From Candidatus Altimarinota bacterium (GTDB lineage Bacteria; Patescibacteriota; Gracilibacteria; BD1-5; UBA2023): a stretch of 64,000 bases of DNA. The DNA is taken from assembly GCA_013268835.1 (NCBI GenBank), contig JABFSX010000004.1:1-64000 (forward strand), given 5' to 3'. Below, one piece after another: positions 1 to 64,000 of the stretch. How positions within the stretch are numbered: position 1 is the stretch's first letter; every line of letters begins with the position of its first letter. The notes beneath the pieces are model-generated. The model ran no database searches and was not told where the DNA came from. It saw nothing but the letters and a program-made list of their open reading frames with translations. A program made the translations under genes and the position numbers.

Positions 1-1951
1 TAAGAACACTTCCTGTTCCATCTACATTATCTGACCAAGTAGCTCCAGAATCAACATAGGTTGAACCTGAGAGGATATTGATGGTTCATGATCCGATGAG
101 GGTAACAGTTGGTGGAGTGGTATCACTAGTTGAGATAGTGATAGTTACCGTATTATCTGTTGATGCACTTGCTACATTATAGTTTCCAGCAAGATCAGTG
201 ATTCCAGCGGGGGTAATCTTGGTGATATTATTACTATTATTATTTACTGTATATATATTTCCTGAAGGATCTATGGTGATGCCATGCGGATTTGTTCCAG
301 TTGTTCCCAGGATTGATGATACTCATGTTGGAGTAATCTTGGTAACATTATTGCTACCTAAATTTGCTGTATAGATGTTTCCAGTTGTATCAATAGCTAT
401 ATCATATGGAAGAGTTCCCGTTGTTCCTAAGATCGATGATACTCATGTTGGAGTAATCTTGGTAACGTTATTGCTGACTTGATCAGCTACATAGATGTTT
501 CCAGTTGTATCCATAGTGATGGCTGATGGAGAACTTGCCGTGGTTCCTAAGATTGATGATACTCATGTTGGAGTAATCTTGGTAACATTATTACTATTTG
601 AATTTGCTGTATAGATATTCCCTGCAGGATCCATAGTGATGGCCATTGGAGTTGATCCAGTTGTGCCCAGGATTGAAGATACTCATGTTGGAGTAATCTT
701 GGTAACGTTATCACTATTTGAATTTGCTGTATAGATATTGCCTGCAGGATCCATAGTGATGGCCATTGGAATTGATCCAGTTGTGCCCAGGATTGAAGAT
801 ACTCATGTTGGAGTAATCTTGGTAACATTATCACTACCTAAATTTGCTGTATAGATATTCCCTGCAGGATCCATAGTGATGGCATATGGACTTGATCCAG
901 TTGTTCCCAGGATTGATGATATTCATGTTGGAGTAATCTTGGTAACATTATTACTGCCTTCATTTGCTGTATAGATATTTCCTATGGTGTCAATGATAAT
1001 TTTATGTGGAGCATTTCCAGTAGTTCCTAGAATCGAAGATACTGCACCTGTACCCATTGGAATACTCAATACCACATTACCAGTTCAACCTGCTGATACA
1101 GATATATCAAATGTAGTTCCATCATTTGGAGCAACTTCTGTGATAGAATTAATTATGATTCCTGTCGCTGTTGAACCAGAAGTAGAAATTGCTGACTTCA
1201 TAAAGGATGCCACATTGATTGGTTCTGAGAATACTGCAGTAAAATAAACTGGCGAACTTGTTGTAGGATCAGATTGTCCTGCTTTTGTATTGATAGTAAC
1301 CGTTGGTGAGATTGTATCTGGTGCAACAGGTGTTTCCATCACATTTACTGTACGAGTAGTACTTCCTGTATTTCCAGCTGCATCTACTTTGAGATATTCA
1401 ATGGTATAGGTTCCTGTTTGAGAAGTATTGAGAATGCCTGAATTATAGGTTGCGATGATTCCTGATCCGTCAACTACATCCGTCCATGTGGCTCCAGAAT
1501 CAGAAAATACTGATCCAGAGAAGATATCTACCGTACCTGAACCAACAAGAGTAACTGCTGGTTTAGCAGTATCAATTATAAATGATGTTAAGAAAAGTTC
1601 ATTACTGATTCCAAGTCCGTCATCAACAGTAATAGAACAATTTGAATATGTTCCATCAGCAAAAGCATCAAAAGTAATATCATTATCTCATGCGATCGCG
1701 ATATTAGTAATCGCCGTACAAGAACCACTATATATAATAGATCCCGTAGAATCAGAATTAAATACATATGTTGGTGTATTATTATTAGATACTGCTGGAA
1801 TTGGTACAATCTCAACAATCAATGCCATCGCATTTACGTTTGCAATAGGGTTCATCATTATTATGAATGCAGGAAGCAGAATAATAGAAACCGATTTTCT
1901 AAAAAAATTACGTGAAAACATATATGGAAATAATAAAGATACAAATACCAT
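1..1951 (-). CDS. secreted NHL-like propeller / Ig-like repeat protein (C-terminus beyond window)
   Basis: The start chosen is the ATG at 1951; an in-frame TTG at 1975 is possible. The N-terminus is hydrophobic for about 45 residues, so it is probably secreted or membrane-anchored. After it comes an Ig-like DUF5011-type domain (SGATWTDVVDGSG), a second Ig-like domain with the AVFSEPINV segment, and about seven near-identical 40-residue units built around GNIYTANSNSDNVTKITPTG, typical of NHL/beta-propeller blades. A second DUF5011-like domain (SGATWSDNVDGTG) runs off the left edge. TGA encodes the Gly after KITPT in nearly every blade. It is probably a cell-surface binding or adhesion protein; the ligand is unknown. 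Confidence 0.75.
190..1030. repeat. 120-bp in-frame tandem repeats encoding propeller blades
   Basis: The segment read on the plus strand as ACTCATGTTGGAGTAATCTT recurs every 120 bp at about 320, 440, 560, 680 and 800, with one-base variants near 920 and a degenerate copy near 200. Each unit encodes one 40-residue blade. Near-identity at DNA level implies recent duplication or gene conversion. Confidence 0.9.
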
Positions 1952-2002
1952 ACCATATATTATTTGATAATGCAAAAATCAGGGAAAATTCTCCACAATT
2001 AA

Positions 2003-2036
2003 AAAATCCGACCCAAAATTGAGACGGATTTTTATA
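2003..2036 (-). terminator. intrinsic terminator after the DUF465 gene
   Basis: AAAATCCG pairs with CGGATTTT around a 14-nt loop, with A/T runs on both sides. It lies directly downstream of the DUF465 gene on the minus strand and before the start of the repeat protein. Confidence 0.7.
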
Positions 2037-2047
2037 TTTTTCAAAAA

Positions 2048-2287
2048 TTAAGCAATCATACCTATCATCTCATCTTTGAGAACGAGACGCTCTTTTTTGA
2101 GTTGTTCGAGATCCATATCTGACATCAGATATCCTGGAACTTCGCTCTCAGCACGACCAATCTCGAGAGAGATTCCTTCATACTCACGAAGGAGCTTCGC
2201 AAAATGTACGTTACTTGACTTCAATGTTTGAATAGCTTCTTGAAGTTCTGGGTGATCCTGAAGGAATGGGTGGTGATCAAATTGCAT
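2048..2287 (-). CDS. DUF465 (YdcH-like) small helical protein
   Basis: 79 residues. The sequence follows the DUF465/YdcH pattern: a His/Asp-rich start, HPELQEAIQTLKSSNVHFAKLL, and the C-terminal signature LKKERLVLKDEM. Two amphipathic helices are expected to form a hairpin or coiled coil. The family is widespread but its cellular role is not established. It has no in-frame TGA. It is followed by its own terminator, so it is probably the last gene of a unit that may include tgt, whose stop lies about 90 bp upstream. Confidence 0.85.
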   Translation of the reverse strand: MQFDHHPFLQDHPELQEAIQTLKSSNVHFAKLLREYEGISLEIGRAESEVPGYLMSDMDLEQLKKERLVLKDEMIGMIA

Positions 2288-2375
2288 AAAATATTGAATT
2301 AAGGATTATTTGCTGGAATATTGTAGCAGACTTTTATATCTTTGCAATCATTTTTTTATAAAAATTGTATTTCTA

Positions 2376-3554
<1,179 letters not shown>

Positions 3555-3664
3555 ATATTGTAAAATTCGAGCGAAGTATATGAAAAAAGATGAAAAATGC
3601 GAGATTTTTTGCAAAAAATAAATAAATGTAGTAGTCTAGTTATATAACTTATAATTTTATTATT

Positions 3665-4636
3665 ATGGCAATTGATAGTGCATCATATGAAGCTGCGAGT
3701 AGGCAGGTAGATGGAGGAAAAGAAAAAACTCCCAGCCTTGAAGAACAAACAAGGCTTGCAAAAGAACGAGAAGCTGCTGCAAAAAAAGTAGCTGATGACG
3801 TAATACGATCACAGGGTTTTGCAAAAAAATGAAATGAAGAACTTAACCTCTCTCGGGTTGGTGCACCTGAAATTTTACTATGATGATTTGAAGATTTTAC
3901 AAAACCCGTTTTAGTAAATGCAACTCCACTTAGCCTAAATCAAAGAGCACCAAATACTCCGCCAAAAATTCCAGAAATTGGGGCACAAAGACCAGAATCA
4001 ATGAGATCAACCGTGAGTGCTGTTCCTGCCAAAGCTGAAGTTCCAACCACTGTTGATGTATTAGCCAACGGTGATACTCAGCCAACAATAAGACAAGCAC
4101 AAACAGTACAAAGAGATATAGAAGCCGGAAAGCCAGGACCAGATATGAAAGATGTTATGCGAAGTATCGAAAACTGATTTGCTGCTCTTCCAAAATGACT
4201 TCAAGATTTTTTCAAAGGAATTTTGAATTTTATTAAGGGAATATCAGGAAATCAAGATGCCAATTCAGCTATCAGCAAGCTTATGAGTAGTCCTGATTGA
4301 AAAGCAATTCTCGATAGGCTAGCAACATCAGAAACAACACTGGATGGAAAAACTGCTATTACATTTAACGAAGGGGTTGGTATAACAAAATCTAAAAAAG
4401 AAAAAACTCCAGACTGATCTACTGCTACTACCACGGAAGCAAAATCTACAAAAATTGAAGGAAATAAGATTATGTTTGAAAAAGATACCAAGATATCTTC
4501 AGTAAAAGAATATGCTGGTACAGTTACTATCGTAGCTCAAAATAAAGATGGATCAACTGATACATATACAGTATCGAATGCAAGAGAAAAAACTAGCGCT
4601 CCTCCTCCAGCTCAAGCTGGAAGTAAAGTCGCATAA
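3665..4636 (+). CDS. hypothetical protein, Pro/Thr-rich with charged segments
   Basis: 323 residues, not recognised. The N-terminal third is charged and likely helical (EEQTRLAKEREAAAKKVADD). A Pro/Thr/Ala-rich middle follows, then an amphipathic stretch (LQDFFKGILNFIKGISG) near residue 185 and a Lys/Thr-rich C-terminus with short beta-like repeats. No signal peptide or clear membrane segment. It reads continuously only with TGA as Gly. It is the first of three plus-strand unknowns between tgt and moxR and has its own terminator. Confidence 0.75.
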
Positions 4637-4650
4637 ATATTCAGAATTAA

Positions 4651-4687
4651 AAAAATCCATATTTTCAATAAGTATGGATTTTTTTAA
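4651..4687 (+). terminator. intrinsic terminator
   Basis: AAAAATCCATA pairs with TATGGATTTTT around an 11-nt loop and is followed by a T-run. It lies 15 bp after the stop of the preceding gene. Confidence 0.8.
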
Positions 4688-4752
4688 TTGAAAAATATCA
4701 ATTTCATACCATTTTTTGCATATTAAAAGTGGATATGATAGGATATAACAGT

Positions 4753-7700
4753 ATGTATAGTATTATAGTGCAAATACATCCACGAATCTATAAAGAAAAA
4801 TGACCTTCGGAAAACTGAGGGGGATCTTTTAGTGAAGAAAAAAAGGAAACCGCCGAAGAAGAACTTATAAGAAAAGAATGGTTCGATAATATGATTGATA
4901 TAATTTGATCAAAAACCAATAGAGATGATGCACTTGTAATAATGAATGCTCTAATGGATTGAGATTTTAAAGGTAAATGGAAAGAAGATCTCCAGGTTTT
5001 AAATTATCATATACGAAGCCTATTTGATCATGATGGAGAAAAAAAAGAAAATTTTATGGCCCGTATCGCTGATATCAAAAAGGCATTTGGTATAAAAACC
5101 ATGGAGAATATTTCAGAAAATAAAATGAAAAAATTTGAAGAATTCAAAAATAATAATCCCATAGATACATATAAACAAGAAATACTTACATTTATAATAA
5201 AACATCCACATAAGGCCGATGGAAGTGCTTTATTGGGGAAAAATCTTTTAGATAAAAAAAGAAAAGAACTTGATGGCCTTGATATATGAGCAATGAATGA
5301 ATATGAAGCAGTACTCATCACTGCTGAAGATATCGTCAATGATCCTACTTTTGCTGATAATACAGGATGAGTAGATAAGTTCATCTCTTGGAAAAAAACA
5401 AAACTACAAATGGAAATTTTTGAGAAATATATCACCGATGCAATCAATACTGCAGCAGAAACAAAAAAACCTCAAAATATAGAATGATTTTGAAAACAAG
5501 AGTTTCAGAATATCACCCTCGATGAAGAAAGAGTACTTATAGAGAGGTCACCTGATAAACTCTATGATGATTATATGAAAGGACTTGAGGGGTTATTAAA
5601 AGAAAATAGACTCACAAAAGAACTTGCAAATATCTATATTGATGGACTTTCTGGTGGAATTCTTCCGATTCTTGAAAAACTCTGACCAAATCACCCGCTA
5701 AAAAAAACATATGAAAATAAAATAGTACAAATGCGGGCTCTTGCAGAGAATGATATTCTCTATAATAATTTCTGAGTTCTTACAGGATTTTTTAATGGAA
5801 AAAGTCTTAAAAATTTTTTCATAGAAGCTGAAAAAGGAAAAGGAATAGATGGCTCTATATGATATGACAAAAATGGGACCTTCAAATTTTATAGTGTCAA
5901 TGAGATGGGGGAAGCTATTATGAATACTGGCGAAATTAGCGGAACCTATGATACAGCATGGGATAGTTACATAAAGGGATCGAAGGGTAACTATAGTGAA
6001 CTTGATGAAATATTTTGAGAAAAATCACTTGAGGCACTTTCGATCTATCTTGCAAATAGAGGATATAAATCAAGCCTTATAGATAATAATCCTGGATTTG
6101 TTGATTATATAAAATGAAAGCTCCCCAATGATCTTATCGTTGGCCAAGAATCATTAAACTCGAAGATAGAGGAACTTACAATAGAAAAAGATTTTAGCAA
6201 TCTACAACAAGTTATCAAAGAAAAAGGATTTAAGATGCCCGAAAAACTTCCGAGAACAACAGATGGTGCAATTGATAGTGCGGCTCTCATTTTTTATGTT
6301 ATCGAATGAAATGCAACACCCTGAAATGTTCAACTCATAAAAGCGGCATTAAAAGAAGATTTTAAAAATATACGAACTGGTGCACAACAAAAGAAAACAG
6401 AATTAATTGAATCCTTAGGAGAATTCAAAGATTGGACCAAAGCACTCAGTTATCTTGGTATCAAGAATCCTCTAGAATGAAATATATCAATCACTGGCTC
6501 TACAAAGGAATCATTACCAGCACAACAACGAAATATTCTCAGAACTCAACTCACATCAGAGCATAGCAGACTCCTCCAGGCTAAAAAAACAAAAGAAAAT
6601 AACGATAAAATCGAACTCATCAATAAACTTTTGCCACTTATTGCTGTTGAAAAAGATGATACTGACGCTCATATAGCAGAAATCGTCATCGATCAACTTG
6701 ATGACACAAATACAGCTGATGCAAGCTGAGATAAAGACAAGGAGGCTGCTATCAAGAAAAGCACCCAAGCTAACGCAGAGGCTGTGGTTGAACAAGAGCA
6801 AAATGATGAATTTGCGAAGAGAAATGCAGAAATCATAGAAAAACTCTCTATAGAACATCAGCTTCCGCTCGATAATACTGAACTTGCAAATCCACAATAT
6901 CTCAATCAAATTAATTGACTTATTTGAGAATTAACTTCCAAAAAAACACCACTCACACAAGAAGAAAGTGTATTTTTAGACTATTTACAACGAACGAAAG
7001 AACAGATCAAACTCAATAGCCAGAGCGTACTTGCATACAAAGAACTTGAAGGATCATATCCGGAATTCAAAGAAACTCTCTCAAATATAAAAAAAACCAA
7101 TGAAGAAGTATATGAGGATATAACTCCCCAAAAAATCGCACAGTATGAACATATTGCTACATATATTTTTCCAAAAGATCCAGTAAGTGAGATGACGAAA
7201 GATCTGGCGAATATGCCTCCCTGAGGTGAGTTGTCTTTGGTAAAATACTATTCTAATAGTGATATATGAAATGGGATGCGAAGCTCCATATCAATAGAAG
7301 ACTGTAGCTTTACCAAAAATGGAGTTAATTCTGGAACTGTTAATTTTCCAGCATATATGGGAATCCCACCGATGAAGTGAGTACCAGTCAAATGAATTGA
7401 ATCATTTCTTAGTCAAGCTGATCTCTTTATGAGACTCTGATTTCAGTCACTTATTCCAGCCATGTCGGATATCAATCAAGAAATATCAAAAAAATATTGA
7501 AAATGAACCAGTTCACTCGATGGAAGCTTTGATTCTTATGAATTACGCCGAGTATCAAATATACTCTGTAAAATAATTGGAATTGATCTCACGGGTAATG
7601 AGGCAATTCCGGATATTACCAACAAGATTAATGCAAAATATTCAAGTGATGGAGATATACGAAAAAGACTCAAAGAAATGGAGATACTCACTGAAGAGTG

Positions 7701-7761
7701 AGGATTTAGGAAATTTGCTTTTCAAGAAATCGTTCAAAATATGGACGATAAAAGCATATAA
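4753..7761 (+). CDS. large hypothetical cytoplasmic protein (1,002 aa)
   Basis: 1,002 residues, unrecognised. It is rich in Lys, Glu, Asn and Ile with long predicted helical stretches and no signal peptide or obvious membrane segment. The start ATG opens with MYSIIVQIHP. About 24 in-frame TGAs read as Gly, so a standard-code reading breaks it into short pieces. It is followed after 55 bp by a 729-residue gene that also begins MYS, and both precede one terminator, suggesting co-transcription. A structural or scaffold role is a guess only; no enzyme motif is visible. Confidence 0.7.
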
Positions 7762-7816
7762 CATATATACATTTTCTATTTTTGCATTCTAAAAAATAAT
7801 GTGATAGACTATCACT

Positions 7817-10006
7817 ATGTATAGTTTACAAATACGAAAACATCTAAATATATTTTTTGAAAAAGAAAAAGATCAAAGTTTCCTTGAAAAAGCAAAAACT
7901 ACTGTAAGTGGTATTGCTGAGGCTATGAGCAGCGATATCGTAGATAAGCTAAAGATAAGTGTTGATAACGCTAAAAAATCGAGTAAACAAAGTACTAAAG
8001 ATACTCTAAAAATCCTTGAAGCTACTTGAGCGTTAGTAGATTTTGGAATGTTTGATATCAAAAACAGATTGCAACTCGCAAAACGTTGGTGAGAATGATC
8101 AGGTAAGATCTGAGCCCAGAAAATCATCGAAGCACTTGATAAGGCGGAAAAATGAGAAAAACAAATTGTTACCTACAGTAATAATAAATATGAATCTTGG
8201 TCACTCAAAGAGTATGAAAATGATATAAAAAATACTACTGGATCAATGAATGTGAGTGCAATGAAATGACTCTATTCGTTACGTTGAACTGGAATTGGGT
8301 TCGAAGAAAAAACATGGGAAAAAATCGGACTCTACGTTTTTAGTAGAAACTGAGACACTAGGCTTTTAAGTGAAATCCCTCAAGCGAAAGAACCGCTTAT
8401 GAAGCTCTGAAAAAAAATCAAAGAAGATCAAGAAAAGAAATTCACCGAAATCACAAATCCTATTATCCAGCAATTACAGCTCGAAAATCCGAAAATTGCC
8501 CAACTCCTTACAAATACTTCACTAAAATTGACGGCTGATGGAAAAGGTATAGATGCTTCTGCTATTATTGCTGAATTCGAAAAAAATGGAGAAAAACTCA
8601 CCATAAAACAAATCGAAGAGAAATTTAAGGAACTTGCAGAAACGCTTAAAAGAAACTGAGAAGCTCTTATTAAGGAATCAAAAGATCAACTCAAAAGAAT
8701 ACCTGGAAATCCAAAAACCCTCCGAGAAGTGGGTATTAGAAATATTCCATATACGCAAGATGGTAAAACTATAGATATTAGTGGTGATCTCATCGCCAAT
8801 TGTGATCCCAAGAGGGCCCGAGAAATGATTATTGCTATAGAAAAATTTCAAAAAACACTCGATAAGAGTTCAAAAGATTTTAATGAAAAAAATAAAGTCC
8901 TCGAAAGCATAAAATGAGTACTTGTGGGTATAGGAGAATGAAAAAAACTCATTTGACATTCTGGAGAGACGGCTCTAGTTGCAAGTGAGGCAAAAAAACA
9001 TAGAGAAAAATGATGAACAAGAGAAACTTTTGTTGAGCCAAAAGTGGAATTTTTACAAACTGCAAATACTCTAGCCACAGCCAGAGCCCAGCAAGAATCA
9101 ACTCGATCTGATCTCAAAGAATACAATATTAATACACTTGAACAAGCTGAAAAAAGGCTTGCTGAATTAGTTGAATTATGAAACAAAAAACCTCTCAATG
9201 AAAAAGATGATTACCTTAAAAAACTTCTTGAACAATTTATTCGAGACAATATTGCCATAGCAAGAGAACAACAAATTGCAGAAAAAACTCTTGGAAAAGC
9301 ACAAGCAAGAGAAATATTTACCCAAACAAATCAATTTATATCAGGAAATCCGACTGAAAAATATGATTTCAAAGCACTCGAAAAAATTGCAACCCTAACC
9401 GATCCAGAATCAACTCCTTGACAAAAAAACCTGGCACGAATGGAGCCAGGTCAGAGTATTTCTATGAGTAAATTTATGGAATGAGAAATGTCTGAATCTT
9501 CGATTCGATCTTCTTCTGAAATTTCTTCAATAGATATCTCTATGAGTCCAGATGGAACCTATAATATTCCACTACTAAAAGAAAAGAATCTCACTAAGCC
9601 TCAAGTACAAGAATATATTAGTAATATTAGCCTCTATGCTAATATAGGACTTTCTCAATTCATTCCTCATATTCCACTCATTACTGAACAACTCAGAAAA
9701 AAATGAATCAATACATCGATGGATGGGAATACAGGTACAGGGGAACAACAAAAGGTACTTAAAGAAGTATATACACTCCTTTTTGGAAAAAAATTAGAAA
9801 CAAGCAGTCTATGAGATGTTGAGCGAGCATTTAGTTCAAGTCTCTGAAATCCTGAAAATATGAAAAATGCTATGCAACATACTCTCAAGGTTCATAAGCT
9901 CATCAGTGAATCTAGTCAGCCAATAGCTGCAGATACTCTTAAAAGATGGATTCAATCATCTAATGAATGAATACCTACTAGTATCGATCCACTTACAAAC
10001 ATATAA
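7817..10006 (+). CDS. large hypothetical helical protein (729 aa)
   Basis: 729 residues, unrecognised. It begins MYSLQIRKHLNIFF and has several stretches with coiled-coil character (around residues 195-300 and 395-520, e.g. EQAEKRLAELVELGNKKPL). No signal peptide or transmembrane segment. A Ser-rich stretch (SESSIRSSSEISSIDISMS) lies near residue 560. Numerous TGA codons read as Gly. It is probably in one operon with the 1,002-residue gene just upstream and ends at a strong terminator. Confidence 0.7.
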
Positions 10007-10038
10007 AATAATCCCACAGTGACTGTGGGATTATTTTT
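10007..10038 (+). terminator. strong intrinsic terminator
   Basis: A perfect 14-bp stem, AATAATCCCACAGT with ACTGTGGGATTATT, closed by one G and followed by a T-run. It starts one base after the preceding stop codon. Confidence 0.9.
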
Positions 10039-10143
10039 TGCAAAAAATACAAAAATCTATACTCTTTATTGAAATAAATGAAGATATATTTTTGTATTAC
10101 TTCCTAGTAAATCATTCCTCTTATCCCCTATCACTTCTGTACT

Positions 10144-11172
10144 ATGAATCCAGCTCTTACTCATATCCATGATACCCTCCAATCTATAAAAAATGAAATC
10201 AAGGAAGAAATCATCGGACAAGATGCAATGATAGATAGACTCATTATTACCTTTTTTGCAGGTGGACATGCTCTCCTTGAGGGGGTTCCTGGACTTGGAA
10301 AGACTCGTACTATTCGTACCTTTGCAAAAGTTCTGGGCCTTGATACGGGTCGGATTTCTTTTACCCCTGATCTTCTCCCATCAGATCTTACAGGAAATGA
10401 GATATATAGACAACAAAAAGGGGAATTCACCCTTCGAAAGGGACCTATTTTTACCCATATTCTCCTTGCCGATGAGATCAACCGGACTCCACCAAAGGTA
10501 CAATCTGCACTTCTTGAAGCCATGGAAGAAAAAAAAGTAACCATTGGAGAAAAAACGCTTGACCTCCCTTCTCCTTTTGTGGTATTTGCCACTCAGAATC
10601 CACTTGAACATGAAGGAACATATCCTCTTCCTGAGGCTCAACTCGATCGTTTTTTGATGCGTATTATTATCAGTCACCCCAGCATACAAGATGAGAAAAA
10701 TATTCTCAAACAAGAATGTTTGGGAGGTAAAAAAATACAAAAAACTGAAGAAGTAACAGAAAAAAAGAAGAAAGAAGATCTCCTCGAAATGATTGATTAC
10801 ATTGCAAAATCAGTTCGAGTGGATGAACATATCTACACCTATATTACTGATATTCTTTCAGCTACACGAAAGATTACAGAATCTGTTATAGAAAAAGAGT
10901 TTGATAGTATAGAAAGTAGGGTAAAGTTTTGAAATGCAAAAATACCACTCCTTTCTTATGGGGCATCTACACGAGCGGGGCTCGCCATGATTCGAGCGGG
11001 GCGAGTACGAGCTATTATGTCTGGTCGTGATTATATGCTTCCTGAAGATGTGAAGCTCCTCGCACATGATATTCTCGATCATAGAATTGGCCTCTCCTAC
11101 GAGGCAGCCAGTGAATGACTTAGTACATATACTGTTACTGAGAAAATCCTTGATACTGTACAGATACCCTAA
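10144..11172 (+). CDS. MoxR-family AAA+ ATPase
   Basis: 342 residues, typical for MoxR chaperone-like ATPases. Walker A is GVPGLGKTR (about residue 46), Walker B is ILLADEINR (about 112), the sensor region is ATQNPLEHEGTYPLPEAQLD, and the lid carries SYGASTRAGLAMIRAGR. TGA supplies the Gly just before NAKIPLLSYGAS, a family-conserved region. MoxR proteins usually act with a DUF58 or VWA-domain partner in assembly of membrane or secreted complexes; no such partner lies beside this gene. Terminators flank it, so it is monocistronic. Confidence 0.92.
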
Positions 11173-11182
11173 ATCTTCAAAA

Positions 11183-11213
11183 AATAATCCCTCAAATTTG
11201 AGGGATTATTTTA
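11183..11213. terminator. bidirectional terminator
   Basis: AATAATCCCTCAAATTTGAG continues into a symmetric GGGATTATT arm. It lies between the moxR stop and the stop of a convergent small gene, so it can serve both strands. Confidence 0.85.
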
Positions 11214-11214
11214 A

Positions 11215-11583
11215 TTATGCATTGATGATTTCTCGGTTTACACCATCGACAACCTGAGCTCATCCTACCGATGAATCCTTAGATTGAATTGTTCCCCCAT
11301 CAGAAGAGCCTTTTAATTGAGCGAGGATTTCTGCTGGTGTTGGATGATCATTTTCAATATCTTTTTGTTCTTTTATGGAATTTTCAGCAATAAAAGTTCT
11401 AGCAGTTCTAAAATCTGATTCTAAATCTTTATTTTTTGGATCATTCTTCTCGGAAGTTAATAATTTTTCATTTGGGTTCACTACGTCCTCTGGTCGTGCT
11501 GCCATAGCATTTTTATCTGCTGGATTCGAAGCTTCTTCAATTTTCGAGAATTCATTATCGTAACGAAATGTTTCTATTCACAT
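11215..11583 (-). CDS. small acidic hypothetical protein
   Basis: 122 residues, unrecognised, strongly charged (KNDPKNKDLESDFRTARTF) and likely partly disordered. The start is ATG followed at once by TGA, so the protein begins Met-Gly under table 25; the internal ATG at 11505 would drop 26 residues. One more TGA lies near the C-terminus. No membrane segment. Convergent with moxR. Confidence 0.65.
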
Positions 11584-11702
11584 ATGTAATTAGATTAATT
11601 TATATATACTCAATATATCATATACTTCCCTTTTCTGTCAAATATTTGGTTGATTTTTCATATATTTTCATACACTACTCCTATATCCCATAACTCAATC
11701 CT

Positions 11703-12650
11703 ATGTTTGAATCTCTTGCTCCCGATTTTGCCCTACTTTTTACTTCTGCAGGTCTATTTGCCCTGATGAATATCATCCTCATCGATCTCGTGATGAGTGG
11801 AGATAATGCTATCCTCATCGGTATGGCAACCAAGAAACTCACTGGTGCAGATCGCAAAAAGGCTATATTCTGGGGAGTAGCTGGTGCGACCATCCTTCGT
11901 ATTATTTTCTCACTTGGAGTTGTCTGGCTCATGCAGATTCCAGGACTCGAATTCATGGGTGCTATACTCCTCCTCTACGTAGTATGGAAATTCTACCGTG
12001 AAATTCGAGCCCATGAACACCATGAAGAATGAAAAGAATGAGGAGCAACCTTTTGGGCTGCTATACAGACTATCATCGTCGCTGATGTAGCTATGAGCCT
12101 CGACAATGTTCTTGCCGTTGCCTGAGCAAGTCATGGAAATATAGTTAATCTGATGATTGGACTCATTGTATCTATTATCTTGATGGTAGTGGCATCTGGA
12201 TATATCGCTAAGCTTCTTGAGAAATATCCAAGCATCCAATGGGTTGGACTTTTTATCATTCTCTTCACGGCACTCGACATGCTCGAAAAGGGATTTGGAA
12301 AGGCACTTCCAGTAGATACTATCTATGGAATTCCTGAATCAAGTATTTTTAGTATCCTCCTTATCATTGTTATTGGTGGGTTTGCAATACTACAATCAAA
12401 ATATCTCAAAACAGATCACTCAGTATTCGCTGATTGGGCAGGAAAAAATGGAAAATCAATTATGGTAACTATATTTATACTCCTTATTCTTATAGTGAAT
12501 TTTGGTGGCAAAATCACAGATTTTATGGCTTCACATCATGGATATAAGTATGGATTTATTATGATTTGTGTTCTTGGAATCCTTGAGATTCTTCGAATAG
12601 AACCAGAAAAAGAAAAGCATACCCTCCTTTCACGATTGATGGGGAAATAG
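11703..12650 (+). CDS. TerC-family integral membrane protein
   Basis: 315 residues with about eight hydrophobic segments. The two family signatures are present: DLVMSGDNAILIGMA near residue 30 and VADVAMSLDNVLAVAGASHG near 125, each with the Asp/Asn pair thought to bind a metal ion. TGA encodes the Gly in AVAGASHG. The family is linked to tellurium resistance in name, but characterised members act in Mn2+ or Ca2+ export or loading of exported metalloproteins. A His/Glu-rich loop (EHHEEGKEGG) lies between the two halves. A standard-code reading splits it in two. Confidence 0.9.
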
Positions 12651-12709
12651 CTTTTTCTAAAAAAACTTGCATAATAATTGTTATTGTTAATAATCCATAA
12701 AAATCAATT

Positions 12710-13552
12710 ATGAACTATAACAACGGACTCGATGCAGAAGAGATAGAAAAACTCATACAAATTCCACACTTAGCAGATGTCTTAGATACAAAAGGATATA
12801 TACGGCCAACTGAAGAGAGCAGGATTTTATTATGAAACTCTGGAATCGTTCCAGGATTTATCGTCGAAGATATTGCAAGGACTCTTGCATGACTCTTTCA
12901 GGGATCAGCCCTCGAGACGCACTTCAAAAAACCTCTCAAATCTGGCGACAATATAGGATACTACGGATGAAAAGGTGAACCAGAAATATATATTCCAGGA
13001 AAAATAAGAATGAGCATCCTTGAAACATCGAATGTATCGGGGGGCTCTCTACGACAATTTATGTTACCAGAACCATACGAATATCAGGATATAATTCCAA
13101 CTCTTTTATCGGATCATCTCTTACAGTCTTGAGATTTTCAACTCGCAAGTGGAGCCAAAAAGATTGACTCAGAATGATATTTTTCTGGCCACTATACTAT
13201 CCCAAAAAAACATCCATTTCTTACTGAAAAATGATTCCCATTTGCTTTTATGAAAGAAGTTGCAAATCAAGTTTTATCTCTCTCAGTTTCTTTACAGGAA
13301 AACCCAAATGGAATAAAAAACGGATCAAAAATTGAAGTAGTTAATTCTCATATATCCAAAGACTGAAGTAGTGATAGAGAAACTCTAGTAGAATGAGGCT
13401 CTACTATTCTTATAACTGGAAAGATTGAAAAAGATCCAGAAGATCCAAAAAGAAATGTTGTTGCAGAATATAGTGCCTACTTCAAATCCATTCCCATATT
13501 TCATGGGATGATTCAGATAAATCAAAGCCCCAACATAATACTTTTTAGATAA
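12710..13552 (+). CDS. hypothetical protein, possible hotdog-fold
   Basis: 280 residues. Not firmly recognised. The region around residues 155-200 (SGHYTIPKKHPFLTEKGFPF then FMKEVANQVLSLS) loosely resembles the GHF-x-PVxPG / E-A-AQ region of FabZ-type hotdog dehydratases, and the C-terminal part could form the extended strands of that fold, but the usual catalytic spacing is not clear. No signal peptide. Eleven or so TGAs read as Gly. It could equally be a fold of unrelated function. Confidence 0.6.
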
Positions 13553-13618
13553 AAAAACTTGCTTATTATAATAAATAAGTAATAATAAATTTAATTAATT
13601 TTTAACGCAATTTATATA

Positions 13619-13801
13619 ATGCTAAATAAAAAAGATATTATTACCTATCCTCCTATACGAACTTTACTAGAAAATGCACACATAGCTCAAACTAAGATCA
13701 ATACTGCTATTGATAATGCACTTGATAGACATCCAAAAACTACAGATTGTATCTGACGATGTATTCATCAAGTTAAATCACTCCTTACAATTTTAAAATA
13801 A
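13619..13801 (+). CDS. small hypothetical protein (60 aa)
   Basis: 60 residues, read through one TGA as Gly (CIGRCIHQVKS). It has two Cys and a basic C-terminus and no membrane segment. The ATG at 13619 follows an A/T-rich leader, and the stop abuts a good bidirectional terminator, which supports a real short gene. Function unknown. Confidence 0.55.
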
Positions 13802-13827
13802 TCCACCAAAAGGTGGATTATTTTTTG
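13798..13827. terminator. bidirectional terminator
   Basis: AATAATCCACC pairs with GGTGGATTATT around a 4-nt loop, with a T-run on the plus side. It separates two convergent genes. Confidence 0.85.
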
Positions 13828-13837
13828 AATCATAAGA

Positions 13838-14650
13838 TTATTTTACGAGTTCATTTCGAAGTGTTGTGAGACTAGCTGATATCTCAGTCTTACTTGTTTC
13901 TGGAAGTCTCTTATTTTTTCCAATTTTAAGAATTCGCTCATCGATCTTCTTGGCAAGTTTTGTCTTTTTCTCTGTAGTGATATTTGGGAGTTCTTTTGTT
14001 ATCTTAGCGATAAGTGCATCAACCTCTGCAAGTCGAATAGTACCACGATCAGCTCGGAGCTGGAGTTGATTAGCAAGTGCCTCAGCTCGACGTGCTGCAT
14101 TTGCTGTATATATCTCCATACGCTTCGCCTGAACTGATCCGCTTGCATTCTGAAATCTTGTCTCGATCTCAGTACGAATACGATCTTCCATACCAGACAT
14201 ATATTGGGATTTCTGTTCAAGAGTAAGTCCAGAGAGTGATTTAATAAATACTAGACGTTCATCGTGAGCCTTTTTAACCGCATCTCGAATCGCTCCACTA
14301 TTTGATTTTCTCATATCCTGAAGCTCTCCACTATTTTCAGTATGAAAAGATTGGAGTGATTCCTTTGAATCCTGACGAAGTTCTTTATTTTTTTCACGAA
14401 CATCCTGAGCCTGGGTAATAAGGAGTTGTTCACGATCAGATTTTTTTGGAGCCTTAGGAGTAAAAAAAGATTGTCCGTCTACAGTTGCACCTGACATAAT
14501 CATAGGAGCATCAGAATTCATCATAGATTGCTCTCCGTTTCCAGAAAACATAGATTGTCCCCCATTTGATTGACTCATCTCTCCAGCAGATGCTGATACA
14601 GTAGATCCTATAATTAGAAGTCCCGCAACTAATAGAAATTGTTTTTTCAT
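13838..14650 (-). CDS. secreted helical protein of unknown function
   Basis: 270 residues from the ATG at 14650, which begins a clean signal peptide (MKKQFLLVAGLLIIGSTVSA, cleavage after about residue 22). The upstream ATG at 14719 would bury this signal. Next comes a Gln/Ser/Gly/Met-rich segment (residues 25-70) and then a long, highly charged helical region with many Arg, Lys and Glu, similar in character to periplasmic Spy/CpxP-like proteins, though I do not see their LTxxQ motif clearly (one LTLEQK occurs near residue 150). No in-frame TGA. Confidence 0.7.
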   Translation of the reverse strand: MKKQFLLVAGLLIIGSTVSASAGEMSQSNGGQSMFSGNGEQSMMNSDAPMIMSGATVDGQSFFTPKAPKKSDREQLLITQAQDVREKNKELRQDSKESLQSFHTENSGELQDMRKSNSGAIRDAVKKAHDERLVFIKSLSGLTLEQKSQYMSGMEDRIRTEIETRFQNASGSVQAKRMEIYTANAARRAEALANQLQLRADRGTIRLAEVDALIAKITKELPNITTEKKTKLAKKIDERILKIGKNKRLPETSKTEISASLTTLRNELVK

Positions 14651-14779
14651 GTATAAAAAAGTAAAGAATAAAACGTGGATGATTGTAGAGAGTAGTATCA
14701 TATTTGCAAGGATGATCACTTATAATTCACCAAAAATGACTTGTCGTTTTCTTGTAATTTCGTAAAACTCTTACTTATT

Positions 14780-14806
14780 AAAAAATCCCTAATTAGGGAT
14801 TTTTTA
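14780..14806 (-). terminator. terminator of the malic enzyme gene
   Basis: AAAAAATCCCTAATTAGGGA followed by TTTTTT forms a symmetric hairpin just downstream of the malic enzyme stop on the minus strand. Confidence 0.8.
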
Positions 14807-14812
14807 AGAAAA

Positions 14813-15979
14813 TTAATCTTTCATTGCGAGTGCTACCACTTCAGCTACTCCCTTATCGAGAGCATCTGGAAGGATATTATCTTCTGTTGGATTCTGAATA
14901 TATGATGCAAGTGCCTCGGCTGCTCGGATTTTCATATCATCCGTAATTTGTTTCTTATGATAACGGAGGACTCCTCGGAATATCCCAGGAAAAGCGAGAA
15001 CATTGTTGACCTGATTAGGGAAGTCAGATCGACCTGTTCCGATAATTCGAGCTCCAGCCGCTTTGGCGAGATCTGGCATAATCTCAGGAGTTGGATTCGC
15101 GAGAGCAAATATGATCGAATCTGGGGCCATACTTCGAACCATATCTTCTGTGAGCGCACCAGCTACCGATACTCAGATAAATACATCTCTTCCAGATACT
15201 GCTGCAGCAAGTCATCCAATGATACATGCTGAATTTGATGGATCAAGGAGACATGCTGTATTGGTAATATTTGTGAGCATTTCTTTTACTGGATTGAGAT
15301 CCTTGCGTCCTGGATGGATTGTCCCCACAGAATCTACCATCACAATATCCTTCACCCCGTAGAGGAGGAGGAGCTTACAGATTGCTACTCCTGCTGCTCC
15401 CACTCCATTGATGACTACTCGCATATTTTCGATATTTCTCCCGGTGATTTTCATAGCGTTGATGAGTCCAGCAAGTACCACTATCGCAGTTCCATGCTGA
15501 TCATCATGCATCACGGGGATATCGAGTTCCGCCTTGAGCCGTTCTTCGATCTCAAAACATCGAGGAGCCGAGATATCTTCGAGATTAATCCCACCAAATC
15601 CGTCGGCAATATTTTTGACTGTTTTGATGAATTCCTCTACATCCTGAGTACCAACGATTATCGGAAATGCATCAACATCACCGAATTCCTTGAAGAGCAC
15701 ACACTTCCCTTCCATCACGGGCATCGACGCTCGGTGTCCGAGATTCCCGATACCGAGTATTGCAGATCCATCAGAGATCACTGCTACAGTTCGAGACTTG
15801 AGCGTATAGTCATACATCTTCTCAGGATCCTTGGCAATCTCACGACATGGTTCTGCTACTCCTGGTGAATATGCCCATGAGAGATCATCTCGTGATTCGA
15901 TATGAGCAATTGCCTCAGTGCGGAGTTTTCCTCTATATTTTTTGTGGAGTTCAAGTGATTTTTGGTAGTGATCAGTCAT
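14813..15979 (-). CDS. NAD(P)-dependent malic enzyme
   Basis: 388 residues, the short bacterial malic enzyme without the C-terminal phosphotransacetylase domain. It decarboxylates malate to pyruvate. Seen: WAYSPGVAEPCREI, TVAVISDGSAILGIGNLG, the metal-binding VMHDDQHGTAIV segment, the nucleotide-binding VINGVGAAGVAICKL near residue 195, and the C-terminal FALANPTPEI and RSDFPNQVNNVLAFPGIFRG. One TGA encodes Gly in IIGGLAAAVSGRD. In a fermentative CPR cell it could supply pyruvate and NAD(P)H, which fits the nearby NAD genes. Confidence 0.95.
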
Positions 15980-16036
15980 AGTGTTTGTATTAAAAATAAC
16001 AGAGCTAATTATAAAAAAATCATATAAAAAAGCAAA

Positions 16037-16066
16037 AGATAATGAGACAAAATCTCATAATAAAAT
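16037..16066 (-). terminator. weak hairpin downstream of galE
   Basis: ATGAGA and TCTCAT form a short stem with a 4-nt loop, in the gap between galE and the malic enzyme gene. It is a weak candidate terminator for galE. Confidence 0.4.
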
Positions 16067-16068
16067 TA

Positions 16069-17064
16069 TTATCTATTTGATACAAAATTCCATCCATTCA
16101 TAATTGAATCTTTTATTGTACGAGTTGCTGTCCATCATAATAGTTTCTTTGCGAGACTAACATTTGCATAACACTCTGCAATATCTCCAGATCTTCGGGA
16201 AGTTATCTCATAAGAGATTGTTTGATCTATTGCTGACTGCACCAACTCGATCATCTCGAGCACACTCACTCATATCCCTGTTCCGATGTTAATCGGTGTA
16301 TATCCAGAATCATGGTATTCATAGGCACTAATATGTGCATCCACAAGATCACAAACATCGATATAATCTCTTACTCCTGTTCCATCTCGGGTATCATAAT
16401 CATCCCCGAATACCAAAACTTTATCTCGCTTTCCTATTGCTACATCCATAATATAGGGAAGAAGATTATTCGGAATACCACTAGGTATTTCCCCAATATA
16501 TCCAGATGGATGAGCACCAATAGGATTAAAATATCTCAGAGAGATTACTGACCATTGAGCATCACGAGCGAGATCTTCGAGAATTTTTTCGATAACGAGC
16601 TTGGTTGTTCCATATGGATTCGTTGTTCCGAGTCTCATATCCTCTGTGAGGGGAGATTGATTATCAGGATGATAGACAGTTGCAGATGAAGAAAATACAA
16701 TATGACGAACTCCATATTCTTCCATTATGCGGAAAAGTTCGATACTTCCTCCGACATTATTATTATGATAGAGTATTGGTTTTTTACAGCTCTCACCCAC
16801 TGCCTTGAGTCCCGCAAAGTGAATCACTCCATCGAATGCAAATTCGAAAAAAACTCCCTTCAAAAAATCTCAATCCCGAATATCTCCTTGACGAAAAATA
16901 GGACGATATCCCAATATTTTCTCTACACCATCGAATGCATCAAGTGATGAATTCGAGAGATTATCTATTGTCACAGTCTGGTATCCAGCTTGTTCAAATG
17001 CTACTACAGCATGAGATCCGATATATCCAGTTCCACCAGTGATGAGAATTATTTTTTGTGTCAT
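16069..17064 (-). CDS. galE: UDP-glucose 4-epimerase
   Basis: 331 residues. It interconverts UDP-glucose and UDP-galactose for surface glycans. The Rossmann motif TGGTGYIGS is at residue 9, FSSSATVY supplies the catalytic Ser, and the YGTTK (YxxxK) motif is near residue 150. RYFNPIGAHPSG and VRDYIDVCDLVDAH are further GalE signatures, and TATRTIKDSI near the end matches the family C-terminus. TGA encodes conserved glycines, e.g. in GTGIGVSV. The next gene upstream on the same strand stops 18 bp before, suggesting one operon. Confidence 0.95.
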
Positions 17065-17082
17065 AATACTTAAAATTAAAAA

Positions 17083-18351
17083 CTATCCTACTATCTTTTT
17101 CTTGAGATTATTTTCTCCACCTTCCCGAATCGAGTAGATACAACCACAATAATTCTGTCTATAGATATCATTTTTGATAGTATACTCTACTGATTTTTCA
17201 AAACCTCAGTTCTTACGAAATGGGATATCAAGAAACTCAATTCTGTATTTTTCTGCATATTTATGTCCCATTTTGAAGAGTTTTTCGAGATCTTTTTTTG
17301 GGCTCGTATTGAGACTGGATGTATAGATTGGAATACTCAGTTTTTTTGCGAGCTTCGCTGCCACATACATCCGCATATCATAGCAATGGGTACACTTTTC
17401 TCACTTTTCTGGAGTATATTCAAGTCACTTGATCCGAGTAAAAAAATTCTTCACATCATACGCTCACTTGATATATGGAATATTCTCAATCTCACAGACC
17501 CGAACAAATGCCTCATATCTCTTATCATACTCTGCCTTGGGTTGAATATTGGGATCATACCAAAAACATATCACATCATACTGATCACGAAGCTCGAGGA
17601 TCGGCATCGTAACATCAGGACCGCAACAGACATGGACGAGGATTTTTGGTTTATTTTGGAGTTTTGGGAGATAGAGTTTATTTTGGAGGATATACTGTGA
17701 GATCTTTTTGGATAATCCAGGAATCATAAATTGCGGATCATTCTCATATCTTGCATGAATAGTTGCATATTTTGGAATATCCTCTCGAATATCGGTCGAA
17801 GAAATCTCTGGAATATGGGATTCAGTGAAAAATTCAAAATTCTGAATTCCCTTTTGCTCTGTCATTGCGAGGCACGAAGCAATCCAGTTATTATTTTGTA
17901 TTCTTTTGTCTTTTTCTGGATCGCTTCCTTCGTCGCGATGACAGATACCCTCAAAATTTCGAGGAACAAATAACTTTTTCACGACTTTTGCTGCATATTG
18001 TTCACTATCCCAATCTGGCATCGATGCAATCGTATCAGTTCCGAATATATGAATAATATCATCTCCATACTGCTCACGAGCATATTCATCCACATCACGA
18101 GTGATCATCTCTCATTCCCATTCTCGGATAAAATAATCATCCACTATCACACGAGGATCACGGAGTTCAGATGTAAAAATATCGAGCATCTGGAGTCGAT
18201 GTTCGTCAGAAACGCCATATTCTTTATCATTTCGTTTTCCAGAAGGAAGAATCACTATTTGTGTAGGATGGCGAAAATGAAGAAGAGTACGAATGATAGC
18301 GCTATGTCAGGCATGAGGAGGATCAAAAGCTCCCCCGAAAATATATATCAT
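17083..18351 (-). CDS. fusion: NadD-like nucleotidyltransferase + QueH (epoxyqueuosine reductase)
   Basis: 422 residues. Residues 1 to about 215 are a nucleotidyltransferase of the NadD type: FGGAFDPPHAGHSAII (HxGH, its Gly encoded by TGA), FGTDTIASMPDWD and the ISSTDIRE motif. Residues from about 235 form a QueH domain (DUF208): ILVHVCCGPD, WYDPNIQPKAEYDKR, the paired CTHCYDMR and the final NYCGCIYS, cysteines that in QueH bind an iron-sulfur cluster used to reduce epoxyqueuosine in tRNA. Residues about 135-165 are encoded by a palindromic repeat. The start ATG at 18351 gives the family N-terminus. The next gene upstream is NrtR. Whether the first domain works on NaMN or another nucleotide is unknown. 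Confidence 0.85.
17858..17945. repeat. palindromic repeat element within the coding sequence
   Basis: Two 29-bp arms, 17858-17886 (starting TCTGTCATTGCGAGGCACGA) and 17917-17945, are imperfect inverted copies with a 30-bp centre. The arm resembles the widespread GTCATTGCGAGG-type palindromic repeats known from other bacteria, including ones inserted in reading frames. It stays open in the host frame and adds about 30 residues between the two halves of the nucleotidyltransferase domain. Confidence 0.85.
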
Positions 18352-18424
18352 AACAAACGAATTGAGAGAAAGAAAATACTTGCATTCGAATTTTGAACAA
18401 GTGCAATTCCCTAATACCTAAATA

Positions 18425-19120
18425 TTAAAGAATACCAATTATCTTGAGTTCACTATCTGAGAAAGTATAGAGTTTTGCTGGTCGTTTTGAATTCTCTGTA
18501 TCATATTCGTTCGTCTCGATGAGCATACCGAGGGAGAGGATTTTTTTACGAAAATTCCGCTTATCGAATGTTTTATCTAGTACAATCTCATAAACATTCT
18601 GAAGTTCTCTCAGAGAAAACTGGAGTGGGAGAATATTACGAACCACATTCGTATATTCCATCTTCCACTGAAGTCGTTGATAGGCATATTGGATAATATG
18701 TGCATGATCATAGGCAACCGTATCAGATGATATCTGATCGTACGGAACCAGTGCCACCTTCGTAAGATCAATACGAGAGAGAAAAGCCTGAGCCCCAACG
18801 AGCGTATAGTATGAACATGAGATCACATCTCCACGATCATCTCGATTATGTCCAGAAAAAGTATAGAGCTGTTCCTTATAGACCCCTGCGATATTCGTAT
18901 CACGAACCAAAATGCGATCCGCTGCTTCATCGAGTGTCTCGCCACGACCGATGATGCCACCTGGAAGTGTGAGTTTTCATTGCGCCCACTCGTTCCGACC
19001 TGGAACAAGTACAACACAGAGTTGATCCTTATAGAGAGTAAAAAGTACGATATCTACTGCAAGTACTGGAATAGATAACTTGAAGATATCATCCGTATAG
19101 GTGGGTTGAAGTGTGGACAT
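18425..19120 (-). CDS. nrtR: NrtR, Nudix-related repressor of NAD genes
   Basis: 231 residues with the NrtR two-domain plan: an N-terminal Nudix-like domain and a C-terminal winged helix. The Nudix box (LPGGIIGRGETLDEAADRIL) has lost the catalytic REUxEE pattern (RILVRD instead), as expected for a regulator that senses rather than cuts its ligand. The winged helix shows LPLQFSLRELQNVYEIVL, DKRNFRKKILSLG and RPAKLYTFS, typical of the family. Known NrtR proteins repress NAD biosynthesis genes and release DNA on binding ADP-ribose or a related compound. A 20-bp palindrome lies immediately upstream, so autoregulation is likely. Confidence 0.9.
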
Positions 19121-19121
19121 A

Positions 19122-19141
19122 AAGTGTATAGAGTTACACTT
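19122..19141. promoter_or_regulatory. NrtR operator upstream of nrtR
   Basis: AAGTGTATAGAGTTACACTT, two inverted half-sites separated by 8 bp (7 bp at the other sites), one base upstream of the nrtR start codon. Confidence 0.75.
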
Positions 19142-19154
19142 ATTATAAGGGTAT

Positions 19155-19781
19155 TTACTTTTTTGCAAGTGAATTTCGGAACCACCACATCATAGCGAGC
19201 ATCTTCGGTTCTATAATATTCCCTTGTGACATCTCCGATGCAATCATATCATCAAATTCAGCCATAGGAACCAGAATCCGCTCGATATACTCATCAGTGT
19301 CAAGAGTCAATATATCGGTTACCTTTTTGCAATTTCGAGCAATATATCCGTGTACTGTCTCATTCGTCATCCCAGAAGAAGATGAGAACTCTGCAATATG
19401 AGTAATATTATCAGACATATACCCTGTCTCCTCTTGGAGTTCCGCATGCACTGCATCTTCGAGAATACTATGCTTCCCCACTTCTGCACAACCCGCAGGA
19501 AGCTCAAGCTGGATACGGTCGAGTGGAGCTCGATACTGACGTATCAAGATTACTTCATTTTCTGTGGTTATCGGCAGGATCGATACAATACCGAATACTT
19601 TTTCTGAATTCCTTGTTACTACCTCATATGCTGTCTGTTTTGTATCTGGATGAGAGAGTTCGAGTTGTCTCAAGGATAAAAATCTTCCTTTTTCGAGTAT
19701 CTTGTTTCCTACTATTGTCGGTATCTGCATAATCCATTGAAGTAAATATATAAAAACTGAAATCATCTTTGATATGAACAT
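19155..19781 (-). CDS. Nudix hydrolase, ADP-ribose pyrophosphatase type
   Basis: 208 residues. It resembles ADP-ribose pyrophosphatases: VSILPITTENEVILIRQYRA then LELPAGCAEVG. The Nudix box is AGCAEVGKHSILEDAVHAEL followed by QEETGY: the metal-binding E..EE is present, but the first Glu is Lys (GK for GE) and the Arg of REL is Ala, so it is divergent. Expected role: cleave ADP-ribose to AMP and ribose 5-phosphate, removing the likely NrtR effector. The first 18 residues are hydrophobic and could be trimmed if a later Met is used. An operator-like site precedes it; nrtR follows on the same strand. Confidence 0.82.
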   Translation of the reverse strand: MFISKMISVFIYLLQWIMQIPTIVGNKILEKGRFLSLRQLELSHPDTKQTAYEVVTRNSEKVFGIVSILPITTENEVILIRQYRAPLDRIQLELPAGCAEVGKHSILEDAVHAELQEETGYMSDNITHIAEFSSSSGMTNETVHGYIARNCKKVTDILTLDTDEYIERILVPMAEFDDMIASEMSQGNIIEPKMLAMMWWFRNSLAKK

Positions 19782-19794
19782 TATTGATATTAAT

Positions 19795-19813
19795 TATTGT
19801 ATATAATACACTT
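19795..19813. promoter_or_regulatory. NrtR-type operator upstream of the Nudix gene
   Basis: TATTGT-ATATAAT-ACACTT, one good half-site and one degenerate, with the standard 7-bp spacer, 13 bp before the start codon and directly against the nadD stop. Confidence 0.6.
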
Positions 19814-19814
19814 A

Positions 19815-20417
19815 TTAAACGGAATAAAAAAGGCGATTCTGGAGAATAAAATCACATACTTTTGTATGAATCATACTCCTGAGAGTCTCAATCCTCTCAG
19901 ATTCCCCACCAAGAATACGACGTACCTCTTCACGAACCCGAGTACTTGAGAATCCGCCAGAGACATATTCGAGTTCATCGTAATTAGAAACTATTCCCTC
20001 TGGAATAGGATATCCAGGGCGAGATATGAAAACCTTTGGAAGCTGGTGTGCCACATATCCACTTGGATCCCAACCCATCATCCGAGGAGCCACATCAGAT
20101 CCGAATACCTGTGGGATCTCTTTGTTATATTTTTCCTCGAGGTATCTCGCCTGATTCATGGTAGTAGTTGCCATATCCCCGTAGAGAAACGTCGTATCTA
20201 TGATTACATCTTTTCCGAAATCTTCAGTTGCAAGACGAATCATATCTTCACGCACCTCGTTGGATACTGAGGAGTAATCCTTGTCATCTCGCTTCCCTGT
20301 CGGGATGATGATGACCTTCTCTGCAACATTTGCAAGCAAAGTGGCAATGATACCAGTATGATCTTGGTGTGGTGGATTGAATGCTCCTCCGTACATAACA
20401 TATTCTTGTGAATTCAT
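19815..20417 (-). CDS. nadD: nicotinate-nucleotide adenylyltransferase (NadD-like)
   Basis: 200 residues, normal for NadD, which joins NaMN and ATP to give NaAD. GGAFNPPHQDHTGII is the nucleotide-binding motif, but the usual (H/T)xGH reads HQDH here, so the Gly is replaced. The C-terminal ISSTxxR motif appears as FSSTRVREEV, and DVAPRMMGWDPSGY occupies the substrate loop. The divergent motif leaves substrate uncertain, and the HAGH-bearing fused protein at 17-18 kb is an alternative NadD. Two operators lie upstream, tying it to the NAD regulon. Confidence 0.8.
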   Translation of the reverse strand: MNSQEYVMYGGAFNPPHQDHTGIIATLLANVAEKVIIIPTGKRDDKDYSSVSNEVREDMIRLATEDFGKDVIIDTTFLYGDMATTTMNQARYLEEKYNKEIPQVFGSDVAPRMMGWDPSGYVAHQLPKVFISRPGYPIPEGIVSNYDELEYVSGGFSSTRVREEVRRILGGESERIETLRSMIHTKVCDFILQNRLFYSV

Positions 20418-20429
20418 ATGATTTATATT

Positions 20430-20448
20430 AAGTGTTAACTATACACTA
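20430..20448. promoter_or_regulatory. NrtR operator 1 upstream of nadD
   Basis: AAGTGT-TAACTAT-ACACTA, a near-palindrome with the 7-bp spacer, 13 bp before the nadD ATG. Confidence 0.75.
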
Positions 20449-20482
20449 TATATATTCATATTTTTATTGAAGTCAAATTTAT

Positions 20483-20501
20483 TTGTGTATTTATTACACT
20501 T
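20483..20501. promoter_or_regulatory. NrtR operator 2 upstream of nadD
   Basis: TTGTGT-ATTTATT-ACACTT, centre 53 bp from the first site, between the PHP gene stop and nadD. Confidence 0.7.
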
Positions 20502-20515
20502 AATTAGTAGACAAA

Positions 20516-21493
20516 CTAAATAAATGATCGAAGTTTTCGGGTAATAGGTGCTATTTCCTCTTCTGTAAGAAGCGGATTTATCCCTCCAAATACTCCATGT
20601 TTTTTGTCTGCCTGTTCCAATCCATGGTTATCACTTCCGAAAGTAATCAATCCTCCAGTTTTCTTCACGGTTCCGACAATTGCCTCTTTCCAATCTGGAC
20701 TTGCGAGTGCATTCACTTCATAATTACGGATACCGATATCCGAGAGAATTGGCACGATTCGATCATGAAAAGCCTGAATCCGTTCAGCACTATTGATTGC
20801 ACCATATTCTTTTATGAGTTTTTTTGTGAATGAAAAATTCGGATGTGCTACCGAAAGTACAGCATCTTCTTGCTTAGCAATCTCTACGAGTTCACTCAAT
20901 TCTGGTTCATATCGAGGGATTCTATAGTATCAGATACTACTCCAGTCACCATTTTCCCGAAGACACTCTCGCATAAAATCCAATTCAGAGCTTACACGAC
21001 CGCCAGTAAGATCAGAAGCTACTTCAATGGCTCTTTTCTGTCGCCAGAGATACTGGGCAAGATGCCAATTGGTTGCGTTCTCAGGAGACATCTTCGAATC
21101 AATAATCCACTGAAAAAAACCAGATTCAGTAATAGGAAATCCTCTTTCCCGGAGTTTTGCTATTTGACCTTTTACTTTTTCTTTTCTCTTCGTGATAATA
21201 CCATCAACCATCGAAGCGATACGATCTGAAAGATATGGAGCATAACAAGTAATATGAAGTGAGAGATCCAGTTCAGTACTATGAGCCGATATCTCCGTTG
21301 CCCAGATAGCCCCGATCCCAACATCACGAGCCCCCTCGACAAAACTTGGCGAAAACCGATCATGATTGGTTGTTGCCCAGATTCCCTCTTTTTTTGGATC
21401 AAGCACAAGAATCTGTTCGATTCTCTCTGCATTGGTCTTTATCCCATCAGAGTCTGTAGTATGAAAATGGAGATCAGAAGCAAATTTTTCCAT
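20516..21493 (-). CDS. PHP-domain phosphoesterase
   Basis: 325 residues. PHP metal-site motifs are present in order: DLHFHTTDSDG (residue 7), ATTNHDRF, WATEISAH, VAHPNFSF near residue 215 and GSDNHG near 290. The family includes phosphatases acting on nucleotides such as 3',5'-bisphosphates and RNase-like RNase AM; the substrate here cannot be told from sequence. TGA encodes Gly before YYRIPRYEP. It lies upstream of nadD on the same strand, so a role in nucleotide turnover linked to NAD is plausible. Confidence 0.85.
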
Positions 21494-21625
21494 AAGCTAA
21501 AAGTTAAGATATAATACTAGGATATATAATATAAAATATATGCAATCACATAAGTACAATATGTAAAATATTATATTTTTATTATAAATAATTATTGATT
21601 AATAAAAGAATACTGATACTATATA

Positions 21626-21649
21626 AAGTGTAATCATAATAGTACACTT
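21626..21649. promoter_or_regulatory. widely spaced operator-like pair at the TrmB-like gene start
   Basis: AAGTGT and ACACTT in the same inverted orientation as the NrtR sites, but with a 12-bp spacer, directly abutting the start codon at 21650. The different spacing may mean a variant site or another protein. Confidence 0.5.
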
Positions 21650-22399
21650 ATGGATAAATATAAGAAAATACTTCAAAGATTTGGCTTGTCAGAATATGAA
21701 GTTCATATCTACTTGGCACTGTTACAGTATGGACCTCGTCATATCACTGATATTGCAAGAGATACTGGCTATCATCGACCACTGATATACAAGACGCTTC
21801 GTACCCTTCGTGAACGAGGATATATCACTCCCGTTCCTGGAAGTGGAAAACAAAAGTACTATCATATCACTGATCCGCAGTGGCTCAAAAAAGAAATCGA
21901 AGAATTCACAAAACAATCTGAACATATTATTGATGAGCTCAGTGGTATTTTTCACAAGAAAAAAGATCAACCAGCTCTCACTATCAAAGAATGAGTAGAA
22001 GAGATTCGTGCCATCCATAGTGACCTCGTGCATTCTCTCAAAAAATGAGATGTATACTATCGATATAGTTCATCATTCAGGAATTATAGCGACAGAAGCA
22101 AGTATGTTCCGAGTGACTATTTTCAACTCCAGAAAGACAAGGAACTCCATAGATACGTCATCACGAGCGAAGAGATGAAACAATATCGAGTATGAAATCC
22201 CCTTCGAGATGTTGTATCGATTCCTGAGGGATTTGATTGTTTCAATGATAATATTACCAAACTCATCTATGGTGACAAGGTTGCTATTATCGACTACAAC
22301 TCCCTATCAGGATGGATTATCGAGAGTGCCCGATTCGCAGAATATGAGAAAAAAATATTTCTGATGCTCTATAAGCTCCTCAAGAAAAGTGGGCAATAG
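21650..22399 (+). CDS. TrmB-like transcriptional regulator (copy 1)
   Basis: 249 residues. The N-terminus is a winged helix-turn-helix of TrmB/MarR character: LQRFGLSEYEVHIYLALLQYG, then DIARDTGYHRPLIYKTLRTL as the recognition helix, and a wing GSGKQKYYHI. The C-terminal half is a sensor-like domain of unknown ligand. It has a paralogue at 32.9-33.6 kb. It is on the plus strand, opposite the surrounding NAD genes, and its stop directly abuts the nadK stop. An operator-like pair precedes it, suggesting it belongs to the NAD circuit. Confidence 0.8.
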
Positions 22400-23218
22400 C
22401 TATTTTTCGAGAGTCATCCCCTGTTCCTCATAGATCTTCGCATCCCATTGTTCTCTATAGGATTGCTCAATCAGGAGCCGTACTCCTCGAGTGGCTCGTT
22501 CGATAGTCAACTCAAATCATCGTGATTCCATTGCTACAATCCGACGATTGTCGACAAGGATATCGATAGGAGCCTCACGGGTGGTATCATTTTTTATATG
22601 AACTCGACCCTTGTCTGGGATTACTGTGGAGTGGAATTCCCGAGGAAACGTATTTCCCAGCGGAGTGAGTACATTTAGGTTGGCATTGTGTGGAAGTATT
22701 ACTCCTCCATAACTTCGACTCCAACCTGTAGAACCTGCAGGAGTCGAGATCATGAGTCCATCACCAGAATATCGTTCGATCATCTTTCATCGTTGAGCGA
22801 ATGAGAGATGTACTGAGCTAGCATCTCCGGCACGAGTTACATATATCTCATTAAAAGCATGACCGTGAAAATGTTTATCTCCGATCTGTACGTCAGCATG
22901 AAGAATCGGATATTCTCGTGTCGAGAAGAAGAGATTATCTCTCTCAAATATCTCTCGATCATGAAGAAGGAATCCCTTGGTTCAAAAATTGATCCCGAGC
23001 ATCGCCACATTGTCACGATGAGCCTCTTTTGCAACGTGTACAAAGAGTCCATCTCACCCGAGTACAATATAGGCACGCTCTTCGATCGATTCTTGGAGTT
23101 TTCGGATATTCGGAGATGCAAGAAACTCTTGGATTTGTCCGATATTTCGAGAACGAGTGTCATAGAAAAAAGAGAGGTGATCTCGGTCTTCTTTGAGCGT
23201 AAATTCGTGTTGATTCAT
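22400..23218 (-). CDS. nadK: NAD kinase
   Basis: 272 residues. It phosphorylates NAD to NADP. The catalytic GGDG is at about residue 50 (IVLGGDGLFVH), with TGA encoding the second Gly, a position that is invariant in the family. GINFGTKGFLL, the AFNEI motif and SGDGLMISTPAGSTGWSRSY follow in the usual order. It starts 5 bp after the nadE stop, so nadE-nadK form one operon under the nadE operators. Convergent with a TrmB-like gene with no space between stops. Confidence 0.95.
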
Positions 23219-23223
23219 ATATG

Positions 23224-25044
23224 TTATGATAAAATTCTATTTTTGATTGTAGCATACTTTCGAGAAAAATACACACCATTTTGTGATTCTTCGAGGTCAT
23301 AACCAAAGGCTCTGCGACTCACTGTCAAGATCGGTGGAGCCTGAATCCTCTTGAAATAGGATATCTTGTAGTTCTTCCAGATTCGCTCTAGATCCGTGAT
23401 GAATGCCTCATTGGTAGGAAAATATCCATCAGGACCAATGATAGTTTTTGGAGATCCAATCATTGTATCGAGCGTTCATCTTTCGAGTGCCTCGAGGATA
23501 TCTGCCGGATCCTGACGCATCTCGATGAGTTGATACAGGAGCTTATCATGATATTCAAAAATGAATGGATCTCATTTTCCCTCATCTACTGCCTGATTCT
23601 TGGATAATTCTGCAGATGGCTTGATTTTACAGATTCTTGCAAGTGTTGGGAATTCATTTTTCTCTGAGAGATATTCTGCAAATTCGAATACCTGAGTCTT
23701 GTACAGATCTGCGATCGGTGCGATCGAACCATTTACGTCTCCATAGAGCGTCGCATACCCTTGTGCCACTTCGGTCTTGTTTCCATTGTTGGTGAACACG
23801 GCACTGAGTGTGGCAGCGACTCCAGCCAAGATACGAGAGCCACGATCACGAGCCTGGATATTCTCCTCAACAAGTCACTCCGTCGAAATCTGAAATACGG
23901 ATTCTATTTGTTCACGAGTGAAGTTCACACTTTCTTGAATCGGAATAATACGATAATCAATACCGAGTTCCCTTGCAAGATCTGATGCAAGTCACTTGGT
24001 TGTATCAGAATTATACTCACTTGGCATATTCACAGCAATCACATTTTCTCGACCGAGTGCGAGCACGGCGAGAGTTGCGACCACAGCAGAGTCAATCCCA
24101 CCAGAGAGCCCAATGACTACTTTTTTCTGTCCGATACTCTTCATAAAATCCCGAAATCCAGCGATGAGAGCGGTAGCAATCTTCTCGATTTCTCCTTCTC
24201 CATTCGTGATGGTTTCATCGATCTGAAACACTCATTCTCTGAATCCTGGAGCCTGAAATATCTTCTTACCGTCACGATATACCGGACTCGCCCCATCGAA
24301 TACAAATACATTCTTTCCATTGTTCTGAACTCCTACATGGTTCGCATAGATGAGATCGATTCCTTCACTCTGACGAGAGAGGAGTCTGTCTCGTTTTGCT
24401 TGTTTTCCGATTCCATATGGTGAAGCAGAGATATTCACGATCATATCAGCACCATTCTCCTTCAGGAGTTTCACTGGCTTGATCACATAGTCATCATCCC
24501 ACATATCCTCACAGATAATCACTCCGACCTGTCGTCTCACTCCATCGATAATAATCTCAAATGGCTGATAATACTCCTTCATATCACTCAGATTCTTCCC
24601 TTCCTCAAATGCTACATCTCGAAGCGAAGTAAAGTGTCGCTTGTCTCGAAACTCTCGATAGTTCGGCATCAGTGTCTTGATGATCGATCCATCTCAGAGA
24701 CCACCCGGAACAAGTACTCCATTCTGTGCAACGAATGCAGCATTGTACTTGCGAATTCGCCCATCCTCATTCACTCTATTTGCATCGGTCTTCACATTCC
24801 CCCATATTGCTGCAATCGCCTGACGACGAGTTGCCTCGATAATCTCACTATTCATCTCCTCACACTCACGAACGAAAGTATTGTTCTCCCACTCATCCCC
24901 GAGCATATATCCAGGAAGAGCCAGCTCAGGGAATACGACGAGCTCACTTCCCTGTTCTTTGGCGAGTTCGATATCTCGGAGTATTGATGTGAGATTCTTC
25001 TCTGGTTGTCCTGCTTGGACATTCATCTGTGAGATACTGATCAT
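23224..25044 (-). CDS. nadE: glutamine-dependent NAD+ synthetase
   Basis: 606 residues: an N-terminal nitrilase-type glutaminase and a C-terminal synthetase. Glutaminase: VVFPELALPGYMLGD, RDKRHFTSLRDVAFEEG and the Cys motif GVIICEDMWDDD near residue 178. Synthetase: P-loop VIGLSGGIDSAVVATLA near 312, YGDVNGSIAPIADLYKTQVF and IPSAELS-like IKPSAELSKNQ. It converts NaAD to NAD using Gln and ATP. Two TGAs fall on glycines in conserved segments. Two operators precede the gene; nadK follows in the same unit. Confidence 0.96.
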
Positions 25045-25057
25045 AGTATGAATAGTT

Positions 25058-25076
25058 AATTGTAAATATTACACTT
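25058..25076. promoter_or_regulatory. NrtR operator 1 upstream of nadE
   Basis: AATTGT-AAATATT-ACACTT, 13 bp before the nadE ATG, same phase as the nadD and Nudix sites. Confidence 0.7.
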
Positions 25077-25096
25077 AATATGGGAGGAAAATATAA

Positions 25097-25113
25097 GCCA
25101 ATGAATCTGGCTA
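25097..25113. promoter_or_regulatory. AGCCA/TGGCT hairpin between the two nadE operators
   Basis: AGCCA-ATGAATC-TGGCT sits centrally between the paired operators, inside a larger inverted repeat, ACACTTAATAT with ATATTAAGTGT. The pncA control region has the same arrangement. On the sense strand it is followed by a T/C-rich tract. Confidence 0.55.
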
Positions 25114-25119
25114 TATATT

Positions 25120-25138
25120 AAGTGTTATATATACACTT
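25120..25138. promoter_or_regulatory. NrtR operator 2 upstream of nadE
   Basis: AAGTGT-TATATAT-ACACTT, the most symmetric copy in the window, centred 62 bp from operator 1. Confidence 0.8.
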
Positions 25139-25175
25139 ATATTCTTTTGAGGAAAAAAGTCAAAAGAAAAAATAT

Positions 25176-27773
25176 TTATTTATTTCTATGTTTCCACTGA
25201 TACTCTATCGATGATAAAATTTCCCTATCTACCTTAGTTCACTTAAGCCAAGTTAAGTATGACTCAGGGATCTCTGAAAATTTTTTTCACTCATATTTTC
25301 AAAATGGCATAATAGTTAATGCTGAATAATCACAGTCTGGATAGAGATTACAAGTAATTGCCCCCTTTTTATACATATCTCACTCTATTAAAATCCCTGT
25401 TTTACATAGCGGACAATGTTCCCTATTTTCTTCCCCAGTACCCTCTTTAATTCAAAGAATCTTCTCTAATTCTTTTACAAAAATTGATTTTTTTCCGATC
25501 TTTGTAAGTATAAATGTCTTATTTTTTGCTCTTGTTAAGGCAACATAGAATAGTCTTCTTTCCTCGGAATATTCATATTGATCACTTTCCGATAAGACAA
25601 GATCCAGTAAAAAGTTATCTCTAATCTCTACGGGAAATCATGTTTTCCCACTATTTCCATTTATAATTACCACATAATCTTCCTCAAGTCATTTTGATGA
25701 ATGAACCGTCTTAAAATCCATAATACCCCTACAGATATTTCAATCTGATTTTGTTCTTCAAAGTCAAATTATATTAGGATACTTTTGTTTCAAATCTTGT
25801 ATAATTTTCAATTTTTCACTTTCATTTACATAATACAATATTTCATATACATCATTACTCACATTACTATTTCCAGACTCTAACATTTTATCTATTTGTG
25901 ATTTATTTTTTGTGATGAACTCATGAGTAATAGTATTCACCGCTTGTGGATATCGATAGGTTTTATTAATAAAACATTTTTCGCCATTTTGGAAATATGT
26001 ATCAAATCTTGTAAAGATACTCAAATCTCATCCAGTAAACCTATAGATAGACTGCCAATCATCTCAAACACAAAATAATTCTGCATTATTTTTTTCTAAA
26101 ATTGCCTGTATTAACTGATATCTTCCAACTCAGATATCCTGAAATTCATCGATAATTACATATTTATATGGTACTTTTACTGAATTTTCTTGAATCAATA
26201 GTGTGGCATTATTTATCATATCATTAAAATCTATCGAATTATTTCTTTGTAGAAATTCTTGATATCTTGTAATAACAATCTGAAATATCTTAAGAAATAT
26301 CTCTGATTTTAATTTTTTATATTTGGTAGTGAATATTGTTTCTTGTCTTTGTGACAATGTTTGAATATCGAGATTGCTCGATTTATATAAACTTAGGAAA
26401 GTCAGTATTAGGCTAATAAAAATAGAACTTTCTGTAACAATCTTATCCGTTACTTTTTCTTTGAGTTCCTGAGGAGATATTTTTTTAAAAATAACACCAT
26501 AACTCAGTAATGATTGTTTTAAATTTTTAAACAAAATATTATCATAATTTTCATATGAATACGTTGATATGAGATGAGTTTTATGTTTTTTATGAAGTTC
26601 TTTTTTCCATTTTATTCCATCCTTATACTTTTTATTTGTTGCATCATAATCCTCCTTTGTTCCATTTCAGAAAAACTTTGGAACATTTCCATCCTTATCA
26701 ATTCAAAAATGTTCGATATAAATATCATATTCTGGCAAGAAGAAATCTGGTCTATATTGTCAAAACTCAGGACTCGCAGTATTGACTACATAACTAGACT
26801 CATACTTATATCTAATACAATTCAGGAATAAGAAGTTTGCCATTATAACCTCTTCGGCGCTTTTCATTTTTTCTCATAAAATAGAAATATTTTCCACTAT
26901 TTCGAGTGAAGCACCCTTATATTTTTGATAATCCTCGATTGATTCAAAATCAAGTTCGACAGGATTATCCCTAAGAAGATAACGAAAAAATTGCATAAAA
27001 AGTTCCACAGAATTTTCGATAATTTCTGGTATCAATTCTTTGGAAATATATTCTCTAAAATCACTCATTCTATTTTCATCAAGAATAGTTTGTTTTATTC
27101 CTCAATTACCTCTAAGAATATCAAGACCAAGTTTATGAAATGTTTTTACATCGAGTGAAAGTCATAGTTTTTGCTGAATTCTCTCATTCATCTCTTTTGC
27201 TGATACACTCGTAAAAGAGATAAGAAGTATCTCTTCTGGTTTTACTTTTTTTGCCTCAATAAGAAATTTTACTTTTCCAACGATGGTAGATGTTTTTCCT
27301 GATCCAGCTCAAGCAATCACAAGAAGATATTTTTCTGGATTAAGAATTGCCTTTTGCTGAAGTATATCAAGTGGATATTTTTCGATACTTTGAAATAAAT
27401 TTCAAAACGTACTTAATTTATTTTTAAGATAATTTTCATTTATATTTGTTACTTTTTCATCAAAATGAGAAATAAAGTAATCAATTCCTTGAAGTCATTG
27501 AAGTATTTTTTCATCACGGATATATTTTTCATATTTCCTTATCTCACTCGTCTTACTCAAAAAATCTTTTTCATATGCCAGAAAATCTGCAATCATCTTT
27601 CTTGTAATATAACCATCACGAAAAAAAGAATCACTCTTTTGGTAAAATTCCTCCAAATATTTTTTAAAATCTGGAAGAATTTTTTGAATCTTATTTTCTC
27701 TATATTTTTTTATAAAAAATAATGATAACAATAAAATCACAACTAAGATGAATAAATAAAACTTTATATCCAT
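25176..27773 (-). CDS. membrane-anchored UvrD/HelD-like superfamily 1 DNA helicase
   Basis: 865 residues. A transmembrane helix (residues 4-20) is followed by helicase IV-like motifs: VIAGAGSGKTSTIVGKV near 155, ILLISFTSVSAKEM, the HelD-type insert YRPDFFLPEYDIYIEHFGID, DEFQD near 545, VGDDWQSIYRFTGG, TVHSSKGLEEDYVV and FYVALTRAK near 747. The C-terminus adds a four-Cys topoisomerase-type zinc finger (CPLC near 790, then CNLYPDCDYS) and a DUF3820-like tail MPFGKYEGKKFSEIPESYL. It reads continuously only with TGA as Gly. It separates nadE from the coaD fusion gene and has no visible tie to NAD. Confidence 0.9.
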
Positions 27774-27838
27774 ATATTTGGATAAAATAATATCACATTA
27801 ACATAAATAATGGTAATTTACTGGGCATTTATATCAAA

Positions 27839-27871
27839 AATCAACAACCATTTCTGATTGTTGATTATTTT
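27839..27871. terminator. terminator after the CoaD-CoaE-HD gene
   Basis: AATCAACAA pairs with TTGTTGATT around a 10-nt loop, with a T-run on the plus side and a shorter one on the minus side, in the gap upstream of the helicase gene. Confidence 0.75.
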
Positions 27872-29683
<1,812 letters not shown>

Positions 29684-30715
29684 TTATGCAAGTGAATGGA
29701 TAGTTTTTTCGAGTTTTTGACGATATCTTGGATGGAGATCCTTGATATATTGCTCTGGGAATATATCTCACTGAAGTGCTCCTGACATAGATCCAAGGAT
29801 AGACGCATAGCTATCAGTATCCCCTCCTATTGAGGCTCATTGTTGAACTGCTACAAAATCTTGTTTCCGTAAAAATATCGCATATACAATACCAATTGTG
29901 GAGAGAATATTAAAATACGGATTTTTTTCTGAATCAATTTTTCTTGCATATTTTTCTCATATCGTCTCCAAGCTCATAGGTTGGGTTCATTCTTTTTTGA
30001 TATCTTGAAGCAAAGTAGAAAGTTGCGAAGAGGCTCATACATCTTTTTCACATTGTTTTGCATATTGTATTCCATCGATAAACCAATGGAGCATATCAAA
30101 GCTTTTACTTTCTGAAATAATGATATCAACAAGAAGCTTGTGATGAACCTGTGCAGCAACAAGAGAGATAGGATGTGCATGGGTAATCCGAGCAAGCTCC
30201 AATACTGTTGATTCTATATCTTCTCTAGACATAGCCTCATAGAATGCAAGTGGAGACTGTTTCATCATCATTCCATTTCAGAATGATACATCTTGTACAC
30301 TTCGCCAATCAGCACCATTTGCAATGCGCTCCATCGATGAACGAGTTCATGTTCAGAAGCCAAATGGTTCATCTTGAACTGCCTGAACATGACGCTCTAC
30401 CATATCATCCATATCAATTCATCCCTGTTCTCGAATAGAATCTGCGAGAGCAAGAGTAAGAATAGTATCATCCGAACAGATTCCTGTAGAATTGCATGTA
30501 AGCCCAGGAAAACTTGAGGATGGAATACTTTTTCGATACATTCCATGTCGCCCAATTGGATAATAGCGATCGATAAGTCCATTATGATCTCCCAGGAATT
30601 CTTGATTCAAGAGACGAATTATCTGTGAACGTGTATGTATCTCAACTGGAAGACCGAGTGCATCACCGATCGCAACTCATTTGAGTGATCCGATCATTTT
30701 ATTTTGTATATTCAT
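29684..30715 (-). CDS. ADP-ribosylglycohydrolase family protein
   Basis: 343 residues. The two metal/substrate signatures of the family are present: GVAIGDALGLPVE and CSDDTILTLALADSI in the N-terminal half, and ASIGGDTDSYASILGSMSGA near residue 298. Such enzymes remove ADP-ribose from proteins or small molecules. TGA encodes the Gly in LKGVAIGDALG. It lies between prs and the CoaD fusion with gaps of 4 and 34 bp, hence under the prs operators, which fits turnover of NAD-derived ADP-ribose. Confidence 0.9.
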
Positions 30716-30749
30716 AAGTGAATTATATATTATAAATAGAATTGTCAAT

Positions 30750-31655
30750 CTACTTTCCTGTTACTATTTTTCCTATAAGGGAAGCAATAGATAGTGCTCG
30801 CATATTTGCAACAGACTGAGCTCGTAGGATATTGGCAGGGATAGAGTCAGTCACAATGAGTTCATCGAGTTCATTCGCGAGACGGATATGAGAATTCCCT
30901 GGAAATACACCATGTGGAGCAAATGCCCGAACAGACTGAGCTCATCTATCACGAAGCATATGTGCCGTCTCGATAATAGTTCCTCCTGTCTGGATCAGGT
31001 CATCGATGATGATTACCTTTTTTCCTTTTGGATTTCCTTCTTTGAGCGTCACGATACGCTTTTCTCCATCTCGAATCTTTCCACAGATAATCCTCTCTAC
31101 ATCGGGAAAAATATCTTTGAATCGTTTCGCAGCACCATCATCAGGAAAAACGATCACCTCATCTTCTTCGAGCCTCAGGAGTCCTGTGGCAGTATGAAGT
31201 TCCGCATTGATACGATCAGGATTAAAAAGAGATTGTTCAACGAGGGCATGAATATCAAAAATATGAACCGAATTTTTCGCATCACGACCTGATGGAAGTG
31301 AAGAAATCAAGTGAGCAAAAGCATGTGCTGTTTCAGTTTCTCATTTTCTCTCCACTCGCTCAGAGGTTCCCATCGGGAAATATGGCATAATGATACGAAC
31401 CTTGTTGGCAGTATTTTTGACAAGATTGAAGAGGGTATTGTAGTGTTCAAAGAGTTCATCGGCTTGTGAAAAATCTCCAATATAGGTCACATCCTGATGT
31501 TCGATATCATTTTTTACGCTTGGAAACTTGAGATTTGGTGTGGTATCTGGAAAACGGAGGAATAGAGCATTTCCCTTTTGGATAGTTTCTGGATTTTTCT
31601 CGACGATTTCATCCGCAAGATAGTCGAATCGAGAATGTGCAATAATTGTTTTCAT
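30750..31655 (-). CDS. prs: ribose-phosphate pyrophosphokinase (class II-like PRPP synthetase)
   Basis: 301 residues. It makes PRPP from ribose 5-phosphate and ATP. The PRPP loop KKVIIIDDLIQTGGTIIE is near residue 222. The active-site segment IIMPYFPMGTSERVERKGE resembles the class II enzymes known from plants (PYFPTGT...) rather than the classic PYxxYARQDR. The ATG at 31655 is preferred over one three codons upstream. PRPP is needed by PncB and Apt, both encoded nearby. Two operators lie just upstream, and it probably leads an operon with the ADP-ribosylglycohydrolase and the CoaD fusion. Confidence 0.9.
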
Positions 31656-31676
31656 AGAATACAAGTGTTAATATAT

Positions 31677-31695
31677 AAGTGTATATTACACACTT
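31677..31695. promoter_or_regulatory. NrtR operator 1 upstream of prs
   Basis: AAGTGT-ATATTAC-ACACTT, 21 bp before the prs ATG. Confidence 0.75.
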
Positions 31696-31706
31696 TATTA
31701 TATATA

Positions 31707-31725
31707 AAGTGTAAATAATACAATA
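31707..31725. promoter_or_regulatory. NrtR operator 2 upstream of prs
   Basis: AAGTGT-AAATAAT-ACAATA, a good left and degenerate right half-site, centre 30 bp from operator 1. Confidence 0.55.
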
Positions 31726-31737
31726 GTTTTTTAAATT

Positions 31738-32721
31738 TTATGAATAATGGAGTATACTTTCGCATCTGTAAGCAGAAATTGCCTCACGTGACGGATGAGA
31801 AATCAGTCCTTCTTCATCAAGAGATATGAGTGCAACGAGTTTTTCGACCGTTCCACCGACTTTCTCTACGAGTGCAGCTGCCGCGAGAAAAGTTCCACCA
31901 GTTGCAAGAAGATCGTCGATAATCACAACTCGCTCCCCTGCTTTGATAGCATCTTTTTGTATCTCGATACTATTGTCTCCGTATTCGAGAGAGTAGTCAG
32001 TTCCGATAGTTTCTCATGGGAGTTTTCCTTTTTTACGAATCATAACAAATGGTTTCTCTAGAATTTGTGCCACAAGAGTCCCAAAGATAAATCCACGAGC
32101 ATCAAGCCCAACGATAATATCAGCATCACGGGATTTTTTTGCAAGTTCAAATCCAGCATATCTGAGTGCTTCTGGATCAGCAAGAAGCGGAGCAATATCT
32201 CGAAAGAGAATTCCTGGTTTTGGAAAATCTGGATACGCTGTGATATAATCGTCAAGATGAATATCAGGAAGATAGGCAGCAATTCGGGAACGGAATTTTC
32301 CGATGGAATCCGATACAACACTCGCTATATCTGATTTCCCAGAGAGTGTCAGAAGGAGTGAAACAAGTGAAGTAAGATTCTTTTTGTATACATCTTCTGA
32401 GAAAATATCGCGACTATATCTCTTGCGACGAGTATTCACATCACGAGACCAGACAGCCATCATATTTGATATATTCTCCTTCTTCCCTGGAATTATATTA
32501 GCAGTATCTAAAATGCTAAGATCTCAAAGATGAGCTGTAACTGACAAAAGATTTATCAGAAGATCAGCAGCTTCTTTTTGTATATTTGGATGATCTTCCT
32601 CCGATATAGCATCGATGAGCTCATATGACTCTTGAATCGCCTTCAAGATAACATCATCAAGTGAGACATGTGCATCGAGTTCCAAAGAACGGTATTCGTT
32701 CATACAATTAGTAAGTGACAT
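31738..32721 (-). CDS. fusion: MazG-like NTP pyrophosphohydrolase + adenine phosphoribosyltransferase
   Basis: 327 residues in one frame, read through a TGA (Gly) after SVTAHL. Residues 1-90 look like an all-alpha MazG-type pyrophosphohydrolase: [12 protein letters not shown] with ExxE and [11 protein letters not shown] with ExxD. Residues 145-327 are adenine phosphoribosyltransferase: [29 protein letters not shown] and the PRPP loop [18 protein letters not shown] near 270. Apt makes AMP from adenine and PRPP. A reading from the internal ATG at 32463 would give an Apt with an unexplained 70-residue leader, so the long form is preferred. It precedes prs on the same strand. Confidence 0.85.
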
Positions 32722-32884
32722 AAATAAAATAAGTTATTAATAAAGCAAAGACACTCTAGCTCATTCTAGATATTTTTCTCTAAAAAAAGTAAAATATGTA
32801 ATATTTACTATATAAAAATAAATATTTTTGCTTTATATAAGGAAAAATATATACTATAAAATATGTAATTATTTGTTACGTTTT

Positions 32885-33619
32885 ATGGAAAAATATATAA
32901 AACTCTTCGAAAAAATCGGAATTCCAGAAAAAACTGGAAATATCTATCTCGATCTTCTGGATCATGGCACCTCATCCATCGCAGAAATATGTCAGAGAAC
33001 CAATCTTCATAGACCAGAAGTCTATCGTGCAATTCCTTTTCTTATGGAAGAAAAACTTCTTCGAGAAACCATCAAATGAAAACGTTCATTTTTTAGTGCC
33101 CTTTCTCCCGAACGAATTGAAGAGATGATTCGAGATTTTGAAAAAAGAAATACACCGATTGTCAGTGAGCTCATGCAAAAGTATGAGAATCTCGAAAAAA
33201 ATGTATCTGTAAGTTATGAGGAGGGACGAATAGGAATCAATAAAATATTTGATGATATCGTAAATACACTTCCAAAAAATGCTATATTCTATCGAGTCAG
33301 TGCAGAAAATGATGTCGAAAAAGCAAATACCTATCTTCCAAAAGATTATCGAGAAAAACGAGATAAAAAGTCTCTCGAACGTTACGTCATAATGGGTTCA
33401 AAAGCAGCACAATCAAAAAAACCTCGACTCGAACGAGAGCTTGTAGTTATACCAGAGCACATTGATGAATTCAACCAAAATGTGACCATGACTATCTATG
33501 ATAATAAAATTGCCTATATAGATTTCACCAATGAATCTGCCATCATTATAGAAAACCCGATGATTGCAGAATTCCAAAAAAAACTCTTTATGCTTACCTA
33601 CAAAAATCTAAAAAAATAA
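32885..33619 (+). CDS. TrmB-like transcriptional regulator (copy 2)
   Basis: 244 residues, paralogous to the regulator at 21.6 kb: the same order of winged helix (LFEKIGIPEKTGNIYLDLLD, then EICQRTNLHRPEVYRAIPFL) and a C-terminal ligand-type domain ending in FQKKLFMLTYKNLKK versus EKKIFLMLYKLLKK. One TGA (Gly) in IKGKRSFF marks the wing. It stands alone on the plus strand with its own terminator. No operator-like palindrome is seen upstream, unlike copy 1. Confidence 0.8.
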
Positions 33620-33641
33620 TCCCCAATTGGGGATTATTTTA
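33615..33641 (+). terminator. bidirectional terminator
   Basis: AATAATCCCCAATTGGGGAT continues to TATT, a perfect symmetric stem with a T-run, between two convergent genes. Confidence 0.85.
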
Positions 33642-33651
33642 ATAATTATAT

Positions 33652-35259
33652 CTAAAAACCTTTTGCAAGGATATCTTCTATTTGCATCAATGCTTCTATT
33701 GTTTTTCATCATTGGATATGTGATCGCAATGAGAGGAGATTGGCCTTCATATTTGCGAATCGTTCTTGTCCTGAAGATTTGAGTTCCACAAAAGGAAGGA
33801 ATGTTTTCTCATCAAGAAGCAATATGAGTACATCAATATTTGTAATAATCAAATCATTTGGAGTATTTTTCTTGAGTCCATGCTTGATCTGATAGATTCC
33901 TATCTGATACGCATACTGCTTGATGGCCAGAGTAATCTTCAGGAGACTTCTGAGCGAATCTTTATGAGTATTTTTCCTTTCCGAGAGCTCATTCTCAAGT
34001 GCCTGGATAAATGATAAAAATGGTTCTCAGATAAAACTCTGAGAAGCGTATGATGACACATACCCTCGGAGTACAGCAAATGCTTGAGTAATCTTTTTCT
34101 GAAATTCAGAGCCCAATTGATATCCATCTTGATTTAGATATTTCTCAAGTTCAGAAGTATCCATCTCGGTCAATTTTGAGATAAATCCTGATTTTAGGAA
34201 TCCAAATTTGCATTCCTCATTGGTAATTTGATGAGCAATCATCGCTCTTTGATACCCGATGGCTCATTTTTTTCATTCTTGAGAACGTACAAGAATATGA
34301 ATATCATTTCGAGCTCAGAGAACCCTATTGGCATCTTTTTCATCATGATTATACTCTACATCCATGAGACGATTTCGAGCTGATACAATCTGAGGGATTC
34401 TTGAATGCCTCATTTTTTGTTGTATTCCTGCGATCATACTCTTTTTTTCATCTCATGAGGAAAGTCTCCATGAAGTATGAAGGAGTTCAAGCTCTGAGTG
34501 AATCATTGTCCAATTTTTGAGTCTTTCAGTTATTTCTAATAATGCATACTCCTGTGAACGTAAGAGCGAATACATATCATCATATACTTTTGGCACATAG
34601 AGAATATTTGGTTTTTTTCGCTCGTGAGTTCATTTTTTTTGTTCTTGAAATACGAGATATTTCCCATTTGCAAGCAAAAGAATCCGTCCAGTATATCGAG
34701 ATCTTTGTCCTATCTGAAGTGGTCTTGCAGATGCAAGGATTGATTTTAACTCAGGGAGAGTGGCAATCTTTTTTTGTGTATTCTCCTGACGGATTTCCAT
34801 CTTCTGTTGTTCTGATTTTCTCGTCAATGGTGGGAGCTTATCTTCCTTATTCATCAATCCAAGATCGATCAATATATCATCTGGGATGAACTCAGGTTGA
34901 AATACGAGAGCATCCATATACCCTCAGATATTTCGAGAAAAATCCTTGGGTTGAAACACATAATCCTCTGGAAGAGAGAATACTTTCTGTGCATAATAGA
35001 AAATACTTGGTCATTGTTGTTCCATCGTGGCAAGTCGCATATGATCGGTATCATGATGGAATCTTTCAAGTCAAGTTGACCTCTGGAGTTGTCGTTGAGA
35101 TTCGAGCGTGCTCGCTATCTGCTCTGAAATTCACTTATATAATGTCATCCAATCTACAATTGAACGAGTATTTGTAACGAGCCCTTGAACTCACTCTGGA
35201 TTCCCTGCTTGTTGTTGTTCTCTTGCTTGGAGATATTTTGGATATATATGAGGTAGCAT
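33652..35259 (-). CDS. large hypothetical protein (535 aa)
   Basis: 535 residues, not recognised. The ATG at 35259 gives MLPHIYPKYLQAREQQQAGN. It is hydrophilic, with Gln/Glu/Lys-rich helical stretches (residues 140-170), a central ARNDIHILVRSQE segment and a C-terminal part rich in Leu with LIITNIDVLILLLDEKTFLP, possibly a beta-strand core. No signal peptide or transmembrane helix is clear. A standard-code reading breaks it at many TGAs. It lies between the regulator copy 2 and the pncB region; no functional link is evident. Confidence 0.7.
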
Positions 35260-35316
35260 AAGATGATGTTATTTTGCATTATTAAATGAAATAATAACAA
35301 TAAGTCAAATATAAAC

Positions 35317-35344
35317 TTGCAAGATATTATTTTTAGTGTAAAAT
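35317..35344 (+). promoter_or_regulatory. sigma70-like promoter of the 60-aa gene
   Basis: TTGCAA, 16 bp, TAAAAT, about 100 bp upstream of the small ORF at 35444. Matches the general -35/-10 pattern; AT-rich context lowers confidence. Confidence 0.4.
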
Positions 35345-35443
35345 ATTAATACTGATTTTCGAAGTAAAAATTTTTGTAATCAAACAAATGATTTTTAATC
35401 AAGTTAGCAAGGGATTAGGAATCGATCTTTCCGGGAGAAAACC

Positions 35444-35626
35444 ATGAAACAGGATAAAAAAGCAGCATTAAATGATTTAGTCGTTGCATTCGTTTTTTTC
35501 ATGTTAATTCCATTTGTACAAGAAATGAATGCTGCATTTCTTGAAAGAGTATGTCAAGGACTAATGGTATTTTTTATGGTAGTAGCTATTATTAATGCTT
35601 TACCCGATTCACCACCAAAAGAATGA
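35444..35626 (+). CDS. small membrane protein gene that looks standard-code
   Basis: 60 residues if TGA at 35624 is a stop: a basic start (MKQDKKAALND), a hydrophobic helix (VVAFVFFMLIPFV), a second one (LMVFFMVVAIINAL) and a short polar tail. It is preceded by GGGAG six bases before the ATG, a Shine-Dalgarno that is unusual in this window, and followed 20 bp later by a strong terminator. Under table 25 the frame would run through the terminator hairpin and about 65 residues into antisense pncB, which is implausible. It may be a recent acquisition from a standard-code donor, or a spurious ORF. Function unknown. Confidence 0.5.
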   Translation: MKQDKKAALNDLVVAFVFFMLIPFVQEMNAAFLERVCQGLMVFFMVVAIINALPDSPPKE

Positions 35627-35646
35627 TTCCATTTTTTCCCTATTGG

Positions 35647-35678
35647 AGCTCGTAACTACAAGTTACGAGCTTTTTTTA
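35647..35678 (+). terminator. strong intrinsic terminator
   Basis: AGCTCGTAACT pairs with AGTTACGAGCT (11 bp, 3-nt loop) followed by seven T. The pncB stop codon lies in the T-run, on the other strand. Confidence 0.9.
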
Positions 35679-37031
35679 TACAACAACACTTTGCCTTTCC
35701 ATTCCTTCTACTCCAAATGTCTTCTTGAAGAGTTCCACTCGATCAGGAGATCCCATCGCCTTATTGGGATTATCTGAGAGCTTCACACAAGATGTCCAAG
35801 TCCCATCTTTTCTCTGTACTGCATCAGGCTTGATAACTACTGAGAATGAACCAAATGGACCGTAGTTTTCTTTTTCACGAGGAAATAATCCCTTGGTGTT
35901 ATTCGTCAGTCCTGTTCCCCAGCCATAGGTCAATTTTCCCACTTTCCCAGAACATTTTTCTGTGATATCTCGAATAGATGCTGCATCGAGTCCATCACTC
36001 GGGATTCCCATCTTTTTCGATGGATCTTGTCCATTTGCGAGGAGAAAGTCAACATATTCAGGAATCGCAATAATCGGATCCTTGGAATCAAACCGAGTTC
36101 CTACATGTCCTTCGATGATATCTCGTGGAGCATTTTTGTAGTAAAAACTGGTTCCGAATGTATCAGGAAGGAGGATAGCCAGTTCAGGAAAATGAGCCAT
36201 CCACTGACGATCGATATCGTACATTGTATCGATGATATCCTGAGGATTGTCCTGAAGAGCAGTAGGAATCATACGGAGTTCATGTGCATTCGTACCACGA
36301 GGATTATTCTGTCCGAATTCACGAGCGAGCATCACATTCGAGGTTCCAGTGCATTGTCCAGGAAGCTCAGACTGGAGGATCTCGAGTACCTGACGGTGGA
36401 TATCTGTACTCGCTGCTCGACGAGTCCCAAACTCTGAAAATGTAATACGAGGATCTGCTTTGATAGCATCAATATCATCATAGAGTCGCCCCATCATACG
36501 AGTCATAATCTTGTTCCATTCTACTGGAGTGATCTTTGCTTTTTTCGCATAATTATAGAGATAGAGACTATTGACGATCTTGAGAGCAAGAATCTCCCAC
36601 ATCATCGAAGTTGCCCAACTTCCCTCAAAAGAAAGATCGTATCCTCAACGATTATCTCACTGAAGTGAGTAGTTAGGAAGACGGAATGTCTCAAGAAATC
36701 TCAGTGTCTCCTCACGAAGCAGTGGTCGACCCGTCATGGAAGTCATCCCTCGAAGATAGGAGATATCTGCTGGGGATACTCCAGGAATTGCCTGAGTTGC
36801 ATCGAGTTGAGTACGAAACTCAGCTTCTGGAATCACATTCCCCAGTTTCACGTCCTGATTGCGTACCTTCATCTTCCATCGTACATTTAGATCACGATAC
36901 TCAGGATGAGCAAGGATGAAATCAAGCATCAGAAACTTGTAGACATCATTATTGAGAAGGCTCTGCACCTCTGCTTCATCTCGAGCAGGAGCAAATGAGT
37001 TCTGGAGTGTATATGGAAGATTGGTACGCAT
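35676..37031 (-). CDS. pncB: nicotinate phosphoribosyltransferase
   Basis: 451 residues. It makes NaMN from nicotinate and PRPP. Seen: NNDVYKFLMLDFILAHPEY, FSEFGTRRAAS, GTSNVMLAREF, NPRGTNAHELRMIPTAL, SDGLDAASI, YGWGTGLTNNTKG and the C-terminal VKLSDNPNKAMGSPDRVELF, all in family order. TGA encodes Gly at SLQGDNRGYDLS. The start ATG at 37031 lies 40 bp after the pncA stop, with an operator-like site in between. Together with PncA, Prs, NadD and NadE it completes the salvage route to NAD. Confidence 0.95.
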
Positions 37032-37048
37032 ATTTTTGGATGGTTATA

Positions 37049-37067
37049 TATTGTAATTAATACGCTT
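37049..37067. promoter_or_regulatory. NrtR-type operator between pncA and pncB
   Basis: TATTGT-AATTAAT-ACGCTT, degenerate in both halves but with the 7-bp spacer and the usual place, 17 bp before the pncB ATG. Confidence 0.5.
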
Positions 37068-37070
37068 AAT

Positions 37071-37754
37071 TTAAGGGATAATTTTTACTGATTGGATTCG
37101 TCATTGCCTATTTGTTTTTCCATTAAGTGAAGCAAGATACCTGAGTGTTTCTTGATGTCATTCTACTGAGAGTCAGCGAGTGGCATCTTCTATGATCTCA
37201 ACATCGAATCATTCTTCGAGTGCATCGAGAACATTTCTTTTTACGCAGACTTCTGTAACGAGTCAGAATATTCTGAGTACTTGTATCTTATTTTGCAAGA
37301 GTACTTCTTTGAGTGTTTTTGCTCATGGAGCTACCTCGTATCCATCTATTGCATTTCCATCAAGTTTGGTAACTCCCATATCAAAACCTGAATATGCATC
37401 ACGATTTTTCATCCATCACTTATATATCTTCACACAATCAGCAGGATCAATGATTCATTCGATGAGTTCTATATCTTTTCATCTTACACTATGATCAGGC
37501 CAGAGGAGATCGGATGAATCATCTGGATTGAGAGGATTCTGAGAAAATACAGGAACTCACCATCTGGATGCAAATGAGATATGATTCTCTGGATGGAGAT
37601 CAACCGTATTGATAATCAGGAGTCCCCTGTCTCTTGCATCCTGAGTTACTCGATTTACCCCAGATACAACTTCCCTTCCAGCTTGTACGGGAAGTCATCC
37701 CTCAGGAGTAAAAGCTCCTTGTACATCAACTCTAAGAATTGCAGTATTATTCAT
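37071..37754 (-). CDS. pncA: nicotinamidase
   Basis: 227 residues. It deamidates nicotinamide to nicotinate. The catalytic Asp motif is ILRVDVQGAFTPEGGLP near residue 8, metal-binding residues lie in NTVDLHPENHISFAS, the substrate segment is LWPDHSVRGKD (usually WPxHCVQG), and the catalytic Cys is in GLVTEVCVKRNVLDALEEG. TGA encodes the Gly of PEGG, VRG and several other conserved positions, so the gene is invisible to a standard-code reading. It precedes pncB on the same strand, and two operators flank a hairpin upstream. Confidence 0.92.
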
Positions 37755-37776
37755 AGTATTAAAAATTAAGATATAA

Positions 37777-37795
37777 AGGTGTAATTATTACACTT
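37777..37795. promoter_or_regulatory. NrtR operator 1 upstream of pncA
   Basis: AGGTGT-AATTATT-ACACTT, 22 bp before the pncA ATG. Confidence 0.75.
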
Positions 37796-37814
37796 ATTAA
37801 TGGAGAAAAAATTT

Positions 37815-37829
37815 AGCCATCTTTTGGCT
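37815..37829. promoter_or_regulatory. AGCCA/TGGCT hairpin between the two pncA operators
   Basis: AGCCA-TCTTT-TGGCT, the counterpart of the nadE hairpin at the matching place. On the pncA sense strand it is followed by AAATTTTTT, so it has the form of a weak terminator in the leader if transcription starts upstream. Confidence 0.55.
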
Positions 37830-37840
37830 TTTCTTTTATT

Positions 37841-37859
37841 AAGTGTTTTATTTACACTT
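37841..37859. promoter_or_regulatory. NrtR operator 2 upstream of pncA
   Basis: AAGTGT-TTTATTT-ACACTT, centred 64 bp from operator 1. Confidence 0.75.
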
Positions 37860-37943
37860 GTAAATATATTCAAAAATAATATCCTGTCAAAAGAATTTAT
37901 AAAAAATCATTACTAATCAGCTCTCACAATTGATTTTACTATC

Positions 37944-37976
37944 AAAAAATCCCAAGATATTCTTGGGATTTTTTAT
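37944..37976 (-). terminator. terminator of the atpD-atpC operon
   Basis: AAAAAATCCCAAGA pairs with TCTTGGGATTTTTT around three bases, just downstream of atpC on the minus strand. Confidence 0.9.
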
Positions 37977-37984
37977 ATTTTTTA

Positions 37985-38440
37985 TTATTTTCTTCCTCCT
38001 CCATGCTCATGGAATTTTTTTCCGAGATGATGCATGGCTGTGTATTTGAGAAGTTCATACTCTATCTCTATGAGCTTCTTTGGATCTACCGCGGTTCCAT
38101 TCTCTGCTCTATATGATTTTATCAGCTCTTCAGCTTCTTTTTTCTGTGATTCTATATATTCAAGATCTGTAAGTGCATCATCTGCATGAATCACATCAAC
38201 AAGAATCGTACATGTTGCCGCTGAAATATTCAACACTCCCCCACCAGTTGCGTATTCTGCAGTATGAATCTTGTTTCCTACATAGTAATCCGCTGATAAA
38301 ATACCAGGACGAATAGCGGAAAGAAGTGGCTCATGTCCAGGAAGTACTGTAATCTCTCCATCTTCAGTCATGATAGAGATGCGTGCAAATGCATCAGAAC
38401 TGAGGATATTACCAGATGCGGAAGTAATAATAAGGTGCAT
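37985..38440 (-). CDS. atpC: ATP synthase F1 epsilon subunit
   Basis: 151 residues. The N-terminal beta domain shows MTEDGEITVLPGHEPLLSAI, the family signature (GxxxILPxHxPL), followed by a Gly-rich strand and a C-terminal helical region (IESQKKEAEELIKSY). It links the central stalk and can inhibit ATP hydrolysis. It starts 38 bp after atpD. Its separation from the other atp genes is unusual. Confidence 0.9.
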   Translation of the reverse strand: MHLIITSASGNILSSDAFARISIMTEDGEITVLPGHEPLLSAIRPGILSADYYVGNKIHTAEYATGGGVLNISAATCTILVDVIHADDALTDLEYIESQKKEAEELIKSYRAENGTAVDPKKLIEIEYELLKYTAMHHLGKKFHEHGGGRK

Positions 38441-38478
38441 ATTTTGATTTAAAACTTAGTTTCTATGAAATGCTGAGA

Positions 38479-39879
<1,401 letters not shown>

Positions 39880-40090
39880 AGGGAAGAAGTTAGATTTTAG
39901 ATGCTTTTTTGAGATGAAATCCGATTTTACATATATCGAAAGTCAGAGTTTCTTGTATCTGATATACAATAATACCGTAATACGCCCGGAATTATAGAGA
40001 AAGTAATCAAAAATGCAAAGGAAAATGAGGGGAATTTTCTAACAGAGAAAAAGAATGCTCATTGCAAAAATATAAAATTAATTCAAAAAT

Positions 40091-40125
40091 AAAAATATAA
40101 CTCCCAATTTGGGAGTTATATTTTT
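40091..40125 (-). terminator. terminator of the CAP-domain gene
   Basis: AAAAATATAACTCCCA pairs with TGGGAGTTATATTTTT, directly downstream of the minus-strand CAP gene. The rest of the 249-bp gap to atpD holds only AT-rich sequence. Confidence 0.85.
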
Positions 40126-40128
40126 ATT

Positions 40129-40668
40129 TTAATATGGCTTTTGTCCAATATAATTTCATGGGGGATCATATTGACATACCCAATATATAGTTGTCATACT
40201 TCCCTTCTTTTTTAGAGCCTGCCCACAACCAACCCTCTTTGTATTTTTCCAGATTACTTGAGTAAAGTGTCCGCAAATAGCTCCTGTATTACAGGTATTT
40301 GTACCAAAATCATAGCTTTGTCACTCTTGAGTCCAGACTATTACTGCATCAGATCAATCAGACTTGATTCGTTTTTCTGATGTAGTTATCATATATAGAT
40401 TTTCTCACATTCACTTATTATTAGTAGAATTTGAATGCTTGAGAACATTATTTTTTATGAGTGTATTTGCCCATTCTTGTGATTGTTTTTCGATATTCAT
40501 ATCCCAAACAAGATTTGGAAGATGATATTGTTCACGAATATAATTGTGAAGTCCAAGAATTATATTTCGTTGACTTTGTGTAATTGCAAAAACACTAGAA
40601 GACATCGAAACCAGAAATACGCCAATCAAAGTAAGTAAAAATCTACGTAATAACATATTTTTATGCAT
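40129..40668 (-). CDS. secreted CAP (SCP/PR-1) domain protein
   Basis: 179 residues with a signal peptide (RRFLLTLIGVFLVSMSSSVF, cleavage after about residue 28). The CAP domain shows LGLHNYIREQYHLPNLVWD, GENLYMI, ICGHFTQVIWKNTKRVGCG and the end signature VCQYDPPGNYIGQKPY, all classic. Six Cys are present, two in CNTGAIC. CAP proteins are extracellular; some are hydrolases or lipid binders, but function varies. Most of the conserved glycines in GENLY and PPGNY are encoded by TGA. It follows the giant surface protein gene by 30 bp. Confidence 0.9.
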
Positions 40669-40699
40669 AAAATAGTAAAAATACCGTTCTTACTGGAAG

Positions 40700-43600
40700 T
40701 TAATATGCTATTCCTGAATCAAGCATACTAATGAACTCTTTTCTTATATATCATCTCGATCCATTTTCTAATAATACTTCATACCAACCAATAAGAGAAT
40801 CCAGCACTGTCACTGTCTGATTTCTATAAGCTACTGCATTTATTCGTGCATCGAAATATGGACTACTTCGAACAAAGGCACTCTGTTTAACATTAAGTAC
40901 TCATTGTTGTACATTTGAGGAAGGAATTCCATTATTTCTTGCGATATCAGTAGAAGTTGGATTACGGAGATATTTACTCTTAATAAATCATTCAACACCA
41001 TCATAGAGAACCTTTGTCCACCCATTGAGTTCAGAAAGGACTATAATTTTAGTATTACGAGTGAGATATCCCATTGCATTCGATATACCAACGTAAGCAT
41101 TTTTACGAAGAGTCACAGAGCGTTCCGCAGAAACATATTTATAATTACTAGAATCCCGTACTACTGAACTGTCATTTTTTAATTGAACTCCCATTTGAAT
41201 TGTAGCTAATCATTCAAATCCACCAGCTTCCATAAATCGAACAAGAATAGATGTGATACGAGCACTTGCAATACGAGTTGCTCGATTTTCTGAATTTTGC
41301 TGAATATTTTGAAGTTGTTCCAATACTGTTAATGCAGTGTCAACTTTAACTTCTTTATTTTTGATAATTTCTTTCCAAAGCTGAATGGCAACTCTATATA
41401 TCTGTTGATCCATATTGGCATCAACATAATTTGTATTCTTTGATTCTATTTCAGATATAAATGATTCAAAAATATCAGTAATTGCTACAGAATCAACTTC
41501 TGAAGATATAGGATTCACTAAGGCAGGATTATTACCTGGAATAGGTAAAGCCCCAGTGGAACATGCTCCATCATAATAATTCCCAGAGAGATCGCCAAGA
41601 GGACAAGTATCAATCATGCGAATAATCGGTGATGATCCTCCACTTGGTCCACCTGGACCAGTGACAGTTCATCCAGGATTTGGAGTTACTGGCGGAACTA
41701 CTGGAGGTACCACAGGTGGTACTACTGGTGGTACTACCACAGCACTTGCTGTTATAGAAACGGAACAAGTACTACTTCCGAGTCAATTGGTAACACCAAT
41801 AGTATAAACTGTTGTTGTATTTGATGGTGGAACAACCGATACTGAACCTGACGAACCAAGAGCCACATTCCCTGGATTCAGAGTTCCCGTCAGAGTGTTA
41901 AAAAGAGACCAAGCAAGAAGAGTTGATGCACCATTGGTGATATTCACAGGATTTGCTGTAATACTACAAGCAGGAGGACTATTCCCATCATCAACTATGA
42001 TATTATTACCCGTGAACTTTGTAGATACATTGATAAATGTATTGTTTCTGAGAATAACCTGATTATCTCTAAAATTATTTACACCGATAGCGGTCGCTCC
42101 TGAACTCTGGAAGATATTATTCTCAACCAGGAGTGATCCAGCATTTGGTGGATTCTTCTCAGCACTATAACTCAACATCGTACGATTAGGAGAGAGAGCT
42201 GATTGAATCAGAGTATTTCATTTTACGAGGGCCTGTCCACCATTTGGGAGGTCGATATTATAACTCGAATCTTTCCCAGCATCATCGAGAATATTATTTT
42301 CGATAACATTATTTCTTGCTCGTGATTTTATATGATGCCCAACCGATGTTCCACTTACGGTAGAATTTTTTATCTCAAAATAATCCATCTCACCAATATA
42401 GATTGCATGAGTAAATCCTGTTCCATTTCGACCATTGTTTAGGAATCTTGAATTATTGATCCAGATTCTTCATTGTCATACGACAGTTGCACCTCCAAGT
42501 ATTCCATTTTCATTGTTTTGGAATGTACAATTGTTGATGGTGAGAGTTCCTCACTCATATCGGATTCCTGCACCATTCTGATCTGGAACATCCGAATCAG
42601 AGAAGATAATATTCTCAAAATACAGATTTGAAGTATTACTTACGATAATCGCTTTTTGATTTGGAATGGCTGTTACTTTTTTGAGTTCTGCACCAGATCC
42701 AAGTCCTACGATTGCAAGATTTTTCCCTGTGATAACCGAATAATCACTGAGATATACCCCTGCATCTACATAGATCTTGTCTCCTGAAACAGCACTAGCG
42801 ATTGCTCAAGAAAGTGTTGAAAAATCTTTTCAAACCCCTACAAAGATACTCTTTCCAGTAAAACTTGCGATGGTCGCAGGCTGAGTGAATTCTGCATTAT
42901 TGTTGGCTATTGCAGTAACCGAAGCAGTACAAGAATTGCTACCCGAAGAATTGGTTACTGAGATAGTATATGGAGTAGTTGTATTCGATGGCGGAGTGAT
43001 GAGCATTGATCCTGATGTTCCAAGAAGTGTATTTCCAGGATTGAGTGATCCTGTCTGCACATTCAGAAGAGACCAAGAGAGGAGAGCGGTATTTCCATTT
43101 ACGACACTATTGGGATTGATAGTAATACTACAGCTTGGTGGGAGTACTACTGGTGGAGGAATCACAACAGCACTCGTTGTCACAGATGCAGTACAAGAAC
43201 TTGATCCTGCAGAGTTAGTTACTGAGATAGTATATGGAGTAGTTGCATTCGATGGTGGCGTAATAGTGAGTGATCCTGATGTTCCAAGAAGTGTATTTCC
43301 AGGATTCAGAGATCCTGTTTGAACATTGAGAAGTGACCAAGAAAGAGTTGCAGATGCACCATTGGTGATATTTTTTGGATTGATTGCAATCGAACAACTT
43401 GGAGTTACTTCAACCGCATTGTTGGAAACAAGTGCAAAATATGAAAAATGATCCGTGTTCACAAATACTGAACCAGTAGAACTCGATTGATAGAGCTTAC
43501 CTGCTACTTCTACATCATTCCAAGAGATTCCATCTTGACTCGAAACCGCTCGATAGGTCTCCCCTACTGGGAGTCATACGAATTCGATTCCCACTGCTTG

Positions 43601-46600
43601 ATTGAGTTGCATTCCAACTCATCGGACATCAGCACCCATCTTGAAGAGATGAGTAAGATTTTGTTTTTGGAGTGTTTTATTATCTGAAACAATCATCGCA
43701 TTGGCAGGAATAAAAAGATCTCTATCAATCTTTTCTCCAAGGATAAATCCACCTCGCCAAGTCGTCGATCCTGAAATATAAGTAAGATCTGTGACATTCG
43801 TCATACCCGATGCAAAGTGGATCTTGATCTGATTATTGTCAGCAATACTGAGAATGTTACTTCCAGTACTTTCGAGGATTATACCAGTTCCAGTGAGCTT
43901 ACTTGGTGCCATAGTATTACCAAACATCGGAAGAATACTTGTCTTAATTTGAGATATTTCTCGTACATTATTCGCAAGTACGAGTGGTCGAGTAGCTCCA
44001 GTAAGAGTTCCTGAAAAACCAGAAACTGCATATTGATTCGAGAATGATTCTACGCTGTAATATGGTTGAGAATTTGGATTGATCTGGAATGTATAGCGAT
44101 ATCACTCTGGGATATTTTTTTCATTGAGTCGAGTAATTCTCTGATTCGTGAGTCCTGTACCAGAAAGAAGTCGAGTATATCCTGCTTTTCCTGGATTGAA
44201 GTTGCTTCCAGAAACCGTCAATTCTACATTGAGAAGTGGAGTGGTTCCTGATGCTTGGTAGGAGTAATTCAGAAGACTGATAGTATTTGGAGTAGTACTA
44301 ATATCCTTGAAGATATCTACACCCGTACCAAAGTATGCAGTACCATCAAGATTGTAGAGACTCTTGAAAATAGACCCATATACGGAACGATAGTCTACAC
44401 CGATACCGAGAGCATTAGCTTTTGCATTTTTTATCGACATATTTCCATAGGTTCCAGCCTGGAGCATATTCCGAAGATTGGCATTCGAAGTAATCACATA
44501 CATACCACCACCATCTCCATGATCTGTTCCAAAATCACCATTCATCTTATTTGTTCGTCCAAACTCTGAGAATATCACAATCGTAACATCTTGAGTATCT
44601 TTTACTTCATTGAAAAATGTTGTCACCGCATTGCTCACAAAATTGAGATTATTGTTGAGTCCTTTGAGTTGATTTCCATGAGTATCATATCATCCGTATC
44701 ATCCCATATAAAACGAACGACCGATATTATTATTCATAAGTACCTTCGCAAACTTGAAGACACTATTCATATCTCCACTCGCTCCTCCTGGTCCTCCTTG
44801 TGAAACAGATGTTTTTCCGATTTCACTGATTCGACCAGCATCTTTGAAGAGATTTCTCGTATTTCCAGGAAAACTTCGTGCTAGAGTCACCTTCACCATC
44901 GTATCCATATGTGAACGCAATTGCCCTCCTGAATCAAGTGGATTCGTGAGGATAACACTACCACCAAGATTGATATAGTGACCAGCTCGATAGATATTTG
45001 GAGCTTTTGAACCCAGGGAAATCGTATGAGAACTCTCGAATTCTGATTTTACCAAGTGACCAAATGCTCCTTCTGCTGACATTGCCGTGGTGCTATCATA
45101 CGATGTGATCTGTTTTGCTGCTGCATCATGATCATTCGAGTGACGATATCCACCAACACGATTGAATATCTTGAGATATCCTTGATCATAGAGCGACTTG
45201 AATCCAGCTCATCCAGTACTACTGTATGCAAGAGCGGAATTCATATAAAAATCTCCGATATCAACAAGCCCCGTTCCAGTAATAGCAATACTTCCTGATT
45301 GATTCGACCTATAATCCAGATACGTATCATACTCATCCTTTGAAATAATACTCGTCATATAGTCATTTCCACCGTAGAGTTCTACAAAGAAGAGTTTTCC
45401 AGTAATATTATCAAGGAAATGTTGTTCACTATCATCTACGACTGTTGGAAGATCATATCCATGAAGGAGTACATATTCAGGCTGAGAAAGGAGGATACTG
45501 AGAAGTCCTCGAATATACTTGTTAAAATATACTGTATTCGTAGGGGCTACTGGCATCAATGCACCACTGGCATCTTTTGAGATAAAATCCACCAGCACTG
45601 TTCTTACATCTGATTGTAATCTCTTTTCACCGTAAATATATGTCTCATAAATATCTATGATTTCTGTTGGCTGTATAGTATCTGCGATCAACTTGGAGCT
45701 CATATCAAACGTAATACTTCCAGAAAGAATCTGTGTTCCAGAACCGTTCTGAGTTACAACACCAGAGTGAATGGTGAGAGTACGAGTATCAACATTGTAT
45801 GTTCCTGATGCTACCTTGATGATTCCAAGATTGGTACTAATCTGAAAGGTTGGAAATGATACGGAACCCGTACTGATAGCTACTGCATTCACGGGTACAA
45901 CTATCTCAGTTGTTGCAGCTGGAGCCTCAGGAGCTACTACCACTTCACCCGTACTGGTTGATCCACTATTTTCTGGTACCACCACAGTACTACCACTTTC
46001 GACTATTGGTGTATCACTCGTTTCTCCTGAAAAAGAAATAGTATTCTCTATCTCCGTTCCTGTAGATACCTCACTTCCTGTAGCTACTTCTTCTGCGACA
46101 GAAACCTCAGAAAGGATAACTACCTCTGAAGAAGAATTCACTTCTCCTGTATATGATCCTACCTGAACTTCCTCAGTAACTCCGATGAGTTCTCCTGTTT
46201 CTACAAGAACTCCAGTATTGGTAATTCCTGAATCTACAATAGGTGCAATGCTACCCTCGATTGTTGTTCCTGTATTTACCATAACAGGTGAATCTATCAC
46301 GGTAGGAACTTCTGAAATTGGTGTACTTTCTATTTCTTTTTGAACAAGGAAATCAGGTTCCTCATACATCCACTGATAGACCTCACTCTTGAAGAGTTCG
46401 AGATTTTCTCCACCATAAATACTCTCAATCGGATCAAGAGGATATCCATTCGCAAGAATCTGTTCTTCTATCGTCGGTTCACGAACCGTGAGAACTGATA
46501 CCTCATCCACACTTGCTATAGCATTGCCTAGTTCGAGAGAACCAGCTACTACGAGCATCGTTCCAGTATAACTATTGTTCGCATGTGTCATCACACTCAC

Positions 46601-48028
46601 ATTTCCTGTAGTGATCTCTTTTTTCTGATTCCCTAGCATAGAGAGAAAATCTATAGCCCCAGTGCCTGTCGAACGATAGGTAAAATAATTCGAAGCTGAC
46701 ATCCAAGCACTCTGTGTGCTCGTACTTGACCACTTGAGAGAGTTATCGAATCCATCTCTTCCGAAAATACTTCCAGGAAAATATGGTGTCCAACCGAGTC
46801 TACGAAGTAAATTCGTATCATATACATTTGGGTCGATAACAATTCCTGAAAACGCATTTCCACGAAGAAAACGAATCGTTCCAATATTGAGCTCAAGAGG
46901 ATTCTTGTATCGAATACTATTCATCGAGTTATCAGCATACACGATATCAAGCACGAGAATTGCCTTGATAGAAGGAAGCATCTCGAAATTATTGTTTTTG
47001 ATTATCTGAGCAATAAAATCGAGTTCCGCCCGAGTTGGGGTATCACGAATATAGAACCTTGCAATTCGATCAGCAAGGAATAGAGCAATAGCATCACTTC
47101 TCTGTGCAAAAGTATACTCGATCACATTATCTGTGAATCAATTATTTCCATTCACAGGATTGAGTATGAGTAATGGATCAATCGTACCAGATGCACTATC
47201 ATAATATGGAGGATTCATCGCTATAGCTCCTGAGAGGAACTTGAGAGTTGATCCTGAGAAATGATTGGAAAGATCAAAGCTGATTACATGAGTTGTAGCA
47301 TCTGCCTTGAGTCCTGTGAGAATCTTGGCTAGAGCGAGAACATCGGATTCTTCATAATTTCGAACATCATTGTTATCTTTGGATTCGAATGGCTTATATT
47401 CATTCATCAGAAACAATTGGAGCAATTCTCTCGCAAAGTTTTCATTTGGTTTTTTTGGATCTTTTTGATTATACAGATCGAGGAATTTTCCAGCAGCATA
47501 ATCTCCAGGAGTTCCATTATTATTCAATACTTTTTTTACAAGTGTCTGATAGTTTCAGAACATATTATCAAAAAGAAGTGAGTGGAGCTCATACACATCC
47601 TTGTAGGTAATATCTCTATCAGTATCTCTATTTACTGAGAAAATATCCTCAAAAAGTGAAAAAAGTTTTCTCTTTCCTTCGTATGGATCTGCAGCATACA
47701 TCAATTGATAGAGTCGAGTGGTATGATTCGCATCAGCCCAGTTAAACCCAGAACCCGTATAATTGGCAATATACGTATTGTACTCTGTTCGATCTGGCCC
47801 CATAGCGTTTGGGAAGATCATATTCACAGCAGCACTCGCACTTCCAGCCGCAAACAGTGAGTCGATCACTGTCTTATCAGCGTTAAATAGAGCAATTTCA
47901 GCCAAGTGAGCCGCTTTTTCACGAGTCCATGGACTCGCCTTTCCATCCGTATTCACTGCAACAGCAATAGAGAGTATATTGTGAAGAATATAGAAGAGCA
48001 CGATGAGTGCCGAGAGGATTTTTTTCAT
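40700..48028 (-). CDS. giant secreted DUF1800-DUF1501 fusion with Ig-like, beta-helix and SH3 domains
   Basis: 2,442 residues in one open frame when TGA is Gly. A signal peptide (MKKILSALIVLFYILHNILS) is followed by a DUF1800 domain (NENFARELLQLFLMNEYKP, ESDVLALAKILTGL) that is split by a Val/Thr/Ser/Glu-rich insert at about 585-725 and ends with RGLLSILLSQPEYVLLHGYD. A DUF1501 domain spans about 875-1330 (VELYGGNDYMTSI, YDTHGNQLKGLNN, IVIFSEFGRTNKMNGDFGTD). Then come Ig-like repeats (LSWSLLNVQTGSLNPGN) at about 1545-1710 and 2020-2090, a right-handed beta-helix between them, a PPVV linker, and two SH3-like domains near the end. DUF1800 and DUF1501 are normally adjacent genes. The product is probably a cell-surface enzyme or adhesin. 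Confidence 0.88.
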
Positions 48029-48040
48029 ATTCAGTTAGAT

Positions 48041-49558
48041 TTAGAAATTATTGATTACCAGTCAGATGCCGATGATAATGATGAAGAAAGATGATATTAT
48101 CGGTGAAACCATCGATATTTTTGGAGAGAAGGTATAGATCCGATCTTTCATAAACCAAGTGATACTCGCAATCAAGGAAAGACAGAGAAATATACCAATT
48201 CAGAGACTCAGAAGGAGTGGTGGAGCAAGTGACATCTTCCCTATCGCCATCAACATCAAAAATATGCTCCAACCAAATGCACACGGTGTCAATCCTGTTA
48301 TGATCGCCATCAGAATATAATTCTTTTTTTGCATCGTTGTATCTGATGCTTCTGTATCTTTTTTCTTCTTCTTTCGATATTTTTGCAGAGAATAATATCC
48401 GATATATACACCGATTCATACGACTAAAATAGCACTCACTCGGCCGATCGTAGAAAGATATACACTCGGATCCAGAAAATTAAAAAAAATCTTCGTAATT
48501 ACTACGACGACAATAATATCCAAGAGATGAATGAGTGTAAAAACCCCACAATACAGAATACTCTTCGGATATGACATAGCATCATCGATAATCTGAGAGA
48601 TGAGAATTCACTTGGAATGTCCAGGCCCGATAGCATGAAGGAATCAGAGTACGCCAATAGAGAACATAAGAATCCAAAAATGACTCACACTATTCGAAGT
48701 ACCATCAACATAGAGTCGAATATCCCTGAGAATACGAGCAAATCTCTCACCTCACCAGACAGTAGTATCTTGTGAGAGTGAAGTTCCATTTTTTGGTTCT
48801 ACTATAGGAGTATCTGACACTATTGTTTCAGTAGAAAAAACTCGTTGTCATGGAGACAACTCCTTGGTAAGGGGGTTCCAAGAACTCTGGATCTCGATCA
48901 TATCTGTATATCCATCCTCATCAGAATCCTTATTGTTTGGATTCGTATTATACAATACTTCGTCTTCATCAGAGAGTCCATCACTATCAGAATCAGCAAG
49001 TTTTTTTTGTTCTCCTTCTACCATGAGTGAGAGTGTATGGCTATCTTTTTTTACATTCAGAACCTTGTAGTCTGTTCTCTGGAGTTTTCCAGAAATCGTC
49101 TGATAGATATAGAGTCGATTGGTCTGGAGTGGAACCGTGTTCATAAACGTAATCCGAATGAGCGGAGTCTCCACCTTTTCTGAACAAGTAAATACATATG
49201 ATATCGGAAATCATCCACTATACACCTCATCGATCATGAGTCATTCCTGAAATTCAAAAGAACCCATCTCACAAGCATTATCTTTGTTGATAACTTCCAA
49301 AGTCTCACTCAGATACTTGGTGAGAATCCCTGTAAGGGAATAATAACTCTCTAGTGTGATAGCCGTTGGTTCCATTCATCCGCTCGAAACCAATATTCTA
49401 TCAAGTTCCACTGGATGTATATAGGTCACTCCTACAACCGTTGTATTATATATTGTGAGGGTAGTATTAGAGACATCGAGTGGATGTCCAGACACAACTA
49501 AAATACCCTGCATAAAGGTAAGGATTCACGTCAAAATGAGTGCAAATTTCCTATTCAT
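48041..49558 (-). CDS. NicO-type Ni/Co transporter with calcium-binding N-terminal region
   Basis: 505 residues. A signal-like N-terminus (FALILTGILTFMQGILVVSG) is followed by an extracytoplasmic domain of about 160 residues with two Cys, then a thrombospondin type 3-like Ca2+ repeat (DSDSDGLSDEDEVLYNTNP, then NKDSDEDGYTDMIE) near residue 200. From about 290 a NicO membrane domain has six segments and the family motif FLHAIGPGHSKGILISQ, LIHLLDIIVVVV and TGLTPCAFGW. NicO proteins move Ni2+ or Co2+; here coupling to a Ca-binding ectodomain is unusual. The gene ends 12 bp before the giant surface protein starts, implying an operon. Confidence 0.85.
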
Positions 49559-49684
49559 AGGTCATTTCTTAGATAAAGTATCTAACAAATATTTGTATTT
49601 ACAATGGACGTTTTTATTTATTTAATATAAATAATACAGAAAAATACAGAATAGCAAACTTTTTTTTGAAATGGAAAATTTATA

Positions 49685-49711
49685 TTGACTTTTTATAATA
49701 TATTGTAATAT
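49685..49711 (+). promoter_or_regulatory. putative promoter of the 73-aa gene
   Basis: TTGACT followed after 15 bp by TAATAT; a second -10 option is TATAAC at 18 bp. The AT-rich region between two divergent genes makes this tentative. Confidence 0.35.
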
Positions 49712-49733
49712 AACTTTATACTAAACCTTTTAT

Positions 49734-49955
49734 ATGTTATTAAACGTTGATATCTACGGCACTACAAGTCGATGACGCATCAAGCGAGCTGACACAAGAG
49801 CTAAAAAAGAATATGCAAAAGCCATCGATGCCTATAACCAGATTCGCAGACTTTCATGGTCACAGGAGCAGCTCATGTATCTGAGCAATCAAGTTGGTGC
49901 AAATGTCGGGATGTTAATTGCAGGAAATGCTAAAAACACTAATTTTCCAAAATAA
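49734..49955 (+). CDS. small basic hypothetical protein (73 aa)
   Basis: 73 residues, read through one TGA as Gly in TTSRGRIKRADTRAKKEYAK. The N-terminal half is basic, the C-terminal half contains QEQLMYLSNQVGANVG. It resembles a small nucleic-acid binding or structural protein in composition only; I do not recognise a family. It lies alone on the plus strand between two minus-strand genes. Confidence 0.55.
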
Positions 49956-49981
49956 GGAGATATTTATTTTCTTGAAAAATC

Positions 49982-50704
49982 TTATACCATCCGATCGAGT
50001 ATCACTGCTGTTGCCACTCCAGCATTGAGAGATTCAGCAAGTCCAAACCGAGGAATAGTTATCTTGTCAGTTACATATTTTTCTAGTTCAGCAGTGATTC
50101 CGTGAGCTTCACTTCCTATCACAAGATATCCTCCAGTAGAATCGAATTTTTTTGTATGAGTACTCTCCCCATCGAGGTAGGCCCCATATACTTTTCATGA
50201 TATTTTGGACAGATAGAGATCCAAATCTGTATAAAAAATAGAGATTCGAGCAAATGAGCCCATCGTTGCCATGATCACTTTTGGATTATAACAATCCACT
50301 GTATCTCGTGACGCAATAATATGAGAAATCCCATACCAATCAGCAATACGGATGACGGTACCGAGGTTTCCTGGATCATTGATCGTATCAAGAACGAGTA
50401 TGAGTTCATTTTTCTGTATCTTTGGTAATTTATTTTCTCTCATTTTTATGAGCAAAATTCCTGAATCATTCGTATTGAGAGTAGTAATTCGAGAAAGTTC
50501 ACTCTCTGAAACTAAACTGATTGGAAATCAGAATTCATTTCCTTCAGAGAATTTCTCTGTAAAAAATCACTCAATAATCTCAAGATCAGAATCCATATAT
50601 TCGAGCATTGATTTCCGTCATTCGACGATAAAAACCCCCTCCTGATAACGAGTAGTCTTATCTTGCAACGATCTTAGGTATGAGATTTTTGCTTTTGATA
50701 TCAT
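49982..50704 (-). CDS. TrmH/SpoU-family RNA 2'-O-methyltransferase
   Basis: 240 residues. SPOUT knot motifs are present: LDTINDPGNLGTVIRIADWYG (motif 1) near residue 100, GGYLVIGSEAHGI (motif 2) and RFGLAESLNAGVATAVIL (motif 3). An N-terminal domain of about 90 residues precedes the knot, as in rRNA methyltransferases of the RlmB/TsnR kind. The RNA target is unknown. It starts 3 bp after the SixA-like gene, so the two are probably co-transcribed. Confidence 0.9.
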
Positions 50705-50707
50705 ATC

Positions 50708-51256
50708 CTAGATAAGTGATTCGAGTTGAAGGAACTGGGGAGTAAGATAATAAAGAAGAGTTAATTCTCCTGGTTCGATATCTTTCCATTTTGTTTTACT
50801 CGGAAGAGAGAAAACTGCAATTGATCCTTTTTTCATCGAAGGCATACCTTCACCTGAGAGATAACGAGCAAATTCAGTGATCTCATCATTGTGCCCCACA
50901 AGCATCAGTATCTCAGTATCTTTTGAAGTGGTATGAATCGAGCGAAGATAGGATTGATTTCCATCTCGTTTCTTTGGATTATTCCCAAAATAGAGATCAT
51001 CAACAAGTTCCACTCCATCGATATTGAATTCTGTAGAGATAATCCCTGCCGTTTCACGAGTACGGATAGCAGAACTCGAGATAATGGTATCTGGACGAAT
51101 TCCGATAAGTCTCAGATAACGAGCAATGATCGTGCTATGTTTTCGTCATTGAGAAGTAAGTGGTCGCTCAAAATCAGATCCTTCAAATTCTGAAGCATCT
51201 ATCGCCTGAGCATGACGAACGAGGATGAGTTGTTTTTTGCTGGTAGTATGAAACAT
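50708..51256 (-). CDS. SixA-like histidine phosphatase
   Basis: 182 residues. The phosphatase RHG motif is LILVRHAQAIDASEFEG at residue 10, followed by DFERPLTSQGRKHS (SixA-type), TIISSSAIRTRETAGI and the second catalytic His in LMLVGHNDEITEFARYL. It probably dephosphorylates phosphohistidine in a protein or a small phosphoester. The gene continues directly into the RNA methyltransferase. Confidence 0.88.
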
Positions 51257-51271
51257 ATATGGATTATATAT

Positions 51272-51305
51272 AAAATCCCCCACCTTACGAGTGGAGGATT
51301 TTATT
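51272..51305 (-). terminator. terminator of the atpB-E-F-H-A-G operon
   Basis: AAAATCC-C-CCAC pairs with GTGG-A-GGATTTT around a short loop, in the gap between atpG and the SixA-like gene. On the minus strand it is followed by an A/T-rich stretch. Confidence 0.65.
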
Positions 51306-51339
51306 TTTGATTGCATAAATATGGAAATATTTTCTAAAA

Positions 51340-52248
51340 CTATTCCTTCATACTCTCCACACCACTCACAATCTCGGAAACTTCTTTGGTAATGGCGCCC
51401 TGACGAGCCTTATTATAGACAAGAGTGAGAGACGCACCTTTTTTATTGGCACTATCTTTTGCATTCTTCATGGCCACCATACGAGCAGCGTGCTCAGAAG
51501 CACGAGCTTCAAGAAGCGTCTCATGGATCATAGCATCGAGAATCATCGGAATAGTATGATTCACTATCGTTTCGATATCTGGTTCTATTGTATAAGAAAC
51601 AAGTGATTCTTTTTCGATACTCTTACCAGCTGCATGAACCAAGAATGTCTCGATCTCCTTCTGATTAATAGGAAATAGCGTCTTCACGGTTGGAAGTTGT
51701 GAAATTGCTGATTGATAGTGATTATAGATAATCGAAAACTTTGAATACTTTCCAGTTTTCCATTCTTCTATAGCAAAACGAACCATACGACGAGACTCTG
51801 CTACTGTCAGAGGATCATTGATCTCATCAGAAAAATCCGCAACCAGAGATTGCCCCGTTCGAAGGATAAAATCACGAGATCGTTTTCCTATTGTTATATA
51901 GTCATACTCTCGAGTATATGGAGTATCAGTATCATCTTTGATATATTCTGTAGCCTTTTTAAATACATTCACATTATATCCACCACAAAGTCCTTTTTGT
52001 GCTGCAACAAGTATGATGAGCTCATGTGTAGCCCCTTCTGGTGTGACACCAAAAGAACCAAGAACTGATTCCTCATGAGACACACGAGCGAGGATCTCGA
52101 GAGCCGCAAGTGCAAAAGGGCGCAATGAAAGAACGCTCTCTTGAGCTTTTTTCATCTTTACTGTTGAGATAAGTTCCATCGCCTTGGTAATTTTACCAGT
52201 ATTTTTGATGGATTTTATGCGAGCTTTGATTTCTTTACCTGATGCCAT
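51340..52248 (-). CDS. atpG: ATP synthase F1 gamma subunit
   Basis: 302 residues. The N-terminal helix MASGKEIKARIKSIKNTGKI and the TKAMELISTVKMKKAQ segment match the central-stalk helix. The LVAAQKGLCGGYNVNVFKK segment is the family's GLCG motif. The C-terminal helix ends ASEHAARMVAMKNAKDSANK with typical NARQGAITKEVSEIV-like spacing. It rotates inside the alpha-beta ring. It is the last gene of the operon and is followed by a hairpin. Confidence 0.95.
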   Translation of the reverse strand: MASGKEIKARIKSIKNTGKITKAMELISTVKMKKAQESVLSLRPFALAALEILARVSHEESVLGSFGVTPEGATHELIILVAAQKGLCGGYNVNVFKKATEYIKDDTDTPYTREYDYITIGKRSRDFILRTGQSLVADFSDEINDPLTVAESRRMVRFAIEEWKTGKYSKFSIIYNHYQSAISQLPTVKTLFPINQKEIETFLVHAAGKSIEKESLVSYTIEPDIETIVNHTIPMILDAMIHETLLEARASEHAARMVAMKNAKDSANKKGASLTLVYNKARQGAITKEVSEIVSGVESMKE

Positions 52249-52290
52249 AAAAACAATAATTTATAATTTACAATTTATAATTCTTGAAAA

Positions 52291-53814
52291 TTATTTTTTC
52301 TTCGTAAACAGTTCTCCAAAATTCTCAAGGAATGCACCAAGTGAAGCCTTTGTCTCGTCTGAGAAGTCCTTGGAATCACGGATAGCCGTAAGAATTTTCT
52401 CTTCACGATCAAGAGCAATATAGAGATCGTGCTCGTAATGACCGATATCTTTTGGATCAATCTTATCGAGATATCCAGCAGATCCAGCAAATATGAGTGT
52501 CACTTGTTTTTCGAATGAAACTGGAGCGAAGATACCTTGTTTGAGAATCTCCACCATACGCTTTCCTCGTTCGAGTTGTTTCTTGGTATCAGCATCGAGA
52601 TCAGAAGCGAATTGAGAGAAGGCTTCAAGTTCTCGATATTGAGCGAGTGAGAGTTTTAGGGTTCCAGCATTCTTTTTCATTGCCTTTGTCTGAGCAGATC
52701 CACCCACACGAGAAACCGAGAGACCAACGTTGATCGCTGGCTTGATACCCGCATTGAAGAGTCCTGACTCAAGGAATATCTGACCATCAGTAATCGAGAT
52801 TACGTTGGTTGGAATATATGCCGATACGTCACCACCTTGTGTTTCAATAATTGGAAGTGCTGTCATAGAACCACCTCCGAGCTCATCATTGAGCTTCGCA
52901 GAACGTTCAAGAAGACGTGAGTGAAGATAGAATACATCTCCAGGATACGCTTCACGTCCTGGTGGACGACGAAGAAGGAGTGACATCTCACGATACGCAT
53001 TTGCATGTTTTGTGAGATCATCGTAGATGATGAGAGCATGTTGTCCGTTCATCATAAAATATTCACCCATAGCCACACCCGTATATGGAGCAAGCCATTG
53101 CATAGCAGCTGGTGAAGATGCACCAGCATTTACGATAATAGTATAGTCGAGGGCTCCTGCTTTTTTGAGTTCTTCAGCAATCGCAACCACCTTAGAATCT
53201 TTTTGTCCGATAGCAACATAGATACATTTTACTCCATTTCCCTTTTGATTGAGAATCGTATCGATAGCAATCTGTGTCTTTCCTGTCTGACGATCACCAA
53301 TAATAAGTTCTCGTTGTCCACGTCCAATAGGTACAAGTGCATCAACCGCCTTAATACCAGTAGCAAGAGGCTCATGAACCGATTTACGACTCATAACACC
53401 AGTTGCAACACGTTCAGCTGGATAGTATTCTTTCGCTTTGATTTCTCCTTTTCCATCGATTGGATTTCCAAGTGAATCAACCACACGCCCAAGAAGTGCT
53501 TCTCCAACTGGAACTTCGAGGATCTTTCCAGAACCTTGAGCGGTCATACCTTCAGCAATAGTACTAAATCATGAAAGAATAACCACACCAACGTAGTGTT
53601 CTTCAAGATTCATGGCAACACCTTGTGCACCAGATTCAAATGTAACAACTTCGTTATAGGAAACATTACGAAGTCCAACTACTTTGGCAATACCATCACC
53701 AAGGTATGATACAATACCAGCATTGACACGATCTGGAGAGATATCAGCAGCATCAATACGAGCTTCGATATCTTTTATGAGTTCTTGAGCAATAGCGACA
53801 GACGAATGAGACAT
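52291..53814 (-). CDS. atpA: ATP synthase F1 alpha subunit
   Basis: 507 residues. P-loop [37 protein letters not shown], and [20 protein letters not shown] are in place, with the C-terminal [13 protein letters not shown]. The N-terminus [20 protein letters not shown] is complete. One TGA encodes Gly in VILSGFSTIAEG, so the ATG at 53814 is the start and not that at 53547. It sits between atpH and atpG. Confidence 0.97.
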
Positions 53815-53857
53815 AGAGAGAAAAAATTATGAATGTTGATGGTATATTGAGATGATC

Positions 53858-54211
53858 CTATGTATTTTTGATTTGATTTGCAAATTTCTGAAAAGAAATA
53901 TTGATCATATCATCTCAGGCAAATATCCGAATCCCTCCAATAAGGGATGGAACTTCAGCAAAGACGACATCTTCAGGTATTTTTTTGATACCAAAGAACT
54001 GATCAAGACCCGCTACAGCAAACGAGCGAATATCTTCTAGTGCAGCACCAGTTGGGTATTCTATTCTTACTGAAACATCTGGATTATTTTTTGGATCTAT
54101 CAAACGTGCCCGATGACCAATCTGCACGAGTGAAGTTTTATAAAGCTTGAGGATTCGCAAAATATCTGAGAGTTGTTCGCGAGAATATGTTGAAAGAGTA
54201 GCGGTTGTCAT
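53858..54211 (-). CDS. atpH: ATP synthase delta subunit, short form
   Basis: 117 residues, against about 175-180 in most bacteria. The conserved C-terminal strand region is visible: VPSLIGGIRIFAGDDMINIS, with TGA encoding the Gly before DD, the position of the GG(x)GD motif. The helical N-terminal domain that normally caps F1 is largely missing, although a short helix (REQLSDILRILKLYKTSLV) remains. Position between atpF and atpA, 3 bp after atpF, fixes its identity. The start cannot be moved upstream because atpF ends there. Confidence 0.8.
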
Positions 54212-54214
54212 GAT

Positions 54215-54691
54215 TTAGAGTTCGATAGTTTTAGCTTGAGTTTTGAGAAATTCGACATTGGCCTCATTTTTTGCAAAAAGCTTTTCATTCATCTTGAGTG
54301 CAACATCAATCACCTTAGAACGGAGTTCCTCAACGATCATCTTACGTTCAAGTGCAATATCAGAAAAACCCTTTGTTCGAGCAGCATCAGCATCAAGATG
54401 CGCTTTTTTTATAAGCTCAACTGCTTCTTTACGAGCATTTTCTGCAATTTCAGAAGCAATAAGCTTGGCGTCAACTTTTGACTGATCGATAATATTTGTT
54501 GCCTGATTGTGTGCATCAGTAAGAATATGAGCACTTTTTGCAATTTCAGCCTCAAGATGTTTTCGCTTTTTAGCTTCTTCATCGAGATAGCTCATATATG
54601 GAACGAAGAAAAATCTTCGAAGCACAAAGACTACAATGGCAAAATTAATGGCTTGAATAATAAATGATGAGAGATCAAAAAGAGCGTCCAT
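54215..54691 (-). CDS. atpF: ATP synthase Fo subunit b
   Basis: 158 residues. One N-terminal membrane helix (FIIQAINFAIVVFVLRRFFF) and then a long charged coiled-coil stalk rich in Ala, Glu and Lys, as in subunit b. It connects the membrane part to F1 through delta. Located between atpE and atpH. Confidence 0.92.
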   Translation of the reverse strand: MDALFDLSSFIIQAINFAIVVFVLRRFFFVPYMSYLDEEAKKRKHLEAEIAKSAHILTDAHNQATNIIDQSKVDAKLIASEIAENARKEAVELIKKAHLDADAARTKGFSDIALERKMIVEELRSKVIDVALKMNEKLFAKNEANVEFLKTQAKTIEL

Positions 54692-54697
54692 AGAGAA

Positions 54698-54895
54698 TTA
54701 TTTAGTGAGGAAGAGTGCAGCAAATGCAAGAAGACCAGGAACTTCACAGAGAGCAATAGCAGTAAGCATCTTTGCATTAATATCACCTGATGCTGATGGG
54801 TTTCGTCCAATAGCCTGCATAGCACCCATACCAATCATACCAATACCAAGTCCGGAACCAATAACACCAAGGAGTGCAAAAGGAAGGTAACTCAT
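54698..54895 (-). CDS. atpE: ATP synthase Fo subunit c
   Basis: 65 residues, two membrane helices joined by the RNP loop (GAMQAIGRNPSASGDINAKM). Helix 1 carries the GxGxGxG packing pattern (GSGLGIGMIGMGA). The ion-binding Glu lies in AIALCEVPGLLAFAAL. The Gln, and the Ser/Thr after the Glu, that mark Na+ binding in c-rings are absent (Ile, and Val-Pro), which favours H+ use. A Met 10 codons further upstream is less likely. Confidence 0.9.
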   Translation of the reverse strand: MSYLPFALLGVIGSGLGIGMIGMGAMQAIGRNPSASGDINAKMLTAIALCEVPGLLAFAALFLTK

Positions 54896-54979
54896 AATAA
54901 AAAAAGTGAAAAAATAAGAATCCAAAGTTAATGTAAGCCTTACGGAGAGGAAGTATCCGATTTAAGCAACTAAAAACCA

Positions 54980-55009
54980 GGATGTAGAGCTCATGGAAGC
55001 TCTACATCC
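54980..55009. promoter_or_regulatory. strong hairpin between atpB and atpE
   Basis: GGATGTAGAGC pairs with GCTCTACATCC around an 8-nt loop. On the sense (minus) strand a short T-rich stretch (TGGTTTTTAG) follows. It lies within the 120-bp gap between the a and c genes and could be a partial terminator or an mRNA processing site that raises c relative to a. Confidence 0.7.
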
Positions 55010-55015
55010 CAACTT

Positions 55016-55897
55016 TTAATGGGAGTGAGACTCTGGAATAGATTCTCTAATATAGAGCGAAGACAATGTCATAAAGATATACGCCTGAAGAAAAGCTACA
55101 AGTAATTCAAAAAACCAGAATGGCAGAGCAAGAATACGAAAGGCACCCGTATGAAATGCTGGAATCTGATTCCCAACATATACTATTACTGAAATAAGAA
55201 TGGCTCAGACAAATATATTCAAAAATAAACGCATGGAAAGTGATCCAATACGAATGAACTCACCTACAAAATGTAGCCATCCCACAAACACACTTACTAT
55301 CTTTTCAGCTGTTGAATCTCCATGATAATTGAATATATAATGCCCAAAATGATGAATTGGTCATTTCATCTTTATAGCCGTAATTTGGGCTACAAGAATA
55401 ACAGTAAATGAAAATACAAGAGTTGTGGAAAGATCAGAATACATAGGACGAATATAGGCAGCAAGCCAATTATTCGTAGAGATAAGAACGAGCCAATCAA
55501 GTATAAGTCCAAATACGTTTCCTGAAAATATTATCACCATAATTCCTCCAAGAAGCCACATATATCGTCTTGCCATCTGTGCATTTCCGAGAAGAGATGT
55601 TGCATAAGAAAATATGCGATTTACCACATCGAGACCAAAAGCCCGAACCCGAGGAAGTGATTTGGTACGAATAGCAGTATAGAAAACTGCGATAAGAACA
55701 AAAAATACGGCCATAAAAATCCAAGTCGAAAGAATTACATTCGTTATAGGAAAACCACTCACTGTAAAACCGTGAATAATCTCTCATTTAGAGCTTGGAA
55801 TATGGGGACCAGTATGCTCTGTAGTCGCATGAGTTGTTGTCTCATGTGCAGGAGCTACTTCTGCTTCGAGATGTGTTGTTTCAGTTGTTTCTTGCAT
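55016..55897 (-). CDS. atpB: ATP synthase Fo subunit a
   Basis: 293 residues. Several membrane helices and the essential Arg region in FIRIGSLSMRLFLNIFVG, plus the C-terminal LPFWFFELLVAFLQAYIFMTLSS, identify subunit a, the proton half-channel. It starts with an unusual His/Thr/Glu-rich tail of about 35 residues (AHETTTHATTEHTG). Two TGAs are read as Gly, one linking that tail to the membrane part. It is the first gene of the minus-strand atp operon. Confidence 0.93.
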
Positions 55898-56102
55898 ATT
55901 ACGCCCGAGAGTATAGAGAGAGTCGATTTTTTTGCAAGTTTTTATGAGTATAAAAAATATCAATTCCACCTTATCCCAACAAGAAAAATATCGAAAAATA
56001 ATATTAAAAAATAATAAAAATAATTGTTAAGTGTATTTATCCAAAAGGATATTCTTACGAAGAATAGTTGACAAAATTATTATTTTCAATTAAACTCACT
56101 AT

Positions 56103-56807
56103 ATGAAATTATCACTATTCCAATCTTTCGATAGATATTCCTATAAAGATTGACTCAAAGTTCCTCGATGGGAAAAATATAAATGAGTTAATGTAGGTCC
56201 TGACTGAAATGTTACAGAACATCAACGCACTACTGCTCATACAATAAGAAAATACTGAAAATATGATCTTAATGCCTGAAAAATAACCCTTCAAGAATAT
56301 CAACAACTTAGAATCACTGGACTCCTTCATGATATCCCAGAATATCTTGGCTGAGATGTTTCACTGGACGAAAAACATACCGTATCCAAAGAACTAGAAA
56401 AAATACATTGGAATACGATGATATCAAGAATATTAAAATGAAACGCAACACTGATATCTCAATCAGATTTTATATATCAAATTGATGACAATCCCTCTCA
56501 TCCGCTCTACGGTGTATTCAAAATATATGAAAAAATAGGATACATATATGGAGCAATTTTAGCATCAAAACTCAATCCATCAGAAGTAAAAAATCTACAA
56601 TGGCTCTGTAATAATGTTATAGGAAATAATCTCTCTTCCCTTTTAGAAAAAATTCCCGAATATCCATCTATTGAGTATTTTTTAATAGATCATCTAAAAG
56701 AAATAGATACTATTATTGAAATATGAAAGAAATATCAAAATGAACTCGAATCAAAAAATGATATTTTTAAAAAAGGAAAAAAAGATTGGGAAAATTATAC
56801 TGCATAA
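56103..56807 (+). CDS. HD-domain phosphohydrolase
   Basis: 234 residues. The HD motif is in ITGLLHDIPEYLGGDVSLDE with an upstream His in RTTAHTIRKYG and a downstream Asp in FIYQIDDNPSHPL, consistent with a metal-dependent nucleotide or phosphodiester hydrolase of YfbR-like type. No membrane segment. Around 11 TGAs read as Gly, so no standard-code ORF covers it. It is monocistronic, with a terminator. Confidence 0.75.
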
Positions 56808-56809
56808 TC

Positions 56810-56844
56810 AATAAAAAATCTCTCAAATTGAGAGATTTTTTATT
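56810..56844. terminator. bidirectional terminator
   Basis: AATAAAAAATCTCTCAA pairs with TTGAGAGATTTTTTATT, between two convergent genes. Confidence 0.9.
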
Positions 56845-56855
56845 AAAATATAGAT

Positions 56856-57314
56856 TTATCCGAGAATCACACAAGCGGTCTTCTCCATAGAGAGATCAGC
56901 ATCTTTGAGTTTGTACTTCGTTACCACCTCAGTAATAGCTCCGAGAGCAAGTGCAATCTCATGAGCGGATTCTCCATAGGTAATAAGGAGTTCTGGTTCC
57001 ACCTTCTCAAGAGCTGGCTGCATAATCTTGGCTCCTGGCATAACAAGAATATCAACCCCACCAAGAAAATCAAGAGCTTCAGTCGAAATATCAGTGAGAA
57101 TCTGTGGAATATAGGCAATCCAGTATCCTTCGGTACGGAAGTGATAGAGTTTCTCATCATTCTTGGAGAATGCATACATCAGACATCCGCTCTTCTCATA
57201 TTCTCCAGGAAGTTCGATAGCAAGACCATCGAGAGTTACTGACTCAGGAGTAAGAACGATTTCCTTTTTATCTGAAGTAATAGTGATATTTCAGTTTTTT
57301 ATTGTGAATTCCAT
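56856..57314 (-). CDS. metallo-beta-lactamase-like fold protein without the metal motif
   Basis: 152 residues. GLAIELPGEYEKSG, then GYWIAYIPQILTDIS, GGVDILVMPGA and ELLITYGESAHE follow the order of UlaG-like MBL-fold proteins, but the HxHxDH metal site is absent. It is probably a non-catalytic or divergent relative. One TGA encodes Gly near the start. It lies upstream of no obvious partner; the next minus gene is a Nudix hydrolase. Confidence 0.6.
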
Positions 57315-57333
57315 ATAAAATAGTGGTTAAAAA

Positions 57334-57789
57334 TTACATAAAATGTATGTTTTTTTCGATAAAACCAGTAACATCTGGCTTCATCCAAGCATCTTTGAGA
57401 GATTCAGGAGTGAACCACTTGTATCCGATAAAACGCTCTTCTTTTCGCGGTCTTGGTTCTGCTTTTCCAGTATATTTTACGAGGAAAAGTGAAACCTCTT
57501 TATGGATGACTGGGGCTCATTCGAGATAGGTGGCAGTAAACGAATAGTTGATCGTATTCATAAATTTGATGACTTGAAGTTCCGACTCAAGGAGCCCAGT
57601 TTCTTCGGAAATCTCACGGAGAGCGGTCTCCATCGGAGATTCATCATTTTCGATATGACCTTTTGGAAGGACATATTCGAGATCATCACGAGCATTTTTC
57701 CATGCGAGCATAAGAATCTCAATATACGATCATTTTTTCCGATACACGATACCACCAGCACTCTTTTCATAGAGTTCTGTTTGGGACAT
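57334..57789 (-). CDS. Nudix hydrolase (Ap4A-type)
   Basis: 151 residues. The Nudix box is complete: GHIENDESPMETALREISEE followed by TGL. AGGIVYRK at the start and LPKGHIE resemble diadenosine tetraphosphate hydrolases (MutT/AP4A type). The C-terminal FTPESLKDAWMKPDVTGFIE is usual. Two TGAs encode Gly. Substrate probably a dinucleoside polyphosphate or a nucleotide triphosphate; not certain. Confidence 0.88.
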
Positions 57790-57934
57790 AATGAGGAATA
57801 ATATAAAAAATATGTTCCGAGTATAGTCATTTTTCTTAAAAACACAAAAAAACTTGCAATGAAAAGTTGCTTTTATTGGCTTTTTTTATATCCTAGTGCT
57901 CATCCAAGCTCGTCAACCTCTAACCATATTCTCC

Positions 57935-59053
57935 ATGCGTTTTCGTATCCAGACTGACATATTCCGAAAGGCCATCGAGGCTACGAGCCATGCAACCAGC
58001 ACATCCAATCTCACTCCAATCCTCGAGAATATTCTGATCGATGCCGGATACAAGAAGGTGACTCTCACAGGAAATAATCTCGATATGGCGATCGAATATA
58101 TTGTTGATACTGGGGTTGATGTCGAAGTTGAAGGAAAATTCACGATATCATCCAAGTTTCTCTCCTCATATATTGCACTGATTCAAGATACTGAAGTACT
58201 TGTTACTCTTGAGAAATGAGGAAGTATATCATTCACAACTAATAGTAGTGAAACTAAGTTCAAAGGAACAAGTCCAGAAAAATTTCCATCTATTCCTACT
58301 ATTGTCACTGGACAAGCAATATCTCTTAATGCTCGAGAACTCAAAACCGCAATAGAGAAAACTCTCTTCTCGACCGCTGATGGGAGTGTTCGTCCAATGC
58401 TCGCAGGGATCTATATGCGAAGTGTGAATGGGGAGCTCATATTTGCTTCGACAGATAGTTTTCGACTCTCAGAATTCAGGATTCATCCTGAGACAAGTGT
58501 CTCTCATACTCCGATCATCATCCCAGAAAAAGCAGCCAATGAGCTCTCACGACTTCTTACGGAAGATATAAAAATGGTAGAAATCTGTACTCACGAATCT
58601 CAGCTTCTTGCCACCGTTGGACCTATCAGACTAACATCAAGACTCCTCGCAGGAAAATTTCCTGATTATGAAGCATTTTTTCCTTCTGAGTATCGAAGCA
58701 AATCTGTTGTTCTCAGAAGTGAATTTATGAATGCCCTCAAACAAGCCAACCTAGTAGCAAGACAAAATAACTACAATACTAGAATCCGATCCAAACACGA
58801 AGGAAAAATCGAAGTATCTACTGGAGATACTGAGATAGGTGCGAGTCTCGCTAGTCTCTCCGGATCGGTCGAATGACAAGAAGATATCATCGGAGTTAAC
58901 AGTGAATACCTCCTCCAGGCCCTCTCTGTTATCCGAGAAGACTATGTGAGCTTCGAATACAAGAATCCCCTCTCCCCGGTTGTTATCAAGTGAGTTGCCA
59001 CTGGCGAATCCAAACAAAGCTACCGACACCTTATTATGCCACTCAAGATCTAA
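57935..59053 (+). CDS. dnaN: DNA polymerase III beta subunit (sliding clamp)
   Basis: 372 residues, the usual clamp length. Seen: MRFRIQTDIFRKAIEAT, TPILENILIDAG, LDMAIEYIVDTGVDVEVEG, LAGIYMRSVNGELIFASTDS, FPDYEAFFP and the C-terminal HLIMPLKI, the family's LMPLRL-like end. TGA encodes Gly after LVTLEK and at SVEGQEDII. The start at 57935 fits; the ATG 13 codons upstream would add an atypical leader. It tethers the polymerase to DNA. No dnaA or oriC lies beside it. Confidence 0.95.
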
Positions 59054-59054
59054 T

Positions 59055-59513
59055 ATGTCAGAACTATTAAAAAATGAAGAACGTTTTCTTGTGGCAACCA
59101 AGTGTTGTATTCTTGTACAAGGGAAAATTCTGATACTGGGTGAAAAAGTCCAAGATACAATTCATTGGGAGCTTCCAGGGGGAAAAATCTCAAAACAAGA
59201 TAAAGAAAAAGAAATTATCTCTTCTCTTGAAAGAGAAGTTCTTGAAGAGCTATGACTGAACCTATCTCCCCAAGATACACCAAAAATTTTTCACATACAA
59301 AAATCATACGAAAAAGCATTCCATAGTGATGACATCTTACCATTTATATTTATTTGTTATTTAATTGAATTAGATTACTTTCCTGAAATCAGCCTCAGTG
59401 ATGAACATACCATACATAGATGGATTACTCCGTCTGAAATAGACAATATTTCTCCATGGCGAACACAATTTGATACCATAGTGAAAAAAGCATTTGAAAT
59501 TAAACCTATATAA
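59055..59513 (+). CDS. Nudix hydrolase (MutT-like)
   Basis: 152 residues. The Nudix box is GGKISKQDKEKEIISSLERE followed by VLEELGL: the REVxEE core is intact though the GX5E Glu is shifted (QDKE). WELPGGKIS precedes it. TGA provides the Gly of EELGL. It starts one base after the dnaN stop, so the two are co-transcribed. Possibly cleans oxidised nucleotides, by analogy to MutT; unproven. Confidence 0.85.
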
Positions 59514-59529
59514 TTCTTTACCTAACTGT

Positions 59530-60549
<1,020 letters not shown>

Positions 60550-60555
60550 AAAAGA

Positions 60556-61299
60556 ATGTCTTCCTTTGATTTTGACTACTGGCATATCAAGATTCTCTAC
60601 GATCTCTCGGGATATATCGTCGCTTTTGCTGTCACTTGGTTTTTCTATAGGAAAGTCCTCTCAAAACATGAACTCCCAAATCCGTTCGAATCAAAAGAAC
60701 AAAAATGGGAGTATTATCTCTATGTTATCGCTGGAGCGATGTTTGGTGGGATGATCATATCTACTTTCGATGGAGCAATGATCCCAGGTCGTAATCCAGA
60801 ATGAGGAATGCTCATCTCAAAATCGATTGCTGGAGCACTCTTCTGAGGAATCATCACCGCTGAATTTTACAAATACAGCAATCATATCAAGACCCCAACT
60901 GGTATACTTTTTCTCCCAGGAATTGTCCTCGGAGTTCTTGTGGGGAGAATCTGAGCTATCATGACATGACTTCGGGACTTTACCTATGGACTTCCAACTT
61001 CTCTCCCTTGGGGGATAGATTTCTGAGATGGGATTACTCGTCATCCCACAATGATCTATGAGATGCTACTTCTTGCGATATTTTTTGTGATATTCTGCAT
61101 CTGACTTTACTCGAAACATCGAAAATGGTGGATAACCAATGGATTCTATGTTTTTATCATTGTCTACTTCCTCTACCGATTCTCTGTTGGATTCATACAA
61201 CCCTATAGCACTTGGTGGCTTGGACTCTCAACGTATCAAGTGATAGCAATTCCGATGGTCATGTATGGTTTATGGATGATAAAAAAATATAATTCTTAA
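60556..61299 (+). CDS. lgt: prolipoprotein diacylglyceryl transferase-like protein
   Basis: 247 residues, polytopic. GALFGGIITAEFYKY, the Lgt segment LVGRIGAIMTGLRDFTYGLP, LPWGIDFGDGITRHPTMIYE and YFLYRFSVGFIQPY match the family order. The catalytic-region NGE of other Lgts reads TGL, so the enzyme is divergent. Many glycines here are TGA-encoded. It attaches lipid to lipoprotein Cys residues; the following small proteins carry lipobox-like cysteines. Confidence 0.75.
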
Positions 61300-61311
61300 C
61301 ATTTTTAAAAA

Positions 61312-61596
61312 ATGAAGATATTATCAATTTTGATTATACTTTTCGGTATATTTATAACTGCATGTGGATGAGTAATTCTACGTATAGGAATGATAGTAAA
61401 TTACATATTTCTATTACCTATAATTTCTATTATTTTAGGTTGATGAATTATTTGGTATTGAATCAAGTTAAGTCGAGTTAATCTTTGGATTTCCAAAGAA
61501 TTAAAATGATTATTTTATATATTATTTATAGTCGCATGCATCCTTCAGATTTTATACGCAAGTATACTGTATCAGGCAATTTATCATGGTTTATAA
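61312..61596 (+). CDS. small membrane protein, Cys-Gly-Gly group 1
   Basis: 94 residues: an N-terminal hydrophobic stretch ending in ITACGGVILRIG, a lipobox-like ITAC followed by Gly-Gly, and two further membrane segments (IFLLPIISIILGGGIIWYW; LFYILFIVACILQILYASIL). TGA supplies several Gly, including the second of CGG. Directly follows lgt by 12 bp. Not recognised; possibly a lipoprotein or a simple membrane protein. Confidence 0.6.
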
Positions 61597-61627
61597 AATT
61601 AATTCTTAATTTCTAACAACTATAATT

Positions 61628-62500
61628 ATGGCAAACTTAATCAAGAGTATTCTTATTGTTATTGCGATCTCCATACTCGCATTTGGGGTTACTTGTGGTG
61701 GCACGTTTATGTTATTTTTTGGATGGGGAGCCTTATGAATCCCTCTGATCATCATTGGTCTTGTAATAATCTACAAGATCTGTCGCAGTTATCTCTGAGT
61801 ATATTTTTGGAGATATTTTTGAGTGAGCATAATTACTTATATTCCTATCAGTATAGTACTCTCATGAGTTCAATATATACTTATGACATCCGTAGGATAT
61901 CGTGGAGTAAATACTCCAGTTTATTATATTATTCAATTATTGAGCTTATTTTTTGTGAGCATTCCTACTTTTTATGTATTTCATTTTTATCGAATGAAGG
62001 CCCAGATCGAAACAACAGCTATCTGAAGTGCTTGAGAGGATATTTCTATTATTTTTGGTAATATTTTTAGACCTTTTATCAATTTTTTTAGAGATATACA
62101 GAAAACTCCTGAAGAAACAACATTTTCTGGTGCACCAAGTGTAACTGAAGAAAAAGTGATACAAACACCAGAAGCATCAACAATAAAATCTGAATCAACT
62201 GATCTTATGAGTTCTCTGGGTCAAGTTGATATAACCAATATTAGTGGCATCACTTTTTTTCCAAAAGTCTGAAAATGATTCCAGGTAAAAACTCCGAATA
62301 TCAAACGACTTACAGTGTATATAACAACTAAACTAGCAAAAACAACCTTTGAAGTTGAAGAACTCAGAAATATATACAATCACGTATCAAAAAGTCTACA
62401 ATCCAACCTGAGTAAAACTGACTACAATATCGTTCAAGGAAAAATCAATGAATTCGTACAAAGTGGTGGAGAAGTGAAGATAGAAAAATATAATCCTTAA
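61628..62500 (+). CDS. membrane protein with large soluble C-terminal region, Cys-Gly-Gly group 2
   Basis: 290 residues. An N-terminal hydrophobic helix ending in GVTCGGTFMLFFGWGAL resembles the neighbours; further membrane segments reach about residue 115, followed by a soluble acidic region (EETTFSGAPSVTEEKVIQTP) and a C-terminal domain with FEVEELRNIYNHVSK. Unknown function. Several in-frame TGAs. Confidence 0.6.
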
Positions 62501-62511
62501 CTTACTACATT

Positions 62512-62814
62512 ATGCAAAAATTCTTTCTCATCATTTTCAAGCTTTTTCTCTTGGTAATAATCATCGCTGCTGGTGCTGGCGCTACTTGTTGAGGAAATCT
62601 TCTATTATGAGATTTTGTTGGAAATATTTGAGATGATTTCTGATTTATTATATGGTGAATCGAAGTACTTATTATTCTCATCTACTGAATTCGTTTCCTA
62701 TTTTTCTCTATTCATTCCTGAAATCTCAAAAAACTTGTAATTACTACCCTTCTGATTTGACTAATTTGCGGATGAGTATTTTTAGCAGTTTGCGGATGAA
62801 TAAACTTATTTTAA
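62512..62814 (+). CDS. small membrane protein, Cys-Gly-Gly group 3
   Basis: 100 residues, three hydrophobic segments. AAGAGATCGGNLLLG repeats the Cys-Gly-Gly theme, and ICGGVFLAVCGGINLF adds two more near the end. The last residues of most segments are TGA-encoded Gly. The gene ends 10 bp before the radical SAM gene, so co-transcription is likely. Not recognised. Confidence 0.6.
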
Positions 62815-62824
62815 TTCTAATTCT

Positions 62825-64000
62825 ATGGCCTTCTACTCTTCCCAATACGATCTCTTCTTGAATACCACCGAATCATTCTGTCACGAGTGCAAGAACAAGG
62901 AACGACTCATCCCGGCTCACATCGTCAGCAAATGACAAGAAGTGCATCTACGCAAGTTCTGTCCTGACTGTTGAGAAGTCTGGTCGATCATTTCGAATGA
63001 TCTTGAATATTTCAGAAAATGTAATGACTATCTCAAAAAACCAGATCTTCCAGAAAAAGCGCTCACTCCGATTCTTCGTGGTTGTCCTTTTGACTGTGGG
63101 GTATGTCCTCAGCATCAGAACCATCCATGCCTCGCCCTCTTCAATGTGATCGATGAGTGCAATATGAAGTGCAATATCTGCTACCACTCTTCCGAACCCG
63201 GAAGTGGGAACTATCGAACGATGGACGAGATTCGCAAAATGCACGAGACACTTCTCAGTGTCGAGTCCCAGCCGGATCTAATCCAAGTTACAGGAGGAGA
63301 ACCAAGTATCCATCCTGATATTATCGAGATACTCAAGTATCTGAAATCTGGGCCTGTTCGTCATCTGATGATTAATACGAATGGTATTCGTATCTCTCAA
63401 GATGAGGAATTCGTGAAAGAACTCAAAAATATTGGAAAAGGATTTGAGGTATATCTCCAATTTGATTCACTCGATGGTGATACTCTCAAAAAAATTCGAA
63501 ATGGAGACATGCGAAGCACAAGACAAAAAGCTCTGGAGATGCTCGAAAAATACAATATCTCAACAACACTTGTCTGTGTGATTCATAAGTGACTCAATGA
63601 TAGAGAAATTCCTGAACTCATTGCCCATGCTCAAGAGTGGAAATGTGTCCGAGGAATTGTATTCCAACCAATTCAAGATGTTGGACGCAATAGTGCGGCA
63701 GATTATCGGATCAATCTCTCTGAAATCCGTGACATCATCATCCATGATCAATCCAATCCATTCTGAGCTGATGATATGATCCCTCTCCCTTGTGATCCAC
63801 ACAAGATCTGTGTCGGATACGCTGTGAAACACGAATGAAAGATTCTTCCTGTTACTGGAAAAATCCCAAGAGAGATGATCACTGAACAGCGAGGTACTAT
63901 CGCATTCGAACAGGATAAAGACTTCTTGAAATCGGTCATAGAAACCGTATCACTCGATACAGCATTCGGAGAAAATATTATCAACAAAGACAGCATAAAA
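62825..64000 (+). CDS. radical SAM enzyme, Tes/MJ0619-like (C-terminus beyond window)
   Basis: At least 392 residues, cut by the right edge. An N-terminal four-Cys zinc-like segment (CHECKNKERLIPAHIVSKGQ, then CPDCGEVW) precedes RGCPFDCGVCPQHQNHPCLA and the radical SAM cluster motif in VIDECNMKCNICYHSSEP (CxxxCxxC), as in the MJ0619/tetraether lipid synthase group. TGGEPSIHPDI follows as the SAM-binding GGE. Known members of this group methylate or couple lipid or cofactor carbon atoms; the substrate here is unknown. TGA encodes the Gly of CPDCGE. Confidence 0.85.

Follow-up and report, generated by a model that had tools for sequence, protein, structure and literature searches.

Why should the leaders of two NAD genes, nadE and pncA, each have a second operator beyond the one at the promoter, and between the two a short hairpin and a T-rich tract? 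The question arises from the window, meaning here the whole stretch of 64,000 nucleotides that was analysed; its genes can be read through only with genetic code 25, in which TGA encodes Gly, the code of Gracilibacteria and Absconditabacteria. The assembly has a size of 1.36 Mb and is 94% complete; the closest named record that has a similar nadE locus is an uncultured Candidatus Gracilibacteria MAG (L027, 85% identity). A previous sequence-only reading, whose gene calls need this code as well, had proposed that the plan shared by the two leaders exceeds what repressor binding alone explains, and the present analysis agrees that repression at the promoter is not enough to account for it.

NAD genes, promoters and candidate NrtR operators

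The minus strand of the window has a NAD cluster with nrtR, a Nudix hydrolase, a NadD-like adenylyltransferase, nadE, an ADP-ribosylglycohydrolase, prs, pncB and pncA; the genes needed for what follows are:

18425-19120, minus strand: nrtR, with Nudix and NrtR winged-helix domains, the presumed operator-binding protein (domain match)
23224-25044, minus strand: nadE, glutamine-dependent NAD synthetase (code 25 reading and domain match)
37071-37754, minus strand: pncA, nicotinamidase-like isochorismatase-fold enzyme (code 25 reading and domain match)

As for the regulator, the sequence-only reading had named NrtR, and a profile search found the corresponding domains in the genome-encoded protein, NrtR_WHD (PF21906) with an E-value of 8e-24 and Nudix (PF00293) with an E-value of 4e-5. 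Both the nadE and the pncA leader have two 19-bp palindromes of the type AAGTGT-N7-ACACTT, with centres at 25067 and 25129 for nadE, 62 bp apart, and at 37786 and 37850 for pncA, 64 bp apart; these distances, and the AGCCA-loop-TGGCT element enclosed by each pair, are as they had been described. The candidate operators in the window are:

25058-25076, minus strand: nadE operator 2 (leader), a 19-bp palindrome reading AAGTGT-AATATTT-ACAATT on the gene strand
25120-25138, minus strand: nadE operator 1, AAGTGT-ATATATA-ACACTT, overlapping the -10/+1 region
37777-37795, minus strand: pncA operator 2 (leader), AAGTGT-AATAATT-ACACCT on the gene strand
37841-37859, minus strand: pncA operator 1, AAGTGT-AAATAAA-ACACTT
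20430-20501, minus strand: two nadD operators, one upstream of the -35 (20483-20501) and one over the -10 (20430-20448), with no leader hairpin
31677-31725, minus strand: two operators upstream of prs, with centres 30 bp apart and no leader
19795-19813, minus strand: operon-internal operator between nadD and the Nudix gene

Exact matches to TAAGTGT-N7-ACA number nine in the assembly, compared to five for the reversed pattern used as a control; because all nine fall in NAD genes of the window, the AAGTGT palindromes are very likely NrtR operators. The genome thus joins the two traits of an NrtR regulon, the protein itself and a palindromic operator limited to NAD genes, and NrtR is the likely regulator, predicted to bind these sites. 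In family f5, which belongs to another order, the operator half-site is TATTGT instead of AAGTGT. A separate pair of half-sites, ATAAGTGT-N12-ACACTTTAT, is shared by a divergent TrmB-family regulator and a PHP-domain gene (21610-21650 of the window); the half-sites resemble those of NrtR, but they are 5 bp further apart, and this could be the site of another factor.

Regarding the promoters, two were read from the sequence:

25136-25163, minus strand: nadE promoter, TTGACT-N16-TATAAG, with the -35 at 25158-25163 and the -10 at 25136-25141
37863-37890, minus strand: pncA promoter, TTGACA-N16-TATATT, with the -35 at 37885-37890 and the -10 at 37863-37868

The nadE promoter is also kept in the relatives G008 and G012, and TTGAC-N16/17-TATA is found upstream of operator 1 in the window and in relatives. 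Whole genomes from the order and the class supplied leaders around nrtR, nadE and pncA; the systematic leader scan required TTGAC and operator 1, so the presence of a promoter in that set is not independent evidence, and the same leader plan occurs in relatives even when they were not selected for promoters. With the promoter located ahead of operator 1, everything from the hairpin through the T-rich tract to operator 2 belongs to the 5' leader; operator 2 would then be downstream of the transcription start as placed by the predicted promoter and, at 13-31 nt, a short way from the start codon (13 nt at nadE, 22 nt at pncA). The position of TTGACA/T-N16-TATA upstream of operator 1 also removes the earlier suggestion that the hairpin is a promoter element. 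A second promoter at operator 2 was considered and discarded, with no -35/-10 hexamers at the correct spacing there and the TTGAC boxes upstream of operator 1.

Other observations concern translation and gene content. In the stretches 37755-37776, 25045-25057 and 21494-21520 of the window, and in many relatives, no obvious Shine-Dalgarno sequence precedes the start codons; a pyrimidine-rich stretch similar to CTTAACTTTT stands shortly 5' of the ATG in several NAD genes and in the PHP gene. Finally, positions 27872-29680 encode a one-frame fusion of a nucleotidyltransferase with a dephospho-CoA kinase (CoaE) domain.

A T-run in register with the leader operator

The sequence-only reading had placed a G/A-rich tract in both leaders. 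The tract is present, but, with nadE and pncA both encoded on the minus strand, it is T/C-rich on the coding strand and follows the hairpin; the sequence assigned to the pncA hairpin alone, AAATTTTTT, is indeed there, and it has a nadE counterpart, TATATTTT. What had been missed is that both end at a fixed distance from operator 2, -11 in pncA and -12 in nadE:

25088-25091, minus strand: nadE T-run, TTTT when read in gene direction, with its last T at -12 from operator 2
37806-37811, minus strand: pncA T-run, TTTTTT when read in gene direction, with its last T at -11 from operator 2

A run of at least three T's ending exactly at -11, with a non-T at -10 and hence 10 nt before operator 2, was found at 39 of 44 operator-2 sites in 20 of 21 genera and in three families (f1, 10/14; f2, 21/22; f5, 8/8); when the same leaders were rotated at random 2000 times, the best count at any single offset averaged 5.9 and never exceeded 13. 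In 36 f1 and f2 leaders aligned on operator 2, T occupies -13, -12 and -11 in 34, 35 and 33 cases, respectively, and -10 is a non-T in 35; positions -9 to -5 have no conservation, which indicates that the T-run is not simply sequence that has yet to diverge. The register is kept at all eight pncA sites of f5 in spite of the different half-site, and three of these sites directly adjoin the stop codon of the upstream gene. The exceptions include nadE of the window, with its end at -12, and pncA of G010 and nadE of G046, where the T-run is missing; nadE of G046 is the clearest departure from the rule, and it has a strong TTTAGCTC...GAGCTAAA hairpin (L133:5531-5660; -14 kcal/mol, z -4.6) with no T-run at -11.

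The T-run keeps its register over operator spacings of 62-282 bp, and with the start codon anywhere between 13 and more than 100 nt away. A role in translation was dismissed on this ground, the distance to the start codon varying widely while that to operator 2 is constant.

The same spacings bear on the looped repression complex that had been put forward earlier, in which NrtR dimers on operators 1 and 2 would pair and loop over the promoter, with the intervening sequence being mostly spacer. Two strong sites about six helical turns apart (62-65 bp in the window and its close relatives) fit with such a loop, and a two-site arrangement exists in the NrtR-family regulator AraR, with sites 3 or 42 bp apart (PMC4666351); however, the relatives have spacings of 62-69, 79, 81, 87, 90, 91, 107, 112, 124, 134 and up to 282 bp, in no helical phase. 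With such unphased spacing a loop is not required, and we consider it very improbable.

Orientation is the second property of the T-run. TTT is found upstream of operator 2 in 27 of 31 cases versus 1 of 32 on the downstream side, and operator 1 has it in 1 of 35 cases and on its far side in 3 of 33; it was not found at the nrtR operators of f5 either, and for this reason it was rejected as a general part of NrtR operators. Operon-internal operators often have a T-run, some of these T's being in the last codons of pncA, where they may be coding; at the internal operator 19795-19813, CTTTTTTATT ends about 10 nt upstream, at most 1 nt off the rule, within the last codons of nadD (19795-19825).

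These counts weigh on the possibility that the T-tract, lying one turn before operator 2, extends the operator: NrtR would bind more tightly through contact with this DNA or because the flank is pre-bent, with no involvement of the polymerase. This would account for a distance that is fixed to the operator and independent of leader length and start codon, and the junction between TTT and the following non-T is as sharp as that of a protein contact; yet, a dimer that is itself symmetric and sits on a palindrome would be expected to work with a flank on either side, which is at odds with the one-sided occurrence of TTT, its absence from operator 1 and the nrtR operators of f5 has no place in this scheme, and the hairpin behind the T-run in f1 is left unexplained. 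We regard an extended operator as unlikely, if still worth keeping in mind.

The leader hairpin and its family-restricted occurrence

The hairpins of the two leaders of the window are:

25096-25112, minus strand: nadE hairpin, AGCCA-GATTCAT-TGGCT, lengthened by outer A-U pairs; G008 has the same loop and stem
37815-37829, minus strand: pncA hairpin, AGCCA-AAAGA-TGGCT

Their folding energies are -8.0 (nadE) and -6.6 (pncA) kcal/mol, with z-scores of -2.4 and -1.6. The GCC/GGC hairpin is limited to family f1, in which it occurs with its core before nadE (G008, G012), before pncA (G001, G003, G008, G010, G012, G018), before pncB (G022, G026; core shortened to GC/GC) and before a further NAD-cluster gene of G001 and G003, taken to be a putative short NAD synthetase, for which the domain query covered a 30-residue fragment. 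Read from the sequence, the pncB loop is a stable one of the YNMG class, either C(UACG)G or C(CACG)G. The loop and the flanks vary among relatives, as does the distance of the stem from operator 1, and the 3' arm (GGC) is fixed at about -23 to -21 from operator 2.

Conservation of the stem in relatives, proposed earlier as a check, is found in f1, with few two-sided changes, and not in f2. Stem arms were aligned alone, as MAFFT on whole leaders left the 5' arms unaligned; two of six pairs differ on both sides (A-U to G-C), a small number of cells is truly broken, and the nadE hairpin of G012 has a mismatch inside the core. Covariation is thus modest: the observed cell count was reached in 13 of 500 shuffles and the total pairing in 96 of 500. 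In f2, hairpins are weak or mostly no better than shuffles, and a general terminator hairpin was rejected for this family, the z-scores of the terminator part scattering around zero; by eye, no hairpin is evident upstream of three f5 sites. The hairpin is therefore optional. In G027, the 149-bp inter-operator leader (L129:6866-7157) folds into a long hairpin placed just before the T-run, unlike its relatives, with a z-score of -4.7 for the full leader.

Among the options listed by the sequence-only reading, a leader attenuator is closest to the evidence. In its simplest form, constitutive or acting as an RNA switch, the hairpin and the U-tract would terminate regardless of NrtR, and operator 2 would serve for DNA repression only; the f1 hairpin with its U-rich tract and the larger leader structures of G027 (L129) and G045 (L122) agree with this. 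When examined as intrinsic terminators, a stem and then a U-tract, the two elements of the window have only 5-6 bp with the energies given above, and f2 and some f5 sites are weaker or have none; f1 stems in general are of 5-6 bp and mostly -5 to -9 kcal/mol, against -16.4 for the hairpin and T-run of the atpC-pncA spacer. Much of f2 has no hairpin, no Rfam family and no supported alternative pairing emerged, and the constant distance of the T-run to operator 2 would have no explanation, so that an NrtR-independent attenuator appears quite unlikely.

As for a new NAD-related riboswitch, which had been envisaged too, or an RNA thermosensor, the leaders resemble the NAD+ riboswitches (nadA and pnuC motifs) in being leader RNAs of NAD genes, and differ from them in having no Rfam match and no aptamer-sized conserved structure. 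The stem is transcribed, as far as the promoter assignment goes, and partly conserved; some f2 genomes have long leaders, and GGTCACCTGCAAA is common to G032 and G038. Searches at the Rfam gathering threshold on the window and seven relatives' loci gave no relevant match, the only hits being two tRNAs in long-leader relatives; the element of the window, a stem of only 5-6 bp, is too small for an aptamer, and neither its stem nor its loop is maintained from one family to another, the stem being absent from most of f2. The long inverted repeat noted between the two operators does exist, but it is automatic with two complete palindromes; its flanks are no more complementary than in permuted pairs, and a closing stem made of the 3' half of operator 1, the 5' half of operator 2 and their flanks does not exceed permuted pairings, with no support beyond the operators themselves. 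An RNA sensor of this type is, in our judgement, scarcely credible. Separately, GGTCACCTGCAAA recurs in the long pncA leaders of two congeners (L126:6605-6873 and L128:3304-3590, with inter-operator lengths of 227 and 243 bp), within a region that is able to fold, and this is possibly a structured RNA or merely a sign of common descent.

A proposed repressor-positioned roadblock and its relation to known systems

The reading we favour, with slightly better than even confidence, is that NrtR on operator 2 is a roadblock, and that the stalled polymerase holds the U-tract in its hybrid, aided in f1 by the hairpin. NrtR would repress nadE and pncA twice via the two operators: on operator 1, in the -10/+1 region, it would block initiation, and on operator 2, once some 60 bp have been transcribed, it would obstruct the polymerase during elongation. 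Ending 10 nt short of this site, the T-run would lie in the RNA-DNA hybrid zone of the arrested enzyme, giving a weak rU-dA hybrid; in f1, the GCC/GGC hairpin would trail the expected RNA 3' end by 8-10 nt, which is the geometry of an intrinsic terminator, and it should hinder backtracking or promote release. The leader would then be a terminator that is efficient only while NrtR occupies operator 2, with read-through once NrtR is off. Known NrtRs are released by ADP-ribose or NAD, and control by an effector may be expected here.

That the T-run is tied to operator 2, on the approach side only, and is missing at promoter operators is explained most simply if it acts on the NrtR-arrested polymerase; operon-internal operators are also crossed by the polymerase and often have the T-run, and they were counted in favour of the roadblock. 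Regarding the arrest point, RNA polymerase comes to a halt 14 nt before the site of the static roadblock EcoRI Gln111 (PMC5499547); if this position, borrowed from EcoRI and not from NrtR, is applied here, the arrest would fall in the T-tract zone (-11 to -20). An Mfd TRCF domain is encoded in this genome and in most relatives (57/59), and no Rho was found in this 94% complete assembly.

Repression by roadblock is known for LacI, PurR, GalR, CcpA and CodY, and Mfd frees the polymerase that has stalled there (PMC10310618, a review; PMC4132739, a modelling study). The NAD leaders are similar in having an operator downstream of the predicted start, in the path of the polymerase, and Mfd in the genome; unlike known roadblocks, they have a conserved T-tract at a fixed register and, in one family, a terminator-like hairpin. 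The sequence upstream of a roadblock was mentioned as likely important, and only mentioned, in one of these works (PMC4132739), and the literature searched yielded no account of a comparable evolved sequence at a stall site. With described NrtR regulons (PMC6800001, PMC4666351) this system shares the winged-helix NrtR, palindromic operators with a 7-bp spacer, and operators at nadE, pncA, nadD, pncB, prs and nrtR; it differs in the sequence, AAGTGT-N7-ACACTT (TATTGT in f5), and in the systematic pairing of a promoter operator with a leader operator that has the T-run. Finally, a short hairpin with a U-tract in a leader is what intrinsic terminators and attenuators have, and termination caused by a protein at a poor intrinsic terminator, as proposed here, has a parallel in TRAP, for which a good attenuator hairpin is not required (PMC3913778); TRAP, however, acts from behind the polymerase while bound to RNA, whereas here a repressor bound to DNA in front of the enzyme would be the trigger, and the leaders can do without the hairpin.

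In conclusion, what remains as new is a roadblock stall site, as we interpret it, with a conserved U-tract, and in f1 also a hairpin, at a fixed distance from the operator. That a U-tract, with or without a hairpin, in exact register with the repressor site across a bacterial class lets the bound repressor turn a poor terminator into an efficient one stands, in our estimate, at an even chance; if true, this would be repressor-positioned, roadblock-dependent termination via a genetically encoded stall-site module. As far as we found in the literature searched, this mode of regulating NAD genes in code-25 candidate-phylum bacteria is undescribed. A T-run ending 10 nt upstream of an operator could serve as a signature for roadblock operators in other genomes, and the module would yield a portable part with tight off-states. 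For research on roadblocks, the interest lies in the fate of the stalled polymerase and in whether the sequence of the stall site decides between release and read-through; if roadblock operators come with a conserved natural sequence kept in exact register with them, this would demonstrate that the choice is written into the cell's own DNA.
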